A stretch of DNA of 64,000 bases from Virgisporangium aurantiacum (GTDB lineage: Bacteria; Actinomycetota; Actinomycetes; Mycobacteriales; Micromonosporaceae), in the NCBI RefSeq assembly GCF_016863635.1, contig NZ_BOPG01000082.1, positions 1 through 64,000 on the forward strand, in the 5' to 3' direction. Of this stretch, positions 1 to 64,000 are shown piece by piece. The notes beneath the pieces are model-generated. The model saw only the letters and a list, made by a program, of their open reading frames with translations. It ran no database searches and was not told where the DNA came from. Each line of letters opens with the position of its first letter. Within the stretch, counting starts at the first letter, position 1. The translations under genes were made by a program, and so were the position numbers.

Positions 1-248
1 TCGATCGTCTCGAGCACCGACCAGGCCGCGTCGAAGGTCGGCATCGGACGCAGCGCCATCGGCTGTTTCTGCAGTTCGACCCGCAACTGAATGAGCATCA
101 GCAGGCGCCGGCTGCGTTCGCCGGCAAGGAGAAGCCGGATCGACTCAGCGTCTCCCTCGCCGCGCGCCAGGCTCCGGAACTGCGTCTGGGAAAGTACGTG
201 GTTCCGGGCGCCCGCTGCGGATGGCCCGGAAGCCGCGCGCTCGGCCAT
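1..248 (-). CDS. HEXXH-motif putative peptide-modification protein, N-terminal part (cut by left window edge)
   Basis: This frame begins at ATG 248 and stays open to the window edge, giving the first 82 residues. After a short variable leader it reads HVLSQTQFRSLARGEGDAES, then IRLLLAGERSRRRLLMLIQL. This 'H-x-L-s-...F-x-x-L-A-x-G-x-G-D' opening followed by a leucine-rich helix is how proteins annotated as HEXXH motif domain proteins, found beside FxSxx-COOH peptide genes in actinobacteria, usually begin. The HEXXH motif itself would lie outside the window, so the call rests on N-terminal resemblance and context. The gene starts 8 nt after the stop of the small peptide gene upstream, so the two probably share a transcript. 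Confidence 0.5.
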   Translation of the reverse strand, partial: MAERAASGPSAAGARNHVLSQTQFRSLARGEGDAESIRLLLAGERSRRLLMLIQLRVELQKQPMALRPMPTFDAAWSVLETI

Positions 249-256
249 CTCGCCGG

Positions 257-433
257 TCAGTCGGCGCGTCCGGGCGGACCCGTTCCGATGTTCTTCCGTG
301 GCCGGTCTACCTGGGCCATCACGGCCAACAGGGATGGGCCGAGAACATCGAGGTCGTAGTCGACGAGAGCCGCGATCGGGACATTCGCCAGATCGATCAG
401 CACCGTCTCGACGCCTGAATCGGGAATCTCCAC
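257..433 (-). CDS. 58-aa FxSxx-precursor-like peptide
   Basis: I chose the GTG at 433 because AAGGAGGAG (442-450) lies 8 nt upstream; the longer ATG form at 493 would have this Shine-Dalgarno inside the gene. The peptide reads EIPDSGVETVLIDLANVPIA and continues with LDVLGPSLLAVMAQVDRP. FxSxx-COOH precursors typically have a D-L-x-x-V-P-L-x-x-L segment, then V-L-x-x-x-L-x-x-V, then R-P, and then a C-terminal F-x-S-x-x. The first elements are present, but this one ends in GTGPPGRAD with no FxSxx tail. It lies directly upstream of a HEXXH-type gene. It is probably a divergent RiPP precursor or a protein of that fold; the missing core motif limits confidence. Confidence 0.5.
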   Translation of the reverse strand: MEIPDSGVETVLIDLANVPIAALVDYDLDVLGPSLLAVMAQVDRPRKNIGTGPPGRAD

Positions 434-603
434 GATGCCGGCTCCTCCTTGTGGGTGGTGTGCCGGGCCACGTTGCCCAGTGAAAGGTGTCATTGGTCTG
501 GACTCAATTTACATGCATCAGTCTCACAAGCACATCCCTGAAAATCCGGCCCGGACTCGGACAGTCATCATGGGAGTGGCTCGGCTGAGAAACGGGTGGG
601 AAG
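434..603. promoter_or_regulatory. Divergent intergenic region between peptide operon and nucleosidase-EAD2 gene
   Basis: About 170 bases separate the minus-strand peptide operon from the plus-strand nucleosidase gene. The stretch is less GC-rich than its surroundings around 500-560, as expected of a promoter region serving both sides. Apart from the Shine-Dalgarno of the peptide gene at 442-450 I could not assign a convincing -35/-10 pair. Confidence 0.4.
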
Positions 604-1881
604 ATGACACGAGATGACCGCGATCTTGAACGGCGGTTCCCCGGTGCGGATCGGGAGCTGGTCTACCGGGAGCTCGAACTTGATCGGATCCTTACCAGGG
701 TTCAGGTCGGCAGGTCGCGCGACGGAGCGACCGATGAGCCGTCCGGAATAGCGATTGGCCTGGTTACGGCGTTGCCGGTGGAGTCAGCGGCGATTCGCGT
801 CATGGCCGACGACGTTCGGCCGGTGTCGGTTCCGGGCGACCCCACCTTGTATTTTCTTGCTGAAATGCCAAGCCGTGACGGTGGGCGTCATACCGTTGTG
901 ATCGCGAGCCAGGTTCAGGACGGCAACCGCGGAGCGGCAGCTATTTGTGCAGGTCTTGCCCGCAGTTTTCCGAGTCTTCGGCACATTGTCCTGTGCGGCA
1001 TTGCTGGTGGTTTCCCGCAGAATGGGCTTCGGCTGGGTGACATCGTGTCGGCGAGTGACGGAATCGTCGACTACGACCACGTCCGGTCGCTGCCCGGCGG
1101 GGATCAACTTCGTCGGCCGGTCGAAGGCATGTCGAAGGTGCTGCTCGCCGCCGACCGGGAGCTCCTCGCCCAGGAGGCGCTCGGGTCGCGTCCGTGGCTC
1201 GCCCACCTTGCCGAGCGGAGGGTGCCGCCGCTGTTCGCGCGTCCCCTCGCAGTTAACGACCCGCGGCGAACCGATCGTCCCGACGGACCGATCGTGCATC
1301 GGGGTTCGATCGGCAGCGCCGATCGGCTGGTTCGGAGCGCCCGGGTCCGCGACCAGTTGGCCACGCGGTTCGGGGTGATGGCGGCGGAGATGGAGGGCTC
1401 GGGCGTCGCGGTCGGTGCGGACCTGCACGGGGTGCAGTGGTACGTGGTCCGCGGGATATCGGACTACTGCGACGAGTCCAAGAACGACCGGTGGCAGCCG
1501 TACGCCGCCCTGGCCGCGGCGTCCTATGTTCGGGCGCTGCTGGCGGAGGTCTCCGCCGGGCTCCCGGCCAGCAGGGCCGGTACGCAGCCCCGCGAGTCCG
1601 GCCTGAACGCGATCGTCGACGTGCTCCTGTCGTTGCCCGTCATCGAGGAGGAGCACCAGCGCCAGACCCTCATCCGCCAGCTCCCGTCGCGCATCAGGAC
1701 CCAGATCCCGTCGCACCAGGTCCCCCGCCTGCACGTCATCACGCTGATCCAGACCTGCGAACGCTTTCCCGACGGCGCCGACCAGCTCATGCGCGCCCTG
1801 GAAACCACAATGGGCGGCGACGCGCCCGAACTCGACCGGGTCCGGTCGGTCATCGGGCAACACTGGCGGTTCTCGAACTAA
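604..1881 (+). CDS. Nucleoside phosphorylase/nucleosidase-fold protein with C-terminal effector-associated domain (EAD2)
   Basis: A 425-aa protein in two parts. Residues about 45-310 are a PNP_UDP_1/MTA-SAH-nucleosidase-type domain: IGLVTALPVESAAI at the first strand, HIVLCGIAGGFP around 130, AAEMEGSGVAVG around 265 (the family's E-M-E-G substrate motif) and VVRGISDYCD around 285. After a short linker, residues about 335-425 (NAIVDVLLSLPVIEEEHQRQ, then IRTQIPS, VITLIQTCERFPDGADQL) match the EAD2 effector-associated domain described in NTP-dependent conflict systems. Such proteins are thought to act as nucleotide- or base-cleaving effectors recruited by a matching EAD partner; that role here is inference. 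It is divergent from the peptide/HEXXH operon. Its stop overlaps the convergent SDR stop by 4 nt. Confidence 0.75.
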   Translation: MTRDDRDLERRFPGADRELVYRELELDRILTRVQVGRSRDGATDEPSGIAIGLVTALPVESAAIRVMADDVRPVSVPGDPTLYFLAEMPSRDGGRHTVVIASQVQDGNRGAAAICAGLARSFPSLRHIVLCGIAGGFPQNGLRLGDIVSASDGIVDYDHVRSLPGGDQLRRPVEGMSKVLLAADRELLAQEALGSRPWLAHLAERRVPPLFARPLAVNDPRRTDRPDGPIVHRGSIGSADRLVRSARVRDQLATRFGVMAAEMEGSGVAVGADLHGVQWYVVRGISDYCDESKNDRWQPYAALAAASYVRALLAEVSAGLPASRAGTQPRESGLNAIVDVLLSLPVIEEEHQRQTLIRQLPSRIRTQIPSHQVPRLHVITLIQTCERFPDGADQLMRALETTMGGDAPELDRVRSVIGQHWRFSN

Positions 1882-2594
1882 GTTCGTTCCGGACCGCGGG
1901 GAATCTCCACCTTCGCCTCGCCCGTGCGCAGGGCGCGCACGATCGCCCGGGCCACGTACTCCGCGCTGTGCGACACCGTTCCCGGCCGGAGACGGCTGCG
2001 GTCGGCGTTGCGGCCGCCGTTGAACTCGGTCGCGGTCAGCGAGGGAATCACCAGCGACACGACGATGCCGTCGGCCGCGAGTTCCTTGCGGGACACCGCG
2101 GTCAGCGTGTTCACGGCGGCCTTCGTCGCGGCATAGGCGCCGATGCCCGGCGGATCGCGGCGCACCGTGCCGGAACTGACGTTGATGATGCGGCCGCCGC
2201 CCTGTTGGCGCATTGCCGGCAGCACGGCCTGCGTCATCGTCAGCACGCTGACCACGTTGAGGTCGAGCACGCGCAGGAACTCGTCGGGATCCACCGCGTC
2301 GAGGCTCCGGTGCAGGCTGCCGCCGGCGTTGTTCACCAGCGCGTCGATGCGGCCGTGCCGGTCGAGCGTCGCGTCGACCAGTGTCTTGATCTGGGCGCGG
2401 TCGGTGACGTCGGTTTCGACCGCGAGGGCGCCGCCGAGTTCGGCGCTGAGGTCGCGCAACCGGTCCGCCCGTCGCGCGGCCAAAATGGGACGGGCACCGG
2501 CCAGGTGGAGCAGGCGGGCGGTGGCCGCCCCGATCCCGGACGAAGCCCCGGTGACGATGACCGCCTTGTCGACAACATCGAAGTACACGAGCAC
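1878..2594 (-). CDS. SDR family NAD(P)-dependent oxidoreductase
   Basis: A 238-aa classical short-chain dehydrogenase/reductase starting at a GTG. The cofactor motif TGASSGIG lies near residue 16, the structural NNAGG motif near 88, the catalytic Ser in INVSSGTVRR near 138, and the active-site Y-x-x-x-K as YAATKAAVN near 153. The length is normal for the family. The substrate cannot be told from sequence. It follows the APH-type gene (3 nt gap on the same strand) and so may be the last gene of the minus-strand cluster that starts near 4.7 kb. Confidence 0.85.
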   Translation of the reverse strand: MLVYFDVVDKAVIVTGASSGIGAATARLLHLAGARPILAARRADRLRDLSAELGGALAVETDVTDRAQIKTLVDATLDRHGRIDALVNNAGGSLHRSLDAVDPDEFLRVLDLNVVSVLTMTQAVLPAMRQQGGGRIINVSSGTVRRDPPGIGAYAATKAAVNTLTAVSRKELAADGIVVSLVIPSLTATEFNGGRNADRSRLRPGTVSHSAEYVARAIVRALRTGEAKVEIPRGPERT

Positions 2595-2597
2595 ACC

Positions 2598-3344
2598 CTA
2601 GACGGCGCCCCGGGTGTGCAGTTCGGCCAGGCGCCGGGCCGCGTACTCCGGTTCCGGCACCCAACAGGTGGCCGCTTCCCAGGCAATCCCCGCGGTGACG
2701 AGCACAGAGCGCCCGACCGGCACCGGAACCTCGACATCTTCCGGAACGAACGCGAAGTCGAACCACGGCACGTCGACCCGCGACTCGTCCCAGTCGAGCA
2801 GGGTCATCCGCGACCCGTCCACGAGAATGTTGCCCGCTCCCACGTCACCGTGGACGACACACTCCCGGTCGGCAGCCAGCGGCCGCCATGCCGCGCGGAC
2901 CGCCCGTACGCCGTCGGGCGGCATCGTGTCGAGTCGGACGTCGCCGCCGCGGTCCGCCGTGAGCAGTTCCCGGCTCGACGCGAAACCCGGTCGTTGCGGC
3001 CATCCGACGGTGAGTTCGTGAAGGGTCTCCAGGGTTTCGACGACGCGACGCCAGTCGTCGACGTCGCGGGGTGGCCGGCCCGCGACGAAGTCTGTCACCA
3101 TGACGCCGTCGACCTGGCGCCGCCCGTCGTCGCTGGGCACCGGGACGGGTACCGGGAAGCCGGCCGCCGCCAGGTGGTCGAGGAGGTCGAGTTCCCAGCG
3201 CAGCGCGTCGGGTGCGCGGGTGGACGTGCGGACGACGAGCCGCCGCCCGCCGCGCCGGGCGAGGAAGACGCGGTTGCGCGCCCCGCCCGGGAGCGGCTCC
3301 ACCAGGTCGACGCCGTGCCAGGGAGTCACCGACGGGAGGGTCAT
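2598..3344 (-). CDS. Aminoglycoside phosphotransferase (APH) family kinase
   Basis: A 248-aa APH/choline-kinase fold protein. The catalytic loop reads CVVHGDVGAGNILVDG (HGD followed by N), and the metal-binding DWD follows in MTLLDWDESR, so the active site looks intact. The N-lobe has LPGGARNRVFLARR and VVRTSTR, with the likely lysine position replaced by Arg. The ATG at 3344 overlaps the TGA of the upstream methyltransferase as ATGA, indicating translational coupling. The substrate is unknown; APH folds act on antibiotics, fructosamines, homoserine and others. No resistance claim can be made from sequence alone. Confidence 0.8.
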   Translation of the reverse strand: MTLPSVTPWHGVDLVEPLPGGARNRVFLARRGGRRLVVRTSTRAPDALRWELDLLDHLAAAGFPVPVPVPSDDGRRQVDGVMVTDFVAGRPPRDVDDWRRVVETLETLHELTVGWPQRPGFASSRELLTADRGGDVRLDTMPPDGVRAVRAAWRPLAADRECVVHGDVGAGNILVDGSRMTLLDWDESRVDVPWFDFAFVPEDVEVPVPVGRSVLVTAGIAWEAATCWVPEPEYAARRLAELHTRGAV

Positions 3345-4078
3345 CGCGCGGCGCGGGCGACCGTCACGATTTCCGCGCTCGACGGTGTGCACGGGCCGCC
3401 GCGGAAGTCGCCGTAGCGTTCGGCAACCGTGAAGCCGGCTTCCGTCAGGTAGGCGTCGAGGTCGGCTTCGGTGATGAAGCGTAGGTCGGCGTGGTCGACG
3501 CGGAGCGGTACGCCGTCGCGGGTGGCGGTGGTTTCGGCGACGGTGACGACGCCGTCGGCCCTTTCCCGGACGTCGTAGACCATGCGTAGGTCGCGGCCGT
3601 CGGGGTCGACGACGTCCCACGGGTTGTCGGGGGTCCACGACTCCCACTCGCGGGCCAGCCGGTTGCGGGTCTCGAACGCGAACGTACCGCCGTCGACGAG
3701 TGCCGCCCGGATCGCGGCCAGCGACGCGCGCAGGTCGGCGTCGGTGGCCAGGCACTGGAACGCGTGGCTCGCCATCAGCGCATGCGCGAACTCGCCCCGG
3801 AACGTGAGGTCGGCGGCACCGGCGAGCACCCACTCGACGTCCACAATGGACTTTGCCCGGGCCCGGCCCAGCATTCCCTCATCCGGGTCGACCCCGCACA
3901 GCCGGCCGGAATGGCCGTTGTCGCGGGCGCGGGCGAGCAGGGTGCCGGTGCCGCACCCGACGTCGAGGACGCTCGGCGCCGCCATCATGTGACGCAGGTG
4001 GAAGTCGTCGCTGGCGCCCCACGGGTTCAGCACGTCGTAGAGGGCGGCCGCATCGCCGTCTGAATAGGCGCGCATCAT
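3341..4078 (-). CDS. Class I SAM-dependent methyltransferase
   Basis: About 245 aa. SAM motif I is clear at VLDVGCGTGTLLARAR (residues about 36-51), followed by the acidic GVDPDEGML of motif II and later ALVDGGTFAFETRN in the motif IV-VI region. The ATG-ATG pair at 4078/4075 overlaps the TGA of the upstream YciO-type gene, which sets the start; longer open-frame extensions upstream are antisense-like Arg-rich sequence and were not used. The 3' end overlaps the APH-type kinase start by 4 nt, so three genes are translationally coupled. The substrate is unknown. Confidence 0.85.
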   Translation of the reverse strand: MMRAYSDGDAAALYDVLNPWGASDDFHLRHMMAAPSVLDVGCGTGTLLARARDNGHSGRLCGVDPDEGMLGRARAKSIVDVEWVLAGAADLTFRGEFAHALMASHAFQCLATDADLRASLAAIRAALVDGGTFAFETRNRLAREWESWTPDNPWDVVDPDGRDLRMVYDVRERADGVVTVAETTATRDGVPLRVDHADLRFITEADLDAYLTEAGFTVAERYGDFRGGPCTPSSAEIVTVARAAR

Positions 4079-4695
4079 TCGAATCTTGCCGGATCGCCGG
4101 CGCCGTAGCGAAGGATTTCCGGTTCGCCGTCGGAATAGTCGATGACGGTGGTCGGCTCGGTGCCGCACTCGCCCGAGTCGACCACCGCGTCGAGTTGGTT
4201 GTCGAGCGCCTCCTTGATTTCCCAGCCCTGGGTGAGCGGCTCGGGTTCGTTCGGAAGCAGGAGGGTGCTCGACAGCAACGGCTCGCCCAGTTCGCCGAGG
4301 ATCGCCTGTGCCACCACGTGATCGGGGATGCGCACGCCGACCGTCTTCTTGCGCGGATGCATCAGGCGCCGCGGCACCTCCTTCGTGGCCGGCAGGATGA
4401 ACGTGTAGCTACCCGGAGTGGCGGCCTTGATCGCGCGGAACGACGCGTTGTTGATGTGTACGAACTGGCCGAGTTGCGCGAAGTCTCGGCACACCAACGT
4501 GAAGTGGTGACCGGCGTCGAGCTTGCGGATCTCCCGGATCCGGTCGATCGCGGCACGGTTGCCCAGCCGGCACCCGAACGCGAAGCAGGAGTCGGTGGGG
4601 TACGCGATCAGTCCATCACTTTGAATGATCTCCACGATCTGGGCGATCGCCCGCCGTTGCGGGTTCGCCGGATGCACGTCGAAGTACTTCGCCAC
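4075..4695 (-). CDS. L-threonylcarbamoyladenylate synthase family protein (TsaC/Sua5/YciO type)
   Basis: A 206-aa YrdC-domain protein. The fold begins IIQSDGLIAYPTDSCFAFGC, followed by KLDAGHHFTLVCRDFAQLGQ and TPGSYTFILPATKEVPRRLM, then KKTVGVRIPDHVVAQAIL. The 'RRLMHPRKKTVGVRIPD' block is typical of the YciO branch rather than canonical TsaC. Canonical TsaC makes threonylcarbamoyl-AMP for the t6A37 tRNA modification; the role of YciO proteins is less settled. It starts at GTG 4695 and is followed by the overlapping methyltransferase. Confidence 0.85.
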   Translation of the reverse strand: MAKYFDVHPANPQRRAIAQIVEIIQSDGLIAYPTDSCFAFGCRLGNRAAIDRIREIRKLDAGHHFTLVCRDFAQLGQFVHINNASFRAIKAATPGSYTFILPATKEVPRRLMHPRKKTVGVRIPDHVVAQAILGELGEPLLSSTLLLPNEPEPLTQGWEIKEALDNQLDAVVDSGECGTEPTTVIDYSDGEPEILRYGAGDPARFE

Positions 4696-4731
4696 CTTGG
4701 CAGCGTAGATCTCCCGCGGGACGCCGGGGGT

Positions 4732-4929
4732 TCAGCCGCCCTGACCGCAGGACGACTGCCACCGGTTGGCGTACTCGCTGCCGCCCGGCCGGTCGAGAAA
4801 ACCGGTGCCCGGCCACAGCCAACCCCAGCGACGCCGGCGCGGCAGATCGGGCGGCGCACAGGTGCAGATGTCGTGTGAGGACCCCCTGTCATTGATGGTG
4901 ACCGCGGCGGCGGCAACGTCCGATCGCAT
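4732..4929 (-). CDS. Small Cys/Trp-containing protein, candidate SOS-controlled leaderless gene
   Basis: A 65-aa protein of unknown family. It begins MRSDVAAAAVTIND, has CTC at about 22-24, a basic-aromatic stretch RRRRWGWLWPG and a final CGQGG. The short length makes the call uncertain. Support comes from upstream: a -10-like TACGAT (4936-4941, minus strand) sits 6 nt before the ATG, as in leaderless actinobacterial genes, and a LexA-type box overlaps it. It lies 36 nt upstream of the YciO-type gene in the same direction, so transcripts could continue into that cluster. Confidence 0.45.
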   Translation of the reverse strand: MRSDVAAAAVTINDRGSSHDICTCAPPDLPRRRRWGWLWPGTGFLDRPGGSEYANRWQSSCGQGG

Positions 4930-4935
4930 GTTCTA

Positions 4936-4952
4936 ATCGTACAAGTGTTCGA
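4936..4952 (-). promoter_or_regulatory. LexA/SOS-like box overlapping a -10 element
   Basis: On the plus strand 4937-4952 reads TCGTACAAGTGTTCGA, one base away from the actinobacterial SOS consensus TCGAAC-N4-GTTCGA. On the minus strand it overlaps the -10-like TACGAT (4936-4941), which stands 6 nt before the ATG at 4929. LexA bound here would cover the promoter of the small gene. A perfect GTGTTCGAACAC palindrome (4945-4956) overlaps the site and could be an alternative explanation. Confidence 0.5.
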
Positions 4953-5004
4953 ACACGTAACGGTAACATTGGGGATGAATCACCCAACGGAGTGCCCGCG
5001 GAAC

Positions 5005-5586
5005 TCAGCGTTGCGAGGCTTCTCGCGCCGTCGACTCCAGGCGGTCGTAGTAGGCCTGCCACCAGGTCGCGTCCACGTCGGGGAGGTTGGAGTTCTGGCT
5101 GTTGATCCCCGCGGCGCCGTCGATCAGTTCACGCACGAGGTCGGCGTGGCCGCAGTGCCGGTTCGTCTCCGCGATCATGTGCACGAGAATCAACTGCAAG
5201 GTGACGCGGCTGCGCTCGCCGGGCCACCACGGCACGCGCCCCGGCGCGTCCAGGGGCAGCTCCTCGATGGTGGCGTCGGAGTGCGCCCACACCCGGCGAT
5301 AGAGGTCGACGATGTCGGCGCGGGACTCGTCGGCGGTCGCCCACATGTCGGCGTTCGTCTCGGCGTCTTCCTCGGTCCAGGGCAACGGCTCCGGGAACGG
5401 CCGGTCGAACACGTCGCCGAAGTACCCCGCCTCGGTGCCGGCCGTGTGCTTGACCAGGCCGAGCAGGTTCGTGCCGGTGGGCACCAGCGGCCGGCGGATG
5501 TCGTACTCGGAGAGCCCGTCGAGCTTCCACACCAGCGCCTCGCGCGCGCGTCGCAGGTAGTGCCTGAGCTCGTCCTTGAATTCCAT
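5005..5586 (-). CDS. DinB family protein (DUF664-like four-helix metalloenzyme fold)
   Basis: About 193 aa from ATG 5586 (a GTG two codons upstream is possible). The sequence has the helical DinB/DUF664 layout: LRHYLRRAREALVWKLDGLS at the first helix, LLGLVKHTAGTEAGYFGDVF with the first metal-ligand His, and LQLILVHMIAETNRHCGHAD with the H-x-x-x-E-x-x-x-H-x-x-H pattern that binds metal in this family. Members include thiol transferases and many proteins of unknown function. It is not a DNA polymerase despite the name. It ends about 50 nt before the LexA-like box, but on the far side of that promoter. Confidence 0.85.
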   Translation of the reverse strand: MEFKDELRHYLRRAREALVWKLDGLSEYDIRRPLVPTGTNLLGLVKHTAGTEAGYFGDVFDRPFPEPLPWTEEDAETNADMWATADESRADIVDLYRRVWAHSDATIEELPLDAPGRVPWWPGERSRVTLQLILVHMIAETNRHCGHADLVRELIDGAAGINSQNSNLPDVDATWWQAYYDRLESTAREASQR

Positions 5587-5608
5587 CGGCACAGCCTAGA
5601 ACCGCGCC

Positions 5609-6106
5609 TCAGAGGTCGCGCACGAGAATTGTGAACGTCTCTTCCTGGTGCCGGTTGACCCGCCCGCTGCCCAGGTCGGCGTCGGCCCGACCGGTGACCA
5701 GCCCGTGGTCCCACTCGCGGAAACCCAGCCGGTCGTACAGGCGGCGGACGCCGTTGTGCGGGTCGACGCCGAGCGCCACCTGCTTGTGGCCGGCTTCCCG
5801 CAGCAACCGGGCCGCCTCCTCGACGATCGCCGTGCCGACGCCCTGCCGCCGGTGCGGCTTGCCGACGAACAACCGGTTGAGGATCGGCACGCCCGGCAGC
5901 CACCGCTGCAGTTCGGCCTCGTGCGCCGGCCCCAGCCAGAGGTAGACGAAGCCCACCGCGAGGGCGCCTCGCGAGGCCGCGAGCAGGAGACCGTGACCCT
6001 GCCGGGTGAACTCCATCCGTTTGTCGAGGAACGAGCGATGGCCAAGGGCGGCGGTCAACCGGGGAAGGTCCCCCTCGTCAGCGGGTTCGATGGCGAGGTC
6101 GAGCAT
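5609..6106 (-). CDS. GNAT family N-acetyltransferase
   Basis: A 165-aa protein with the acetyl-CoA pyrophosphate-binding loop RRQGVGTAIVEEA (R/Q-x-x-G-x-G/A) near residue 91 and the typical C-terminal NGVRRLYDRLGFREWDHG near 120-137. The preceding strand NRLFVGKPH is as expected. The acceptor substrate is not predictable. It lies 22 nt upstream of the DinB gene in the same direction. Confidence 0.85.
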   Translation of the reverse strand: MLDLAIEPADEGDLPRLTAALGHRSFLDKRMEFTRQGHGLLLAASRGALAVGFVYLWLGPAHEAELQRWLPGVPILNRLFVGKPHRRQGVGTAIVEEAARLLREAGHKQVALGVDPHNGVRRLYDRLGFREWDHGLVTGRADADLGSGRVNRHQEETFTILVRDL

Positions 6107-6152
6107 CCCTCAACACTCGGGCATGGTCGTCCAATCGACAAATTCCCATGGG

Positions 6153-7283
6153 TCAAACAGCGGCGAAGGCGCACGATTCGTCAAGACTGGTGGCAACACA
6201 GGCCGACTCGGGGATTTCGATCCGCTTCAGCGCGACGTTCAGGCTCAGCTGGGTGGGGAACCGCCCGACGAACGCCGTCCACTCCCGCCGGTCGCGCTGC
6301 CAGGCCTGGATGAAGTCGACACACAACTCGGGCGTGATCAGCGCGAGCCGCTCGCGGGCCGCGTTCAGCGACGCGAGCACCGGGCCCCGACGTTCGATCG
6401 GACGACCCATCGCCATCATCGTGATGCGGTCGATCAGCCCCCGCCGTCGCTTGAGGAAATCCTGCCAGTGCGCCAGGTTGGCGTTGGCGATGCGGCCGCC
6501 GTTGTCGAGGTTCCAGAACAGACCCTCGGCCAGGCAGTCGCCGAACTCCTCGTACGTGGCCCGCTGGGGCGACGCGAACGGGTCGTACGGCTGCTGGACC
6601 ATCGAACCGGACCGCCCGACGGTCGACAGCCGGTGCGGGCCGAGCAGGTAGAACCAGTCCTCGTTGTAGATCTTCGGGAAGAACGAGAACGAGCGGTGCG
6701 GCGCCACCAGGATGCCCCCGCCGCCGATGAACGTGCCCTGCTCGCCACCGACCGCCCGGAGGGCGTGACACACCACCGAGTTGTCGGGGTAGCCGACGTT
6801 GTGCATGCCGACCACGTCGAAGCGGCCGAGCAACGCGGCGGCGCTCGACAGGCCCGAGTGGTCGCTGACCGCGATGTCGTCGTCGAGGAACACCACCCGC
6901 TGCCAGCCCGCGGTGCGCGCGACCAGCAGGCCCAGGTTGCGCTTGAAGCTGAGATCGGAGACCTGGTGGAAGATCGTGCCGTCGAGCATCCGGGTGGTGC
7001 GGAACGACGGCAACCGGTCGTGGAGACCGTCGACGTCGATCGCGATGACCCCGGGGATCGACGCGGGTGCCCGATCGATGACGTCGGCCGCGCGCGACTC
7101 CCCGCTGCTGAGCACGAGGACCCGGCACTGAAGCTCCGTGGCCAGGGTGAAGATGTGGTCGAGCGCGGCGGCCGGCCGAAACGAGGGCACGATGATCGCG
7201 TCGACCGGCGCCGGCGGCGGCCGGTCGGCGACCGGCGCCAGCAGGTGGGTGTGGCTGCCGTGGTGCAGCTCGGCGATGCTCAT
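6153..7283 (-). CDS. GT-A-like (glycosyltransferase-fold) protein coupled to an XRE regulator
   Basis: A 376-aa protein. Features that suggest a nucleotide-sugar-dependent GT-A fold: an early beta-strand VDAIIVPSFRPAAALDHIF, a conserved FKRNLGLLVARTAGW helix, then WQRVVFLDDDIAVSD at about 130-145, where D-D-D is like a DxD metal/sugar-nucleotide site. Later come GGGGILVAPH and FFPKIYNEDWFYLL, the latter resembling the acceptor-side ED motif. I do not recognise a named family and no substrate is evident. Its ATG overlaps the stop of the XRE-domain gene (ATGA), so the two are made together; the likely job is in a regulator-plus-enzyme pair. Confidence 0.6.
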   Translation of the reverse strand: MSIAELHHGSHTHLLAPVADRPPPAPVDAIIVPSFRPAAALDHIFTLATELQCRVLVLSSGESRAADVIDRAPASIPGVIAIDVDGLHDRLPSFRTTRMLDGTIFHQVSDLSFKRNLGLLVARTAGWQRVVFLDDDIAVSDHSGLSSAAALLGRFDVVGMHNVGYPDNSVVCHALRAVGGEQGTFIGGGGILVAPHRSFSFFPKIYNEDWFYLLGPHRLSTVGRSGSMVQQPYDPFASPQRATYEEFGDCLAEGLFWNLDNGGRIANANLAHWQDFLKRRRGLIDRITMMAMGRPIERRGPVLASLNAARERLALITPELCVDFIQAWQRDRREWTAFVGRFPTQLSLNVALKRIEIPESACVATSLDESCAFAAV

Positions 7284-8374
7284 GACGGGTCCTCGGTCCA
7301 CTCGTGGAGGCGGGTGTCCGCCTTGGTCCAGTCCGGCGTGATCACCTTGCCGCCCGGCGCCATCCGGACCCGCATGAGCAGGCCGAACGTGTCGCTGCCG
7401 CCGAACCGCTCGTTGAGGTACTCCTCGTTCCGGTCGCGGAACCGCTGATCCGTCAGGGCCCGGACCGCGCCGTAGACGCCCCGGCCGTACATGGCGTAGC
7501 AGAAGGTCACCGTGCGGAGGCGGTTGAACGGGTTCGGCGCGCGCAGGAAGTGGGCGACGTCTTCGCGCAGCACCTCGCGCCCGCCGGCCTTGGCGAGCAG
7601 CGCCTCGTGCCGGGTCTCCTCGTCGCCGCCGATGATCTCGAACCAGGCCTGCCAGTCCTCGCCCTCGGCGCTGTTCGTCACCTGCCGGACCGGGAGGTCG
7701 AAGAAGTCCAGCAGTTCGGCGGTGATGTCGTTCATGTCGACGCCGCCGAGCATGACCAGGTGAGTGGTGTAGTCGTCTTCGACCAGCTCGGACGACCGCC
7801 GGAAGCGCACCAGGTTGGCCGGGTTGACCGCGCGGACATGTCCGAACAGCTCGATCATGGCGTCGAGGTCGGCGTAGGTGTACGCGTCGATGTAGTCGGG
7901 GTTCTGCGGGTCGGCGTACGGCGACTTCTGCAACCGCTCCGGCAGGCGGCCGCACACGATGGTGACGGGCGCCCGGTCGGGGAAGTACCAGGAGCCGGCG
8001 GCGGGGGCGTTGCTCGGGCTCGCCGGCTGCTGCGACGGGCGGGCCGTCGCGGTGACGGTGGCCGGGCCGAGAGCGGCCTCCCGGAGCTGGATGAGCTCCG
8101 CTTCGAGGCGCTTGCGGTCGGCGTTCTCGTCGTCGGTCAGCTCGTCGTCGGTGAGCAGCCGGGGCGCCTGACCGACCGTGGCCCGGGGGGTACCGAACAG
8201 CCGCGCGTACGCGCCCAGCCGGTTCACCGGGGGGACCTTGCCGCCGTTCTCCCACGACGAGATCGCGGGCGCGCTGACGCTCAGGACGCGGGCCAACTGC
8301 TCCTGGGTGAGGTGTACCTCTTCGCGGAGCGCCCGGAGTCGCAGCGCCAGGTCAGCGGCAGGATCGGCCGACAT
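7280..8374 (-). CDS. XRE-family regulator with a large uncharacterised C-terminal sensor domain
   Basis: A 364-aa protein. The N-terminal HTH_3 is textbook: LRALREEVHLTQEQLARVLS, then VSAPAISSWENGGKVPP (residues about 12-50). A Thr/Glu-rich linker follows, then an alpha/beta domain starting at SWYFPDRAPVTIVCGRLPER (about 128) with DAMIELFGHVRAVNPANLVR, TTHLVMLGGVDMND and HFLRAPNPFNRLRTVTFCYA. The pattern of short beta strands ending in Gly/Asp suggests a nucleotide- or ligand-binding sensor, but I cannot name the family. It overlaps the downstream GT-A-like gene by 4 nt. A TTCA-N2-TGAA dyad stands 14 nt upstream of its start, suggesting autoregulation. Confidence 0.7.
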   Translation of the reverse strand: MSADPAADLALRLRALREEVHLTQEQLARVLSVSAPAISSWENGGKVPPVNRLGAYARLFGTPRATVGQAPRLLTDDELTDDENADRKRLEAELIQLREAALGPATVTATARPSQQPASPSNAPAAGSWYFPDRAPVTIVCGRLPERLQKSPYADPQNPDYIDAYTYADLDAMIELFGHVRAVNPANLVRFRRSSELVEDDYTTHLVMLGGVDMNDITAELLDFFDLPVRQVTNSAEGEDWQAWFEIIGGDEETRHEALLAKAGGREVLREDVAHFLRAPNPFNRLRTVTFCYAMYGRGVYGAVRALTDQRFRDRNEEYLNERFGGSDTFGLLMRVRMAPGGKVITPDWTKADTRLHEWTEDPS

Positions 8375-8387
8375 GAGCTTTCACCCC

Positions 8388-8594
8388 TTCAAGTGAAGTT
8401 TGGTTAGCGGCGACGCCGCACTATAACGCCGTTCTGAGCGTCGAGGAACCACTTTCGGGTCACCTTAACTATCGCTAAGTGAAGGATGCCTATTGATCGT
8501 CTTAACGAAACCGTTGCATGACCGTGCGTACAAGGTCGATACTAACTTCAAGTTTAGTCACCGTATTCAAGGTGAAGGAGGTGGTTCAAGTGAT
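8388..8594. promoter_or_regulatory. Array of about five TTCA-N2/3-TGAA dyads, candidate operators
   Basis: Copies seen: CTTCAAGTGAAG at 8388-8399 (perfect 5-bp arms), CGCTAAGTGAAG at 8473-8484, CTTCAAGTTTAG at 8546-8557, TTCAAGGTGAA at 8566-8576 and TTCAAGTGAT at 8585-8594. They fill the 340-nt gap between the divergent XRE gene and the small membrane-protein gene. The region is markedly AT-richer than its surroundings. Binding by the adjacent XRE protein is inference. Confidence 0.5.
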
Positions 8595-8714
8595 GGTAAC
8601 CAAGCCGACGGTGAAGCGGCCACCGCCACGCGCGCCGCCCACCCGGAGTACCAACTGCCCGATCGCGAACGCAGTAACCGGCTCGTATCAACCAAACGAC
8701 GCAAGGAACTCGCG

Positions 8715-8987
8715 ATGTTCGCCTCCGACCCGAAACACCTCACTCCGTCGACGCTCGCCGAGGCCGCCGCCGGTGCCGGGGATCTCCGCCCGGTCTTCTA
8801 CGGTCTGCTCCTGCTGTTCACGATGGTCGCCTGCGCCAAGCTGCTCTCCGCCGCCGTTGAGCAGGCCAGGTACGCGTTCGAGCAGTTCAAGCAGGCCGTC
8901 CGGACGCTGTTCTTCGCCCTGATGGTGGCCATGCTCGTGGCGGCGCTGGTGCTGCTCGCCTTCGCTGATCTCCTGGCGCAGGGCTGA
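8715..8987 (+). CDS. Small two-TM membrane protein (possible frameshifted N terminus)
   Basis: From ATG 8715, preceded by AAGGA at 8703-8707, the protein is 90 aa. It has two hydrophobic segments: VFYGLLLLFTMVACAKLL and LFFALMVAMLVAALVLLAF, separated by an amphipathic helix AVEQARYAFEQFKQAV. The family is unknown. A much stronger Shine-Dalgarno, AAGGAGGTGG at 8575-8584, serves ATG 8593 in another frame (MVTKPTVKRPPPRAPP...), whose codon use looks genuine only for its first part. One indel near 8635-8645 would join the two into one protein, so the true start may be 8593. The divergent XRE regulator and the operator-like array suggest joint control. Confidence 0.55.
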   Translation: MFASDPKHLTPSTLAEAAAGAGDLRPVFYGLLLLFTMVACAKLLSAAVEQARYAFEQFKQAVRTLFFALMVAMLVAALVLLAFADLLAQG

Positions 8988-9027
8988 TGCGCACCCGCCC
9001 AGCCCCCAGGACCGGGCAACCGGAAGG

Positions 9028-9061
9028 TGGGCGGGTGGCACACCGCGTGGCTACCCGCCCA
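9028..9061. terminator. Bidirectional terminator hairpin
   Basis: TGGGCGGGT (9028-9036) pairs perfectly with ACCCGCCCA (9053-9061), with a further CAC/GTG pairing in the loop. It lies between the convergent membrane-protein gene and the GDPD gene and includes the GDPD stop codon. Confidence 0.6.
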
Positions 9062-9710
9062 TTGCCCCCGGGGTGATGGTCCGGAGCAGCGGAAGGTTCT
9101 TGCTGATCACCCCGCTCACGCCGAGGCGGCGGGCGTCGTCGAGCGCTTCGGGCGTGTCCACCGGCCAGGTCAGCACCGTCCGGACGGACCTGTGCAGTTC
9201 GGCCACCACGGCCGGGGTCAGCAGGTCGCGGCGCACGGAGACCCCGGCGGCCGGTCGCCCCGACCGGAGCGTCGCGCGCAGGCGACGGAGGCCGCGCCGG
9301 CTGCCGGCGGAGAGCACCACCCGCACCTCGGGGTCCGTGAAGCGGGAGAACATCCACCAGTGCTGGGTGCAGATCCAGACCGGGGCGCGGGGCACGGCCG
9401 CACGCAGGGCGGCGGCCACCGTCGGGGCAAGATTCGGGTGGACGCCCTTGAGATCGAGCATCAGCCGGTCGGCGTCCATTTCCCCGGTGACCGCGAGCAG
9501 GTCCGCGAGCAGCGGGATCTCGACGTCACGACGGCGGCGGACCGGCTCGCCCCGGTCCCACAGGTATCGCGGCCCGAGCCACTTGCGGTGCCGGATCTCC
9601 AGCCGGCCGCGGTACCGGTGCACGTCCGCCTCGACCAGGTCGACGCCGGCGTCGAGCGCCTCCCGCAGCGACCCGACGCCGTTGCCGGCGCGGTGGGCGA
9701 CGGTGATCAC
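9051..9710 (-). CDS. Glycerophosphodiester phosphodiesterase family protein
   Basis: A 219-aa TIM-barrel GDPD-like protein. It opens ITVAHRAGNGVGSLREALDA with the catalytic His near residue 6, and has VDLVEADVHRYRGRLEIRH, matching the E-x-D metal site and the second-His region of the family, although the usual H-D is H-R here. It ends ARRLGVSGVISKNLPLL, the last barrel strand. The GTG start at 9710 overlaps the sigma-factor stop (GTGA), so it is coupled to the ECF42 gene. The substrate is presumably a glycerophosphodiester; the altered second His motif makes activity less certain. Confidence 0.75.
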   Translation of the reverse strand: MITVAHRAGNGVGSLREALDAGVDLVEADVHRYRGRLEIRHRKWLGPRYLWDRGEPVRRRRDVEIPLLADLLAVTGEMDADRLMLDLKGVHPNLAPTVAAALRAAVPRAPVWICTQHWWMFSRFTDPEVRVVLSAGSRRGLRRLRATLRSGRPAAGVSVRRDLLTPAVVAELHRSVRTVLTWPVDTPEALDDARRLGVSGVISKNLPLLRTITPGAMGG

Positions 9711-10954
9711 GTCAGTGACTCGATGCGCCGCCGCAGGAACCGGCGTTCGGCGTCGGTGGGGGCCAGTTCCAGCGCCTCGCGGTAGGCGGCAACGGCTTCG
9801 GCGTCGCGGCCGAGGCGGCGGAGCAGGTCGGCCCGCGACGCCGGCAGCAGGTGGTAGGTGGCCAGCGCACCGGTCTCGGCGAGCCGGTCGAGCAGGGTGA
9901 GGCCGAGCGCCGGCCCGTCGGCCATCGCGATCGCCACCGCCCGGTTCAACTCCACCACCGGCGACGGTACGAGCTTCGCCAGTTCGCCGTACAGGCTCGC
10001 GATCTGCGGCCAGTCGGTGTCGTCCGCGTGCGGTGCGGTCGCGTGGAGCGCGGCGATCGCCGCCTGGATCCGGTACGGGCCACGACCCGGGGTGAGCAGG
10101 CGTAGGGCCTCGTCGATCGTGGCCTGGTCCCACCGCGAGCGGTCCTGCTCGGCCAGGGTGATCATGTCGCCGTTCGCGTCGACGCGGCCGGCCCGCCGGG
10201 CGTCGTGGAACAGCATCAGCGCGAGCAGGCCGCGCGCCTCGGGCTCGTCCGGAAGCAGTTCGATCAGGACCCGCACGAGCCTGATCGCCTCCGCGGACAG
10301 CGACTGACGGATCAGGTCGGCACCGGTGCTGGCGGAGTAGCCCTCGTTGAACATCAGATAAAGGACGCCGAGCACGCCGAACGTGCGCTCCGGCAGCAGG
10401 TGGGCCGGCGGCACCCGGTACGGGATGCCCGCGTTGCGGATCTTCCGCTTGGCCCGCACGATCCGCTGGGCCATCGTCTTCTCGTCGACGAGGAACGCGC
10501 GGGCGATCTCCGGGGTGGTGAGGCCGGCGAGTGTGCGCAGGGTCAGGGCGACCCGGGCCTCGATCGGCAGGGCCGGGTGGCAGCAGGTGAACATCAGTTG
10601 CAGCCGGTCGTCCGGCACGGAGTCCTCCTCCTCCCGGCGCTCGTCCGGAACGGCGTCGGTGATCGCCACCGACCGCAGCCGGTTGGTTTCCGCGGCGCGG
10701 CGGCGGATCCGGTCGACGGCACGGTTGCGCGCGGCGGTGGTGAGCCACGCGGCGGTGCTTCTCGGCACGCCGTCGACCGGCCAGCGGGTGAGCGCCTGGG
10801 CGAACGCCTCCTGGGCACACTCCTCGGCGAGGTCCCAGTCACCGGTGACGCGGATCAGCGTCGCGACGACCCGTCCCCACTCGTTCCGGAACGCCTCGTC
10901 GACGGCGCCGCGCGCGCCGCGGGCGCCGCCGTCGCTCTCCTCTACTCCGACCAG
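9707..10954 (-). CDS. ECF42-type RNA polymerase sigma factor (DUF6596-like C terminus)
   Basis: About 415 aa. Sigma region 2 reads VVATLIRVTGDWDLAEECAQ, followed by ALTRWPVDGVPRSTAAWLTT and ARNRAVDRIRRRA. Region 4 has LTLRTLAGLTTPEIARAFLV with DEKTMAQRIVRAKRKIR. The long C-terminal part (FNEGYSASTGADLIRQSLSA, ELNRAVAIAMADGPALGLTL, AAYREALELAPTDAERRFL) is the TPR-like extension of ECF42. These sigma factors regularly sit with DGPF/YCII genes, as here. The start is unresolved: no ATG, GTG or TTG precedes region 2 except within the upstream gene; CTG 10954 is my placeholder, 12 nt inside the YCII gene's end. Confidence 0.85.
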   Translation of the reverse strand: MVGVEESDGGARGARGAVDEAFRNEWGRVVATLIRVTGDWDLAEECAQEAFAQALTRWPVDGVPRSTAAWLTTAARNRAVDRIRRRAAETNRLRSVAITDAVPDERREEEDSVPDDRLQLMFTCCHPALPIEARVALTLRTLAGLTTPEIARAFLVDEKTMAQRIVRAKRKIRNAGIPYRVPPAHLLPERTFGVLGVLYLMFNEGYSASTGADLIRQSLSAEAIRLVRVLIELLPDEPEARGLLALMLFHDARRAGRVDANGDMITLAEQDRSRWDQATIDEALRLLTPGRGPYRIQAAIAALHATAPHADDTDWPQIASLYGELAKLVPSPVVELNRAVAIAMADGPALGLTLLDRLAETGALATYHLLPASRADLLRRLGRDAEAVAAYREALELAPTDAERRFLRRRIESLT

Positions 10955-11265
10955 AACGGCCTCACCTCGATAAGCCCGGCCCGCGCCATCGGATGCAGCG
11001 CGGCGATCTCGACTGCCTCGTCGAGATCCTTGCAGTCGAGGACGTCGTAGCCGGCGATCCACTCCTTGGTGTCGGCGAACGGCCCGTCGGTGATGAGGCG
11101 GCCGTAGTCGCGGATCGTGGTGGCGTCGCTGGTCGCGGCCAGGATGTCGCCTTCGAGACGCACACCGCGCCGCTCGGTTTCGGCGAGCCACTGCTCGATG
11201 GTCAGGCCGGTCTCGCCCTCGCTCGGCGCACCGGGTTCCGCGCAGACGAACAGCATGAACTTCAT
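10942..11265 (-). CDS. YCII/DGPF-domain protein, ECF42 partner 1
   Basis: About 107 aa from ATG 11265 (GTG 11268 also possible). It has the family start MKFMLFVCAEPG and the signature TDGPFADTKEWIAGYDVLDC, ending AGLIEVRPFWSE. DGPF-domain proteins are the conserved companions of ECF42 sigma factors. Their biochemical role is unproven, though they resemble YCII enzymes that dehalogenate or bind small metabolites. It lies directly upstream of the sigma gene and follows the second DGPF gene after 3 nt, forming one operon. Confidence 0.88.
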   Translation of the reverse strand: MKFMLFVCAEPGAPSEGETGLTIEQWLAETERRGVRLEGDILAATSDATTIRDYGRLITDGPFADTKEWIAGYDVLDCKDLDEAVEIAALHPMARAGLIEVRPFWSE

Positions 11266-11268
11266 CAC

Positions 11269-11613
11269 TCAGCCTTCCGCGTGCACGTGGAACGGACGGA
11301 TCTCGACGGTCTGGTGCGCGGCCGGGTGCATCGACGCCACCTCGATCGCGACGTCGAGGTCGTCGACCTCGATCACCTCGAACCCGCCGATGTGCTCCTT
11401 GGTGTCGGCGAACGGCCCGTCGGTGATCAGCACCTCGCCGTTGCGCACCCGCACCGTGACGGCCGTGTTCGGCGGCCGCAGCCGCGCACCGTGGTGCGGG
11501 AAGCCGCGCTCCTCCACCGCCTTCGTCCAGGCCACGAACTCCGGCATCACGACGATCTCCTCGGGGGCGGGCTCATCCCGTCCGTCCCCGATCATCCACA
11601 GCATGTACCGCAT
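11269..11613 (-). CDS. YCII/DGPF-domain protein, ECF42 partner 2
   Basis: A 114-aa paralogue of the next gene, beginning MRYMLWMIGDGRDEPAPEEI and carrying TDGPFADTKEHIGGFEVIEV. The operon order is DGPF, DGPF, ECF42, GDPD. Two tandem DGPF genes with a single ECF42 are common in actinobacteria. The ATG has GAGAGGAA upstream. The start overlaps the 3' end of the HEAT-repeat gene by 41 nt, an unusually long same-strand overlap. Confidence 0.88.
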   Translation of the reverse strand: MRYMLWMIGDGRDEPAPEEIVVMPEFVAWTKAVEERGFPHHGARLRPPNTAVTVRVRNGEVLITDGPFADTKEHIGGFEVIEVDDLDVAIEVASMHPAAHQTVEIRPFHVHAEG

Positions 11614-12835
11614 GGGGGTTCCTCTCCGCGTTCGGTGCGCCTCTCACCCCGTAGACGCCGTGCCGGTCCGAAATCGACAGCGACGCCAGAGCATTTTTCG
11701 CGGCTTCGCGGATCCGGCGCTCGGGGGCGTGCCCGGCGAGCCGGGTGATCGGGCCGGCCAGCCATCGTCGCAGACCGGCGGTGCGCAGCCGCAGCCGTGA
11801 CACCAGCACCGGCAGGGCCCGGAGCGCCTCCCAGCGGACCTGTTCGTCGGGGTCGTCGAGGAGCGCCCGGAGCCGATCGACATCGGTGCGGTCGCCCATC
11901 CTGGCGAGGCTGCGGGCCGCCACGGCCCGGGAAAGTGGTGAATCATCCGCGACCGCCGCCCGGAGGTGCTCGACCGGTGCCCGCTCCAGCCGGGCCGTCC
12001 ATGCCCACCGGGCCGCATGCCGCACGCTCCCGACGGGATCGGCCATGAGCCGGCGGAGCAGCGCCCCGGCATCGTCGGTACGGACGAGCGCGTCGGCCAC
12101 CGCGAGCCGGACCCGGTCGTGGTCGGCCGCGGCGGCGTCGAGCAGGTCCCATCGGGCGCCGGCGGCCAGGCCGGCCACCGCGCGGATCCGGACCTCCACG
12201 CTCGGGTCGGCCAGCGCGTCGGCGCAGAGTTCGACGTACCCGGGCGCCTCGACGAGGATCAGGACCCGCAGGCTGTTGGCCCGCACCTGGTTCGACGGAT
12301 GCAGGAGCAACGGTCGGACGGCGGCAGACGAGTCCATGCGGGCCAACGACAGGGTGGCCGCACCGCCCGCCTGGCTGTCGGCGAGCACGGCGCACAGGGC
12401 GGCGATCACCGTGGGATCGTCGGTGCGCATGCCGCCCAGCGCCTCGGCGGCCCGCGCCTGCGGACGTCGCCCGCCCAGCCGGGCCAGCAGCAGGTCGCGG
12501 GCGGGCGCCGGATCGATGCGGCCGATCGTGAGCATGGCCCGGGCGCGCACCAGCGGGGTGGGATCGTCGAGCAGGGGCACGAGCGCCTCGACCACGGCGT
12601 GCCGGGTGGACGGGTCGGCATCGGCGGCCGCATGACCGAGGCTCGTCACGGCCGCCCATCGCACGAGGAAGTGCGGGCCGGCGAGCTCCGCGATGAGGGC
12701 CTCGATCACCGCCGGGCCGGCGAGCTCGGGATGTCGCCGCACCAGCGTGCCCAGGCCCTTGGCCGCCTGGTACCGCCGCCAATCGTCGGGTTCCCGAAGC
12801 ATCCGGACGAGCCGGTCGACCTGGCGCTCACGCAT
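11573..12835 (-). CDS. HEAT-repeat protein
   Basis: About 420 aa made almost entirely of HEAT/PBS-lyase-like repeats of about 30 residues: for example VRWAAVTSLGHAAADADPST, DPTPLVRARAMLTIGRID, DPSVEVRIRAVAGLAAGARW, VRLAVADALVRTDDAGALL and DPDEQVRWEALRALPVLVS. Such superhelical arrays act as protein-binding scaffolds. No catalytic domain is visible. The last 15 or so residues are encoded by DNA shared with the start of the downstream YCII gene and look unconserved. Start at ATG 12835 (or the adjoining GTG 12838). Confidence 0.8.
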   Translation of the reverse strand: MRERQVDRLVRMLREPDDWRRYQAAKGLGTLVRRHPELAGPAVIEALIAELAGPHFLVRWAAVTSLGHAAADADPSTRHAVVEALVPLLDDPTPLVRARAMLTIGRIDPAPARDLLLARLGGRRPQARAAEALGGMRTDDPTVIAALCAVLADSQAGGAATLSLARMDSSAAVRPLLLHPSNQVRANSLRVLILVEAPGYVELCADALADPSVEVRIRAVAGLAAGARWDLLDAAAADHDRVRLAVADALVRTDDAGALLRRLMADPVGSVRHAARWAWTARLERAPVEHLRAAVADDSPLSRAVAARSLARMGDRTDVDRLRALLDDPDEQVRWEALRALPVLVSRLRLRTAGLRRWLAGPITRLAGHAPERRIREAAKNALASLSISDRHGVYGVRGAPNAERNPHAVHAVDDRGRTG

Positions 12836-12851
12836 CACCCAGACCGTAAGG

Positions 12852-12885
12852 GCCCGTGTCGAATCCCCCCGAGTTCGACACGGGC
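12852..12885. terminator. Hairpin terminator downstream of SnoaL-like gene
   Basis: GCCCGTGTCGAA (12852-12863) and TTCGACACGGGC (12874-12885) form a perfect 12-bp stem with a 10-nt loop in the gap between the SnoaL-like gene and the HEAT-repeat gene, both on the minus strand. There is no U-tract, which is common for actinobacterial terminators. Confidence 0.6.
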
Positions 12886-12895
12886 TCTACCGATT

Positions 12896-12926
12896 GCGCT
12901 CGCTCCGCTCGCGCGGGCCCGGGGCC
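12896..12926. repeat. GC-rich dispersed repeat, copy 1
   Basis: The 31-nt sequence starting GCGCTCGCTCCGCTCGCGCG and ending GGGCCCGGGGCC recurs in inverted orientation at 41523-41554 with a single inserted G. Both copies are intergenic and next to a hairpin. It is probably an intergenic repeat of this genome. Confidence 0.65.
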
Positions 12927-12933
12927 GGCTAGG

Positions 12934-13368
12934 TCACCCGGCGCTGGCCAGGTCGTGCGAGTCGTGGTTGACCCAGAACTCGACGATCTGACCGTGCTCG
13001 ATGCGCACGATGTCGACGCCGGACGAGCGGACCACGGTTCCGGACGGGCCCCAGGATCCCGCGACGCGGGTGATGCCGGTGAGCGTCCACCGCCCGACGA
13101 TCATGTGCACGCCGAGCACCGGCCCCACCTGGACCGACAGTTCGAAGTCGACGAACGCCGAGCGCACCGCCTCGGCCCACGCGAGCAGGTCGGACCTGTC
13201 GCCGATGTGCTCCGGCCGGCTGGCCGTGTGCGGGAAGTGCGCGACGAGCGTGGGGGCGAGCAGGTCGTCGGATCGGTTGTCGCCGTTACGGAGCGCCAGC
13301 CACTGCGTCCAGAGCGACAGCCGTTGGTCGACCGAGGGGGCGGTGACGTGGTTCGTGTTGACCGTCAA
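12934..13368 (-). CDS. SnoaL-like/NTF2-fold protein
   Basis: A 144-aa protein with the SnoaL/ester-cyclase-like pattern: NRSDDLLAPTLVAHFPHTAS, then DLLAWAEAVRSAFVDFELSV, then VGRWTLTGITRVAGSWGPSG and a final GVDIVRIEHGQIVEFWVNHD. Such small alpha+beta barrels are isomerases, cyclases or binding proteins; the ligand is unknown. The TTG at 13368 has AAGGGA 8 nt upstream and is the best start. It overlaps the end of the WYL regulator gene by 83 nt, suggesting that the regulator and this protein are expressed together. Confidence 0.75.
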   Translation of the reverse strand: MTVNTNHVTAPSVDQRLSLWTQWLALRNGDNRSDDLLAPTLVAHFPHTASRPEHIGDRSDLLAWAEAVRSAFVDFELSVQVGPVLGVHMIVGRWTLTGITRVAGSWGPSGTVVRSSGVDIVRIEHGQIVEFWVNHDSHDLASAG

Positions 13369-14167
13369 CGCGAAAGTCCCTTCTGTGTGCTTCAGGGGCC
13401 GTTCGACCTATCCTCGCCCCAGGTGAGGGCACCCTCCTGTCCGCATTTCTGACGCTGTCGCCTTCCAGACGCAGCGGTGCCGTGCCGAGGTCGCCCACGT
13501 TCAACCCGGCCAGCGACGCCAGCCGGGGTGCGGCGACCTCCTCGGTGCGGGCGAACTGAACCACCCGGTCGAGCCGGAACTCGCGGATGCCCTCGCGCAG
13601 CCGGCACCACGCGATGAGGTACCAGTGCTCGCCACCGCCGGCCAGCCCGATCGGCTCGACCGCCCGCGACGACAGCCGGCCGTTGCGGTCGTAGTACTCG
13701 ATGGTGACCACCGACCGGCTCCACACCGCCTCTTCGGCCTCGCGCAGCACCTCGACCGGCCCGGCCGTGGCGGCGGCCGGCTGGACCAGGCAGACCCGCC
13801 CGGCCATCGACCGGGTCGCCGCCAGGTCGTGCGGCGCCATGACGGCGACCAACTTGTGCAGTGCCGACCGCGCCGCCGCGGCGAACGGGGTGCCGGCCAT
13901 CGCGCTCAGCGCGACCGCGGTGGCGATCGCCTCCCGGGGCGTGATGTTCAGCGGGGGCAACGTGTACGCGCGATCGAGCACGTAGCCGCCCCGACGCCCG
14001 GGCTCGGCGTAGATCGGCACGCCGGCCTGCTGAAGCGCGCCGATGTCACGGCGGATCGTGCGAACGTCGACCTCGAAGTGCTCGGCCAGCCGGCGCGCGC
14101 TCCGGGCACCGGGACGCACCCGCCGGAGCTCTTCCACCAGCGCATATAGACGATCGGTACGGTTCAC
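13286..14167 (-). CDS. WYL-domain transcriptional regulator (YafY/PafBC type)
   Basis: The 293-aa frame has an N-terminal HTH_11 domain: RLYALVEELRRVRPGARSAR, VDVRTIRRDIGALQQAGVPI and AEPGRRGGYVLD. The WYL domain follows with VVTIEYYDRNGRLSSRAVEP, then GGEHWYLIAWCRLREGIREF (the W-Y-L triad appears as WYLIAW) and RLDRV. The last 50 or so residues, after LGTAPLRLEGDS, are Arg/His-rich, overlap the SnoaL-like gene and do not look like a WYL end; an indel near 13450 may have moved the frame past its natural stop. WYL regulators sense nucleic acid or small ligands; the target here is unknown. Confidence 0.8.
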   Translation of the reverse strand: MNRTDRLYALVEELRRVRPGARSARRLAEHFEVDVRTIRRDIGALQQAGVPIYAEPGRRGGYVLDRAYTLPPLNITPREAIATAVALSAMAGTPFAAAARSALHKLVAVMAPHDLAATRSMAGRVCLVQPAAATAGPVEVLREAEEAVWSRSVVTIEYYDRNGRLSSRAVEPIGLAGGGEHWYLIAWCRLREGIREFRLDRVVQFARTEEVAAPRLASLAGLNVGDLGTAPLRLEGDSVRNADRRVPSPGARIGRTAPEAHRRDFRVDGQHEPRHRPLGRPTAVALDAVAGAP

Positions 14168-14179
14168 GGAGCAACGTTA

Positions 14180-14214
14180 CCGAGAGGGTATGACAAAAAG
14201 TCATACCCTCTCGG
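14180..14214. terminator. Perfect 15-bp inverted repeat at the SARP stop / upstream of the WYL gene
   Basis: CCGAGAGGGTATGAC (14180-14194) and GTCATACCCTCTCGG (14200-14214) are perfectly complementary around a 5-nt loop (AAAAA). The right arm contains the SARP stop and last codons, and the left arm is 13 nt upstream of the WYL gene. It can terminate SARP transcripts; the core TATGAC-N5-GTCATA could equally be an operator for the WYL regulator. Confidence 0.6.
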
Positions 14215-17164
14215 CGAGCTGCATCATGATCTCGGTGAGCATCGGCGTCCGTAGATCTCTGGGGTCGCGCCGGACCTCGTTCAGCCGCCGCCGGGCGTTG
14301 CGCGCCTCGGTGCCCTTGCCCAGCTCGTCGTAGGCCCGGGCCAGCATGGTCAGCGTGGTGGCCTGGCCGCTCGGGATGTCCATCCGCTCGAACTCCACCA
14401 GGCAGCGCTCCAGCCCGGTGGCCGCCGACGCGGGGTCGCCGTCGCCGATCCGGCTCACGGCGAGGTCGCGGTCGAGGCTCGTCCGGCCGAGCAGGTCGCC
14501 GAGCTCGGTGGCCAGGTCGCGGCTCTCCCGCAGCAACCGGATCGCCTCGGTGCGCCGCCGCAGGCCGGCCGCGGCCGTCGCCAACTGCCGCAGCGCGGCC
14601 AGGTACACGTACCGGTCGCCGGTGGGGCGCAGCAGCCGCACCGCCTCGGTGGCCGCGTCGTGCGCCTGCGCGGCCGCACCGCTCAACAGTTCGCTGACGG
14701 TCAGCGAGTTCAGGCACCGCCCGAGCACGATGTCGGCCGCGTCGAGCACCCGGGCCTGCGCCACCGCCCGCCGGTCGACCTCCAGCGCCGCCGGGAACCG
14801 CCCCAGCCCGCGCAGCGCCGCCGACAGCGCCGGCGCGGCGATCACCGCACCCAGCGGGTCGTCGGCGGCGGCGAAGTGCTCCCGGGCGCGCTCGGCCGCG
14901 GCGATGGCCCGCTCGGCGTACTCCTGGTACCCGTACAGCACGGCCTGGTCGCTGAGCACGCAGGCCAGCCCGTGCGCGTCACCGAGCCGCTCGTACCGCG
15001 ACAGGCTCCGCGCGAAGTGCTCGGCCGCCGCCGCGACCTCGCCGCGCACCAGCCGCAGGATCCCGTTGATCAGGTCGGCCCAGGCCAGCCCGCGGCGGTC
15101 GCCGGCACGCGTCGCGGCCCGGCCGGCCACCGCGAGCACCTCGCGCAGCCGCGTCCACGATCCGCGCGCCCACAGGAACGGCGCCAGCCGCTCGGCCAGC
15201 GCCAGCGCCGCGTCGTCGTCGGCCACCTGCAGCACGAAGTCGACCAGCAGGTCGACCTCGGCGTCGAGCCATTCGCCGGGCGCGGCGCGCAGCCGCTCGG
15301 CCAGGCCGTCGGGCAGCCGGGCCGGGCCCGCGGTGGTCGCGGCCCGGGCCCAGGTCACGGTCCGCGGCAGATTGCGCGAAGCGATATCGGACGCCCACAG
15401 CACGGCGGTGACGACCCGCGCCCGCGCCGCCGGGTCGTCGTTCGGCAGGTCCTCGGCGTAGAGCCGGAGCAGGTCGTGCAGCCGGTAGCGCGGTTCGCCG
15501 TCCGGGCCGGCCCCGTCGGGAGTGAGGAGGCCCGCCTCCACGAGCTCTTCGACAACGGCGTCGCTGCTCGTCGCGTCCACGAGCATTGACACCAGCCACG
15601 CCGCGACGCTGCGCGGGCCGACCGGGCCGAGCGCCGCGAACGCCGCCCGGGCCTGCGGCGAGAGCGCGGCAACGCTGAACGCGATGCTCGCCCGGACCTG
15701 CTGGTCGCCGACCATGAGCTCGCCCAGCCGGCGCCGCTCGTCGCCGAGCCGCTCGGCCAGCGCCTCCACGGTGAGCCCGCGGGTGGCCAGCCGGATGCCG
15801 GCGATGCGCAGCGCGAGCGGAAGATTGCCGCAGGCGTCGGCGATGCGGGCGGCGAAGGCGGGCGACCGGGCCATCCGCTCGGCGCCGACCATGTGCGCGA
15901 GCAGTTCCTGCGCCTCCGGATCGGTGAGCGGGTCGAGGTGCACGTGCCGCGCCTCGACCAGGCCGCCGAGCAGTCGCCGGCTGGTGACCAGCACGGCACT
16001 GCCGCCGGTGCCGGGGATCAGCGGACGGATCTGGGCCGGGTCGGCGGCGTCGTCGAGCAGCACGAGCACGCGGCGGTCGGCGAGTTTGGCCCGGTAGGTG
16101 GCCGTCAGCGCGCCGAGGTCGTCGGGGATGGCCGGGCCGGGGACGCCGAGGCTGCGCAGGATGTCGGCGAGCGCGCCGGCCGCGTCGCGGGGTGCGGCCG
16201 AGGCGCCGGCCAGGTTGATGAAGATCTGGCCGTCGGGGAACGCGTCGCGGATCGTGTGCGCGGCGACCACGGCCGCGGTGCTCTTGCCGACGCCGGGCTG
16301 GCCGGACAGGGCGACGACGGGGACGATCGCGCCCGGTCGCAGCAGCCTCGCGATCCTGCTGATCTCTTGTTGGCGCCCGACGAACCCCGCCGGTGTCGGC
16401 GGAAGCTGGCAGACCGGAAACGTGTTCGTAGGCGCCGGCTCGTCGTCCTCGCCCTTGAGGATCGCCTGGTGCAGCCGCTGCAACGCGGCGCCCGGCTCGA
16501 TGCCCAGTTCGTTGACCAGCAGGTCGCGGGCGTGCTGGTAGGCGAGGAGGGCGTCGGCGCGTCGGCCGGCCCGGCACAGCGCCCGCATCAGCAGCCCGTG
16601 CAGGCGCTCCCGGAGCGGATGCTCGGCGATCAGTTGCCGCAGTTCCGGCAGGAGGTTCGTCACCGGCAGGCCGGCGGCGAGGTGGGCGTCGGCGCAGTCC
16701 TCGGCGGCGTCGAGGCGTTCCAGGTCGCAGTGCGCGATGTCGGAGGCGAGCAGCGGGATCGACATGCCGGCGAGCATCGGCCCGCGCCACTCCTTGAGGG
16801 CGGCCCGGAACCTCTCGACCGCCTGTTCGCCGCTCTCCGCGTGAGCCGCTTTCGCCTCCTGCCGGAAGCGCGCAAGATCAAGATCTTCATCCGGGACGGT
16901 GAGACGGTAGCCGCCGTTGGCGTGCTCGATCGTGGTCCGGGTGAGCCGGTCGCGCAGGCGGGAGATGTAGGTCTGCAGGTTCGACGCGTAACTCGATGGC
17001 GGGCGGTCGGCCCACAGCGTCTCGACCAGCTGTCCGACCGTGACGACCTGCCCGGCCCGAACGAGCAAAGCGGCCAGAAGGGTACGTTCCAGGCGGCTCC
17101 GGAGCGGCACCTCCACGCCGTCGTCCGAGCAGACGCTCAGCGGCCCGAGGACTCCGTACTTCAC
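14201..17164 (-). CDS. SARP/AfsR-type regulator: wHTH-BTAD-NB-ARC-TPR
   Basis: About 987 aa. It starts VKYGVLGPLSVCSDDGVEVP, an OmpR-like winged helix with VVTVGQLVETLWADRPPSSY. The BTAD helical domain follows (ELRQLIAEHPLRERLHGLLM, then ALLAYQHARDLLVNELGIEP). The NB-ARC ATPase has Walker A SGQPGVGKSTAAVV, Walker B RRVLVLLDDAAD and the GNLPLALRIAG motif. TPRs fill the C terminus (AAEHFARSLSRYERLGDAHG and similar). Members activate secondary metabolism or other pathways. I prefer GTG 17164, with GGGAG 5 nt upstream; ATG 17188 and GTG 17170 are alternatives. A -10 TATAGT lies at 17214-17219. The gene is divergent from the LppU-like gene. Confidence 0.88.
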   Translation of the reverse strand: MKYGVLGPLSVCSDDGVEVPLRSRLERTLLAALLVRAGQVVTVGQLVETLWADRPPSSYASNLQTYISRLRDRLTRTTIEHANGGYRLTVPDEDLDLARFRQEAKAAHAESGEQAVERFRAALKEWRGPMLAGMSIPLLASDIAHCDLERLDAAEDCADAHLAAGLPVTNLLPELRQLIAEHPLRERLHGLLMRALCRAGRRADALLAYQHARDLLVNELGIEPGAALQRLHQAILKGEDDEPAPTNTFPVCQLPPTPAGFVGRQQEISRIARLLRPGAIVPVVALSGQPGVGKSTAAVVAAHTIRDAFPDGQIFINLAGASAAPRDAAGALADILRSLGVPGPAIPDDLGALTATYRAKLADRRVLVLLDDAADPAQIRPLIPGTGGSAVLVTSRRLLGGLVEARHVHLDPLTDPEAQELLAHMVGAERMARSPAFAARIADACGNLPLALRIAGIRLATRGLTVEALAERLGDERRRLGELMVGDQQVRASIAFSVAALSPQARAAFAALGPVGPRSVAAWLVSMLVDATSSDAVVEELVEAGLLTPDGAGPDGEPRYRLHDLLRLYAEDLPNDDPAARARVVTAVLWASDIASRNLPRTVTWARAATTAGPARLPDGLAERLRAAPGEWLDAEVDLLVDFVLQVADDDAALALAERLAPFLWARGSWTRLREVLAVAGRAATRAGDRRGLAWADLINGILRLVRGEVAAAAEHFARSLSRYERLGDAHGLACVLSDQAVLYGYQEYAERAIAAAERAREHFAAADDPLGAVIAAPALSAALRGLGRFPAALEVDRRAVAQARVLDAADIVLGRCLNSLTVSELLSGAAAQAHDAATEAVRLLRPTGDRYVYLAALRQLATAAAGLRRRTEAIRLLRESRDLATELGDLLGRTSLDRDLAVSRIGDGDPASAATGLERCLVEFERMDIPSGQATTLTMLARAYDELGKGTEARNARRRLNEVRRDPRDLRTPMLTEIMMQLAERV

Positions 17165-17213
17165 CGTCACTCCCGGCGGCTTCTGCATCGACAGGCGTGG
17201 AACTTCGGACCGT

Positions 17214-17219
17214 ACTATA
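17214..17219 (-). promoter_or_regulatory. -10 element of the SARP gene
   Basis: On the minus strand 17219-17214 reads TATAGT, one base from the TATAAT consensus, in an otherwise GC-rich region. It would place the transcript start about 40 nt before the GTG at 17164. No good -35 is visible at the usual distance. Confidence 0.4.
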
Positions 17220-17272
17220 TCGGCGCCCCGCCCCAACGGCGATCTTGGCCTGCCGCCGGCGCCCGATTTGCG

Positions 17273-17320
17273 GATCTTGGACTCCCGAAGGTGTTATGGC
17301 ACCCACTGGCGTCCAAGATC
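17273..17320. repeat. GATCTTGGAC/GTCCAAGATC inverted repeat
   Basis: GATCTTGGAC (17273-17282) and GTCCAAGATC (17311-17320) are perfect 10-bp inverted arms around 28 nt. A partial GATCTTGG copy is at 17241-17248 and another at 18480-18487. Because it lies between divergent genes it is not a terminator; it resembles an intergenic palindromic repeat. Confidence 0.5.
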
Positions 17321-17448
17321 GGCACCCGGCGCGGTGTTGATCGTTGAGTCTCGTGTGGCCAGCGTGTGGTGGGCGTGTGGCCGGTCTTCTCAGAATCCCG
17401 TGGTTTGCGCAACGGGGCGTGTAACTCAGAATGACCAGGAGACTACGG

Positions 17449-18456
17449 ATGTCGATGCAGGGGACGCCCCGGCCGTCGGGCTCGACCTACTATGCGGCGT
17501 CCTACCGTGCCCAGGAGCCGCCAGGGCCGGGGTATGCCCCGCCGGCGCCGGAGTCTGCGGCGCCCAGCCGGCCCAGCCCGGGGCCGGGGTTTCCGCCACC
17601 AGGGCACGAATCCGCGGCACCCAGCCGGCCCAGCCCGGGGCCGGGGTTCCCGCCGCCCAGCCCGGGGCCGGGAGCCGTGCCGCCTGGCCAGCCTGGGCCG
17701 GGGTATGCGCCGTCGGGGTCGGCGCCGGGGCATGCGCCGCCGGCGCCGGAATCCGCGGCGCCCAGCCGGCCCAGTCCGGGGGCGGCGTCGGAGTTTGCGG
17801 GGTACGGCCGGCCGAGTCCGGGGCCGGGGTTTGCGCCGCCGGCGCCGAGTCCCGTGCCCGTGCTGCCGCCGTCCGGGGGCGACTCGTTCCCGCCCCTGGA
17901 CACCGCCGGGTTCGGGCCCGGCCCGGCGCCCGGCACCGGGTACGCCGTCCCCGGCCAGGGCGGGCCGGCCGCGCCGCCCGCCCGGCGCAGCAACGGCGGG
18001 CTGCCGATCGTGCTGGGCGTGCTGGCCGTCGTGTTGGTGCTGTGCATCGGGGGTGGCGCGGCGGCCTACTTCTTCTTCGTCGCCGAGGAGACGCCGGCCG
18101 ACGGGGCGGACCGGCCGGCGGCCGCGACGTCGCCGTCGGGAGGTGGGTCCGGGGTGGCCACGCCGGGGCAGGCGTCGGCGGTGCCGTCGGGTCCGGCGCA
18201 GCCGGGCGGCGAGCAGGAGGTCAGCGGGGACCTCTCCGGTTACAAGCAGGGCGACTGCCTCACCGTCGACGAGGCCGACGACAACAAGGTCGAGAAGGCC
18301 AAGTGCACCGACCCGGGCGCCCAGAAGGTGCTGCTCCGCAAGAATGGCACGCTCGACGACTCGGTCTGCGACACCACCGACGCGACCTTCTCGCTGTCGC
18401 AGGACGCACCGGGATCCACGAAGGACTTCGTCCTGTGCGTGGGACCGGTCGATTGA
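17449..18456 (+). CDS. Proline-rich single-pass membrane protein, LppU/SCO3897-like C terminus
   Basis: A 335-aa protein from ATG 17449 (AGGAG 8 nt upstream). Residues about 20-180 are a disordered Pro/Gly/Ser-rich region with a repeated ESAAPSRPSPGPGF unit. One membrane segment follows (LPIVLGVLAVVLVLCIGGGA, then AAYFFFV), after a basic ARRSNGG, giving an N-in/C-out topology. The external C-terminal domain reads GDLSGYKQGDCLTVDEADDN, then CTDPGAQKV, DDSVCDTTDATFSL and a final FVLCVGPVD, with four spaced cysteines as in LppU-like proteins. The function is unknown; these proteins are thought to be cell-surface proteins. It is followed by a strong terminator palindrome. Confidence 0.75.
   Translation: MSMQGTPRPSGSTYYAASYRAQEPPGPGYAPPAPESAAPSRPSPGPGFPPPGHESAAPSRPSPGPGFPPPSPGPGAVPPGQPGPGYAPSGSAPGHAPPAPESAAPSRPSPGAASEFAGYGRPSPGPGFAPPAPSPVPVLPPSGGDSFPPLDTAGFGPGPAPGTGYAVPGQGGPAAPPARRSNGGLPIVLGVLAVVLVLCIGGGAAAYFFFVAEETPADGADRPAAATSPSGGGSGVATPGQASAVPSGPAQPGGEQEVSGDLSGYKQGDCLTVDEADDNKVEKAKCTDPGAQKVLLRKNGTLDDSVCDTTDATFSLSQDAPGSTKDFVLCVGPVD
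17551..17787 (+). repeat. Degenerate tandem repeat inside the proline-rich domain
   Basis: Near-identical blocks encoding ESAAPSRPSPG begin at 17551, 17608 and 17749; the first two are 57 nt apart and continue alike into PGPGFPPP. Expansion or contraction by slippage is likely in such GC-rich in-frame repeats. Confidence 0.7.
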
Positions 18457-18525
18457 CCGCTCCGGGGGGAGCATTCCACGATCTTGGGCGCAACCGCCCA
18501 GACCGTTCAGGATCGCGGGACGAGG

Positions 18526-18557
18526 CCGGTGGGGTAGAGCATGCTCTACCCCACCGG
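18526..18557. terminator. Perfect 32-nt palindromic terminator
   Basis: CCGGTGGGGTAGAGCA (18526-18541) is followed directly by its exact reverse complement (18542-18557). It lies 70 nt past the LppU-like gene stop and about 75 nt before the sensor kinase gene, so it likely ends the former's transcript. Confidence 0.7.
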
Positions 18558-18631
18558 TAGCGGACGGTGGATCACAGAGCCGCCGCCGTACTCCATCGCG
18601 CGGGCGGCTTCCGGTTCGTAGCGTCAAGGGC

Positions 18632-19885
18632 ATGAGTTCCACTCAGCAACCGGCGACCCTGTGGCGGGCGATGGCCGGCAACCCCGTGCGGTTCCTGCTG
18701 TCGTCCTGGCCGTGGCGCGCCCTGGTGTACGTCGGCGGTACGCTCGTCAGCTGCTTCCTGGGGTTCCTGGCCTTCATCGCGTTGGGCACCGTCCCGCCGG
18801 CGCTGCTGCTGATCGGGATACCGGTCGGCGTGGTGGAACGGTGGCGGCTGCGCATCATCGAGCGCAAACCGATCCCGAGTCCGCACCTGCGGATGCCGTT
18901 CGGCCTCGACTGGCTGCAGCGGCGGGTCACCGAGGCGGCCACCTGGCGGGAGCTGGCCTACGCGGTGACGATGGGGCTGGCCCTCAGCATCGTCGACCTG
19001 ATCGCGCTCTCGGTCCTCGGCTTCTTCCTGCTGTTCGTGGCGATCCCGTTTATCTACCTGCTCGACGGCGACGCGGTCGACGTCGAGTTCATCGGGCGCT
19101 CGCTGAACTCGATCGGTGAATTGTTCCTGCTCAGCGGCGTGGTCGGCGTGCCGGGCACGATCGTCACCGTGTACGGCATCAGCGTGCTCGCCGGTGCGCA
19201 GGCCGAGCTGGCCAAGTGGCTGCTGGTGCCGACCGACGCCGACCTGCAGCACCAGGTCCGCGAGCTGGCGCAGTCGCGCACCCGGCTGGTCGACGCGTTC
19301 GAGGCCGAGCGCCGTCGCATCGAGCGCGATCTGCACGACGGCGCCCAGCAGCACCTCGTGCTGTTGACCATGAAGTTGGGCCTCGCCCAGGTGGAGCTCG
19401 CCGGCACGCCGGGCCAGGCGGCGAACCTGGTCGGCGAGGCCAACGAGCAGGCGCGGCTGGCGCTGGCGTCGATGCGCGAGCACATCCGCGGCATCCACCC
19501 GCAGATTCTCACCGACTTCGGCCTGGTCGAGGCGGTGCGGGAGCTCGCGGAGCGGTGCCCGCTGGCGGTCGAGGTCGACCTCGCGCTGCCGGGCCGGCTA
19601 CCGACGCCGATCGAGTCGGCCGCGTACTTCGTGGTCTCCGAGGCGCTCACCAACGCGGTACGCCACGCCGACGCGAGCCACGTGCAGATCACCGGTGGAC
19701 TCGCCGAGGGGCGGCTGCTGGTGGCGATCATCGACGACGGGCGGGGCGGTGCCGATCCGGCGCTGGGCACCGGCCTGCGTGGGCTGGGCGACCGCGTCGC
19801 CGTCATGGATGGCACCCTGGAGATCAGCAGCCCGAAAGGTGGCCCCACGATGATCCGGATCGACCTTCCGTGCCTCTTCGCGTAG
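18632..19885 (+). CDS. Sensor histidine kinase (HisKA_3, NarL-type partner)
   Basis: A 417-aa kinase. The N-terminal half has hydrophobic segments (ALVYVGGTLVSCFLGFLAFI, LALSIVDLIALSVLGFFLLF, LFLLSGVVGVPGTIVTVYG), i.e. a sensor-like membrane domain of unknown stimulus. The dimerisation/phosphoacceptor motif ERRRIERDLHDGAQQHLV carries the His. The ATPase has AAYFVVSEALTNAVRHADAS (N box), DDGRGGADP and TGLRGLGDRVAVMDGTLEIS. It overlaps the response regulator by 16 nt, so the pair is co-translated. The long open frame upstream of ATG 18632 belongs to the antisense-like shadow of the preceding gene. Confidence 0.88.
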   Translation: MSSTQQPATLWRAMAGNPVRFLLSSWPWRALVYVGGTLVSCFLGFLAFIALGTVPPALLLIGIPVGVVERWRLRIIERKPIPSPHLRMPFGLDWLQRRVTEAATWRELAYAVTMGLALSIVDLIALSVLGFFLLFVAIPFIYLLDGDAVDVEFIGRSLNSIGELFLLSGVVGVPGTIVTVYGISVLAGAQAELAKWLLVPTDADLQHQVRELAQSRTRLVDAFEAERRRIERDLHDGAQQHLVLLTMKLGLAQVELAGTPGQAANLVGEANEQARLALASMREHIRGIHPQILTDFGLVEAVRELAERCPLAVEVDLALPGRLPTPIESAAYFVVSEALTNAVRHADASHVQITGGLAEGRLLVAIIDDGRGGADPALGTGLRGLGDRVAVMDGTLEISSPKGGPTMIRIDLPCLFA

Positions 19886-20520
19886 TGCTGGCCGAGGACT
19901 CCACGCTGATGCGTGCGGGCCTCGTCAGCCTGCTGGAGGGTCTCGGCCACACCGTGGTCGCGGCGGTCGGCGACGGCGACGCGCTGGTCGCCGCCGCCCG
20001 CGAGCACCGCCCCGACCTGGTCATCACCGACGTCCGGATGCCGCCCGGCTTCACCGACGAGGGCCTGCGCGCCGCCGTCACACTCCGCGCCAGCGATCCA
20101 CGAGCGGCCGTGCTCGTGCTCTCGCAGTACGCCGCGACGGCGTACGCGGCCGAACTCCTCGGCCCCACCGGCCAGGCGGGCGTGGGCTACCTGCTCAAGG
20201 ACCGCGTCGGCGCGGTGGCCGACTTCGCCGACGTCGTGACCCGCGTCGCCGGCGGCGACACCGTGATCGACCCGGACGTCGTGCGCCAACTCCTGAGCCG
20301 GCAGCGCACCGCCAACCCGCTCGACCGGCTCACGCCGCGCGAGCGCGAGGTGCTGGGTCAGATGGCCGAGGGCCGCTCGAACCCCCAGGTGGCGCAGGCG
20401 CTCGGCATCAGCGACGCGGCCGTGGCCAAGCACATCGGCAACATCTTCATGAAACTCGACCTGCCGGCCGAGGAAGGCCACCGCCGGGTCCTCGCCGTGT
20501 TGACCTACCTAAGAGCCTGA
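19870..20520 (+). CDS. NarL/LuxR-type response regulator
   Basis: A 216-aa regulator starting at GTG 19870. The receiver domain reads LRVVLAEDSTLMRAGLVSLL, with the phosphoacceptor Asp in DLVITDVRMP and the usual Lys in GYLLKDRVG. The LuxR HTH is LTPREREVLGQMAEGRSNPQ, then AVAKHIGNIFMKL. The gene is partner of the overlapping kinase. Its last 12 nt overlap the convergent response-regulator gene. Confidence 0.9.
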   Translation: MPLRVVLAEDSTLMRAGLVSLLEGLGHTVVAAVGDGDALVAAAREHRPDLVITDVRMPPGFTDEGLRAAVTLRASDPRAAVLVLSQYAATAYAAELLGPTGQAGVGYLLKDRVGAVADFADVVTRVAGGDTVIDPDVVRQLLSRQRTANPLDRLTPREREVLGQMAEGRSNPQVAQALGISDAAVAKHIGNIFMKLDLPAEEGHRRVLAVLTYLRA

Positions 20521-21144
20521 CTCGAACACCAGGATCGCCGCCTGCACGCGGTTGGTCAGCCCGAGCTTCGCCAGCGACCGGCTGACGTGCGCCTTCACGG
20601 TCGCCTCGCTCATCTGCAACTCGCGGGCGATGTCGGCGTTCGACAGCCCGCGCCCGACCGCCCGGATCACCTCGTCCTCCCGCCCGGTGAGGCTCGCCAG
20701 TAGCCGCCGGGCCTCGTCGGCCCGCGACGGGCGCTGGTCGGCGTAGGAGGAGATCAGACGCTTGGTGACCGTCGGCGCGAGCATCGCGTTGCCCGCGGCC
20801 ACGGTGCGCACCGCCGCCGCCAGGTCGCGCGGCGGCGTGTCCTTGAGCAGGAAGCCGACGGCGCCGGCGCGCAGCGCCGCGTGGACGTACTCGTCGAGGT
20901 CGAACGTCGTCAGCATGATGATCTTCGCCGCGGCACCGATCTTCTCGGCCGCGACCAGCCCGTTCATCCCGGGCATGCGGACGTCCATCAGCACCACGTC
21001 GGGGCGGTGCCGCTCGACCGCACGGAGAGCGTCGGCGCCGTCGACCGCCTCGGCCACCACCGAGATGTCGCCGGCCGCCTCCAGGATCAGCCGCAGGCCC
21101 GAGCGCACCAGCGCCTCGTCGTCGACCACCAGAACGCGGATCAT
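20509..21144 (-). CDS. NarL/LuxR-type response regulator
   Basis: A 211-aa regulator: MIRVLVVDDEALVRSGLRLI, phosphoacceptor Asp in DVVLMDVRMPGMNG, Lys in GFLLKDTPPR, and the HTH LTGREDEVIRAVGRGLSNAD, then SEATVKAHVSRSLAKLGL. It overlaps the upstream kinase gene by 4 nt (ATGA) and forms the second two-component pair of this region. The divergent ABC transporter 110 nt from the kinase start is a plausible target. Confidence 0.9.
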   Translation of the reverse strand: MIRVLVVDDEALVRSGLRLILEAAGDISVVAEAVDGADALRAVERHRPDVVLMDVRMPGMNGLVAAEKIGAAAKIIMLTTFDLDEYVHAALRAGAVGFLLKDTPPRDLAAAVRTVAAGNAMLAPTVTKRLISSYADQRPSRADEARRLLASLTGREDEVIRAVGRGLSNADIARELQMSEATVKAHVSRSLAKLGLTNRVQAAILVFESGS

Positions 21145-22292
21145 GCCGGCAACCTGGCGGAGACCGCGAACCCGCCGTCGAGCCGCCGGCCGGCCTCGAA
21201 CGTGCCGCCGAGCAGTTCCACCCGCTCCCGCAGCCCGGCCAGGCCGGCCCCGCTACCGGGCAGGCCGGGCAGGGAGGACGGCGCCGACGACGGCTCGTTG
21301 CGGACGGCGACCTCCAGAGCGTCGGGCAGATAGCGGACGACCACCGACGCGGCCGCGTCGGCCGCATGCTTGTGGACGTTGGTGAGCGCCTCCTGCACCA
21401 CCCGGTACGCCGTGCGCTCGACGGTGGCAGGCAGCGCCCGCGGCGCACCCTCCACGGTGCGGTCGAGCGCGATCCCGGCGGCCCGGCTCTGCTCCAGCAG
21501 GTTGTCGAGGTCGTCGAGGGTGGGCAGCGGCGCCTGCCCCGTGTCGCCGGAGCGCAGCACGCCGAGCGCGGCCCGGAGCTCCTGCAGCGCGTCGCGTCCC
21601 GTGGTGCGGATGAGCGCGGCCGCCGTCGCGGTCGGCTCGTCGGGCGCGTTGACCTCCAGCGCCCCCGCGTGCAGAACCATCAACGAGACGCGGTGCGCGA
21701 CCACGTCGTGCATCTCGCGCGCGATGCGGGCCCGCTCCAGCGTCCGGGCCTGCTCGCTGCGGGCCTGCTGCTCGCGCTCGGCCTGCTCGGCCCGTTCCGT
21801 CAGGCCCGCGAACACCCGCCGGCGCTCGCGCACCCACAGCCCCACCGCGGTCGGCAGCCCGACCGTGAGCGCCGCCGACAGGACCGCCCAGATCGCGAAC
21901 TCGATGCGGAATGGATAGACCGTCAGCGCCGCGACCAGGTAACTCGTGAAGACGATCACCGCGAGGCAGACCGGTACGACCCGCCGCCGGGCGACGGCCG
22001 CGTAGTAGGACGCCGTGAGCAGGCCGGCCCACGAGCCGAAGATCAGCCAGGCGGGGACCGCGAACACGTACAACGGCCACCGCCAGCGGCGCGCCACCAA
22101 GGCACCGACGGCGCAACCGAGCGCGAGGAACCCGGCGAACACCATGATCCGCTCGCCGTACAGCTCGTCGAGCGTCGGTTGGTCGAGCCGGCCGGTGGGC
22201 CGGCCGGGCGCCAGGAACGAGAAGGCGAACACGGCGACGGCGAGCAGCGCCGGTATGGCGACGCGCTCACCGATACGACCGAGATCCCGCAC
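21141..22292 (-). CDS. Sensor histidine kinase (HisKA_3)
   Basis: About 383 aa from GTG 22292 (VRDLGRIGERVAIP). Several membrane spans occupy the first 150 residues (PALLAVAVFAFSFLAPG, VFAGFLALGCAVGALVARR, YVFAVPAWLIFGSWAGLL, VIVFTSYLVAALTVYPF). The phosphoacceptor is in RARIAREMHDVVAHRVSLMV. The ATPase has RTAYRVVQEALTNVHKHAAD and LPGSGAGLAGLRERVELLGG. It couples to the response regulator 20509-21144 and is divergent from the ABC transporter operon, an arrangement typical of antimicrobial-peptide or envelope-stress sensing. Confidence 0.88.
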   Translation of the reverse strand: MRDLGRIGERVAIPALLAVAVFAFSFLAPGRPTGRLDQPTLDELYGERIMVFAGFLALGCAVGALVARRWRWPLYVFAVPAWLIFGSWAGLLTASYYAAVARRRVVPVCLAVIVFTSYLVAALTVYPFRIEFAIWAVLSAALTVGLPTAVGLWVRERRRVFAGLTERAEQAEREQQARSEQARTLERARIAREMHDVVAHRVSLMVLHAGALEVNAPDEPTATAAALIRTTGRDALQELRAALGVLRSGDTGQAPLPTLDDLDNLLEQSRAAGIALDRTVEGAPRALPATVERTAYRVVQEALTNVHKHAADAAASVVVRYLPDALEVAVRNEPSSAPSSLPGLPGSGAGLAGLRERVELLGGTFEAGRRLDGGFAVSARLPA

Positions 22293-22402
22293 GGGACGAG
22301 CGTAGGCACGCCGGGCCGGGGCGCGGTATTCGACCAAAGTTGCAGGCGACGATCGACCATCGACCGACGTGCCCGGCCGGGGGTCTCCGCGACGGTCGGT
22401 TC

Positions 22403-23083
22403 ATGACCACGACAACTACCGCCACGGCCGTGCGGGTCGCCGGGCTCACGAAGGTGTACGGCGCCGGCGAGGCGCGCGTCGTCGCGCTCGACGCCGTCGA
22501 CGTCGACTTCGCCCGCGGCCGCTTCACCGCGATCATGGGACCGTCGGGCTCCGGCAAGTCGACGCTGATGCACTGCGCCGCCGGCCTCGACCGCGCGACG
22601 AGCGGCCAGATCTTTCTCGGCGAAACCGAGCTGTCGACACTGAACGAGAAGGCGCTCACCGCGCTCCGGCGCGACCGCGTGGGGTTCGTGTTCCAGGCGT
22701 TCAACCTGTTGCCGACGCTCGACGCGCTGGAGAACATCACGCTCCCGCTCGATCTGGCCGGCCGCAGGCCCGATCCCGCGGTGCTCGACGCGATCGTCGA
22801 CGCGCTCGGCGTCCGCGATCGCCTGCACCACCGACCGGCGCAGCTGTCGGGTGGCCAGCAGCAGCGGGTGGCCTGCGCCCGGGCGTTGATCACCCGGCCC
22901 GACGTGGTGTTCGCCGACGAGCCCACCGGCGCGCTCGACTCGACGTCGTCGGCCGAGGTGCTGGCGTTCCTGCGGCGCAGCGTCGACGAGCTCGGCCAGA
23001 CCGTGATCATGGTGACGCACGACCCCGCCGCCGCCCGCTACGCCGACGACGTGGTGAACCTCGCGGACGGGCGGGTGGTCTAG
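22403..23083 (+). CDS. ABC transporter ATP-binding protein (MacB/LolD type)
   Basis: A 226-aa ATPase from ATG 22403, just before MTTTTTATAVRVAGLTKVYG. Walker A is GPSGSGKSTLMHCAAGLD, the Q-loop region FVFQAFNLLPTLDALENITL, the signature LSGGQQQRVACARAL, Walker B VVFADEPTGALDST and the switch His in MVTHDPAAARYAD. The FNLLPTLDALENITLPL segment is characteristic of the MacB/LolD/lantibiotic-export group. Its TAG is followed directly by the ATG of the permease. Confidence 0.92.
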   Translation: MTTTTTATAVRVAGLTKVYGAGEARVVALDAVDVDFARGRFTAIMGPSGSGKSTLMHCAAGLDRATSGQIFLGETELSTLNEKALTALRRDRVGFVFQAFNLLPTLDALENITLPLDLAGRRPDPAVLDAIVDALGVRDRLHHRPAQLSGGQQQRVACARALITRPDVVFADEPTGALDSTSSAEVLAFLRRSVDELGQTVIMVTHDPAAARYADDVVNLADGRVV

Positions 23084-25552
23084 ATGCTGCGCGCGATGCT
23101 GCGTGACCTGCGCGCGCACAAGGGCCGGCTGGCCATGATGCTGGCCGCGATCGTGCTCGGCGTCGGCTTCATGGTCGCCACCTGGGTGATCGCCGACTCG
23201 ACCGCCCGCACCGCCGCCGGTGCGCCGGCCCGCACCGACCTCGACGTCGCGGTGCAGGCGCGGGAGCCGGAAGCCAGGTTCTCCGACGACGACCGGAACC
23301 GGCTGGCCGCCCTGCCCGGCGTCGAGCGGGTGGCGGGCGTGTACGCCGGGTACGCCGCGCTGGTCGGTGCCGACGGCAAGCTGGCCGGCGTCTGGCCGGA
23401 CCGGGCCGGCACCAACTGGGACCCGTCGCAGCGGTTCACGCTCGCGGCGGGTCGCGCGCCGGAGCGGCCGGGCGAGGTGGCGCTCGGCGAGACCGAGGCG
23501 GCCGCCGCAAAGCTCAAGCTCGGCGACTCCGCCCGGGTGATCCTCGTCGACGGGACGTCGCGGCGGTTCACGGTCACCGGCCTGTTCACCTACCGCGCGT
23601 TGGGCGCCGAGCCGACGCCGTCGCTGGCGTTTCACGACGCGCTTTTCGGGGACCGGTTCGACCGGCTCGAACTGGTGGCGGCGCCCGGCACGGGGCAGGC
23701 GGCGCTCGCCGACGCGGCGGCCGCGGCGATCGGCGGGAGCCGGAACCCGTCCGGCAGCGGGGTCACGGCGCCGGTGCGCACGGTGCGCACGGGCGCCGAA
23801 CTCGCCGCCGAGCGCGACGACCTGGCCGCCGACAACGCCCGCTCGATCCGCGAGGTGATGCTGGCGTTCGCGGCGGTGGCGTTGCTCGCCGGGGTGTTCG
23901 TCATCGCCAACACGTTCACGATGCTGGTCACCCAGCGCACCCGGCAGTACGCGCTGCTCCGCGCGGTCGGTGCGAGCCGGCGGCAGGTGCGCCGGGCGGT
24001 GCTCGCCGAGGCGGCGGTGATCGGGCTGGTCGGGTCGGCCGTGGGTGCCGCGCTCGGCGTGGGTCTCGGCATGCTCGCGATGGCGGCGTTCCGCACGGCC
24101 GGGTCGACGGTCGTCTACTCGGTGTCGCCGGTCGGCATCGGGGCCGGGTTCGCCGCCGGGGTGCTGGTGACGCTGGTGTCGGCCTGGGGCTCGGCGCGGC
24201 GGGGCGCGGCGGTGCCACCGGTCGCGGCGCTGCGGTCCGACGCGGCGATCCCGCGCCGGGCGCTGCGGGTGCGGCTGGTCGTGGGGCTGCTGCTGGTCGC
24301 GGCCGGGGTGGCGCTGGTCGCGGCGAACGGGGGGACGCAACTCGACGAGACGATGCGGGTGCTGTCGGTCAGCGGGGCGCTGGTCGCGTGGATCGGACTG
24401 CTGGTGCTCGCGCCGCTGATGGCGGGTGCGGCGCTGCGTCCGCTGTCGCGGGTGCTGTCGCGTGGACCGGCGCTCCGGCTTGCGGTGCGCAACGCGGTGC
24501 GCGACCCGCGCCGCACGGCCGCCACGGCGTCGTCGCTCGTGGTGGGCCTCGCCCTGGTGACGGCGTTCGCCGTCGTCGGTACGGCGTTCACGGCCGTGGC
24601 CGGCGACTCGATCCGCGGGCTGGTTCCCGCGTCCACCCTGGTTGTCGAGCCCGCGCTCGACGGCGCGCGACTGCCGGCGGACGTGCCCACGACGGTGGCC
24701 GCGACGCCGGGCGTCACCGCGTCGCTCGCGGTGCCGCGCGCCCAGATCGACTGGGACCACGGCAACGTGAGCATGAGCGCGGTCGATCCCGCTGCCCTCA
24801 CGGCGACGCTGCACCTGCCGATCGAGCGCGGCTCCGGCGACCTGGGCAGCGGCGTGGTGCTGCTGCGCTGGTACGCCGACCAGTTCCACGTGGAACCGGG
24901 CGACCGGGTGACCCTCCGGTTCGGCGCCGACGATTCCCGTGAGGTGCGTGTTGCCGGTGTGTACGCGGGCTGGGAGGGCCAGCCGGGCATGTTCGTCGAC
25001 CGGTCGCTGGTGCCGTCGCGGTACCGGGGTGACGTGGAGACGGTGTACGCGGTCGGGTCGCGCGACGCGCTGGAGAAGGCGTTCCAGGACCGGCCCGACG
25101 TGCTGGTCAGCGACCGCGAGGAGGTGATCTCGCGGCTGGTGGCGGAGTTCGAGTTCGTGCTGTCGGTGATCTACGCGCTGTTCGGCGCCGCGCTGGTGAT
25201 CGCCGTGTTCGGGGTGGTGAACACATTGGCGCTGTCGGTGCTGGAACGTACCCGCGAGATCGGCGTGCTGCGGGCGGTGGGTGCCGGGCAGGCGTTCGTG
25301 CGGCGGGCCGTGCGGCTGGAGAGCATCGTCATCACGGGGTACGGCGGGGTGCTGGGGGTGCTCGTCGGGCTGGCGCTCGGCGGGGTGCTGCAGCACGTGA
25401 TGCTGGCCCGGGAAGTGTGGGTCGTCGACGTGCCCGTGCCGCTGGTGCTGGTCAGCCTCGCGGGCATGGTGCTGGTGGGTGTCGTCGCGGCGGTGTGGCC
25501 CGCGCGGCGTGCCGCACGGGCCGACATCCTTGCGGCGGTGGCCGCCGAGTGA
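23084..25552 (+). CDS. FtsX-domain ABC transporter permease
   Basis: An 822-aa permease with two FtsX-like halves. The N terminus is LRAHKGRLAMMLAAIVLGVG, followed by a large extracytoplasmic domain (about 45-240). TM clusters near 265-400 include VMLAFAAVALLAGVFVIANT and TRQYALLRAVGASRRQVRR. A second set near 430-540 precedes another extracytoplasmic domain. The C-terminal trio is LSVIYALFGAALVIAVFGVV, RTREIGVLRAVGAGQAFVRR and LVGVVAAVWPARRAARADIL. The two R-A-V-G-A coupling motifs are the contacts with the ATPase. It probably exports or extracts a lipid- or peptide-like substrate; the neighbouring two-component genes suggest an inducible defence pump. Confidence 0.9.
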   Translation: MLRAMLRDLRAHKGRLAMMLAAIVLGVGFMVATWVIADSTARTAAGAPARTDLDVAVQAREPEARFSDDDRNRLAALPGVERVAGVYAGYAALVGADGKLAGVWPDRAGTNWDPSQRFTLAAGRAPERPGEVALGETEAAAAKLKLGDSARVILVDGTSRRFTVTGLFTYRALGAEPTPSLAFHDALFGDRFDRLELVAAPGTGQAALADAAAAAIGGSRNPSGSGVTAPVRTVRTGAELAAERDDLAADNARSIREVMLAFAAVALLAGVFVIANTFTMLVTQRTRQYALLRAVGASRRQVRRAVLAEAAVIGLVGSAVGAALGVGLGMLAMAAFRTAGSTVVYSVSPVGIGAGFAAGVLVTLVSAWGSARRGAAVPPVAALRSDAAIPRRALRVRLVVGLLLVAAGVALVAANGGTQLDETMRVLSVSGALVAWIGLLVLAPLMAGAALRPLSRVLSRGPALRLAVRNAVRDPRRTAATASSLVVGLALVTAFAVVGTAFTAVAGDSIRGLVPASTLVVEPALDGARLPADVPTTVAATPGVTASLAVPRAQIDWDHGNVSMSAVDPAALTATLHLPIERGSGDLGSGVVLLRWYADQFHVEPGDRVTLRFGADDSREVRVAGVYAGWEGQPGMFVDRSLVPSRYRGDVETVYAVGSRDALEKAFQDRPDVLVSDREEVISRLVAEFEFVLSVIYALFGAALVIAVFGVVNTLALSVLERTREIGVLRAVGAGQAFVRRAVRLESIVITGYGGVLGVLVGLALGGVLQHVMLAREVWVVDVPVPLVLVSLAGMVLVGVVAAVWPARRAARADILAAVAAE

Positions 25553-25555
25553 ACC

Positions 25556-26701
25556 TCAGCCGCTTGCGACGTGTCGCAGCGTGGTGAAGGCCGCCCGGTT
25601 CGGAAGGTGGGTGAGCAGGTGCCGGACGAGGCGCACCTGCTCACCGTCGCCCGTGCTCATCGCGAGTTCGATCTGACCGAAGACGTAGTTCGCGAGACCG
25701 GTGGCGGCGCCGGCGAACGAGATCGGCGGCAGGGTGCCGGCGACCTCGCGGTAGCCGTCGAGCAGGGCGCGGGCGCCGGTCACGTTAACGCCGCCGTTCG
25801 GGTTCGTGGCCCAGTGGGTGAGGGCCTCGCCGATCTCCCAGCCGGGTGGCTGGCCGGCGGCGTGCTCCCAGCCCGTGATGACCAGGGCTCCGTGCTCGCC
25901 CAGGCGGACGTTGCCCGGGATCAGGCTGTTGTGGGTGTAGACGGGTCTCCCGGGCTCGGCGCCGCTCAGCCGGTCGAGGTGCTCGAGCGTGTCGAGGGCG
26001 CCGGCCAGGACCGGTGCCCAGCCGGCACCGGTGGCCGCCACCTTCTCGACCAGCTCCGGCCAGCCCACCGGGGTGAACCGCATCGAGTGCCAGCCGCAGA
26101 TCCGGTCGGCTGGCAGCGCCAGACCGTGCAGGGTGGCCAGGATCCGGCCGACGCCCGCGGTGATGCGCGCGCTGACCGGTGCCGACAGCGGCGGTCCGGA
26201 GTGCAGCCACCGGTAGACCCGCCACCGGTTGCCCTGGATCTCCTCGACGACCCGGCCGTCGGTGCTGCGCACGGGTTCCGGCAGCACGACGCCCGCTGCG
26301 GCGGCCGCCCGTTGGAGGGCGACGTCGGGTTCGCCGTCGGTGGGTGGGTAGACACCGTCGACGGTGCGTACCGCCCAGCGGCCCGACGCGGTGTCGAGCA
26401 ACCAGCGGCGTCCCATTTCATCGGGACGGGCCAGCGACCGCATCGCCCCGGTGTTCGCGCCCAGGCCGAACCGTTCTGAGATCGCCTGTACCAGCGCGGG
26501 ATCGGCGATGTCGGCACCACCCTGGCGGCGGTCGACCTCGGCTTTCAGTTCCGGCCAGCCGCGGAAGCCGTACTGCTCGGCGAGCGACGCCTGCGCGTCG
26601 GCCAGTGATGCGGCGGGCTCGCTGTCGCGCAGGCCGGCGAGCAGGTCCTTCGCCTGACGCCGCAGGTGCGCGATGTTCGGATTGTCGGGAAGCGTCTTCA
26701 T
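25556..26701 (-). CDS. Phosphotransferase-fold protein with degenerate catalytic motifs
   Basis: A 381-aa protein from ATG 26701. The N-terminal 60 residues form a small helical domain (NIAHLRRQAKDLLAGLRDSE, LAEQYGFRGWPELKAEVDRR) often seen on such proteins. The rest follows an APH-like kinase fold, including RWRVYRWLHSGPPLSAPVSA. The catalytic loop, H-G-D-x-x-x-x-N in active APHs, reads THNSLIPGNVRL here (Asp replaced by Ser), and the D-W-E metal motif reads ITGWEHA (Asp replaced by Gly). From memory, homologues with the same changes occur in other actinobacteria. It is probably a pseudokinase or ligand-binding protein. Confidence 0.75.
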   Translation of the reverse strand: MKTLPDNPNIAHLRRQAKDLLAGLRDSEPAASLADAQASLAEQYGFRGWPELKAEVDRRQGGADIADPALVQAISERFGLGANTGAMRSLARPDEMGRRWLLDTASGRWAVRTVDGVYPPTDGEPDVALQRAAAAAGVVLPEPVRSTDGRVVEEIQGNRWRVYRWLHSGPPLSAPVSARITAGVGRILATLHGLALPADRICGWHSMRFTPVGWPELVEKVAATGAGWAPVLAGALDTLEHLDRLSGAEPGRPVYTHNSLIPGNVRLGEHGALVITGWEHAAGQPPGWEIGEALTHWATNPNGGVNVTGARALLDGYREVAGTLPPISFAGAATGLANYVFGQIELAMSTGDGEQVRLVRHLLTHLPNRAAFTTLRHVASG

Positions 26702-26830
26702 GGGAGCACCTCGCTCGTGCCCGGACCCGCACGGGCAGATCGGGTGCACGGCCCGATCAGGACGGGGATGGCTTCGAGCCTTCCGGCGGGTCGCGGCGCG
26801 CACCCAACGCGCTGGTGAGCAGCCTAGCCG

Positions 26831-26857
26831 ATGGGGGCGGGCCGGGCCCGCCCCCAT
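26831..26857. terminator. GC-rich terminator hairpin
   Basis: ATGGGGGCGGGC (26831-26842) and GCCCGCCCCCAT (26846-26857) form a perfect 12-bp stem with a CGG loop, followed on the plus strand by TTTT. It lies 8 nt past the end of the minus-strand beta-helix gene and can terminate that transcript. Confidence 0.65.
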
Positions 26858-26864
26858 TTTCCGG

Positions 26865-28844
26865 CTACCAGGGTGCGGGTGGTGGCGGCGCGACCACCGG
26901 GGGACGGTCGTCGCACGTGAACGTGTTGGGCAGCATCCACGGTGCCAACCAACCGCCGTCGTTGCCGCCCCGGTCGGTGAGGCCGAACTCCGACCCGGTC
27001 GGCGGGAAGTTGAACGAACCGCAGTTGTTGACGCCCACCGCGCCGACGTTGCGCGCGTCGACGTTCTCGAACGACGCCGCACCCTTCACCCGGGCGCTGA
27101 CCACCGACGTGCCGGTGCCGTCGACGCGGGTGTTTCTGAAGTTGACGTTGGAGATCGCGTAGAGGTCTTTCACCGGCCAGTCGCTGACGAGCATGATGGC
27201 GTTGTAGGTGCTGTCGAGGAAGTGGTTACCGACCACCTGGATGTCGGCGTCGATGCTGCCGTCGAGGGCGTAGAACCAGATGGCGCCGAGTCCGAGGTTC
27301 CAGTTGAGGTCGAGTCCGCCGGCGCGCACGGTGGTGTTGTTCGTGAACCAGAGATGGCCGGTGAACGGTTCGGCGCCGAACCGCGATCCGGCGTGCAGGC
27401 CGCTGCCCTCGCGCAGCGGGTCGGCGACGAGGTTGTTCGACACCGTGTTGTCGTGCCCGCCGTAGATGGCGATGCCGTTGGCGAGCGTGGGCGTCTGCAC
27501 GGTGTTGTGGTCGAAGACATTCCCCGCGTTGGTCTCGTTCTCGGCCCACATGGCGAGGCCGTCGTCGCCGGTGTTACGGACGAAGTTGTTGCGCGCCAAC
27601 GAGTTCGTCACACCGGTGTGGAAGTTCAGCGCGTCGGCGATCTGGTCGACGATCACGTTGTTGGTGATGCGGATGTTCGTCATCGGACCGTCGAACCACA
27701 TGCCCACCTTGGTGTGCCGGATGTGCAGCCCGTCGATCGTCGAGTTGCTCATCGCGCCACCGATGCCGTTCACCTGGTCGAGGTCGATGCGCTCCCGCAC
27801 GTCGCCTTCGATCGAGAACCCGGAGAGGTGCACATTCGATGAACCGCCTGCCTTGCCGTAGAAGCCGACGCCGGTGTGCACCGAACCGTCCGGTAGCGGC
27901 GTGTCGAGCGCCACCTCGCGGCCCTTGATCACCGTGTACCAGTTGCCGGCGCCCTCGATCGTCACGTTGTCGACGATGATGTGCCGGTTCACCTGGTACG
28001 TGCCCGGCGGCACGTACACCTTCAGGCCGCTGCGTCGCGCGAAGGCGATCGCGCGGTCGAACGCGTCGGCGGAGTCCTTGCGGCCGGTCGGATCGGCGCC
28101 GAAGAAGAGCACATTCGACGCGATGACGCGCACCTTCGGCGCACCGACGAGGTGGGTGTCCAGGAGGTCGATCACGGTCCACGGAGCCGAAGCGCTCGCG
28201 GTGAGCCGGATGCGGTCGCCGGCCTTGTAGGTGCGGTCGAGCCACATGCGTTGCTCGTCGTAGAAGTGCATGGGCCGGAACGGCTTGCTGATGCCGGGGA
28301 ACCCGGGCGTCTGCGCGGGCACGCAGGCGCACTCGGTGATCCACCAGTCCGGGTGCAGCAGGTCGGCGTTCGGGTCGTTGGTGAACTGGTACTGGTTGTA
28401 CAGCCAGGCGTACTGCGAGGTGAGCGTCATGGCCCGCTTGGCCTTGCCGTTCACCGTCACGTCGAGCGGTGCGGTGATGCCGCCGCCGGTCGGCGCGTCG
28501 GGCAGCGCGTACCGCACGGTGATCGCGTTGGTGGCGGCCGGCAGCGTGAACTCGACGTACTGGCCGGGCGCGAGTTGCACGGCCTTCCGGCCGGACGCCT
28601 CGGCCGGCAGGGTGTACGCGGCCCGGCTCGGGCCGATGACGGATCCGGTGGTGGTGGCGTTCTCGGCTTCCTGCTCGAGGAAGTCGACGTCGGCACCGCG
28701 GCCGGCGACGAGCGCGGGGTCGAGGGCGGCCCGGGTGACGATCGGCTTCGTGGGTGTTGCGGCTTGGGCGGCCGCCGTCGGTGCGACGAGCAGCGAGAGG
28801 CCGACGACCGCGGCGGAGGTGAGAGCGGTTCTTCTCCGAGGCAT
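26865..28844 (-). CDS. Secreted right-handed beta-helix protein, GH87 (alpha-1,3-glucanase/mycodextranase)-like
   Basis: A 659-aa exported protein. The signal peptide is MPRRRTALTSAAVVGLSLLV up to the AQA-A-type cleavage near residue 30. Residues about 55-240 form a CBM-like beta-sandwich (QLAPGQYVEFTLPAATNAIT; later WTVIDLLDTHLVGAPKVRV). From about 250 the pectate-lyase-like helix begins with FFGADPTGRKDSADAFDRAI and VYVPPGTYQVNRHIIVDNVT, followed by many N-rich coils (MTNIRITNNVIVDQIADALN, TGDDGLAMWAENETN, ANGIAIYGGHDNTVSNNLVA). The GADPTGRKDSADAF entry is shared with GH28/GH55/GH87 enzymes. The alpha-glucanase role is by remembered resemblance and unproven. Start at ATG 28844 with AAGGA upstream. 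Confidence 0.7.
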   Translation of the reverse strand: MPRRRTALTSAAVVGLSLLVAPTAAAQAATPTKPIVTRAALDPALVAGRGADVDFLEQEAENATTTGSVIGPSRAAYTLPAEASGRKAVQLAPGQYVEFTLPAATNAITVRYALPDAPTGGGITAPLDVTVNGKAKRAMTLTSQYAWLYNQYQFTNDPNADLLHPDWWITECACVPAQTPGFPGISKPFRPMHFYDEQRMWLDRTYKAGDRIRLTASASAPWTVIDLLDTHLVGAPKVRVIASNVLFFGADPTGRKDSADAFDRAIAFARRSGLKVYVPPGTYQVNRHIIVDNVTIEGAGNWYTVIKGREVALDTPLPDGSVHTGVGFYGKAGGSSNVHLSGFSIEGDVRERIDLDQVNGIGGAMSNSTIDGLHIRHTKVGMWFDGPMTNIRITNNVIVDQIADALNFHTGVTNSLARNNFVRNTGDDGLAMWAENETNAGNVFDHNTVQTPTLANGIAIYGGHDNTVSNNLVADPLREGSGLHAGSRFGAEPFTGHLWFTNNTTVRAGGLDLNWNLGLGAIWFYALDGSIDADIQVVGNHFLDSTYNAIMLVSDWPVKDLYAISNVNFRNTRVDGTGTSVVSARVKGAASFENVDARNVGAVGVNNCGSFNFPPTGSEFGLTDRGGNDGGWLAPWMLPNTFTCDDRPPVVAPPPPAPW

Positions 28845-28931
28845 GGCGATCCTTGGGAGTGGTGGCGGGTGAGGTGACCTTAGGCGCGCCGTGACCAACC
28901 CCACAAGCGTCCGCCCGGATTTTCCGCGAGA

Positions 28932-28959
28932 TTGTCGAGTTCTTGCGAACCGGTATGGT
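28932..28959 (+). promoter_or_regulatory. Promoter of the MFS exporter leader
   Basis: TTGTCG (28932-28937), 16 nt, TATGGT (28954-28959): a reasonable housekeeping-sigma promoter in this GC-rich genome. The A of an ATG follows 7 nt downstream, implying a leaderless transcript starting with the mini-ORF at 28966. Confidence 0.5.
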
Positions 28960-28965
28960 GATCCC

Positions 28966-28983
28966 ATGAGTTGGCGATGTTGA
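28966..28983 (+). CDS. Candidate five-residue leader peptide MSWRC
   Basis: ATG AGT TGG CGA TGT TGA encodes MSWRC. Its ATG coincides with the predicted transcript start of the promoter at 28932-28959. Between it and the MFS gene, CGTCGG-CCGT-CCGACG (29020-29035) can form a small hairpin, and TTCCC lies immediately before the Shine-Dalgarno GGGAAGG, which it could sequester. Short leader ORFs of this kind control some actinobacterial antibiotic-resistance pumps by ribosome stalling or attenuation. The assignment is inference from layout only. Confidence 0.35.
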   Translation: MSWRC

Positions 28984-29060
28984 TCTAGCCCGGTAAGTCC
29001 CCGTGGGCCACCGCGGGCGTCGGCCGTCCGACGTCCGTTGGTTTCCCGTGGGAAGGTTTC

Positions 29061-30320
29061 ATGATCACGTCTGCCCGGCGCATCGCCGCCGTTCTGTACG
29101 CGTACTCGTTTCTCGACGATCTCGTTCTGCTGTACCCGGTGTACGCGTTGCTCTTCGCCGACACCGGGCTCTCCGTCTGGCAGATCACGTCGCTGTTCGT
29201 CATCTGGGCGGGGAGCAGCCTCGTGCTGGAGGTGCCGTCCGGCGCCTGGGCCGATGCCGTGTCCCGCCGCCTGCTGCTCATCGTCGGGCCGCTGTTCACG
29301 GCCGTCACGTTCGTGTCGTGGGCGATCTTCCCGACGTACTGGGTGTTCGCGCTCGGCTTCCTGCTCTGGGGCCTGAAGGGTGCGCTGGCCTCGGGCGCCC
29401 TGGAGGCCCTCGTCTACGAGGAACTCGAGCGCGCCGGCGCGGCCGACCGCTACGCCACGATCATGGGTCGGGCGTCGGCCGCCGGAACGATCGGCGTGGT
29501 GCTCGCGATGGCGTTCGCCGCGCCGGTGCTCGCGGTCGGCGGCTACCCGGCGGTCGGCGTGGCCAGCGCCGTCGTGGGCGGGCTCACCGCGGGCGTCGCG
29601 GCCGCGTTCCCCGAGCACAGAAAACCCATTCTGGACGACGAGGAGCACGTCGCCGTCACGCAGTCGCTCCGGGCGGGGCTCGGTGAGGTGCGCCGCGTCC
29701 CGTCGGTGCGGGCCGCGGTGCTCGTGGTCGCCGTGGTCGCCGCGATCTGGGGCTCGCTGGAGGAGTACACCCCGCTGCTCATCCTCGGCACCGGAGTGCC
29801 GGTGGCGGGCGTCCCGTTGTTCGAACTGCTGATCTGGTCGGGGGTGGCCGTCGGTGGTCTGTTCGCCGGGCGGGCCGAGCGGCTCGGTCGCACCGGGTTC
29901 GTCGCGCTGCTGGTGGGCTCGGCCGCGGCGTTGGCGGCGGGCGCGCTGGTGCGGCACCCGGCGGGCATGGTGCTGGTGGCGGTGGCGTTCGGCGGGTTCC
30001 AGCTCGCCACCGTGCTGGCCGACGTGCGTCTCCAGCACTCCATCACCGGTCCGGCCCGGGCCACCGTCACGTCGCTCGCCGGCATGACCACCGACGTCGG
30101 CACGATCGCCGTCTACGCCTGCTACGCGGCGCTGGCGAGCGCGACGGGGCACTCGGGCGCGTTCGTGCTCCTGTGCGCCCCGTACCTGCTCGTCGCCGCC
30201 TGGATCCTCAGAGCCGGTCGGGCGACGCGATCCCCGACAGGTCCAGCCCGGCACGCATCGTCTCCGCCGCCAGCCGACACAGCGCCAGCCGGTTCTCCCG
30301 TACCGGCGAAGGAGCCCTGA
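29061..30320 (+). CDS. MFS transporter
   Basis: A 419-aa, 12-TM-type permease from ATG 29061 (GGGAAGG 4 nt upstream). The N terminus reads AAVLYAYSFLDDLVLLYPVY; the A-motif region between TM2 and TM3 is EVPSGAWADAVSRRLLLIVG; TM5 begins TIMGRASAAGTIGVVLAMAF. The central loop carries HRKPILDDEEHVAVTQSLRA. The family includes drug exporters; the substrate is unknown. The last 35 residues are Pro/Ala-rich, lie antisense to the end of argS (113-nt overlap) and are probably not structured. Confidence 0.88.
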   Translation: MITSARRIAAVLYAYSFLDDLVLLYPVYALLFADTGLSVWQITSLFVIWAGSSLVLEVPSGAWADAVSRRLLLIVGPLFTAVTFVSWAIFPTYWVFALGFLLWGLKGALASGALEALVYEELERAGAADRYATIMGRASAAGTIGVVLAMAFAAPVLAVGGYPAVGVASAVVGGLTAGVAAAFPEHRKPILDDEEHVAVTQSLRAGLGEVRRVPSVRAAVLVVAVVAAIWGSLEEYTPLLILGTGVPVAGVPLFELLIWSGVAVGGLFAGRAERLGRTGFVALLVGSAAALAAGALVRHPAGMVLVAVAFGGFQLATVLADVRLQHSITGPARATVTSLAGMTTDVGTIAVYACYAALASATGHSGAFVLLCAPYLLVAAWILRAGRATRSPTGPARHASSPPPADTAPAGSPVPAKEP

Positions 30321-31911
30321 GCACCGGACACGTTTCGAGGAACGTCGTGAGGCTTTGCGCCAGCCGGAACAGGTATCCGCACAGCCGGTGCGGCTCCAGC
30401 GTCGCGCCCACCTCGGCCACCACGTCGCCGAACGCGTCGAGGTCGAGGATCAGCGCCCGTTCGGCGGGTTCGAGCGGTAGGCCGGTGTCGATCTCGCCGT
30501 CGGCACCGGCCCTGGCCAGGATCGACCGCGCCCGCGCGTGGGCGAACTGCAGGTAGACGCTGGTGTTGCCGGTCAGCGAGAGCATCCGGGCCGGGTCGTA
30601 GACGTAGTCGCGGGCGCGGTTGGTGGCGAGGTCGGCGTACTTGAGCGCGCCGACGCCCACCTCCCGGGCCCGCTCGTCGACGGTCGCGGCGTCCAGCGCC
30701 GGGTTCTTGGCCGCCACGACCTCCCGGGCGCCGGCGACGGCGTCGTCGACGAGGTCGGTCAGCCGAGCGGTTCCGCCGTACCTGGTCCGGAACGGTTTGC
30801 CGTCGGAGCCGAGCATCAGGCCGAACGGCACGTGGGTCACGGTGACGCCGGCGGGGATCCAGCCGGCCCGCCGGGCGGTGTCGAACACCATCCGGAAATG
30901 CAGGGCCTGCCGCGCGTCGACCACGTACAGCACCCGGTCGGCGCGCAGCGCGGTGACCCGGTGCCGCACCGCGGCCAGGTCGGTGGCCGCGTACCCGAAC
31001 CCCCCGTCGCTCTTGCGCACGAGCAGCGGGACGGGCTCGCCGTCCGGGCCGCGCACGTCGTCGAAGAAGACGCACACCGCGCCGTCGCTGTGCACCGCGA
31101 CGCCCGCGGCCAGCAGGTCGTCGACCACCGCCGGCAACCGCGGGTTGTAGAAGCTCTCGCCCACCACGTCGGCCGGTTCCAGGAGCACGCCGAGCCGGTC
31201 GTACACGTCGGTGAAGTACCGCGTCGACTCGTCGACGATGTCGTGCCACGCGGCCACCGTCTCCGCGTCCCCCGCCTGAAGCGCGACCACCCGTCGCCGC
31301 GACCGGGCGGCGAAGCCCGGATCGGCCTCGAACGCCGCCCGCGCGTCGCGGTACAGCCCGGCCAACCGCGAGATCCCGCCCGACGAGGCCGGCGCGGCCG
31401 GCGACGTGGACATGTACTCGATCAGCATCCCGAACTGGGTGCCCCAGTCACCGATGTGGTTCTGCCGCAGCACCGTGCCGCCGAGCCGGGTCAGGACCCG
31501 CGCCAGCGCGTCGCCGATGATCGTCGACCGGAGGTGACCGACGTGCATCTCCTTGGCGATGTTCGGCTGCGAGTAGTCGATCACCGTGACCCGGCCCGTC
31601 TCCGGTAGCGGCACGCCCAGCCGGGGGTCGGCGAGCCGCCCGGCGGCCTGGGTGAGCAGCGCGTTGTCGGTGAGCGTCAGGTTGATGAAGCCGGGCCCGG
31701 CGACGGTCGGCGCCACGTCGGCGGGCAGCGCCGCGGCGACGGTGGTGGCGAGCTCACGCGGACTCCGGCCGAGCGACCGGCCCAGCGCGAGCATCCCGTT
31801 GGCCTGGAAGTCGGCGTGCTCCGACCGCCGTACCTGCGGGTCGAAGTCATGGTCGGGAAGGGCGTCGGTGACCCGGGCGGCGAGCAGCGACGACAGCGAT
31901 GGCAGCGGCAT
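30208..31911 (-). CDS. argS: Arginyl-tRNA synthetase
   Basis: A 567-aa class I synthetase from ATG 31911. The N-terminal Add-1 domain leads to DYSQPNIAKEMHVGHLRSTI, which contains the HIGH-type HVGH motif, then QNHIGDWGTQFGMLIEYM. Later motifs are DGGFGYAATDLAAVRHR, VPFGLMLGSDGKPFRTRYG (KMSKS-like region) and ALKYADLATNRARDYVYDPA. The DALR anticodon-binding domain closes the protein. It charges tRNA-Arg. The N-terminal ATG choice discards an in-frame extension to 31965. Whether this is the only argS in the genome cannot be seen. Its 3' end overlaps the convergent MFS gene by 113 nt. Confidence 0.93.
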   Translation of the reverse strand: MPLPSLSSLLAARVTDALPDHDFDPQVRRSEHADFQANGMLALGRSLGRSPRELATTVAAALPADVAPTVAGPGFINLTLTDNALLTQAAGRLADPRLGVPLPETGRVTVIDYSQPNIAKEMHVGHLRSTIIGDALARVLTRLGGTVLRQNHIGDWGTQFGMLIEYMSTSPAAPASSGGISRLAGLYRDARAAFEADPGFAARSRRRVVALQAGDAETVAAWHDIVDESTRYFTDVYDRLGVLLEPADVVGESFYNPRLPAVVDDLLAAGVAVHSDGAVCVFFDDVRGPDGEPVPLLVRKSDGGFGYAATDLAAVRHRVTALRADRVLYVVDARQALHFRMVFDTARRAGWIPAGVTVTHVPFGLMLGSDGKPFRTRYGGTARLTDLVDDAVAGAREVVAAKNPALDAATVDERAREVGVGALKYADLATNRARDYVYDPARMLSLTGNTSVYLQFAHARARSILARAGADGEIDTGLPLEPAERALILDLDAFGDVVAEVGATLEPHRLCGYLFRLAQSLTTFLETCPVLRAPSPVRENRLALCRLAAETMRAGLDLSGIASPDRL

Positions 31912-32075
31912 GGAGAGACTCCGAGAAAAGAGAAAGGTTCCGAGGACGCGAAATAGGGGCCACACCCTGCCCTCAACTACTGGGAGCGGGTGCGAGCCCG
32001 ATCAACGTCGTCGGAGCCGCAGTGCCATCAAGAGACCACTATACGGGCGGCGGTCCTTGCCGCGACAATTTCGAC

Positions 32076-33353
32076 GTGCGCACTGACGACGTACACGCGC
32101 GAGTACTCGAGCCGGTGGCGAAGCTGTGTGCGGAGGCCGGGGTGCCGGTGCGCGTCGGCGTGTTCCGGCCGACGGCGCCCGACGCGACGGGAGCGCCGCA
32201 GGCACCGGTCGCCGCGCTGCGGTGCACGGCCGACGACGACTCATGGGACGCCGTGGTCACCGCCGTGCGCGGCCAGCGCCGCAGCACCGGGGCGGGCGGG
32301 GCCGGCACCGGGTTTGCCCGCGACCCACGCACCGGGTACGACCTGAACTCGCCCGGCGAGCTGGTGTACGAGGTGCAGATCCGGGAGAACGACGACGGGC
32401 TCGGCGGGCACGGCCCGCGTCCCATCGTGGTCTTCCGGCTGTTCGAGCAGCCCCGCGCGGCGGCCGACGAACTGATCCTCTGGCACCGGCGGGCCGGCCT
32501 GTTCACGGTCGTGCCGCCGGTGGAGGACCCGAAGGCCCGCCTGCGCCGCGAGCGTCGCCGGTTCGAACACCGCACGACGGCCGCCGACGCGGCCGAGGTG
32601 CGGATCACCGACCTGCCGCCGAACCTGGTGGAGGCCGCGGCGGCCATCGATCCGGCGGCGCTGTGCTTCCACTTCCCGCGCGACCGTAGCGGCCGGTATT
32701 TCCGCAGCGTGGTGGTGGCGCTGGCGCGCGACCCGGCCATCCGGCCGCACGTCCGCACCCGGTGGCTCACCGCCCGCGCCGGCAAGGACGGGCTGGTGGT
32801 CGGCGCCGCCGACCTGATCTCGGCCAACCAGCCGCACCGCTGGGACCTGACGCCGTGGCTGTGGCACCGCGACCACGCCGGTGCCGCCAGAACCGAGCGC
32901 TGGCAGGTCGCCCGGCCCGACGACGCGGCTCCCGTCATGGCGGCCGTCGGCCGCTCGGCCTGGCCCGACGCGTTCGCCGCCGCGGGCGTGGCGGTCGAGC
33001 CCGACCTGGTGCGGATCCTCAACGGCGTGCCGCACCGCAGCTACCGGGCCGAGGTCACCGGCACCTGGGTCGCCAACCTGTACACCGGGTTGACCGACCT
33101 GGCGCCGTGGCGGCTGGCCGAGGCGTACCGGACCTGGCACGACGAGCGCACCCGGCACGGCCTCACCACGCGCGACCCGGTGGTGCTGTTCGGGCTCGGC
33201 GGCCTGGGCACCGCCCGCAAGCCGAAGGTGGCGCTCGACCACGGTCCGCTCCTGCGGCTGACGTACACCGGCGGAAACGCCGTACTCCCGCACGCGCTGT
33301 GGACGGTTCCCGCCGATCTCGCCGCCCATCTGTACGGATTCGCCCCGTACTGA
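32076..33353 (+). CDS. Hypothetical protein, unknown family
   Basis: A 425-aa protein from GTG 32076 in the best-supported frame (GC3-rich throughout). I do not recognise the family. No signal peptide, membrane span or known catalytic motif is obvious. Visible features are an early ARVLEPVAKLCAEAGVPVRV, RTGYDLNSPGELVYEVQIRE, HRRAGLFTVVPPVEDPKARL, DRSGRYFRSVVVALARDP, and a C-terminal half with HRWDLTPWLWHRDHAGAART and GTWVANLYTGLTDLAPWRLA. The mixed alpha/beta character with many Trp/Arg suggests a soluble cytoplasmic protein. It is divergent from argS and 41 nt upstream of the SARP gene, with which it may be co-transcribed. Confidence 0.7.
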   Translation: MRTDDVHARVLEPVAKLCAEAGVPVRVGVFRPTAPDATGAPQAPVAALRCTADDDSWDAVVTAVRGQRRSTGAGGAGTGFARDPRTGYDLNSPGELVYEVQIRENDDGLGGHGPRPIVVFRLFEQPRAAADELILWHRRAGLFTVVPPVEDPKARLRRERRRFEHRTTAADAAEVRITDLPPNLVEAAAAIDPAALCFHFPRDRSGRYFRSVVVALARDPAIRPHVRTRWLTARAGKDGLVVGAADLISANQPHRWDLTPWLWHRDHAGAARTERWQVARPDDAAPVMAAVGRSAWPDAFAAAGVAVEPDLVRILNGVPHRSYRAEVTGTWVANLYTGLTDLAPWRLAEAYRTWHDERTRHGLTTRDPVVLFGLGGLGTARKPKVALDHGPLLRLTYTGGNAVLPHALWTVPADLAAHLYGFAPY

Positions 33354-33394
33354 GGTCACTCGACAACGGGCGGCACCGTTTGGTCAGATAAGCG

Positions 33395-36247
33395 GTGCTC
33401 ACGTTCACGGTGCTCGGCCCGCTGCGGGTTTTCCGCGACGGTGAGCCCGTGTCGCTCGGCGCCAAGAAGCAACGCACCGTCCTCGCCCTCCTGATCGCCC
33501 GCGCCAACCTGGCCGTCGGGCTCGACGACCTGATCGACGAGGTGTGGCCGGCCGACCCGCCCGAGTCCGCGGTGGCCAACGTGCGCACCTACGCCGCCAA
33601 CCTGCGCCGGGAGTTCGCGGCGGCCGGCGCGCCCGACGTGCTGCGCCGCAGCGGCGACGGTTACCAGCTCACGGTCGGCCCGGCCGGCTGCGACGCGCTG
33701 GTCTTCGACGACCTGCGGCAACGGGCCGGCGACGCGCGCGCCGGCGGCGACCTGGCCGGCTGCGCGCGGCTGCTGGAGGAGGCCGGCCGCCTCTGGCGGG
33801 GCTCGGCGCTGGCCGGGATCGCGGTCGGTGCCCGGCTGCGCACGTACGCGTCGGCGCTCGACGAGGCGCATCTCGCCGCGATCGAGGAGCTGGCCGACGT
33901 GCGGGTCGATCTGGGTGCCGCGGCCGCGGTGTTGCCCGCGCTGCGCGAGCTCGTCACCGCGCATCCGCTGCGCGAGCGGGCGCAGGCGCTGCTGATGCGG
34001 GCGCTGCACCAGCAGGGCGACGTCGCGGCGGCGCTGCGGGTCTACACCGACGCGCGGGCGGCGCTGGTCGAGCAGTTGGGCGTCGAGCCCGGGCCGGCGC
34101 TGCGGTCGGCGCAGCGCGAGATCCTCACGGCCACGTCCTCGGCCGAGTCCGCTGCCGAACCGGTGCCGGCCGCCGGTGCGGCCCCGCCCCCGGCTCCGGT
34201 GACGCCCGCGCAACTGCCCGGTGACCTGCCCGCGTTCACCGGCCGGGCCGGTCAGCTGCGGCAACTCGACGAGGCGCTGGCCACCTCCCGGAACGCGGGC
34301 GCGAGCGCGGTGCTCATCACCACGATCGCCGGCACGGCCGGCGTCGGGAAGACGGCGTTGGCGGTGCACTGGGCGCACCGCGTCCGCGACACGTTTCCCC
34401 ACGGCCAGCTGTACGTGAACCTGCGCGGGTTCGACCCGAGCGGTCCGCCGCTGGGCGCGGCCGAGGCGCTGCACGGGTTCCTCGACGCGCTGGGCGTCGC
34501 GCCCGAGCGGGTCCCGCGCGACCTCGCCGAGCGGGCCGCCCTGTACCGCAGCCTGCTGGCCGACCGGCGCCTGCTGGTGCTGCTCGACAACGCCCGCGAC
34601 GCGGAGCAGGTGCGTCCGCTGTTGCCGGGTACCCCGTCGTGCCTGGCCGTGATCACCGGCCGGGGCGACCTGACCGGCCTGGTCGTTACCGAGGGCGCCG
34701 TGCCCGTGATGCTCGACGTGCTACCGCCGCACGAGGCGAACGCGTTGCTGGTGCGGCGGATCGGTGCCCGGCGGCTGGCGGCCGAACCGGAGGCCGCCGA
34801 GGAGATCGTCACCCGGTGCGCCCGGCTGCCGCTGGCGCTCGCGGTGGTGGCGGCCCGCGCCGCGCTGCGGGCCGACCTGTCGCTCTCCGACATCGCGGCG
34901 GAGCTGCGCGCGGCCAGCCTCGCCCCGTTCAAGCAGGCCGACCCGGCCACCGACCTCCGCTCGGTGTTCTCCTGCTCGTACCGCGCGCTCGACCCGGCGC
35001 CGGCCCGGGTGTTCCGGCTGCTCGGCGTCACCCCGGGTCCCGACATCGGGCTGCCGGCGGTGGCCAGCCTCGCCGGCTACCCGGTCGAGCAGGCGAAGGA
35101 GGCGCTGGCCGAGCTGGTGGCGGCGAACCTCGTCGTGGCGCTGCCGGGCGGCCGGTACGGGCTGCACGACCTGCTCCGCGCGTACGCCCGGGAGCTCGTT
35201 GGCGCCGGTGAGGCGGAGCCGGCCCTGCGGCGCCTGGTCGACCACTACACGCACATGGCCGACGCCGGATCGCGGCTGCTGCACAGCCGGCGCGGCCACG
35301 ACCCGTTGCCCGATCTGCTGCCCGGTGCGGTGCCACCGGCCCTCGCCGACGCCGCAGACGCGCTGCGGTGGTTCGCTGCCGAGCGTCCACTGCTTGTCGA
35401 CGCCGTGCGCACCGCGGCGCGCAACGGGCCGCCGCCCGCCGCGTGGAATCTGGCGCTGGCCATGTATGTGTTCTTCTACCGGCAGGGCTACCTGCCGGAG
35501 GCGGTCGACGCGTTGCGGGCCGCGCTGGGAGCCGCGCGCGCCGCCGGAGACCGGAGCGCGGAGGCCCGGCTGCGGCGGTCGCTCGCCGGGATGTACGTGA
35601 AGCTGGGACGCATCGCCGAGGCCAGCGACGAGCTCCGCACCACGGCCGACCTGTTCGAGGAGGTCGGCGACCGGTTGGAGCGGGCGCACACGCAGGGCAC
35701 GCTGGCGCAGCTGAACCACTCGGTCGGCGAGCTCGACCGGGCGCTGTCGTACGCCGAGGTGGCCCGGGAGCTGTACCGCGAGGTCGGGCACCGCAACGGC
35801 GAGGCCCGCACCCTGAACGCGATCGGCTGGATCCACGCCCAGCGCGGCGAGTTCGAGTCGGCGTTGACGTTCTGCACCGGCGCGCTCGACCTGCACCGCG
35901 CCGGCGACAACCACGTCGACGCGGCGCACGCGTGGGACAGCCTCGGATTCGTGCAGCACCAACTCGGGCGGCACGCGGAGGCGGTGGCGAGCTTCGAGCA
36001 GGCGTTGGCCAGTTTCCGCGGGGCGGGCGACCGCTACGAGGAGGCGTCGACCCTGGAGAACCTGGGCGCCGTGTACGCCGACACCGGCGACGTCGCCGCC
36101 GCCGAAACTGTGTGGCGGCGCGCCGCCACGATTCTCGACGACCTCGGCCACCCGGCGGCGGTCAAGGTCAGGGACAGGTTGGCCAACCTCCCGCAGGAGC
36201 CGACCACCCCCGTTACTAGCTCCGGGTCGGCTCTGAAACCAACCTAA
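33395..36247 (+). CDS. SARP/AfsR-type regulator: wHTH-BTAD-NB-ARC-TPR
   Basis: A 950-aa second SARP in the window, from GTG 33395. It opens LTFTVLGPLRVFRDGEPVSL with KKQRTVLALLIARANLAVGL and LIDEVWPADPPESAVANVRT (winged helix). BTAD follows with LRELVTAHPLRERAQALLMR and ARAALVEQLGVEPGPALRS. NB-ARC: Walker A GTAGVGKTALAVHWA, Walker B RRLLVLLDNARD, ARLPLALAVVAARAAL. The TPRs begin near residue 690 and end with AVASFEQALASFRGAGDRYE. In Streptomyces AfsR phosphorylation and ATP hydrolysis modulate activity. No biosynthetic cluster is adjacent; the nearest possible targets are the unknown gene upstream and the LLM oxidoreductase. Confidence 0.9.
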   Translation: MLTFTVLGPLRVFRDGEPVSLGAKKQRTVLALLIARANLAVGLDDLIDEVWPADPPESAVANVRTYAANLRREFAAAGAPDVLRRSGDGYQLTVGPAGCDALVFDDLRQRAGDARAGGDLAGCARLLEEAGRLWRGSALAGIAVGARLRTYASALDEAHLAAIEELADVRVDLGAAAAVLPALRELVTAHPLRERAQALLMRALHQQGDVAAALRVYTDARAALVEQLGVEPGPALRSAQREILTATSSAESAAEPVPAAGAAPPPAPVTPAQLPGDLPAFTGRAGQLRQLDEALATSRNAGASAVLITTIAGTAGVGKTALAVHWAHRVRDTFPHGQLYVNLRGFDPSGPPLGAAEALHGFLDALGVAPERVPRDLAERAALYRSLLADRRLLVLLDNARDAEQVRPLLPGTPSCLAVITGRGDLTGLVVTEGAVPVMLDVLPPHEANALLVRRIGARRLAAEPEAAEEIVTRCARLPLALAVVAARAALRADLSLSDIAAELRAASLAPFKQADPATDLRSVFSCSYRALDPAPARVFRLLGVTPGPDIGLPAVASLAGYPVEQAKEALAELVAANLVVALPGGRYGLHDLLRAYARELVGAGEAEPALRRLVDHYTHMADAGSRLLHSRRGHDPLPDLLPGAVPPALADAADALRWFAAERPLLVDAVRTAARNGPPPAAWNLALAMYVFFYRQGYLPEAVDALRAALGAARAAGDRSAEARLRRSLAGMYVKLGRIAEASDELRTTADLFEEVGDRLERAHTQGTLAQLNHSVGELDRALSYAEVARELYREVGHRNGEARTLNAIGWIHAQRGEFESALTFCTGALDLHRAGDNHVDAAHAWDSLGFVQHQLGRHAEAVASFEQALASFRGAGDRYEEASTLENLGAVYADTGDVAAAETVWRRAATILDDLGHPAAVKVRDRLANLPQEPTTPVTSSGSALKPT

Positions 36248-36276
36248 CGGACGGTGTCACGCCCACCCGATAGGTT

Positions 36277-37149
36277 TCATACAGGTCCGATCCCGGTGAG
36301 GCGCGGCATCACCTGTTCGGCGATGCCGGTGGCGAACTCGACCGGGTGCCGGTCGGGCATCGTCTGCAGTTCTTTCACGCCCAGTCGCGCGTACGCCTCG
36401 GCTGCGGCGAGCCACGCGTCGGTATCGAGCAGGGCCGGTTGGGTCACCAGCACGGTCTTCTCGATGCTGTCGTAGTCGCGGCCCTCGGCCTCGCAGTGGC
36501 TGCGGAGAACGTCGAACTTGTGCGCCACGTCGGCGGTGTCGAGCCCACCGAACACGTTGCACGCGTCGGCATACTTGGCCACCAGCCGCAGCGTCTTCTT
36601 CTCGCCGCCCCCACCGATCAGGATCTTCGGCTTCCTGATGTTCTGCGGCGAGTTGCGGGTCTCCGCGAGGTCGTAGTGCCGCCCCTTGTAGGGCCCGTTG
36701 TCGTCGCTCCACATCTGCAGGCAGATCTGGAGCGTCTCCTCCAGCCGCTCGAACCGCTCCGCCACCGGTACCACCGGCACGCCGAGCCCGCGCTGCTCCC
36801 GCTCGTACCAGGAGGCGCCGATGCCCAGCCGCGCCCGTCCCTGCGACAGGATGTCGAGCGTGGTGACAATCTTGGCCAGCAGGCCCGGGTGCCGGTACAT
36901 CACGCCGGTCACCATGAGGCCGAGCGTCATCCGCTCGGTCTTGGCGGCCACGTAGCCGAGGGTCGTGTACCCCTCGAGCATCGGCTCGTCGACGTCGGCC
37001 ATGCCTTCCATCTGGAAGAAGTGGTCCATCACCGTGAACGAGGACGCGCCCGCCTCCTCGACGATCCGCGCCGTCTCAGCCAGCGTCGGCGCGATCGCGG
37101 CCGGGTCGGCGGGGGTCGTGTAGTTCCAGTAGTGCACTCCCAGCTTCAT
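36277..37149 (-). CDS. LLM-class F420-dependent oxidoreductase
   Basis: A 290-aa luciferase-like monooxygenase-fold protein, MKLGVHYWNYTTPADPAAIA at the start. It has SSFTVMDHFFQMEGM, then LEGYTTLGYVAAKTERMTLG, VTGVMYRHPGLLAKIVTTLD and LDILSQGRARLGIGASWYER, a set typical of F420-dependent LLM proteins (TIGR03560 type). It then has NSPQNIRKPKILIGGGGEKK and CNVFGGLDTADVAHKFDVLR. The substrate is unknown. It is convergent with the SARP gene; the 29 nt between them hold only a weak inverted repeat. Confidence 0.9.
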   Translation of the reverse strand: MKLGVHYWNYTTPADPAAIAPTLAETARIVEEAGASSFTVMDHFFQMEGMADVDEPMLEGYTTLGYVAAKTERMTLGLMVTGVMYRHPGLLAKIVTTLDILSQGRARLGIGASWYEREQRGLGVPVVPVAERFERLEETLQICLQMWSDDNGPYKGRHYDLAETRNSPQNIRKPKILIGGGGEKKTLRLVAKYADACNVFGGLDTADVAHKFDVLRSHCEAEGRDYDSIEKTVLVTQPALLDTDAWLAAAEAYARLGVKELQTMPDRHPVEFATGIAEQVMPRLTGIGPV

Positions 37150-37207
37150 GCGTCTGATTCTGCGCCGGTGCCCGGGCGGGCCGGGCCACTTGGTACGCAC
37201 TTCAACT

Positions 37208-37239
37208 CCCTGTGGATAACCACCGGGTTGTCCACAGGG
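37208..37239. promoter_or_regulatory. Inverted pair of DnaA-box-like sequences
   Basis: TGTGGATAA (37211-37219) is the exact complement of TTATCCACA, and TTGTCCACA (37228-37236) matches the actinobacterial DnaA-box form. With their flanks they form the inverted repeat CCCTGTGGA/TCCACAGGG. The pair lies 40 nt upstream of the DUF559 gene. This is not an origin: no dnaA, dnaN or box cluster is near. Confidence 0.55.
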
Positions 37240-37278
37240 CCTTTCGGGGCTGTGGGCAGTGGCCGATCCTCGACTCCC

Positions 37279-38223
37279 GTGTGGGATCAACAGGCTGGCA
37301 TCCTCACCCGCCGGCAGGCTCTCGCCGCTGGCCTCACCGACGAGGCGATCGATGCCCAGGTCGGTGCCGCCCGCTGGCAACGCGTCTATCCGGGTGTCCT
37401 GGCCACCTTCAGCGGGCCGGTGGGCCGGGAGGCGCAGTTGTGGGCCGCCGTCCTGTTCGCGGGGACAGGTGCCGTGCTGAGTCACGAAACAGCCGCCGAA
37501 CTGCATAAATTGGTCAGCGAGCCGGCCGAGGTGGTCCACATCTCGATTCCGGTCGGGCGAAGCGTCCGCGCCCGCCCGGGGATCGTGCTCCACCGGTCCA
37601 GGAACGTGGAGCGATTGCGGCACCCGGTTCTCGAACCGCCACGTACAAAACTGGAGGAAACCGTCCTCGACCTCACCCAGACGAGCCCCGACCTCGATTC
37701 GGCGATTGGCTGGCTCGTGAAGGCGGTCGCGTCTCGACGGACAACGGCGACGCGCCTGTTGGAGGCGCTGACGGCCCGGCACCGCGTGCGATGGCGGCGA
37801 GAGCTGACCAACGCACTCTCCGATGTGGCAGATGGTTGCCATTCGATGCTCGAACTGCGGTACGCCCGTGCGGTGGAACGCGCCCATCGATTGCCCCACG
37901 GCTGTCGGCAACGAAGGCGCGGGTCCTGGTACGACGACGTCGCCTACATCGACTTCGGAGTGCTGGTGGAACTCGACGGAAGAGCCGCGCACGCGGGTGA
38001 GCGGGTGTTTCGTGACCATCGGCGGGACAACGCGGCGGTGTTGAGCGGTGCGAAGGTCCTCCGTTACGGCCTCGCCGACGTAACCCGGCGCCCGTGCGTC
38101 GTCGCCGGTGAGGTGGCAACGGTGCTGCGATCCGCCGGCTGGGTGGGTCATCCTCGCAGTTGCGGGCCGGGATGCCCGCTACCGCAACAACGCGGTGATT
38201 CACCCGTGCCCCGACACGGGTGA
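37279..38223 (+). CDS. AbiEi-like antitoxin-domain protein with C-terminal DUF559 (Vsr-like) nuclease fold
   Basis: A 314-aa protein from GTG 37279. The N-terminal wHTH reads GILTRRQALAAGLTDEAIDA with VGAARWQRVYPGVLATFSGP, as in proteins annotated type IV TA AbiEi family antitoxin domain. The middle has GTGAVLSHETAAELHKLV and PRTKLEETVLDLTQTSPDLD. The C-terminal DUF559 nuclease-like part has [40 protein letters not shown] (the E-x-D/E-L-D strand) and RVFRDHRRDNAAVLSGAKVL. It is solitary, with no AbiEii partner, as usual for this widespread actinobacterial family. The function is unproven. Inverted DnaA-like boxes lie just upstream. Confidence 0.8.
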   Translation: MWDQQAGILTRRQALAAGLTDEAIDAQVGAARWQRVYPGVLATFSGPVGREAQLWAAVLFAGTGAVLSHETAAELHKLVSEPAEVVHISIPVGRSVRARPGIVLHRSRNVERLRHPVLEPPRTKLEETVLDLTQTSPDLDSAIGWLVKAVASRRTTATRLLEALTARHRVRWRRELTNALSDVADGCHSMLELRYARAVERAHRLPHGCRQRRRGSWYDDVAYIDFGVLVELDGRAAHAGERVFRDHRRDNAAVLSGAKVLRYGLADVTRRPCVVAGEVATVLRSAGWVGHPRSCGPGCPLPQQRGDSPVPRHG

Positions 38224-38242
38224 ACAACCGCATTGTTGCGGT
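38181..38242. terminator. Long near-perfect hairpin, bidirectional terminator
   Basis: Arms 38181-38208 and 38215-38242 are complementary over 28 nt with about three mismatches and a 6-nt loop; the inner CACCCGTG/CACGGGTG and the outer ACCGCAACAA/TTGTTGCGGT are perfect. It spans the DUF559 stop and the gap to the convergent DUF2786 gene. Confidence 0.65.
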
Positions 38243-38243
38243 C

Positions 38244-39500
38244 CTACGCCAGTTCGCGGCGGGGGTTCAGGTGGGCGCGGTCGGCGGCTGCGCGGCCGGA
38301 GCGGTAGCCTTCGGCGTTGCTGACGGTCACCTCGCGGTACACCAGATGAGGGAACGCGGCCCGGAAGCTCTCCTGCACCGCCTCGTCGCGCGCCGCCAGC
38401 ACCGGCAGCAGCGATCCGCCCAGCTCAGCTGCCGCCTCGCGGCCGGCCCGGTCGGAGGCGCCGGCCAGGCGTTCGCCGATGCGGGTGGCGTAGGCGGTCA
38501 GGAATGCCAGCCGGAACGAGCGGGTGCTGGAGCGGCCGTGCCGGTCGCGGCGGGAGCCTTCCGCCGCCAGCGCAGTGGTGGCCTGCACGAGCAGCGACGT
38601 GAAGAGCAACTCCACCAGTTCCAGGTCGGTGGGGAAGCCGAACACGGTGCACGCGCCGAGGGCCTTCGACCACACCGACCGGCACCGGTTGGCCCGCGCC
38701 ACCCGGTCGAGCAGCATCGACTTGGCCATCTCGTACGGCGCCTCGACGCCGATGCGCACACCGGCCGGTTCGGAGGACGTCGACGAGCGGGCGGCGGCGG
38801 CGACCAGGGCGGCGTCGATGCTGTGCCGGGCCATCAGCTCCTGCGCCTTGGCCGTGTAGGTCTCGGCCTCCTCCGGGAACGTCGTCGACTCCGCCTTGGC
38901 GAGCAGGGCACGGATGCGTTCGAGCGCCCGCGTGCTCACGTGGGGGTCCGCGGGCCGGCCACCGCGCACCCGGGGATCGGCGGCGGCCTGCGCGCTGCCG
39001 GGCGGTGGGATCAGCACGGGCAGCGGCGAGAGGCGGCGCAGCATGCCGACGACGTGCAGAGCGGTCCCGATGGCCGCGGCCCGGTCGACACCGCGCCGGT
39101 CGGCCCAGCGGTCGACCCAGTCCTGATCCGGGTCCCACCACAGGTCGGGCACCTGAGCCGCCCAGCGCGGGTCGACGACCGCGGCCGGGTAGTCGCGCAT
39201 CCGGAACGCGACCACGTCGTCGACGATGCTCGCCGCCGCCGGCCCGTGCTCGCGACGCGTGAACCGGGCAAGATCGGCGGGCTGCCAGCCCTGCTGCCAC
39301 AGCGCGTGGACCACGTCGGACAGGGTCGCGAGCACCGCCCGGTCGACCACCGCGCCGCCGCCCGGCAGGCCGAGACCGTTGGCAAGATCCTTGGCGTACG
39401 TCGCGGCCAACGCCCGGTCGCCGAGCACCGCCGGCGAGGACGCGACGGACACGACACCGAGGGCATGCTCGTACGGCGTGGCCTTACGGCGGTCACCCAT
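38244..39500 (-). CDS. DUF2786-domain protein
   Basis: A 418-aa protein. The DUF2786 core lies mid-protein: RALERIRALLAKAESTTFPE, then AETYTAKAQELMARHSIDAA. The N-terminal 170 residues are helical (DVVHALWQQGWQPADLARFT, RADQ-like acidic/Trp-rich VPDLWWDPDQDWVDRW). The C-terminal part has MAKSMLLDRVARANRCRSVW, ELVELLFTSLLVQATTALAA and RSFRLAFLTAYATRIGERLA, which are usual companions of DUF2786. The molecular function is unknown; related proteins occur on phages and chromosomes. It is divergent from htpG with about 80 nt between. Confidence 0.85.
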   Translation of the reverse strand: MGDRRKATPYEHALGVVSVASSPAVLGDRALAATYAKDLANGLGLPGGGAVVDRAVLATLSDVVHALWQQGWQPADLARFTRREHGPAAASIVDDVVAFRMRDYPAAVVDPRWAAQVPDLWWDPDQDWVDRWADRRGVDRAAAIGTALHVVGMLRRLSPLPVLIPPPGSAQAAADPRVRGGRPADPHVSTRALERIRALLAKAESTTFPEEAETYTAKAQELMARHSIDAALVAAAARSSTSSEPAGVRIGVEAPYEMAKSMLLDRVARANRCRSVWSKALGACTVFGFPTDLELVELLFTSLLVQATTALAAEGSRRDRHGRSSTRSFRLAFLTAYATRIGERLAGASDRAGREAAAELGGSLLPVLAARDEAVQESFRAAFPHLVYREVTVSNAEGYRSGRAAADRAHLNPRRELA

Positions 39501-39567
39501 GACCGGCCAGGTTACCGGTAGCGTCGCTCCCGGGCCGGTGCGGCCGTACGTGATCGGACACGTTTCG

Positions 39568-39573
39568 TATTGT
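39568..39573 (+). promoter_or_regulatory. -10 element of htpG, leaderless start
   Basis: TATTGT at 39568-39573 lies 7 nt before the GTG at 39581, the spacing of leaderless actinobacterial transcripts. No ribosome binding site precedes the GTG, which agrees. No HAIR or CIRCE heat-shock operator was seen. Confidence 0.4.
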
Positions 39574-39580
39574 GGTTCGC

Positions 39581-41431
39581 GTGAGTAACCAGGAGACGCT
39601 CGAATTTCAGGCTGAGGCGCGCCAGCTGCTGCAGTTGATGGTCCACTCGATCTATTCGAACAAGGACATCTTTCTGCGTGAGCTGATCTCCAACGCCTCC
39701 GACGCGCTCGACAAGCTACGGCTGGAGTCGATGCGCGACAAGGATCTCGACGTGGACACGTCGGATCTGCACATCACGATCGACGTCGACACCGAGGCAC
39801 GCACGCTGACGGTGCGCGACAACGGCATCGGCATGACGCGTGACGACGTGGTCGAGCTGATCGGCACGATCGCGAAGTCGGGCACCGCCGAACTGCTGCG
39901 CAAGCTGAAGGAGTCGAAGGAGACCACGCAGGACTTCATCGGGCAGTTCGGCGTCGGCTTCTACTCGACCTTCATGGTGGCCACGAAGGTGGAACTGGTC
40001 ACGCGGCGGGCCGGCGAGGCCGAGGGCACCCGGTGGGCGTCCGAAGGCGAGGGCACGTACGTCATCGAGACGATCGAGGACGCGCCGCAGGGCACCGCGG
40101 TGACCGTCCACCTGAAGCCGGAGGACAAGGACGACCACCTCTTCGACTACACCGCGGATTGGAAGATCCGCGAGATCGTCAAGAAGTACTCCGACTTCAT
40201 CGCGCACCCCATCCGCCTGTCCGGTGCCGACGAGCCGTTGAACTCGATGAAGGCGTTGTGGGCGCGGCCCCGCAGCGAGGTCGAGCCGGCCGAGTACAAC
40301 GAGTTCTACAAGCACATCAGCCACGACTGGACCGATCCGCTCGAAACCATCCACATGAAGGGTGAGGGTGTCTTCGAGTACGAGGCGCTGCTGTTCATTC
40401 CGGCGCGGGCGCCGTTCGACCTGCACATGCGCGACGGCAAGCGCGGCGTGCAGCTGTACGTGAAGCGCGTCTTCATCATGGACGACTGCGAAGCGCTAAT
40501 GCCGAGCTACCTGCGCTTCATCAAGGGTGTCGTCGACGCGCACGACCTGTCGCTGAACATCTCCCGCGAGATCCTGCAGCACGACCGCCAGATCCAGGTG
40601 GTGCGCCGGCGCCTGGTGAAGAAGGTGCTGTCGACCATCAAGGACCTGCAGGCGAACGACGCCGAGAAGTACAAGACGGTCTGGACGGAGTTCGGCCGGG
40701 CCATCAAGGAGGGCTTCCTCGAAGACTCCGAGAACCAGGACGCTCTGTTGGGCGTCCTCTCGGTGGCCTCGACGAACGACCCCGCCGAGCTCACGACGCT
40801 CGCCCAGTACGTCGAGCGGATGAAGGACGGCCAGAAGGACATCTACTACGTCACCGGCGAGTCCCGCTCGATGATCGAGAACTCGCCGCACCTGGAAGCG
40901 TTCAGGGCCAAGGGCTACGAGGTGCTGATCCTCACCGACCCGGTCGACGAGGTGTGGGTCGAGCGGGTCACCGAGTTCGACGGCAAGCCGTTGCAGTCCA
41001 TCGCGAAGGGCCAGGTCGACCTCGGCTCGCCCGAGGAGGCCGAGTCGGCGAAGGAGGAGTTCGCCGACTTCCTGCCCTGGATCACCGCTGCGCTGGCCGA
41101 CGAGGTCAAGGAGGTGCGGCTGTCGTCGCGGCTGACCACGTCGCCGGCGTGCGTCGTGGGCGACGAGCACGACATGACCCCGACGCTGGAGAAGATGTAC
41201 CGGGCGATGGGCCAGGAGGTGCCGCACACCAAGCGGATCCTGGAGCTCAACCCGGGTCACCCGCTGGTCAAGGGACTGCGGGAGGCGCACGCCGCCAACG
41301 CGGAGAACCCGGCGCTCACGGAGACCGCGGAGTTGCTGCACGGCATGGCGCTGCTGGCCGAGGGCGGTGACCTGAAGGACCCGGCGAAGTTCACCCGCCT
41401 GCTCGCCGACCGCCTCACCGCAGCACTGTAA
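39581..41431 (+). CDS. htpG: Molecular chaperone HtpG (bacterial Hsp90)
   Basis: About 616 aa from GTG 39581 (VSNQETLEFQAEARQLLQLM). The GHKL ATPase domain contains NKDIFLRELISNASDALDKL, then TVRDNGIGMTRDDVVELI, GTIAKSGTAELL and FIGQFGVGFYSTFMVATKVE, which are the nucleotide-binding N, DxGxG and GxxGxG motifs. The middle domain includes LYVKRVFIMDDCEALMPSYL and LSLNISREILQHDRQIQVVR, with the catalytic Arg. The C-terminal dimerisation domain is present and the length is normal. It folds or protects client proteins in the cytoplasm. It is followed by a GC-rich palindromic element. Confidence 0.95.
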   Translation: MSNQETLEFQAEARQLLQLMVHSIYSNKDIFLRELISNASDALDKLRLESMRDKDLDVDTSDLHITIDVDTEARTLTVRDNGIGMTRDDVVELIGTIAKSGTAELLRKLKESKETTQDFIGQFGVGFYSTFMVATKVELVTRRAGEAEGTRWASEGEGTYVIETIEDAPQGTAVTVHLKPEDKDDHLFDYTADWKIREIVKKYSDFIAHPIRLSGADEPLNSMKALWARPRSEVEPAEYNEFYKHISHDWTDPLETIHMKGEGVFEYEALLFIPARAPFDLHMRDGKRGVQLYVKRVFIMDDCEALMPSYLRFIKGVVDAHDLSLNISREILQHDRQIQVVRRRLVKKVLSTIKDLQANDAEKYKTVWTEFGRAIKEGFLEDSENQDALLGVLSVASTNDPAELTTLAQYVERMKDGQKDIYYVTGESRSMIENSPHLEAFRAKGYEVLILTDPVDEVWVERVTEFDGKPLQSIAKGQVDLGSPEEAESAKEEFADFLPWITAALADEVKEVRLSSRLTTSPACVVGDEHDMTPTLEKMYRAMGQEVPHTKRILELNPGHPLVKGLREAHAANAENPALTETAELLHGMALLAEGGDLKDPAKFTRLLADRLTAAL

Positions 41432-41441
41432 ATTTTTGATC

Positions 41442-41554
41442 GGCCCCGGGGCCGGCGTCGCCTGGACTGAGGAGCGTAGGGAGCGCAGCGACCGGAGCGA
41501 CGAGGGAAGGCGGCGCCTCAGAGGCCCCGGGGCCCGCGCGAGCGGAGCGAGCGC
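41442..41554. repeat. GC-rich palindromic intergenic element; contains dispersed-repeat copy 2
   Basis: GGCCCCGGGGCC occurs at 41442-41453 and again at 41523-41534, bracketing a purine-rich block (GAGGAGCGTAGGGAGCGCAG and on). The right end 41523-41554 is the inverted copy of 12896-12926 with one extra G. A run of T at 41433-41437 just before the first palindrome suggests that it also ends htpG transcripts. Confidence 0.6.
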
Positions 41555-41564
41555 CAAAGGAAGA

Positions 41565-41587
41565 GCCGGCCGTGTGGTGCGGCCGGC
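41565..41587. terminator. GCCGGCC/GGCCGGC hairpin
   Basis: GCCGGCC (41565-41571) and GGCCGGC (41581-41587) form a 7-bp stem with a 9-nt loop. It stands about 75 nt upstream of the five-gene MoxR-VWA operon and may insulate that operon from htpG. Confidence 0.45.
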
Positions 41588-41661
41588 CGATCATGTGGTG
41601 CCGGGTTCAGAAGTGTCGCACCCATGCGATAGAAATCTTGCGACTCGCCTTTGGAGGTCGC

Positions 41662-42144
41662 ATGGATCCATGGGAACAACTCAGCTCGGTGCCTGTCGTT
41701 CCGCCTGTCCAGCCACGGAAGTTGGCGAAGGCTCCGTTCGTCGAGCTTGCCGACGGTCGCCTGCAGGGCGTGGTGTCGAGCGGGTCAGACATCGAGCGCG
41801 TCTACGTCTCGTCGTTCGCGGCGAAGACGCACGTCTACAGCTGCAGCACCAACAACAACCGGCCGTGCGGCGGCCTGCGCGGCTCGCCGTGCAAGCACCT
41901 GCAGACGTTGCTCGATGAGGCAGTGTTGCAGTACGGGTCCGAGCGCGTCATCCGCTACCTGAACATCGACGCCGAGCCGGGCGCCAGTACCTGGGAGCTC
42001 ATCCGCGCCATGAAGGGGCACCAGGAGTCGGCTCTGGCTGCCACGGTGTTCAGCCGCTTCCTGCACCACCTCGCGTACCTGGAGGTGCCGGGCAGCGTCG
42101 ATCCGTTGCCGGAGTTGCAGTGGTTCCCGGCGGGGGTGCAGTAA
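41662..42144 (+). CDS. SWIM-like zinc-binding protein, first gene of MoxR-VWA operon
   Basis: A 160-aa protein from ATG 41662, with GGAGGT 3 nt upstream. The centre has VYSCSTNNNRPCGGLRGSPC followed by KHLQTLLDEAV. The PCKH end and the helix after it fit a SWIM zinc finger (C-x-C-xn-C-x-H), although the first cysteines are spaced differently. SWIM domains bind DNA or proteins, and SWIM proteins are common in yehLMPQ-like MoxR-VWA loci. The C-terminal third is helical (STWELIRAMKGHQESALAAT). Its TAA overlaps the next start (TAATG). Confidence 0.7.
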   Translation: MDPWEQLSSVPVVPPVQPRKLAKAPFVELADGRLQGVVSSGSDIERVYVSSFAAKTHVYSCSTNNNRPCGGLRGSPCKHLQTLLDEAVLQYGSERVIRYLNIDAEPGASTWELIRAMKGHQESALAATVFSRFLHHLAYLEVPGSVDPLPELQWFPAGVQ

Positions 42145-43547
42145 TGCGTGGAACGGAACTGGCCGCGATCTGCGGGTTCGACGACGCGGGCGTCACGGCC
42201 GCGTTGGATCTGGTCACCGGGTTCGACGAGGCGTTGGTTTCCGGCCTCGCCCGGCTCGGTGAGGACCGGGTGGCCGGGCTCACCGCGCTGGCGGGTGCGG
42301 TCGCGGTCACGCCGCTCGGTGAACGGGTGGCCGAGGCCGTCGACAAGGTGACCGCCGGGTCGATCGCCGACGAGCACCTGGTCGCGTTGGCGGCGGCCCG
42401 TACGGCGTTGCTCGGTTCGGTGCACGACGCGCTGGTCGCCGGCGTCGACACGGCCCTGGGTCGCGAGCGCGCACCGTATGAGGCCGCTCCCGCCGACAAA
42501 GCCGAGGAAGACCTGAACCTGTTGGCCGGCAGCCGGTCGTGGCTGCGGGAGCTGGCGATCGCGGGGTGGCGCGGCGTCGACCACGACCTGGTGTCGGCGG
42601 TCGGGCAGACCGTGCAGGCGTTGCTGGCGCTGCCCGCGAAGGAGAAGCCGTCGCGGCGGCGGCTCGGCGTCCTGCTCGACGGTCTCGCGGCCGAACTGCG
42701 CGCGGCGAGCCCGATCGCCACGATGGAGAAGCTGCCGAAGCGGCGCTGGGCCGACCTGTGGTGCCGGGCGTTGCTGCTGTCGCAGCCCGGCCAGGAGCGT
42801 CCCGAGCCCACGCCGGTTTCCGGCCGGTTGCTGGTGCTCGGTGCCGACATCCACGAGCACGCCACCGCGGTCCAGGTCCAGGTGCACGGGGTGCTGGAGG
42901 GCGGCGACGGGCCGCGGTTGGTGCGCGCGAGCGTCTCGGCGGCGAAGGTCGACACCATCGTCGGTCGGGCGGTGTGGAAGCTGCTCACCCAGCACACGAT
43001 GCTCACCCAGGCGCTCGCCAAGCGCGTCTCGTTGACGCTCACCGACATGCCGCTGCTGCCCAGCGGTGACCTCATCTGGCACGACGACAAGGCCCGTCCG
43101 GCCGAGCCGGCCGATCCGTTCACCACGGCCAAGACGATGCTGTCCACCGCGGTCGCTTCGGCGACGCCGCCGCTGCAACGGCATCCGGCCGGCATCGCCG
43201 AGCCCGTTCTGATCGAGTTCTACACCGTCGAGGGCGACCTGCTGCACCGCGACGGCGGCCCACCCGAGGGGGTTGCGCTGGCGCTCGGCCGGCTGCCCGC
43301 GTCCGGGCCGGTCACCGCCGACCTCGCGCGCAAGTCGTCGGCCTGCATCGGGTTGCTGCGTTGGGACGGCGGCCGGTGGTCCGTGCAGCCGCTGGCGGTG
43401 CGCGTCGAAACGAAGAAGGGCGAGGTCGAGTACCACAACGGCGACTGGGCGCTCGGTCACCCCGACCCGAAGGTGGTCAAGGCCGACGCCAAAGACGACG
43501 CCGTGGGCACGCTGCGCGAACGCGCCGGACGGTTGCTGCGCAAATGA
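42144..43547 (+). CDS. Uncharacterised protein of MoxR-VWA operon
   Basis: A 467-aa protein of unknown family. It is soluble and mostly helical in the first half (GFDDAGVTAALDLVTGFDEA, LRELAIAGWRGVDHDLVSAV), with LPKRRWADLWCRALLLSQPG near 200. A beta-rich part follows (VSGRLLVLGADIHEHATAVQ, VRASVSAAKVDTIVGRAVWK), and the C terminus has SACIGLLRWDGGRWSVQPLA and VEYHNGDWALG. No catalytic motif stands out. Its start overlaps the SWIM-like gene (TAATG) and its end overlaps the VWA gene (ATGA), so it is an integral, co-translated part of the operon. It may be a structural partner or adaptor. Confidence 0.75.
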   Translation: MRGTELAAICGFDDAGVTAALDLVTGFDEALVSGLARLGEDRVAGLTALAGAVAVTPLGERVAEAVDKVTAGSIADEHLVALAAARTALLGSVHDALVAGVDTALGRERAPYEAAPADKAEEDLNLLAGSRSWLRELAIAGWRGVDHDLVSAVGQTVQALLALPAKEKPSRRRLGVLLDGLAAELRAASPIATMEKLPKRRWADLWCRALLLSQPGQERPEPTPVSGRLLVLGADIHEHATAVQVQVHGVLEGGDGPRLVRASVSAAKVDTIVGRAVWKLLTQHTMLTQALAKRVSLTLTDMPLLPSGDLIWHDDKARPAEPADPFTTAKTMLSTAVASATPPLQRHPAGIAEPVLIEFYTVEGDLLHRDGGPPEGVALALGRLPASGPVTADLARKSSACIGLLRWDGGRWSVQPLAVRVETKKGEVEYHNGDWALGHPDPKVVKADAKDDAVGTLRERAGRLLRK

Positions 43548-44863
43548 GCGAACACTCCAACAGGCGACAGGTGCTGTACTGGCGGCTGATCGCCCGGCTG
43601 TTCGACCCCGAGGAGCAGCCCGGGCTGGAGGCGGCGAGCGTCGCGATCGTCGACGACATCGAGCTTCCACAGGCGCTGCTCGACCCCACGGTGTCGGTCG
43701 ACACGATCGTGCAGCGGTTCCCCGACCTGGCCGACGACTTCCGCGGCCTGCTGGCGGAGCACAAAGACGAGTCCACAGAGGACGATGACGTACCCGGCAA
43801 CGACGAGGTGCGCCGGGCGGCGCTCGTCTCGAAGCTGCTGCTGAACGTCTTCAACACCGGGCAGGGCAACGTCAGCGCCGGGCAGTTGACCCGCTGGCAG
43901 CAGGACGCCGGCTGGTTCGAGCAGGCGCTCGGGTTCGAGCCGGGGCACCTGCGCACCGGTCCGGGCAAGAACGAGGGCCTCGGCCAGGTGCTCGGCGGCA
44001 TCGAGGGCGACCTCATCAAACGCATGCGGCTGCGCGAGGTGCTGGGCGACAACAAGCTCGCCGCCCAGTTGACGCCGAGCATGTCGCTCATCGAGCAGCT
44101 GCTGCGCGACAAGCACAACCTGTCCGGGCTGGCGCTGAAGAACGCCAAGGCGCTCATCCGCCGGTTCGTCGACGAGGTGGCGCAGGTGCTGCGCACCCAG
44201 GTGCAGCAGAGCAGCGTCGGCACCATCGACCGGTCGATCCCGCCGAAGCGGGTGTTCCGCAACCTCGACATCGAGCGCACGATCTGGAAGAACCTCACCA
44301 ACTGGAACGCCGCCGACGAGCGTCTCTACGTCGACAAGCTGTTCTACAAGCAGACGGCGAAGCGCACCACGCCGGCGCGGATGATCGTGGTGGTCGACCA
44401 GAGCGGCTCGATGGTCGACGCGATGGTGAACTGCACGATCCTGGCGTCCATCTTCACCGGGCTGCCGAAGGTCGACGTGCACCTGATCGCCTACGACACC
44501 CGGGCGCTCGACCTCACCCCGTGGGTGCACGACCCGTTCGAGGTGCTGCTACGCACGCAACTCGGCGGCGGCACCGACGGGAACGTCGCGATGGCGCTCG
44601 CCCAGCCGAAGGTCGCCGACCCGCGCAACACCGTGCTGGTCTGGATCTCCGACTTCTACGAATGGCGTCCCGAGCCGCTGTTCGCCAGCATGGAGGCGCT
44701 GCACCGCTCGGGTGTGAAGGTGATACCGGTCGGGTCGGTGAGCAGCGGCGGCCAGGCGAGCGTCTACCCGTGGTTCCGCCAGAAGTTCAAAGACATGGGG
44801 ACTCCCGTGCTCTCCGGTCACATCAAGAAGCTCGTCCACGAACTCAAGAACTTCCTCGCTTAG
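43544..44863 (+). CDS. VWA-domain (CoxE/YehP-type) protein
   Basis: A 439-aa protein from ATG 43544. The N-terminal 270 residues are helical (RQVLYWRLIARLFDPEEQPG, LIKRMRLREVLGDNKLAAQL). The C-terminal VWA domain has an intact MIDAS: DQSGSMVDA near 285, Thr in GGGTDGNVAMAL near 345, and Asp in VWISDFYEWRPEP near 368. VWA proteins paired with MoxR ATPases are thought to present a metal-dependent protein surface for remodelling. The operon neighbours are YehM-like and MoxR. Translation is coupled to the gene upstream. Confidence 0.9.
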   Translation: MSEHSNRRQVLYWRLIARLFDPEEQPGLEAASVAIVDDIELPQALLDPTVSVDTIVQRFPDLADDFRGLLAEHKDESTEDDDVPGNDEVRRAALVSKLLLNVFNTGQGNVSAGQLTRWQQDAGWFEQALGFEPGHLRTGPGKNEGLGQVLGGIEGDLIKRMRLREVLGDNKLAAQLTPSMSLIEQLLRDKHNLSGLALKNAKALIRRFVDEVAQVLRTQVQQSSVGTIDRSIPPKRVFRNLDIERTIWKNLTNWNAADERLYVDKLFYKQTAKRTTPARMIVVVDQSGSMVDAMVNCTILASIFTGLPKVDVHLIAYDTRALDLTPWVHDPFEVLLRTQLGGGTDGNVAMALAQPKVADPRNTVLVWISDFYEWRPEPLFASMEALHRSGVKVIPVGSVSSGGQASVYPWFRQKFKDMGTPVLSGHIKKLVHELKNFLA

Positions 44864-44876
44864 GAGAACGGCGAAC

Positions 44877-45989
44877 ATGACTGAGATGCTGCGTGCCCCG
44901 GCCGAGGTGAAGTACGCGGAAGAGCTCGACTGGCTGGAGTCCGTCGACGACTCGCCGAAGCCGTTCTCGTGGCGGCTGAGCCCGAAGATGGTGCGCCTGT
45001 TCATCCTCGGCTCCGAGCGGGCCGACGGCCTCGACCGCGAGATCGGCCAGAAGTGGTACGGCGACCGCAGTTTCGTCGAGCGCAGCATCGTGACGCTCGC
45101 GTCCGACCGCGGTCTGCTGCTGATCGGCGACCCGGGCACCGGCAAGAGCTGGCTGGCCGAACTGCTCGCCGCCGCGATCTGCCGCAACTCCACGCTCGTG
45201 GTGCAGGGCACCGCCGGCACCACCGAAGACCACATCAAGTACTCGTGGAACGTCTCGATGGTGATCGCGCGCGGGCAGAGTCGCGAGTCGATGATCCCGT
45301 CACCGATCATGACCGCGATGGAGAAGGGCGTCATCGGCCGGTTCGAGGAGCTCACCCGCTCCACCAGCGACGTCCAGGACGCGCTGATCTCGATCCTGTC
45401 GGAGAAGTACGTCTCGATCCCGGAACTCGACGACGACAACATCGTCTACGCGCAGCCCGGCTTCTCCATCATCGCCACCGCGAACAGCCGCGACCGCGGT
45501 GTCAACGATCTCTCCTCGGCGCTGAAGCGGCGGTTCAACTTCGTGCGCATCCCGGTGGTCACCAACAAGAAGGCCGAGGCGGAGATCGTCCGGTTCCGCA
45601 CCGTCGAACTGCTGCGCCGGCACCAGATCGAGCTCGAGGTGCCGCCGACGCTGCTCGACATCCTGTTGCAGAGCTTCGCCGACCTGCGGGCCGCCGCCGA
45701 CGCCGCCACCAGCGACGACGAGAAGTTGGAGTCGGCGCTGTCGACCGCCGAGCAGATCGGTGTGCTGGAAGACGCGATCCTGCACAGCCAGTTCTTCGGC
45801 GACCGCACGCTGCGTGCCGGCACGTTGGCGAGTTCGCTGGTCGGGTCGCTGGCCCGGCGCAGCCCGGAGGATCTCGCGATCCTCAACAAGTACTGGCACG
45901 GCGTGGTCGAGCCGCGCAGCAAGAACGACGGCGGCGAGTGGCCGGAGTTCCTCGACGGCGGCAAGCAGACGATCGACACACTTTCATGA
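44877..45989 (+). CDS. MoxR/YehL-type AAA+ ATPase
   Basis: A 370-aa ATPase from ATG 44877, with GGAG 9 nt upstream. Walker A is LLIGDPGTGKSWLAELLAAA near 80. The Walker B region is MEKGVIGRFEELTRSTSDVQ, with the acidic pair EE; the pore-proximal ISILSEKYVSIPELDDDN follows. Sensor 1 is SIIATANSRDRGVNDLSSAL and the arginine finger region LKRRFNFVRIPVVTNKKAEA. This is a MoxR clade ATPase as in yehL. It would use ATP to remodel or load a target with the VWA protein. It is 13 nt from the VWA gene and overlaps DUF5682 by 4 nt. Confidence 0.92.
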   Translation: MTEMLRAPAEVKYAEELDWLESVDDSPKPFSWRLSPKMVRLFILGSERADGLDREIGQKWYGDRSFVERSIVTLASDRGLLLIGDPGTGKSWLAELLAAAICRNSTLVVQGTAGTTEDHIKYSWNVSMVIARGQSRESMIPSPIMTAMEKGVIGRFEELTRSTSDVQDALISILSEKYVSIPELDDDNIVYAQPGFSIIATANSRDRGVNDLSSALKRRFNFVRIPVVTNKKAEAEIVRFRTVELLRRHQIELEVPPTLLDILLQSFADLRAAADAATSDDEKLESALSTAEQIGVLEDAILHSQFFGDRTLRAGTLASSLVGSLARRSPEDLAILNKYWHGVVEPRSKNDGGEWPEFLDGGKQTIDTLS

Positions 45990-48751
45990 CGTTCGACGCC
46001 CTCAGAACTCAGCTTCTCGACGCGGCGGCCGCGTTCAGCGGAAGTCCGGCCGCGCTCGACGGCATCCTCACCGGGATCGTCGACGACGTCGACCGGGCGC
46101 TGCGCGAGGAGCTGGAGATCTTCCCGGTGTGCCACCACTCGCCGGCCTCCGGGCTGGCGATGGTGCGGCGCCTCCGGGAGAAGCAGCCGAAGGTCATCTA
46201 CCTGGAGCTGTGCGAAGACCTGCGCCCGCTGCTCGACGAGCTGCGCAACTGCCGGCTGCCGGTCGCGGTGCAGGCGTTCGCGTCCGACCTCGACCAGTTC
46301 CCCAAGGACTGGGCGCCGTTGAGCGTGGTCGCTCCGATCACCGAGGCGTCGGCCGAGTACCAGGCGATCGCGTACGCACTCGACACGCCGGGCGTCGAAC
46401 TGGTGCTCGTCGACCGGTCGGTCGACCACGTCTTCCAGTGGGAGCCCCGTAAAGAGGAAAAGGCGGAAACACCGGAAGACGACGAGGAAGCCGCGCTGCA
46501 CGGTGACGCCGTCGGCATCGAGATCGGTGACCTGCGCCCGGGTTTCGCCGCGCTGGAGGAGCACCTGCTACGGCACGGCAAGGTGCGGCACTGGTCGGAG
46601 TGGTGGGACCAGTACGTCGAGCAACCGTTGGGCGGGGCCGACTACGCCACCTACCGGCAGGCGATGGTGCTCATCGGCAGCCTGTTCCGCCGGCTGGGCA
46701 CCGACCGTCCGCACAAGGTCCGCATCGACGAGGACCGGGAAAGATACATGTGGACGCGCATGCGCGAGCACCTGGCCACGTCGGGCGTCGACAAGGCCGA
46801 CTGCCTGTACGTGTGCGGCGCCTTCCACGCGGCGAGCCGCGTCGAGGAGTTTGGCACACGCGAAGACGTTCCACAGTGGAAGATCGAACCCCGCACGAAC
46901 ACCCGCTGGCTCTACGGGCTGATCCCGTCGAGCTACTCGGCGATCGAGGCGCAGTTCGGGTTGGCGTCCGGCTCGGTGTCGATCGCCGCCGCCTCGTACG
47001 CGAAGTCGGTGACGCGGGGTGGCCTCAAGCCGTTCCGCCTGGCCGGCCAGCAGGGCAAGACGAGCAAGGCCAAGGCGCTCCCGCCACCGGCGAAAGACAA
47101 GCCGGTGAAAGACGAGCTCACCGGGTTCCTGTCGGCACCCCCGGCACTCGACCAGCTCGACGAGGAGGAACTGCTCGGCTGGTGCGTCGAGATCGTGCGG
47201 CTGGCCCGGAAGAACGGCTACCTGTCCAGCACCGCCGACGCGATCGCCATCTTCGAGACGTCGATCCTGCTCGCCGGGATGCGCGGCCGGGCCCGGCCGA
47301 CCCCGTACGACTTCCAGGACGCGGCGATCACCTGCATCGAGAAGGACGCCGTCCCGGGACGGCGCGACGTGCGACGGCTGTGCGAGATCCTGCTCGGCGG
47401 CGACCGCGTCGGCCAGGTCGGCTACGACGCGCTGCCGCCGCTGGCCCGCGACGTCTACGACCGGCTCGCGCCGCTGCAACTGAACCTCCAGCAGCGCACG
47501 CTGCGCCGCGCCCTGCTCGACTTCAACGCCGAGCCGCACCTGCGTCCGGTATCCAACCTGTTGTGGATGCTGAAGTACCTGCTGCCCGACCACGCCGTAC
47601 GCCCGATCATGGGCTCGCGCGGGCTCGGTGAGCAGTCGATCCAGGAGAGCTGGGACCTCGACATCGCCCGCAACCAGCGGCAGATCATCGAGCTGGGCTA
47701 CGAGGGCGTCACGGTGGAGCAGGTGCTCGAACAGCGCCTGCGCCGCGAGGTCTGGAAACCGAAGGCCACGGCCGCCGTCGCGCTCAAGGCCGTCGAAGAC
47801 GCGACGGTGTTCCTCGGTGGCAGAAGATTCGTCGACGAGCTGGGCGCGCGGGCCGTCGACCTGCTCGCCGGCGAGCGGACCGTCGACGACGCACCCGAGG
47901 TGCTCAAGCGCATCCGTCGGCTGCTGGCGCACTACCGCGCCACCGAGCCCACGTTGCCGGCATGGTGCGAAGCGTTCGTCACCCGGGGCTATGCCCACTA
48001 CTGCACGCTGCTGCCGACGTCCTTTGTGGACGAAGACACCGGTGTGCGCCAGGTCGCCGCGATGCTCGGGTTCCTCTTCTCCATGGAGAGCCTGGCGCTG
48101 TCGCTCGGCTGCGACCGCTCGCAACTGGAACTGGCGGTGAAGCAGTCGCACCCCGAGTCGCCGGCAAAGGTGGCGCTGCTGTGGGCCGCCAACAACCAGT
48201 TGGGCCTGCTGCCGCTGTCCGAACTCCGCGAACGGTGCGACGCCCTGCTCGGCAACCCGCTGGTGGTGCCGTCGTTCCCGCAGTACCTGAGCGGTTTCGT
48301 GCAGGCACTGGAACCGGCGCCGGTGCTGAGCGGGTTCGTGGTCGAGCTGTTGTCCAAGGCGTTCGCCCGGCTGCCCGACCGCGTACTGCTGCCGTGGCTG
48401 CCGACGCTGATCACCACGTTCAAGCAGCAGGCCGGCGAGCTGGTGCCGGTGCTGATCCGCGAGGCGGCCCGTACGTTCCCGGCCACCCTGCCGGCCGTCG
48501 ACGCCTGGACCCCGCCCTGGGAAGCGGGGCCGGCCCCGAAGCCGGCCGTCGCGGCGCAACCCGCCGGCCCGGTGACGGATCTCCTCCGCGCCCACCCCGA
48601 GCCGCTGAACGCCCTGGCCGCCCTGCTCGGCTGCCCGACGGAGTGGCAGGACGACCCGCCGGCTCAGGGCGCCACCCCACCGGAGCTGATCACCCTGCTG
48701 ACGAACCACCCCGACACCGCAAGGGAGCTGGCCGACCTCCTACGCGCATAG
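45986..48751 (+). CDS. DUF5682 (YehM-like) protein
   Basis: A 921-aa protein from ATG 45986, which overlaps the ATPase stop. The N-terminal domain has IFPVCHHSPASGLAMVRRLR (an HH-S-P motif near 46) and VIYLELCEDLRPLLDELRNC, recalling the EreA/ChaN/TraB-like hydrolase fold, then ADCLYVCGAFHAASRVEEF with another His. The rest is a long alpha-helical array (ELLGWCVEIVRLARKNGYLS, PLQLNLQQRTLRRALLDFN, LRRLLAHYRATEPTLPAWCE). The C-terminal 120 residues are Pro/Ala-rich. DUF5682 is the standard partner of MoxR plus VWA plus SWIM genes. The HH motif may be catalytic but is untested. Confidence 0.85.
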   Translation: MTFDALRTQLLDAAAAFSGSPAALDGILTGIVDDVDRALREELEIFPVCHHSPASGLAMVRRLREKQPKVIYLELCEDLRPLLDELRNCRLPVAVQAFASDLDQFPKDWAPLSVVAPITEASAEYQAIAYALDTPGVELVLVDRSVDHVFQWEPRKEEKAETPEDDEEAALHGDAVGIEIGDLRPGFAALEEHLLRHGKVRHWSEWWDQYVEQPLGGADYATYRQAMVLIGSLFRRLGTDRPHKVRIDEDRERYMWTRMREHLATSGVDKADCLYVCGAFHAASRVEEFGTREDVPQWKIEPRTNTRWLYGLIPSSYSAIEAQFGLASGSVSIAAASYAKSVTRGGLKPFRLAGQQGKTSKAKALPPPAKDKPVKDELTGFLSAPPALDQLDEEELLGWCVEIVRLARKNGYLSSTADAIAIFETSILLAGMRGRARPTPYDFQDAAITCIEKDAVPGRRDVRRLCEILLGGDRVGQVGYDALPPLARDVYDRLAPLQLNLQQRTLRRALLDFNAEPHLRPVSNLLWMLKYLLPDHAVRPIMGSRGLGEQSIQESWDLDIARNQRQIIELGYEGVTVEQVLEQRLRREVWKPKATAAVALKAVEDATVFLGGRRFVDELGARAVDLLAGERTVDDAPEVLKRIRRLLAHYRATEPTLPAWCEAFVTRGYAHYCTLLPTSFVDEDTGVRQVAAMLGFLFSMESLALSLGCDRSQLELAVKQSHPESPAKVALLWAANNQLGLLPLSELRERCDALLGNPLVVPSFPQYLSGFVQALEPAPVLSGFVVELLSKAFARLPDRVLLPWLPTLITTFKQQAGELVPVLIREAARTFPATLPAVDAWTPPWEAGPAPKPAVAAQPAGPVTDLLRAHPEPLNALAALLGCPTEWQDDPPAQGATPPELITLLTNHPDTARELADLLRA

Positions 48752-48822
48752 GCGACTTGACCACGGCGGGCGCCGGGTGGTTTTGTGGAACAATCCGCCA
48801 ACCGAACAACCCGGAGCCCGCC

Positions 48823-48903
48823 ATGGCCGAGCGCAGCGAGGGCATCATTAGGCAGAGCCCTCCCGGTCAGGGCGGGTCACCACGGAGTGGGGACCCGTCA
48901 TGA
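48823..48903 (+). CDS. 26-aa upstream ORF overlapping proA
   Basis: ATG 48823 has CGGAG 7 nt upstream and reads MAERSEGIIRQSPPGQGGSP, ending RSGDPS; its TGA overlaps the ATG of proA (ATGA). Translation would couple it to proA. A GGGTC/GACCC hairpin at 48874-48896 lies within it. It may be a leader peptide; alternatively the GAGCGCAGCGAG-type sequence is part of an intergenic repeat and the ORF is fortuitous. Confidence 0.35.
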   Translation: MAERSEGIIRQSPPGQGGSPRSGDPS

Positions 48904-50171
48904 CCCTCGACGCCGCACAGGCGGTGGCGGATGCCGCTGCCCGGGCCGCCGCCGCCAGCCCCGCGCTCGCCGCCGCCGGCCAGGAGCAGATCGACGCCGC
49001 CATCGTCGCGATGGCCGAGCGGCTCTCCGACGCCGGGATCGCGGCGCAGGTGCTGGCCGCGAACGAGGTCGACTGCGCCACGGCCAAGGAGGCGGGCATG
49101 GCCGGCGGCCTGCTCGACCGGCTCCGCCTCACCCCGGCCCGCCTCACCGACATGGCCGGCCAGCTGCGGCAACTCGCCGACACCGAGGCGCTGCCGACCA
49201 GGGCACCCGTGCGGCCACTGGAAAGCGAAGACGGCGGGCTCGTCGTGGAGGAGTGGCGCCGCCCGGTCGGCGTCATCGGCGCGAACTTCGAGGCCCGGCC
49301 CAACGTCGCGGTCGACGTCGCGTCGCAGCTGGTCAAGTCGCGCAACGCGGGCGTGCTGCGCACCGGGTCGGCCGCGATCGGCTCGGCCGCCGCGCTGGTC
49401 GACCTGGTCGTCGGCCCGGCGCTCGCCGCGGCCGGCCTGCCGGGTGACGCGGTGCAGCTGCTCCGCGTGCCCGGCCGCGAATCGGCCGAGGCGCTGGTGA
49501 CCGAGCCGACGAAGATTCCGCTGGTGATCCTGCGCGGCAGCGGCGAGAGCACCCGCACCCTGGCCGCCCGGGCGGCGCTGGCGGGCGTCAAGACGCTGGC
49601 GCACGCCGACGGCGGTGGCGTCATCTACCTCCATCCCGCCGCCGACAAAGCGCTCGCCGAGAAGCTGATCGGCGACGGCCTCGACCGGCTCGGCGTCTGC
49701 AACCGGTTGAATCTGCTCCTGATCGACACGGCGATCTGGGACGAGACGGTGCCGGGAATCGTCGAGAAGCTGGCCGCCCGCGAACCGAAGATCGCCGCCT
49801 CCCTGCCGCCGCACCAGCACCCGCTGGGCTACGAGTGGGCGCTCGACGACAACAACGAGGCCACCGTCACCATCGCGCCGGCCGACGGCGAACTCGACGC
49901 CGCCGACATCGCCAACCGGGAGACCTCCGGCCTGGCCGCGACGATCGTCACCGAGGACGCCACCGTCGCGAACAGGTTCCTCAAGGCGTACGTGGGCACG
50001 GGCGCGTTCTGGAACGCGTCGACGCGGAGGCTCGACGGGTTCAAGTTGCTCGGCGTCCCCGAAACCGGGATCAACGTCGACCGCGTCCCGGGCCCCCGCG
50101 GCCCGGTGACGTTCCGCGACCTCTACCTCCGGCAGTACGTGGTGGTACCCGCCGACCGGACCCTGGGCTGA
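48900..50171 (+). CDS. proA: Glutamate-5-semialdehyde dehydrogenase (gamma-glutamyl phosphate reductase)
   Basis: A 423-aa enzyme of proline biosynthesis reducing gamma-glutamyl phosphate to glutamate semialdehyde with NADPH. It has EEWRRPVGVIGANFEARPNV for the cofactor/substrate entry, GNAGVLRTGSAA-like NAGVLRTGSAAIGSAAALVD, the catalytic cysteine in RLGVCNRLNLLLI near 265, and GTGAFWNASTRRLDGFKLLG plus ETGINVDRVPGPRGPVTFRD at the C terminus. The family's usual GICHVYVD strand is GGGVIYLH here, as in other actinomycete enzymes I recall. No proB lies adjacent. Start ATG 48900. Its TGA overlaps the GntR gene (TGATG). Confidence 0.92.
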   Translation: MTLDAAQAVADAAARAAAASPALAAAGQEQIDAAIVAMAERLSDAGIAAQVLAANEVDCATAKEAGMAGGLLDRLRLTPARLTDMAGQLRQLADTEALPTRAPVRPLESEDGGLVVEEWRRPVGVIGANFEARPNVAVDVASQLVKSRNAGVLRTGSAAIGSAAALVDLVVGPALAAAGLPGDAVQLLRVPGRESAEALVTEPTKIPLVILRGSGESTRTLAARAALAGVKTLAHADGGGVIYLHPAADKALAEKLIGDGLDRLGVCNRLNLLLIDTAIWDETVPGIVEKLAAREPKIAASLPPHQHPLGYEWALDDNNEATVTIAPADGELDAADIANRETSGLAATIVTEDATVANRFLKAYVGTGAFWNASTRRLDGFKLLGVPETGINVDRVPGPRGPVTFRDLYLRQYVVVPADRTLG

Positions 50172-50872
50172 TGGCCCGCCCCGACGGCTCGGACACCTGG
50201 GTCGAACGGCTGGCCGAAGACCGGGCCGCCCTCACCGGCGGCAGCCGCTCCCAACTGCTCGCCGGAAAGCTGCGCCAGCGCATCACCGAGGGCGTGTTCC
50301 GGCCGGGGGAGCGGCTGAGCGAGGAGGCGTTGAGCGAGGCGCTGAGCGTCTCCCGGAACACGCTGCGCGAGGCGTTCCGCCAGCTGGCCCAGGAGGGCGT
50401 GCTGGTCCACGAGTTCGGCCGCGGCGTGTTCGTCCGCACCCTGACCGCCGACGACGTCCGCGACATCTACGCGATGCGCCGGATCCTCGAACTGGCCGCC
50501 GTGCGGAACCTGCCGAACGCGCCGGCCGGCGCGCTGGAACAGGTCCGGCTCGCGGTGGAGACCGCCGAGGAGGCCTCCGCCCGCTCGGACTGGGGCGCGG
50601 TCGGCAGCGCGAACATGCGTTTCCACCAGGCGGTGGCGGAGTTGGCCGGCAGCTACCGGGTGCGCGAGGCGGTGCGCCGGCTGCTCGCCGAGCTGCGCCT
50701 GGTCTTCGTGGTGATGGACGACCTGCGCGAGTTCCACGAGCCGTACCTGAAGTCGAATCGCGCGCTGTACGAGCTGCTGGCGGCGGGCGACGCCGCGGCG
50801 GCCGAGACGGCGTTCTCCGCGTACTTCGACACGGCGGAGTCGCAGCTACTGGCGGCGTACGGGAACCGCTAG
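50171..50872 (+). CDS. GntR-family (FCD) transcriptional regulator
   Basis: A 233-aa protein from ATG 50171. The wHTH reads LLAGKLRQRITEGVFRPGER, then LSEEALSEALSVSRNTLREA and FRQLAQEGVLVHEFGRGVFV. The FCD ligand-binding domain has YAMRRILELAAVRNLPNAPA, MRFHQAVAELAGSYRVREAV and SNRALYELLAAGDAAAAETA, with the Asp/His metal-site pattern. FCD regulators usually sense carboxylates or amino acids. It overlaps proA by one nt and precedes the MHS symporter, whose promoter holds a TTGTTC-N6-GAACAA dyad, so that transporter is the likely target. Confidence 0.88.
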   Translation: MARPDGSDTWVERLAEDRAALTGGSRSQLLAGKLRQRITEGVFRPGERLSEEALSEALSVSRNTLREAFRQLAQEGVLVHEFGRGVFVRTLTADDVRDIYAMRRILELAAVRNLPNAPAGALEQVRLAVETAEEASARSDWGAVGSANMRFHQAVAELAGSYRVREAVRRLLAELRLVFVVMDDLREFHEPYLKSNRALYELLAAGDAAAAETAFSAYFDTAESQLLAAYGNR

Positions 50873-50920
50873 GACGGCCGGAACCGCCGACAACGCATTG
50901 AAGATCTTGCACGCCCAGTC

Positions 50921-50949
50921 TTGACTTGTTCTTTGTTGAACAAAATACT
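50921..50949 (+). promoter_or_regulatory. Promoter and GntR-type operator of the MHS symporter
   Basis: TTGACT (50921-50926), 17 nt, AATACT (50944-50949) forms a good -35/-10 pair. Inside the spacer TTGTTC (50926-50931) and GAACAA (50938-50943) are an inverted repeat with 6 nt between, of the type bound by FCD-GntR proteins. The region is distinctly AT-rich. Confidence 0.6.
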
Positions 50950-51002
50950 TTAAGGACGAATAGCCAATCACAGCGGAGGCACATCAGCTCGGGAGGGTGC
51001 AC

Positions 51003-52313
51003 ATGACCACGGCCACCAGCAGTCGACGCAAAGTGATCGCCGCGAGCCTCATCGGTACCTCGCTGGAGTGGTACGACTTCTTCCTCTACTCCTCGGCCGC
51101 GGCCCTGGTCTTCGGCAAGCTGTTCTTCCCGACGTTCGACCCGCTCACCGGCACCCTGCTCGCGTTCGCGACGCACGCGGTCGCGTTCGTGGCGCGTCCG
51201 CTCGGCGGCATCGTGTTCGGGCACTTCGGTGACCGCGTCGGCCGCCGCGGCGTGCTCGTCGCGACGCTCGTGCTCATGGGTACCGCCACCATGCTGATCG
51301 GCGTCCTGCCCACCTACGCGCAGTGGGGCGTCGCCGCACCGATCGGCCTGGTGGTGCTGCGGTTCCTGCAAGGGCTCGGGCTCGGTGGCGAGTGGGGCGG
51401 CGCCGTCGTCATGACGCTCGAACACGGCAAGGAAGATCAGCGTGGACGCGATGCGGCCTGGCCGCAGGTGGGCGTCCCGGCCGGGAACCTGCTCGCCGCG
51501 GGCGTCCTGTGGCTGATGAACGCCGTGCTCAGCGACGCCGCGTTCCTGTCCTGGGGCTGGCGGGTGCCGTTCCTGCTGTCCGGCGTCCTGCTGCTGGTGG
51601 GGTTGTGGATCCGGGTCGCCGTCACGGAGTCGCCGCAGTTCGAGGCGATGAAGTCACAGGAGGGCGCCGCGAAGGTGCCGCTGGTCGAGGTGCTGCGCGC
51701 CCACCCGCGCGGCCTGCTCACGGCCATGGCCGCCCGCATCGGCACCGACGTGGCGTTCTACGTGTTCACGCTGTACCTGCTCACGTACGTCACCTCGAAT
51801 GTCGGCCTGCCGCGGCAGGCCGGGCTCACCGCGGTGCTCGTCGGCTCGGGTGTCCAACTGGTGCTGATCCCGTTCTTCGGCGCGCTGTCCGACCGCGTCG
51901 GCCGGCGGCCGGTGTACGCGGCCGGCGCGGTCGCGGCGGCGGTGTGGGCGTTCGCGCTGTTCCCGTTGCTCGACACCGGCAACCGGCTGGTCATCGTCCT
52001 GGCCGTGGTGGTCGCGCTGGTCACGCACGCGGCGATGTACGGACCGCAGGCGGCGTTCGTCGCCGAGATGTTCCCCACCCGGCTGCGGTACTCGGGCGCG
52101 TCGATGGGCTACCAGGTGGCCGGCATCCTCGGCGGCGCGCTGGCGCCGATCATCGCGGTGCGACTGGTGCAGACGACGGGGTCCACGCTCGCCGTGTCGG
52201 TGTACGTGTTGCTGGCACTGGCGATCACGGGTGTCGCGTTGTGGTTCGCGCCGGAGACCGCGTCCGGTGTCTCCGGTGCGAAGCGCGACGTGGAGTTGAC
52301 CGACGCGCGTTAG
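51003..52313 (+). CDS. MHS-family MFS metabolite-H+ symporter
   Basis: A 436-aa transporter from ATG 51003 (GGGAGG 6 nt upstream; GTG 50997 overlaps that site). The signature IGTSLEWYDFFLYSSAAALV of the metabolite:H+ symporters is at the N terminus, followed by HFGDRVGRRGVLVATLVLMG (A motif) and RFLQGLGLGGEWGGAVVMTL. The mid and C-terminal halves include YVTSNVGLPRQAGLTAVLVG, SDRVGRRPVYAAGA and EMFPTRLRYSGASMGYQVAG. Typical substrates are citrate, proline/betaine, shikimate or alpha-ketoglutarate; which one is unknown. The GntR/FCD regulator is upstream. Confidence 0.92.
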   Translation: MTTATSSRRKVIAASLIGTSLEWYDFFLYSSAAALVFGKLFFPTFDPLTGTLLAFATHAVAFVARPLGGIVFGHFGDRVGRRGVLVATLVLMGTATMLIGVLPTYAQWGVAAPIGLVVLRFLQGLGLGGEWGGAVVMTLEHGKEDQRGRDAAWPQVGVPAGNLLAAGVLWLMNAVLSDAAFLSWGWRVPFLLSGVLLLVGLWIRVAVTESPQFEAMKSQEGAAKVPLVEVLRAHPRGLLTAMAARIGTDVAFYVFTLYLLTYVTSNVGLPRQAGLTAVLVGSGVQLVLIPFFGALSDRVGRRPVYAAGAVAAAVWAFALFPLLDTGNRLVIVLAVVVALVTHAAMYGPQAAFVAEMFPTRLRYSGASMGYQVAGILGGALAPIIAVRLVQTTGSTLAVSVYVLLALAITGVALWFAPETASGVSGAKRDVELTDAR

Positions 52314-52323
52314 CCTCGGGCGG

Positions 52324-52965
52324 ATGGAAACACCCACACCCGGCGATCGGGCCCGTGGCCTCGCCGCCGAGTCGCTCGCGTCCGACGACCCGACCGGCTG
52401 GTTCGAGCGGCTCTACGGCGACGGCGACCTGACCGTCCCCTGGCACCAGGACGGGCCCGACCCGCATCTCAAGGGCTGGGCGGAGGCGAAGAAGCTCGAC
52501 GGCGTCGGGCAGACCGCCCTCGTGGTCGGTGCCGGGCTCGGCGACGACGCGGAGTTCGTCGCCGGGCTCGGCTTCGCCACCACCGCGTTCGACGTGGCGC
52601 CGAGCGCGGTGGAGCGGGCCCGGCAGCGGTTCCCCGCATCGACGGTGCGCTACGAGGTGGCCGACCTGCTGAACCTGCCGGCCGGCTGGCGGTTCGACCT
52701 CGTGGTGGAGAACTTCACGGTGCAGTCGCTCCCGGTCGGGCTTCGAAAAGAGGCGATCGCGGCGGTGGCCCGCGCGGTGGCGCCGGGCGGAACCCTGATC
52801 GTGCACGCCACGTACCGCGATCCAGCGGTCGAACGGCCGGGACCGCCGTGGCCGCTCACGCGGGAAGACGTCGACGGGTTCGGCCTGAACCCGGTGACGG
52901 TGACGCTGATCCCGGAGCCCGGCCACCCGCACCTGGGGACCTGGCAGGCCGAGTTCACCGCGTAG
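52324..52965 (+). CDS. Class I SAM-dependent methyltransferase (TPMT-like)
   Basis: A 213-aa protein. An N-terminal DPTGWFERLYGDGDLTVPWH leads to the SAM motif I ALVVGAGLGDDAEFVAGLGF, then TTAFDVAPSAVERARQRFP, and FDLVVENFTVQSLPVGLRKE at the motif IV position. The WFERLY...VPW opening is like thiopurine/thiol methyltransferases. Its substrate is unknown. It follows the symporter after 10 nt and may be in its transcript. The last 11 nt overlap the convergent NAD(P)-binding gene. Confidence 0.85.
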   Translation: METPTPGDRARGLAAESLASDDPTGWFERLYGDGDLTVPWHQDGPDPHLKGWAEAKKLDGVGQTALVVGAGLGDDAEFVAGLGFATTAFDVAPSAVERARQRFPASTVRYEVADLLNLPAGWRFDLVVENFTVQSLPVGLRKEAIAAVARAVAPGGTLIVHATYRDPAVERPGPPWPLTREDVDGFGLNPVTVTLIPEPGHPHLGTWQAEFTA

Positions 52966-53608
52966 CGAGCCGTTTCAGGTCCCGGGTGCGCAAAACCCGG
53001 CCCTCGCCGTCGCCGAGCGCGGCCTCGATCATGCCGCGGGCCAGGTCGGTGGCGGTGATCGCGAGGCCCGGCAGGATCGCGTTGAGGGCCGGGAAGACCG
53101 CGCGCATCAGGGCACCGGCCGGCCGTTCCGGCTCCGGGTGGATGTATCCGGGACGCACGACGAACAGCCGCCGCAGCCCGTTGCCGGCCAACTGCGCCTC
53201 GGCCTCGCCCTTCACCCGGGCATAGCGGAAGAGCCCGCGCTGGCTGGCACCGGCGGCGCTCAGGTGCACGAACGTGTGCTCCGGGCTGCGTTCCCGCAGG
53301 ATGTCGGCGGCCGCGAGCGGGTAGGTGAGCGTCACCTCGCGGTAACCGACGGCACTGCCGGCCCGCCGTCGCGACGTGCCGAGACAGAAGAAACACGCGG
53401 CGACGCCGGTGAGCTGGTGCGCCAGCGACTCGGGGTGGCTGAAGTCGTGGCAGTGGATGTCGATCAGCCGCGGGTGCCCGATGCCGATCGGCCGGCGCGT
53501 GATGGCGCGGACCTCGGCGACGCGCTCGTCGGCCAGGCACTGCGCCACGACGGCCGAGCCGGCGGTGCCGGTGGCGCCGAACACCACGACGCGGACCGGA
53601 TCGGACAT
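52955..53608 (-). CDS. NAD(P)-binding atypical SDR protein
   Basis: A 217-aa Rossmann protein: VRVVVFGATGTAGSAVVAQC at the N terminus has the G-x-x-G-x-x-G motif of NmrA/atypical SDRs. Next come VAACFFCLGTSRRRAGSAVG, TFVHLSAAGASQRGLFRYAR followed by VKGEAEAQL (Y-x-x-x-K as YARVK), and FVVRPGYIHPEPERPAG. It resembles the oxidoreductase HTATIP2-like group. The substrate is unknown. It is divergent from the AraC gene. Confidence 0.8.
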   Translation of the reverse strand: MSDPVRVVVFGATGTAGSAVVAQCLADERVAEVRAITRRPIGIGHPRLIDIHCHDFSHPESLAHQLTGVAACFFCLGTSRRRAGSAVGYREVTLTYPLAAADILRERSPEHTFVHLSAAGASQRGLFRYARVKGEAEAQLAGNGLRRLFVVRPGYIHPEPERPAGALMRAVFPALNAILPGLAITATDLARGMIEAALGDGEGRVLRTRDLKRLATR

Positions 53609-53664
53609 GTGCGTGCGCCTCCTGAGGACTCCAACCCGGCCGTCGGAATTCTAAGCTAGGGCCC

Positions 53665-54117
53665 GTGACCCATGCCGTCGCCGTGCAGTTGCTCATGCAC
53701 CTGCGCCGCGCCCGTGATCACATCGACCGGTACTACCGCGAGCCCCTCGATCTCGACGCGCTGGCCAGGGTCGCCGGCGTATCGAAGTACCACTTCGCCC
53801 GCACGTTCGAGCTGGCCTACGGCGAGACGCCCATCCGGTACCTGACCCGTCGTCGCATCGAACGGGCACAGGACCTGCTCCGGCACGCGAACCTGACCGT
53901 CACCGAGGTGTGCATGGAGGTCGGGTTCGCGAGTCTCGGCTCGTTCTCGTCGCGGTTCACCAGCCTGGTGGGCGAGAGCCCCACCGCCTACCGGAACCGG
54001 TGGGCCGCCCGCGGCGCTCCCCATGTACCCGGCTGTTGGCTGTTCATGCGCGGCGTCCTCGACCACTCCGGAACCAGCGAAGCAATCTCGGAGAAGCACG
54101 GAGAGCAACCGCGGTAG
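53665..54117 (+). CDS. AraC-family transcriptional regulator (DNA-binding domain only)
   Basis: A 150-aa protein from GTG 53665. Two HTHs are present: LDLDALARVAGVSKYHFART and VTEVCMEVGFASLGSFSSRF, followed by ESPTAYRNRW. There is no sensor domain, as in MarA/SoxS-like regulators. TAAGCT (53652-53657) lies 7 nt before the GTG with no Shine-Dalgarno, suggesting a leaderless transcript. It is followed after 13 nt by a VOC gene, a common pairing. Confidence 0.9.
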   Translation: MTHAVAVQLLMHLRRARDHIDRYYREPLDLDALARVAGVSKYHFARTFELAYGETPIRYLTRRRIERAQDLLRHANLTVTEVCMEVGFASLGSFSSRFTSLVGESPTAYRNRWAARGAPHVPGCWLFMRGVLDHSGTSEAISEKHGEQPR

Positions 54118-54130
54118 TAGCGTCCATTGC

Positions 54131-54565
54131 ATGATCACAAACGTTTCGCTCGTCACCGTGTACTGCCTTGACCAGGACAAAGCCCGCGATTTCTACGTCG
54201 ACGTGCTCGGCTTCGAGGCGGCCGTCGACATCTCGATGGGTGATGGCTTCCGATGGGTGACGCTGAAGCACCCGAGCCAGCCCGAACTCGAACTGACCCT
54301 GATGGTGCCCGGCCCGCCGCTGACCGCCGAGGCGGCCGCCTTCTACCGCGGGCAACTGGAGAAGGGTGAGATGGGCGGCCTGGGCCTCCAGGTCGACGAC
54401 TGTCGCAAGACGTACGAGGAGCTCGTCGCCAAGGGCGTGACGTTCATCCAGGAACCGTCCGACCGCCCCTACGGTGTAGAGGCGGTCTGTCGCGACGTCT
54501 CGGGCAACTGGCTCGTGCTGGTCGAGAAGAAGGCGTTCACACCGGGTGACTTCAGCGGCGGGTGA
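54131..54565 (+). CDS. VOC-family (glyoxalase/bleomycin-resistance fold) protein
   Basis: A 144-aa protein from ATG 54131. The first beta-alpha-beta-beta-beta module has VTVYCLDQDKARDFYVDVLG and FRWVTLKHPSQPELELTLMV. The second has GLGLQVDDCRKTYEELVAKG and VEAVCRDVSGNWLVLVEK, with the metal-binding Glu near the end. The fold includes dioxygenases, glyoxalase I and drug-binding proteins. It is probably co-transcribed with and under control of the AraC regulator. The end overlaps the convergent membrane-protein gene by 14 nt. Confidence 0.88.
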   Translation: MITNVSLVTVYCLDQDKARDFYVDVLGFEAAVDISMGDGFRWVTLKHPSQPELELTLMVPGPPLTAEAAAFYRGQLEKGEMGGLGLQVDDCRKTYEELVAKGVTFIQEPSDRPYGVEAVCRDVSGNWLVLVEKKAFTPGDFSGG

Positions 54566-55187
54566 GCTCCGGGCGCAACGCGAGGATCAGGCCGAGTGCC
54601 GTGTACCCGATCAGCAGGTGACCCACGGCCACCCACTGGGCGACCGCGCCGCCGACGATCACGAACACGGGTACGGTCACCGGCGCCCAGCTCTCCGCCA
54701 CCGCCGGCCATCCGCGGGCCAGCCCGCGCCACCGCCCGGCGATCGCCACCTTCACGCCGATGATCGCCATCCCCAGCATCGAGAGTGGCCAGAACGCGTC
54801 GAGCACGGCCAGCCACACGTCGTCCCGGAAGGCCGGGACGGCGCCGTGTAAAACGGTCCAGAGCGTCGCGAGGGTCAGCAGGCCGAACTCGACGCGCAGC
54901 ATGCCGCGGGCGATCCTGGTGACCCCGGTCGCGCCGGTCTTGAGCTGGGCGGCGACCAGCGCGAAGAGGCCGATCTGGAACGGCAGGCCGCTGAGGTCGC
55001 CGATCGTGATGCCGATCGTGGTCTCCGGCACGTTGCCGACGGTGGCCAGCCCGGCGACCCAGCAGAGCGTGCCGGCGGTGACCATGATGCCGGCCCGCCG
55101 CACCGCGCGGTCGGCGTCCACGACAGGTGCGGGATCAAGAGCGGGGACGTCGGTGCGGGCGTAAGCGGGGTTGGTCGAGATCGTCAT
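54552..55187 (-). CDS. Multi-pass membrane protein of unknown function
   Basis: A 211-aa protein from ATG 55187. After a soluble 30-residue N terminus it has about six hydrophobic segments: GIMVTAGTLCWVAGLATVGN, GLPFQIGLFALVAAQLKTG, FGLLTLATLWTVLHGAV, LDAFWPLSMLGMAIIGVKVA, VTVPVFVIVGGAVAQWVA and VGHLLIGYTALGLILALRPE. It resembles small integral proteins often found beside two-component genes. It is divergent from the HK/RR pair, whose promoter region it shares (55188-55352), and is a plausible target of that pair. No catalytic motif. Confidence 0.75.
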   Translation of the reverse strand: MTISTNPAYARTDVPALDPAPVVDADRAVRRAGIMVTAGTLCWVAGLATVGNVPETTIGITIGDLSGLPFQIGLFALVAAQLKTGATGVTRIARGMLRVEFGLLTLATLWTVLHGAVPAFRDDVWLAVLDAFWPLSMLGMAIIGVKVAIAGRWRGLARGWPAVAESWAPVTVPVFVIVGGAVAQWVAVGHLLIGYTALGLILALRPELTRR

Positions 55188-55352
55188 GTCGGGTCCTTCG
55201 GAAGTCGGTGCGTTGACACCGGGAACCTTCGGCGGGGCGCGTCCCGGGCCGGCAGGGCTCGCCGCCCCGGATCGGGTCCTGCCCGGTGTCCCGACCCGGA
55301 CGGGACCGTTGTCCCGACGACCGCGGGACGCCTGAGCTGCGACGATGCCTGA

Positions 55353-57374
55353 GTGAGGCACGAAAGGAAGATCGCCGGCGCCGTGATCGTGGTGGCCGTC
55401 GCCGCCACCGTGGCCGCGGCCGTCCTCGACCTCCGCGTCCCCGCGGCCCACCGCCGGGACCTGGTGCTGGAGGCGGGCTGGCTCGCCGGCATCCCCGGCG
55501 TCGTCCTCGCGGTGCCCGGCGCTCTCCTCCTGCGCAGGATCCCCACCCACCCGGTCGCCTGGGTGCTGTGCGTCACCGGCCTGCACTGGAGCCTCGACGG
55601 CTTCGCGTCGAGCTGGCTGGCGTACGCCACGCTGAGCGAACCGGCCAGACCGGGAGCGGAGTTCGCGTTCTGGGCGTACCAGCGGCTGGGCGCCAGCCTC
55701 CTGCTCGCGCTCCCGCTCGTCCTCCTGCTCTATCCCGACGGGCGCCTGCCGGTCGGCCGGTGGTGGCGCGTGGCGGCGATCGTCAGCCTGGCCGCGACGG
55801 CGCTGTTCCCGCTGGCGCTGCTGGCGGTGCCGAGCGACATCGCGCAGGACCAGCAGACCGGCGCGGCCCTGCCGGCCGCCTTCGCCGCGCTGAACCTGGA
55901 CCTCACCACGATCCCGCTGCCGCCCGGCGTCTGGGAGCCGGTGTTCGCCGCGACCCTGGCGCTGGTGCCGCTCAGCCTGCTCGTGCCGTTCGCCGTGGTG
56001 ATCAAGCGGTACCGGGCCAACCGCGTCCGGATGCGCTGGCTGCTGTGGGCGGCGGTCGTCGACGTGCTGGTGATGCTCTCGACGGTGGTCACGCCGGACT
56101 GGTTCACGTCGGTCGCCCTCACGATCGCCGTGTGCGTCACCGGCGTGGCCGTCGCCATCGGGATCGTCCGGCCCGACGTCACCGACGTCGACGAACTGCT
56201 CGGCGGCACCCTCCGGTACGGCGCCCTGGCGATCGCGGTGGTCGCGGTCGACGCCCTCGTGCTCGGCGTGACGACCGCGCTGGCCGAACGCGACGCGGCG
56301 GTGCTGGCGTTGCTGGTGGTCACCGCCGTCTACGGGCCGCTGCGGCACCGGCTGTGGCGGCTCGCCGGCCGGCTGATGTTCGGTCGCCGCGACGACCGGT
56401 ACGGCGTCGTCGCGAGCCTGGCCGAGCAGTTGGAGCGCTCGCCGGCGCCGGAGGAGCAACTGCTCGCCGTGGCCCGCACGGTCGCCGAGGCGTTCCGGGC
56501 GCCGTTCGTCGCGGTCGAGGTCGATCGCGCCGGTTCGGCGTCGCTGGTCGCTTCGTACGGGACGCGTCCGCGCGAGACCCAGGTGCTGCCGATCACCTAC
56601 CGGGGCGAGGCGGTCGGCCGGCTGGTCCTCGGCCGGCCGGGTCGGCTCCGCGCGCTGTCCGCCCGCGACGAACGGCTGCTCGGTGACGTCGTGCGCCAGG
56701 CCGCCGCCGCGGTCCGGGCCGGCCACCTCGCCGCCGAACTCCAGCGCAGCCGCCACCAGATCGTGACGGCGCGGGAGGAGGAACGCCGGCGCCTGCGCCG
56801 CGACCTGCACGACGGGTTGGGCCCGAGCCTCGGCGCGGTCGCGCTGCGCATCGACGCGGCCCGCAACGTCCTGCGCAAGGACGCGGTCCGCGGCGACGGG
56901 ATGCTGGTCCAGGCCCGCGAGGACGCCCGTGCGGCACTCGCCGACGTGCGGCGGCTGGTGCACGACCTGCGTCCACCCGCCCTCGACGACGTGGGCCTCC
57001 TCGGCGCGATCCGGCAGCAGGCGGACAAGATGCCCGGCCCGACCGTGACCGTGGACGGCGGCGACGGGCTCGACCGGTTGCCGGCGGCGGTCGAGGTGGC
57101 GGCGTACCGGATCGTGTCGGAGGCGCTCACCAACGTGGTCAAGCACGCGTCGGCGTCCGCGTGCACGGTGACGCTGGCCGTGGCCGGTGGCGATCTCGTG
57201 GTCGAGGTGGCCGACGACGGCGTCGGGATCCGTCCCGAGACGCCCGCCGGGGTGGGCCTGGTCTCGATCCGCGAACGCGTGGCTGAGCTGGGCGGACACT
57301 GCCGGATAGAGTGCCCGGGCGAGCACGGGACCCTGGTGCGGGCGGTGCTTCCGTTGCTGGAGGTGGCGAAGTGA
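55353..57374 (+). CDS. Sensor histidine kinase with multi-TM and GAF-like sensor (HisKA_3)
   Basis: A 673-aa kinase from GTG 55353. The first 330 residues hold about 9 membrane segments (GAVIVVAVAATVAAAVLDL, LAGIPGVVLAVPGALLLRRI, LGASLLLALPLVLLLYPDGR). A GAF-like region follows (RSPAPEEQLLAVARTVAEAF to LVLGRPGRLRALSARDERLL). The phosphoacceptor is in ERRRLRRDLHDGLGPSLGAV near 488. The ATPase has AAYRIVSEALTNVVKHASAS and DDGVGIRPETPAGVGLVSIR. It overlaps the response-regulator gene (GTGA) and is divergent from the membrane-protein gene. Confidence 0.9.
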   Translation: MRHERKIAGAVIVVAVAATVAAAVLDLRVPAAHRRDLVLEAGWLAGIPGVVLAVPGALLLRRIPTHPVAWVLCVTGLHWSLDGFASSWLAYATLSEPARPGAEFAFWAYQRLGASLLLALPLVLLLYPDGRLPVGRWWRVAAIVSLAATALFPLALLAVPSDIAQDQQTGAALPAAFAALNLDLTTIPLPPGVWEPVFAATLALVPLSLLVPFAVVIKRYRANRVRMRWLLWAAVVDVLVMLSTVVTPDWFTSVALTIAVCVTGVAVAIGIVRPDVTDVDELLGGTLRYGALAIAVVAVDALVLGVTTALAERDAAVLALLVVTAVYGPLRHRLWRLAGRLMFGRRDDRYGVVASLAEQLERSPAPEEQLLAVARTVAEAFRAPFVAVEVDRAGSASLVASYGTRPRETQVLPITYRGEAVGRLVLGRPGRLRALSARDERLLGDVVRQAAAAVRAGHLAAELQRSRHQIVTAREEERRRLRRDLHDGLGPSLGAVALRIDAARNVLRKDAVRGDGMLVQAREDARAALADVRRLVHDLRPPALDDVGLLGAIRQQADKMPGPTVTVDGGDGLDRLPAAVEVAAYRIVSEALTNVVKHASASACTVTLAVAGGDLVVEVADDGVGIRPETPAGVGLVSIRERVAELGGHCRIECPGEHGTLVRAVLPLLEVAK

Positions 57375-58012
57375 CCAGTGTTCTCGTTGCCGACGACCAC
57401 CCGGTGTTCCGCGACGGTCTGGCGATGCTGCTGGGGTCGGTCGACGGCATCGAGGTGGTCGGCACGGCCGCCAACGGGGTGGTCGCGGTGGAGTCCGCGG
57501 TGCGCCTGCGTCCCGACGTGGTCGTGATGGACGTGCAGATGCCCGAGCTGAACGGCGTCGAGGCCACCCGCCGACTGGCCGCCGAGGCGCCCGACGTCGG
57601 GATCCTCGTGCTCACGATGTCGGAGGACGACGGCACGGTGTTCGCCGCGCTCCGCGCCGGTGCGCGCGGCTACCTGGTCAAGGGCGCCGAGCAGGAGGAG
57701 ATCGTGCGGGCGATCACCACGGTCGCGGCGGGCGGCGTGGTGTTCGGAGCGGCGCTCGCGCTGCGCATCGCCGAGTTCTTCGCGGGGGCGGCGGCGTCTG
57801 CGGTGGCTGAGCCGTTTCCGCAGCTCACGGTCCGCGAGCGGGAGATTTTGGACCTGTTGGCAGCGGGCCGGTCGAACGGCCAGATCGCGGGCACGCTCTA
57901 CCTGTCGCCGAAGACGGTACGCAACACCGTGTCCAACGTCTTCGCGAAGCTGCAGGTGGCCGACCGCGCCGAGGCCATCGTGCGCGCCCGGGATGCGGGG
58001 CTGGGTCGGTAG
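57371..58012 (+). CDS. NarL/LuxR-type response regulator
   Basis: A 213-aa regulator from GTG 57371. The receiver is TSVLVADDHPVFRDGLAMLL, phosphoacceptor Asp in DVVVMDVQMPELNG, Lys in GYLVKGAEQEE. The HTH reads LTVREREILDLLAAGRSNGQ, then SPKTVRNTVSNVFAKLQV. It is the third such regulator in the window, partnered with the overlapping kinase. Confidence 0.92.
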   Translation: MTSVLVADDHPVFRDGLAMLLGSVDGIEVVGTAANGVVAVESAVRLRPDVVVMDVQMPELNGVEATRRLAAEAPDVGILVLTMSEDDGTVFAALRAGARGYLVKGAEQEEIVRAITTVAAGGVVFGAALALRIAEFFAGAAASAVAEPFPQLTVREREILDLLAAGRSNGQIAGTLYLSPKTVRNTVSNVFAKLQVADRAEAIVRARDAGLGR

Positions 58013-58064
58013 CTGTTTGGTTTCGCTTTCTCAGCTGACCGGGTGCCGGACCGATGGGTTGAGC

Positions 58065-58772
58065 GTGACCGCCACCCCGAGGCTGCGGAGGGCAGCACCC
58101 CGACCGCTCCCCGGCGAACCCGACGAGTCCGACGAGGCCGACGCGCTTTGCGGGCGTCGGCCGCGCCGGCGCCACCGCGTGCTGCGCGCGTCGCTCGGGG
58201 TCGTCCTGCTCATCGTGCTGGGCGGCTGTTCGCTGCTCGGGTTGGGCACCGACCCGGGGTCGGACGGCGACGCGACGGAGAGCCCGGGCGCCGGCGCGGA
58301 GTGGTTCTGGTACCAGCAGGGCGACCGGGTGGCCTCCCCGGTGGCACCGGCCCTCCCGGCGACCGGCGTCCCGGGTGGCGACGACTACACGGTGACGCAG
58401 ACCGTGTACCAGCAGCCCTCGGGCAGCGGCCGCCCGTACTGCCTGCGGCGGCTACGCGCCGACACCATGTACTGGCTCAACGCCACCCCGGGCGTCGGCC
58501 AGGCCGGCGTGACCTGGATGAGCCTCGGCGACCCGCGCATCGTCAACTACAAGGTCGCGGCGGTGCTGCAGAACCGGCCGGGTGGCTCGGTGCCGCCGGC
58601 CGTCTGGACCCAGGTGCCCGCGCCGGACGGGTGCCAGCAGGTGGACGTCACCGTCACCGGGCTGTTGAGCGGCAGCTGGTACGTGTTCTGGCTGGACGTC
58701 GTCCTCACCACGGCACCCACCGGCCGCCGCGAGCCGATGATCGGCCGGTCGCCCGCGTTCCAGGTCCTGTAG
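58065..58772 (+). CDS. Putative lipoprotein of unknown function
   Basis: About 235 aa from GTG 58065. A basic cytoplasmic-like N terminus of about 45 residues (RRPRRRHRVLRA) is followed by SLGVVLLIVLGGCSLLGLG, in which LGGC fits a lipobox, so the mature protein would start at the Cys and be membrane-anchored. The long pre-lipobox region is unusual and a later start is possible, but no ATG/GTG is nearer. The outer part has WFWYQQGDRVASPVAPALPA, VYQQPSGSGRPYCLRRLRAD and LSGSWYVFWLDVVLTTAP, a beta-rich domain with one Cys. The family is not recognised. Confidence 0.65.
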   Translation: MTATPRLRRAAPRPLPGEPDESDEADALCGRRPRRRHRVLRASLGVVLLIVLGGCSLLGLGTDPGSDGDATESPGAGAEWFWYQQGDRVASPVAPALPATGVPGGDDYTVTQTVYQQPSGSGRPYCLRRLRADTMYWLNATPGVGQAGVTWMSLGDPRIVNYKVAAVLQNRPGGSVPPAVWTQVPAPDGCQQVDVTVTGLLSGSWYVFWLDVVLTTAPTGRREPMIGRSPAFQVL

Positions 58773-58906
58773 GCATCGTCCACCTACGATGGCTTCGTGG
58801 CCGAAGCCGGTATGACGCTGGTCCATGAAGCCGCCCGACGGCAGGGGCCCTGGCGGGCGCGATCCCCGACACCCGGTGGCGCTGGCCGGCGCTGCTGCTC
58901 GGCCCG

Positions 58907-59089
58907 GTGCTCGGTGCGGCGGCGGTGGTCGCGTACATGTTCCTGGGCGCGGTCGGCGGGGTCGAGCACCGCCGGCTCGTCGGCGTCAGCGCGGCCGGCG
59001 TGCTCGTGTACACCGAGGACGAGCTTTACACGTCGCTGAGAGAAGAGCGGTTCCACGAGACGATGAGCGACATCGTCGGCCCGCCCTAA
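58907..59089 (+). CDS. Small membrane protein (possibly frameshifted at its 5' end)
   Basis: From GTG 58907 this is 60 aa: LGAAAVVAYMFLGAVGG is a membrane segment, followed by VGVSAAGVLVYTEDELYTSL and HETMSDIVGPP. The frame is open upstream to about 58825 and reads like protein (ALAGAIPDTRWRWPALLLGP) but has no usual start codon. Another frame from GTG 58797 (MAEAGMTLVHEAARRQG) would join it with one indel at the GGGGCCC run near 58845. Either the gene starts at 58907 or a frameshift is present. The 3' end overlaps the MmcQ gene by 4 nt. Confidence 0.5.
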   Translation: MLGAAAVVAYMFLGAVGGVEHRRLVGVSAAGVLVYTEDELYTSLREERFHETMSDIVGPP

Positions 59090-59463
59090 CCGCGGTCGGT
59101 CAGATACTCCTTCGCCAGCCGCTTGGGCGCCACCGCCAGCCACGCCTCTTCGAGGATCTCGGCGAGCTCGTCGGCGTCGATCTCCCCGAGCCGCACCAGC
59201 ACCGCCGGATACCCGTTGAAGTGCGGCGTCGTGAAGTAGACGTGCGGGCTGTCGGCCAGCAGCGTCTCCTTGGCGCCGACGCCCGGCGTCCGCACGCAGA
59301 GGATCGGGCCGTCGGGCGCGGCGGCGCCGAGGTCGGCCAGGTCCTTCTTCCGGAGCGGACGCTCCCAGGCGAACCCCTTGTCCTTGACCTTCCAGGCCAT
59401 CTCGGCCTCGGCGGTCTCCGGCAGGGCCAGCGCGAGCCGGCGCACGTCGTCCCAGGTCGCCAT
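59086..59463 (-). CDS. MmcQ/YjbR family protein
   Basis: A 125-aa protein with the CyaY-like YjbR fold: TWDDVRRLALALPETAEAEM, then WKVKDKGFAWERPLRKKDLA, ETLLADSPHVYFTTPHFNGY and AVLVRLGEIDADELAEILEE, ending WLAVAPKRLAKEYL. The family is described as a double wing DNA-binding-like fold but its role is unknown. It is downstream of the ECF41 gene (9 nt) on the same strand. Confidence 0.85.
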   Translation of the reverse strand: MATWDDVRRLALALPETAEAEMAWKVKDKGFAWERPLRKKDLADLGAAAPDGPILCVRTPGVGAKETLLADSPHVYFTTPHFNGYPAVLVRLGEIDADELAEILEEAWLAVAPKRLAKEYLTDRG

Positions 59464-59472
59464 GGGTCCAGC

Positions 59473-60321
59473 CTAGGACTCGACGGGCACCGCCAACCCG
59501 GCCAACCGGTCGGGGTCGGCGATGATGTCGATCGTGGTCACCCGGTCGCCCCGCACGGTGAGCGCGATGACCGCGAACGGCTGCCCGCCGGGCATGGGCA
59601 CGAACCCGACCGCGCCGTTCACCAGCACCCGCCGCGCGAACGGGGCCATCCGCGCGTAGCTGAGCACCTGCGGAGCGATCGCCTCGGCGCCGTGGAGTTC
59701 GGCCGGCGACCCGATGTCGGCGCGCAGCACCGCGTCGGGTGCCAGCACCTCCACCAGCGCCGAGAAGTCGCCGGCGCGGGCGGCGGCCAGGAACGCGTTC
59801 GCGACCTTCCACTGCCGGGCGAGGTCGACGTCGGGCGTCACGGCCGCGTCGCGGATCCGGCGCCGGGCCCGGCTGGCCAGTTGCGCGGCGGCGTTGGGTG
59901 ACCGGCCGACCAGCCGGCCGATGTCGTCGAACGGGACGCCGAGCGTGTCGTGCAGCACGAACGCGAGCCGCTCGGCCGGGGTCAGCGTGTCGAGCACCAC
60001 CAGCAGGGCCAGCCCGACGGCGTCGGCCAGCAGCACCTCGTGCTCGGGGTCGATCCCGTCGGGCGCGGTCAGCACGGGATCGGGGATCCGCATCCCGAAC
60101 GGCTCCTCGGGACGGGCGGCGCGCCGGCGCAGCGCGTCCAGGCAGACCCGCGCCGTGATCGTGGTCAGCCAGCCGGCCGGGTTCGTCACCTCGCCGGCGT
60201 CGGCGCGGGCGACCCGGATCCAGGTCTCCTGTACGGCGTCGTCGGCCTCGGTGAGCGAGCCGAGCATCCGGTAGGCCACGGCCCGCAGCCGCGGCCGGTG
60301 GATCTCGAAGAGCTCTTCCAC
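59473..60321 (-). CDS. ECF41-type RNA polymerase sigma factor with SnoaL-like C terminus
   Basis: A 282-aa sigma factor from GTG 60321 (GGAGG 8 nt upstream). Region 2 is EIHRPRLRAVAYRMLGSLTE with ADDAVQETWIRVA. Region 4 is LTPAERLAFVLHDTLGVPFD, then VGRSPNAAAQLASRARRRIR. The C-terminal SnoaL-like domain (VANAFLAAARAGDFSALVEV) modulates core binding in ECF41. Its conserved NPDKL motif appears as DPDRL near the end, while the usual DGGG is altered (ADIGSPAE). ECF41 factors regulate themselves and a neighbouring oxidoreductase; an ECF41-like promoter lies upstream and an NAD(P)-binding gene is divergent. Confidence 0.9.
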   Translation of the reverse strand: MEELFEIHRPRLRAVAYRMLGSLTEADDAVQETWIRVARADAGEVTNPAGWLTTITARVCLDALRRRAARPEEPFGMRIPDPVLTAPDGIDPEHEVLLADAVGLALLVVLDTLTPAERLAFVLHDTLGVPFDDIGRLVGRSPNAAAQLASRARRRIRDAAVTPDVDLARQWKVANAFLAAARAGDFSALVEVLAPDAVLRADIGSPAELHGAEAIAPQVLSYARMAPFARRVLVNGAVGFVPMPGGQPFAVIALTVRGDRVTTIDIIADPDRLAGLAVPVES

Positions 60322-60355
60322 GTCATGATCCTCCGTCGGTGTGCGTCAAAGAGGT

Positions 60356-60382
60356 GACGGACCAGCGTCCGGAAACCTGACA
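60356..60382 (-). promoter_or_regulatory. ECF41-like autoregulatory promoter
   Basis: On the minus strand TGTCAGG (60382-60376) is followed after 16 nt by CGTC (60359-60356), close to the reported ECF41 consensus TGTCACA-N16/18-CGTC. It points at the sigma gene 35 nt downstream. The gap of 73 nt also has to serve the divergent oxidoreductase. Confidence 0.5.
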
Positions 60383-60394
60383 AGGGAGACCCCC

Positions 60395-61060
60395 GTGAAC
60401 CTGACAATTGTCGCCGCGACCGGCGGAATCGGCCGGCAACTCGTGGCACAGGCCCTGGCCGCGGGCCACGACGTGACCGCGGCGGTCCGGAATCCGGCCA
60501 ACCTGCCGGCCGGACTGCGGGCGGTGAAGGTGGACCTCGCGACGCCCGACCCGGCGGCCCTGGCCGAGGCGGTGGCCGGTGCCGACGCGGTGCTGTCCGG
60601 CCTGGGCGCCCGTGGCAAGGCCGACTTCGGCGTCGCCGAGCGGGGGACGCGCGCCGTCGTCGCGGCGATGAAGGAGACGGGCGGGCGCCGCCTCGTCGTG
60701 GTCAGCGCCGCGCCGATCGGCACCGTGCCGTCGCCCGACCGCCCCAACCCGCCCCGGCACGACCCCGGCGACGGGTTCCTGATGCGGCACCTGGCGGCGC
60801 CGATCGTCAAGCGCGTGTTCCGGGACCACTACACCGACCTGGCCCGGATGGAGGACGTGATCCGCGACAGCGGCCTCGACTGGACGATCGTCCGCCCGCC
60901 GCAGCTCACCGACAAGCCGTTGACCGGGGTCTACCGGACGGCGTACGAACGGAACCTGCGCCGCGGTCTCAAGATTTCGCGGGCCGACGTCGCGCACTAC
61001 ATGCTGCACGCTCTCGCGCAGCCGGGGACGATCGGCCGGATCGTGGGGGTTTCCACGTAG
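60395..61060 (+). CDS. NAD(P)H-binding oxidoreductase (atypical SDR), probable ECF41 partner
   Basis: A 221-aa protein from GTG 60395 with AAGGGAG upstream. It begins VNLTIVAATGGIGRQLVAQA, the NmrA/atypical-SDR glycine motif, then AVAGADAVLSGLGARGKADF, GGRRLVVVSAAPIGTVPSPD and SGLDWTIVRPPQLTDKPLTG. Divergent from the ECF41 sigma gene, it is the kind of neighbour that ECF41 regulates. The substrate is unknown. A perfect terminator follows its stop. Confidence 0.85.
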   Translation: MNLTIVAATGGIGRQLVAQALAAGHDVTAAVRNPANLPAGLRAVKVDLATPDPAALAEAVAGADAVLSGLGARGKADFGVAERGTRAVVAAMKETGGRRLVVVSAAPIGTVPSPDRPNPPRHDPGDGFLMRHLAAPIVKRVFRDHYTDLARMEDVIRDSGLDWTIVRPPQLTDKPLTGVYRTAYERNLRRGLKISRADVAHYMLHALAQPGTIGRIVGVST

Positions 61061-61090
61061 AAATGGAGCCCGGCTCGCCGGGCTCCATTT
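61061..61090. terminator. Perfect bidirectional terminator
   Basis: AAATGGAGCCCGGC (61061-61074) and GCCGGGCTCCATTT (61077-61090) form a 14-bp perfect stem with a 2-nt centre, with A and T runs at the base on either strand. It lies between the convergent oxidoreductase and GH65 genes. Confidence 0.8.
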
Positions 61091-61094
61091 ATCA

Positions 61095-63533
61095 CTATCT
61101 CGGTGCGCGCTTCACCGGCGCGCGGCCGTGCGGCTGGTGCACCGCCGGCCGGTCCTGCGGCAGCGGCGGGATCGCCATTACGGTCGGCTGGCTGCTGGTG
61201 ATCGTCACCGGCTCGCCGTGGTGGCGGATCGGCAGCGTGCTGCCGTCGGTGCCGTTGCGCAGCGAGTACGTCACCTCGTTCGGCCGGACCTCCAGCCGCA
61301 GCCGCAGCCCCCGCCACAGCAGCGAGAACTCCATGCGTTCCAGGTGCTCCGGCAGGCGCGGCGCGAACGACAACTGCCCGCCGTGGTCGCGCATGCCGCC
61401 GAACCCGCACACCAGCGCCAGCCACGAACCGGCCAGCGCCGCGACGTGCAGGCCGTCGCTGGTGTTTCCGGCCAGGTCGTGCAGATCGACCAGCGCGGCC
61501 TCGGCGAGGTAGTCGTGGGCCAGTTTCAGGTAGCCCACCTCGGCCGCGAGCACCGCAAGCGTGCACGCCGACAGCGACGAGTCGCGCACGGTGAACTGCT
61601 CGTAGTGGACGAAGTTGCGCTGCTTCTCTTCGAACGTGAACGAGTCGCCGCACCAGTGCAGCGCGAGCACGAGGTCGGGCTGCTTGATGACCTTCTTCCG
61701 GTAGATGTCGAAGTACGGGAAGTTCAGCAGCAGCGGGAACTTCTCCGACGGCGTGTTCTCGAAGTCCCACTCCTGCAACCGGGTGAAGCCCCCGTGCTGC
61801 TGGTGGACCCGCAGCTCCTCGTCGTACGGGAGATGCATGGCCGCGGCGGCGACCCGCCACGCCTTCGTCTCGTCGTCGCTGACCTCGAGCTCGGCGGCCT
61901 TCTCCGGGTGCCGGCCGGCGGCGTCGGCCGCGTGCACCAGGTTCCGCTGGGCCATGAGGTTCGTGTAGAGGTTGTCGTTGACGATCGCGGTGTACTCGTC
62001 GGGGCCGGTCACGCCGTCGATGTGGAACTTGCCGTGCCGGTCGTGGTGCCCGAGCGAGTGCCACAGCCGCGCGGTCTCCACCAGCAGTTCCAGCCCGGTG
62101 TCGCGCTCGAAGTCGTCGTCGCCGGTGGCGTTGACGTAGCGCGTCACCGCCGCCGCGATCGCCGCGTTGTTGTGGAACGCCGCCGTGCCGGCCGGCCAGT
62201 ACGCCGAGCACTCCTGGCCGCGCACGGTGCGCCACGGGAACGCCGCGCCCCTGAGCCCGAGCGTCTGCGCCCGCTCCCTCGCCAGGTCGAGCGTGCTCTG
62301 CCGCCAGCGCAGGACGTGCGCCACCACCGCCGGTTGGGTGTAGGTGAGCGCCGGCAGCATGAACATCTCGGTGTCCCAGAAGATGTGGCCGTCGTAGCCC
62401 GGGCCGCTCAGACCCTTCGCCGGGATCGACCGGTTCTCCGACCGGGCACCGCTCTGCAGCAGGTGGAACAGCGCCAGCCGCACCGCCTGCTGGATCTCCG
62501 GGTCGCCGTCGAGCTGCACGTCGGAGGCGTCCCAGAACACGTCGAGGTACTCGCGCTGCTCGCGGCACAGCCCGTCCCAGCCCGCGTAGCGGGCGCTGGT
62601 GAGGGCGGCGCCGACCTGGTCGCGCAGCGCCGGCAGCGACCGCCGGCTCGACCAGCCGTACGCGACCATCTTGACGATGCGCAGCTTCTCGCCCGGCTTC
62701 AGCACACACGCGACGGTGGTGCGCACCCAGTCGGGGAAGGACTCGGTCTTCACGTCGACCTTGCCCGGCGCCTCGACCACGTGGTCCATCGCCGACGCCA
62801 TGCGCAGCCCGCTGGCCCGCGTCTGGTGCACGAGCAGGCCGCCGGAGGTCCCGGTGACGAGGTGCTCCTCCGACACGAGCGGCGCTTCGAGCGCCTTCTC
62901 GACCCGGGGGTCGGCCCGCGTCGTCGGCAGCTGCTCGTTCGCGACAAGCTCCGATTGGACGATCAGCCGGAGCGTCTCGTCGACCGCCTCGACCTCGTAG
63001 CAGATCGCCGCGATCGCCCGGTGGGTGAACGACACCAGCCGCGTCGAGTTGACGCGCACCGCGTCACCCGCCGGCGACGCCCACTCCAGTTCCCGGTGCA
63101 GGGTGCCGGCGCGCAGGTCGAGCACCCGCTCGTGCGAGCGCAGGTCGCCGTACCGCACGTCGAACGGCTCGTCGTCGACCAGCAGCCGGATCGGCTTGCC
63201 GTTGGTGACGTTGACGATGGACTGACCCGATTCCGGGAACCCGTAGCCGGCTTCCGCGTACGGCAGCGGGCGCAGTTCGTAGAACGAGTTCAGGTACGTG
63301 CCCGGCAGCCCGTGCGGCTCACCCTCGTCGAGGTTGCCGCGCAGGCCGATGTGCCCGTTCGACAGCGCGAAAATCGATTCCGACCAGGGCAGCTGCTCCA
63401 GGTCGAGGTTCTTCTCCCGAACCGCCCACGGCTCCACCTCGTACTTGGGGAGCGGGCGCTCCTCGTCGTCGAGGATCTGGACGTAGTCGTCGCCTTGAAC
63501 GTAGTCGTCGGGAGACTGGACGTAGTCGTTCAC
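61095..63533 (-). CDS. Glycoside hydrolase family 65 disaccharide phosphorylase (maltose/trehalose/kojibiose type)
   Basis: An 812-aa enzyme from GTG 63533. The N-terminal beta-sandwich has [20 protein letters not shown] and [20 protein letters not shown]. The (alpha/alpha)6 barrel has [35 protein letters not shown], and the catalytic-acid motif [20 protein letters not shown] with Glu of GPDEY. A phosphate-site helix is near [19 protein letters not shown]. It cleaves an alpha-glucosyl disaccharide with phosphate to beta-glucose-1-phosphate and glucose. The coupled beta-phosphoglucomutase gene (GTGA overlap) fits exactly. The first 20 residues hold three DYVQ units, an odd repeat absent from the usual family start. 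Which disaccharide is unknown. Confidence 0.92.
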
Positions 63534-64000
63534 GCTTGTTCCTCGTCCAGGAGCTCGGAAAGATCGCGCACGACGATGTCGGCACCCTGTTCGCTCAGCT
63601 CGGCCGCCTGCCCGACCCGGTCGACCCCGACGACGTAGCCGAAGTTGCCGGCCCGGCCGGCGGCGACGCCGGCCAGCGCGTCCTCGAAAACGGCGGCCTC
63701 GGCCGGCGACACGTTCAGGTGACGCGCGGCGGCCAGGAACGTGTCGGGCTCCGGCTTGCCGCGCAGGCCCTCCTGGCGGGCGACGATGCCGTCGACGATG
63801 TACTCGATGTACTGGTCGAGGCCGGTCGTACGGAGCACGTCGCGGGCGTTGGCGCTGGCGGAGACGACGGCGCGGCGGAGCCCCGCGGCCTCGGCGGCGC
63901 GCAGGTACGCGAGGGAGCCCTCGAACACGTCGACGCCCTTTTCGCGAATGATCTTCAGGAGCAGTTGGTTCTTCTTGTTGCCCAGGCCGTTGACGGTGTC
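63530..64000 (-). CDS. Beta-phosphoglucomutase, HAD family (5' end outside window)
   Basis: The C-terminal 156 residues of a HAD-IA protein running off the right edge. Visible parts are [40 protein letters not shown] (HAD motif II Ser in VVSAS), [20 protein letters not shown] (motif III Lys) and [20 protein letters not shown] (motif IV, ED). The final [20 protein letters not shown] is typical of beta-phosphoglucomutases fused to or beside GH65 enzymes. It converts beta-glucose-1-phosphate to glucose-6-phosphate. Its stop overlaps the GTG of the GH65 gene. Confidence 0.88.

Follow-up and report, generated by a model that had tools for sequence, protein, structure and literature searches.

A conserved five-gene MoxR-VWA-DUF5682 operon of actinomycetes with a predicted PafBC-type DNA-damage promoter

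Operons resembling Escherichia coli yehLMPQ span a range of bacteria between E. coli and Deinococcus; none of the papers that we found assigns them a function. In E. coli, the operon (with yehI upstream) includes genes for a MoxR-type ATPase, a DUF5682 protein, a VWA protein, and YehQ, a single SWIM protein of 614 amino acids (aa). Deinococcus ddrTUVWX (Deide_18730-18690), a five-gene operon whose function is unassigned, begins with a SWIM gene, ends with a CoxE-like VWA gene, and is radiation-induced in an IrrE-dependent manner as part of the IrrE/DdrO response (PMC5552922). MoxR and VWA proteins also form the core of the MoxR-vWA ternary conflict systems (VMAP, iSTAND, FtsH, and beta-propeller types) and of the NorQD/CoxDE chaperones.

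Our analyses concern a 64,000-nucleotide stretch of the Virgisporangium aurantiacum genome (the window; contig NZ_BOPG01000082.1, positions 1 to 64,000), in which five genes lie together on the plus strand at 41662-48751 (Table 1), where an earlier note, made from the sequence alone, had placed them. That note had also counted four of five junctions as overlaps or near-overlaps; overlaps are indeed present, but five genes have only four junctions, of which three overlap, and the VWA-MoxR junction is a 13-bp gap containing a GGAGAA ribosome site. The parallel that it drew with yehLMPQ stands, in that a MoxR, a DUF5682, a CoxE-type VWA, and a SWIM-type gene occur together in both, the SWIM part of the window operon being only SWIM-like. 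Identity to the E. coli proteins is 40% for MoxR and 31% for VWA but only about 20% for DUF5682, and profile comparison found no E. coli counterpart of the 467-aa protein. The possibility that the SWIM-like and 467-aa proteins represent a split YehQ was rejected, as profile-profile comparison with three SWIM-protein families and DUF5691 gave it no support (best probability for the 467-aa protein, <2%).

Table 1 Features of the five-gene operon and its upstream element in the window
Feature	Coordinates	Strand	Description
PafBC/RecA-NDp-type promoter element	41613-41635	+	GTGTCGCACCCATGCGATAGAAA (TGTCR-N11-TA core); 49 bp 5' of first start codon
SWIM-like protein gene	41662-42144	+	160 aa; invariant C61, C69, C77, H79; no Pfam match
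Orphan 467-aa protein gene	42144-43547	+	1-bp overlap with SWIM-like gene; helical residues 1-212, beta-rich 223-431
VWA (CoxE-type) gene	43544-44863	+	439 aa; 4-bp overlap with 467-aa gene; MIDAS DxSxS at 285, GGGT at 341, SD at 369-370
MoxR-type AAA+ ATPase gene	44877-45989	+	370 aa; Walker A GDPGTGKS at 84, Walker B-like RFEE, ATAN at 200, LKRRF at 216
DUF5682 gene	45986-48751	+	921 aa; 4-bp overlap with MoxR gene; N-domain and helical-repeat C-part

The MoxR protein was used to scan 84,980 genomes, and the best 80 loci, all from actinomycetes, served as the homologous set. The five genes occur in identical order and orientation in 80 of these 80 loci, which, as the top matches of one scan dominated by Nonomuraea, are not independent. 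The overlaps recur as well (SWIM-467 in 70 of 80 loci, MoxR-DUF5682 in 60 of 77), indicating that the operon is not a chance arrangement. Across the best 80 loci, identity to the window is highest for MoxR (88 to 97%), followed by DUF5682 (68 to 88%), VWA (64 to 92%), the SWIM-like protein (58 to 88%), and the 467-aa protein (49 to 86%). When the flanking genes were clustered into families, none was found in more than 8 of the 80 loci, which indicates that the five genes are the entire conserved unit and form a self-contained machine. The assembly analyzed is listed with 9% contamination; in Virgisporangium ochraceum the operon is present too, with a MoxR 97% identical to that of the window, and is flanked by htpG and proA.

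Three further operons combining DUF5682, MoxR, VWA, and SWIM genes occur in the same genome, and each is of a different type. Type A (SWIM-DUF5691-MoxR-DUF5682-VWA; contig C48) is also found in Deinococcus, Rhizobium, and Methylosinus and on Hymenobacter plasmids; in type B (contig C63), a large protein that Pfam does not recognize is followed by MoxR, a DUF5682-VWA fusion, and SWIM; and type C is the E. coli yeh type. The MoxR tree sets the window type apart from all others on a long branch with full support (100), and by this phylogeny it is placed as a deeply separate fourth lineage of such operons. As a type A operon, ddrTUVWX (its gene content taken here from the relative Deinococcus taeanensis, not from Deinococcus deserti) resembles the window operon in its SWIM-type first gene, AAA ATPase, DUF5682, and CoxE-like VWA, but differs in having DUF5691 in second position, another gene order, a larger SWIM protein with a standard CxC finger, and another regulator, and MoxR trees part the two by the same long branch (support, 100). 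In D. taeanensis the order is SWIM-DUF5691-AAA-DUF5682-VWA, and a palindrome-like RDRM candidate lies 36 bp 5' of the first gene.

Because ddrTUVWX is radiation-induced, the actinomycete loci were tested for DNA-damage promoters. A strict consensus of 12 scored positions, TTGTCRGTG-N8-TANNNT, which reportedly goes back to Gamulin in 2004 as RecA-NDp and which was validated here through recA promoters only, was applied to 80 upstream regions (the window and 79 loci). At least 11 of the 12 positions are matched in 29 of the 80 regions, versus 3 of 7485 control windows from the same loci. A relaxed core, TGTCR-N11-TA, is present in 58 of 80 loci, the window included, versus 25 of 7485 control windows, and among the best 80 loci it is carried by about 16 genera. 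Only the spacing of 11 is enriched, with spacings of 7 to 10 and 12 to 15 yielding 0 to 2 loci each. In a separately gathered set, some species of which may overlap with the best 80, the core occurs in 16 of 21 loci, and a Streptomyces megaplasmid in this set has a perfect match to the element. The window copy is degenerate (GTGTCGCAC ... TAGAAA) and follows the spelling local to the Micromonosporaceae, its full string being unique in the 14-Mb genome. The full core is missing from 22 of the 80 loci, several of which retain TGTCGTACC with CAT replacing TA. In Micromonospora loci, TGTCGTA is kept and CATGAT stands where the TA of the -10 is expected, which suggests that the promoter has been altered or lost in this genus. 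Upstream of the best 80 loci, LexA/SOS boxes are nearly absent, and the HAIR box and two sigma-factor patterns are absent or rare.

The same element served as a positive control at recA, where it is present 5' of the gene in all 17 scorable Micromonosporaceae, this genome included, and in 27 of 30 other actinomycete genomes. Its spelling is specific to the family: the recA element is mostly TGTCRNACC in the Micromonosporaceae, as is that of the operon in many members of this family, and TGTCRGTG in many others, with Streptomyces-like genomes having the TGTCAGTG spelling at recA and at the operon alike. Because the local spelling differs, the canonical GTG form is all but missing from this genome (3 matches), and such family-specific spelling could cause searches that use the mycobacterial motif to miss members of the regulon. 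RecA-NDp is the target of PafBC (PMC6789036, PMC8223512). The mycobacterial PafBC motif has been described as not conserved in Streptomyces venezuelae (PMC9380542), whereas RecA-NDp promoters have been reported in Streptomyces (PMC5087735), and our recA results agree with the latter and not the former. This genome has a pafB-pafC-like tandem pair of WYL genes followed by tatA-tatC on contig C12, its identity as PafBC judged from gene order and length only. Another WYL-domain regulator, distinct from this pair, is encoded in the window at 13286-14167, about 28 kb upstream of the operon.

Membership of the operon in the PafBC regulon is thus well supported in silico, and because its promoter matches the one at recA, the operon is probably made upon DNA damage. 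The element also appears immediately 5' of the first gene in actinomycete type A operons, including the copy on contig C48 (a PafBC-type element 28 bp 5' of the first gene). Since it precedes operons of both the window type and actinomycete type A, the predicted DNA-damage promoter is common to two deeply separate lineages. This finding places them, in actinomycetes, in a biological context that can be tested, and it connects the five radiation-induced Deinococcus genes, whose function is unassigned, with a wider family. Simple scans found no LexA box upstream of E. coli yehL, and none was detected upstream of the Rhizobium and Methylosinus type A operons. The promoter lies beyond what the earlier note had seen and changes the likely biology of the operon; it also adds a likeness to ddrTUVWX, in that both would belong to a DNA-damage regulon (IrrE/DdrO there, a PafBC-type element here).

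Among the encoded proteins, three have clear Pfam assignments: VWA_CoxE (95 bits), AAA_5 (126 bits), and DUF5682 (PF18934; 119.5 bits, against a curated cut-off of 26). The proposed MoxR and VWA pair is confirmed, with Walker, sensor, and MIDAS motifs intact on inspection. For the SWIM-like and 467-aa proteins, Pfam gives no match even at an E value of 1, nor do PADLOC and PHROGs, and the sole NCBIfam line for the SWIM-like protein is a sub-cut-off thioredoxin match. A system-level match to the five proteins was absent from PADLOC, NCBIfam, and PHROGs, and a PDB sequence search with all five returned nothing meaningful. The name "SWIM-like" is only partly apt: a Cys/His finger is invariant, but as C-x7-C-x7-C-x-H instead of CxCxnCxH, and the protein lacks a match to the Pfam SWIM zinc finger (PF04434) at an E value of 1. 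Only the finger of the type A SWIM protein aligns with it, and weakly.

The HH-S-P motif that had been noticed in DUF5682 is present and conserved. Ten residues (H50, H51, P53, E74, E124, D143, R251, E252, G278, and H281) do not vary among 15 representatives, and 24 positions of the N-domain are invariant over eight members from the four operon types. Maintained despite an identity of only about 20% between the DUF5682 proteins of different types, these residues suggest a shared, working putative active site. For the N-domain, and the question of an EreA/TraB/ChaN-like Tiki fold, no PDB sequence match was obtained. The structural model of DUF5682 is poor (pLDDT, 71.9), and Foldseek returned helical-repeat noise with nothing at an E value of <0.001; for the low-confidence model of the N-domain, a single structural match stands out, to 7w5z chain E (Z, 8.7; rmsd, 4.4; 200 residues). 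Our literature search found no paper on DUF5682.

That the 467-aa protein is without a known family, as had been claimed, agrees with the empty database searches and with Foldseek, which gave no significant PDB match (best E value, 0.02). Its model is confident (pLDDT, 90.7), with helices up to residue 212 followed by a beta-rich half of beta-beta-beta-alpha-beta-beta order. Over residues 219 to 431, tandem OB proteins (HIN domains, RPA, SSB, and LEF-3) come up repeatedly, with Z scores of 4.5 to 5.5, among unrelated helical chains, and the VIA Z scores of the OB-like matches are weak (4.5 to 6). The C-terminal half is possibly a tandem of OB-like folds, which we offer as a lead, not as proof.

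Taken together, we favor, with a probability of about 0.68, the reading that the operon encodes a DNA-damage-induced AAA+ protein-remodeling machine. As for recA, transcription of the operon would start at a RecA-NDp promoter once PafBC senses single-stranded DNA, and this step is well supported in silico. From the families involved, a ring of MoxR ATPases would work via the VWA protein, whose MIDAS metal site is intact. More speculatively, the SWIM-like finger and the 467-aa protein may recognize nucleic acid or damaged nucleoprotein and deliver it to the ring, where DUF5682, which combines a putative active site of conserved HH/E/GxxH residues with a long arm of helical repeats, might hydrolyze or strip the substrate. 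Our best guess at the role is that proteins stuck on damaged DNA are removed or processed, such that the machine would aid survival after genotoxic stress and would not be bound to one metabolic enzyme. A wider proposal, which we hold only tentatively and regard as somewhat doubtful, is that this is a new kind of machine common across phyla, in which an AAA+ ring acts with a VWA protein, a module that reads nucleic acid, and a hydrolase of the DUF5682 family to clear proteins from damaged DNA and which actinomycetes (through PafBC) and Deinococcus (through IrrE/DdrO) wired independently into their regulons.

The operon could instead be an anti-phage or biological-conflict MoxR-vWA system for which DNA damage is the infection signal, a reading that we consider unlikely. 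A counter-invader role has been proposed for MoxR-vWA ternary systems (PMC7159879, PMC12839542), and single-stranded-DNA-sensing WYL regulators are also linked to phage defense (PMC10693628). The occurrence of the operon is patchy within families, the 467-aa protein being present in 21 of 61 relatives, and some operon copies reside on megaplasmids. Across the phylum, 6 of 396 genomes have the 467-aa protein, as do 5 plasmid records. But none of 50,697 phage records contains this protein and a single IMG/VR contig does, the set has no PADLOC system match, and the flanks give just generic kinase and hydrolase matches. MoxR, moreover, is 88 to 97% identical across families, unlike arms-race genes, and the VWA protein has no extra effector domain in Pfam. 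Whereas the MoxR and VWA core is shared with the ternary systems, the window operon is conserved and not diversifying, and their third components and VWA effector were not found: Pfam detects none of their domains in the five proteins (although iSTAND and VMAP can diverge too far for Pfam to recognize them), and bpMoxR reaches 12 bits against a cut-off of 27. The earlier hint of biological conflict is therefore not supported. In the IMG/VR contig (IMGVR_UViG_2772190730_000001), the operon sits at the contig edge and has the promoter element.

We regard it as quite improbable that the operon encodes a NorQD/CoxDE-like chaperone that inserts a metal or cofactor into a dedicated enzyme, even though a CoxE-type VWA and MoxR constitute a metal-insertion chaperone pair (for NorQD, PMC9976466 and PMC13036017) and the chemistry may be alike. 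No target metalloenzyme is encoded nearby, as the flanks of the best 80 loci share no gene in more than 8; the promoter is of a DNA-damage regulon type; and the SWIM-like, orphan, and DUF5682 proteins are extra, DUF5682 and SWIM partners being foreign to those pathways. Both this reading and that of a conflict system fit less well than a damage-induced machine because the flanks are ordinary, phage copies are near-absent, MoxR shows extreme conservation, and the operon has no linked target enzyme. It is barely plausible that the operon encodes a general stress chaperone sharing the regulation of htpG (Hsp90), which is the adjacent upstream gene, on the same strand, in the window (39572-41431) and also in five of the best 80 loci: nearly all loci lack htpG in the flank, the 230 bp between htpG and the operon contain a promoter of the operon's own, and no HAIR heat-shock box was found upstream. 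Because only a few of the 80 loci share it, the htpG neighborhood is probably a lineage feature. The window also has, on the minus strand at 38244-39500, a gene for a protein with DUF2786 and DUF7168.
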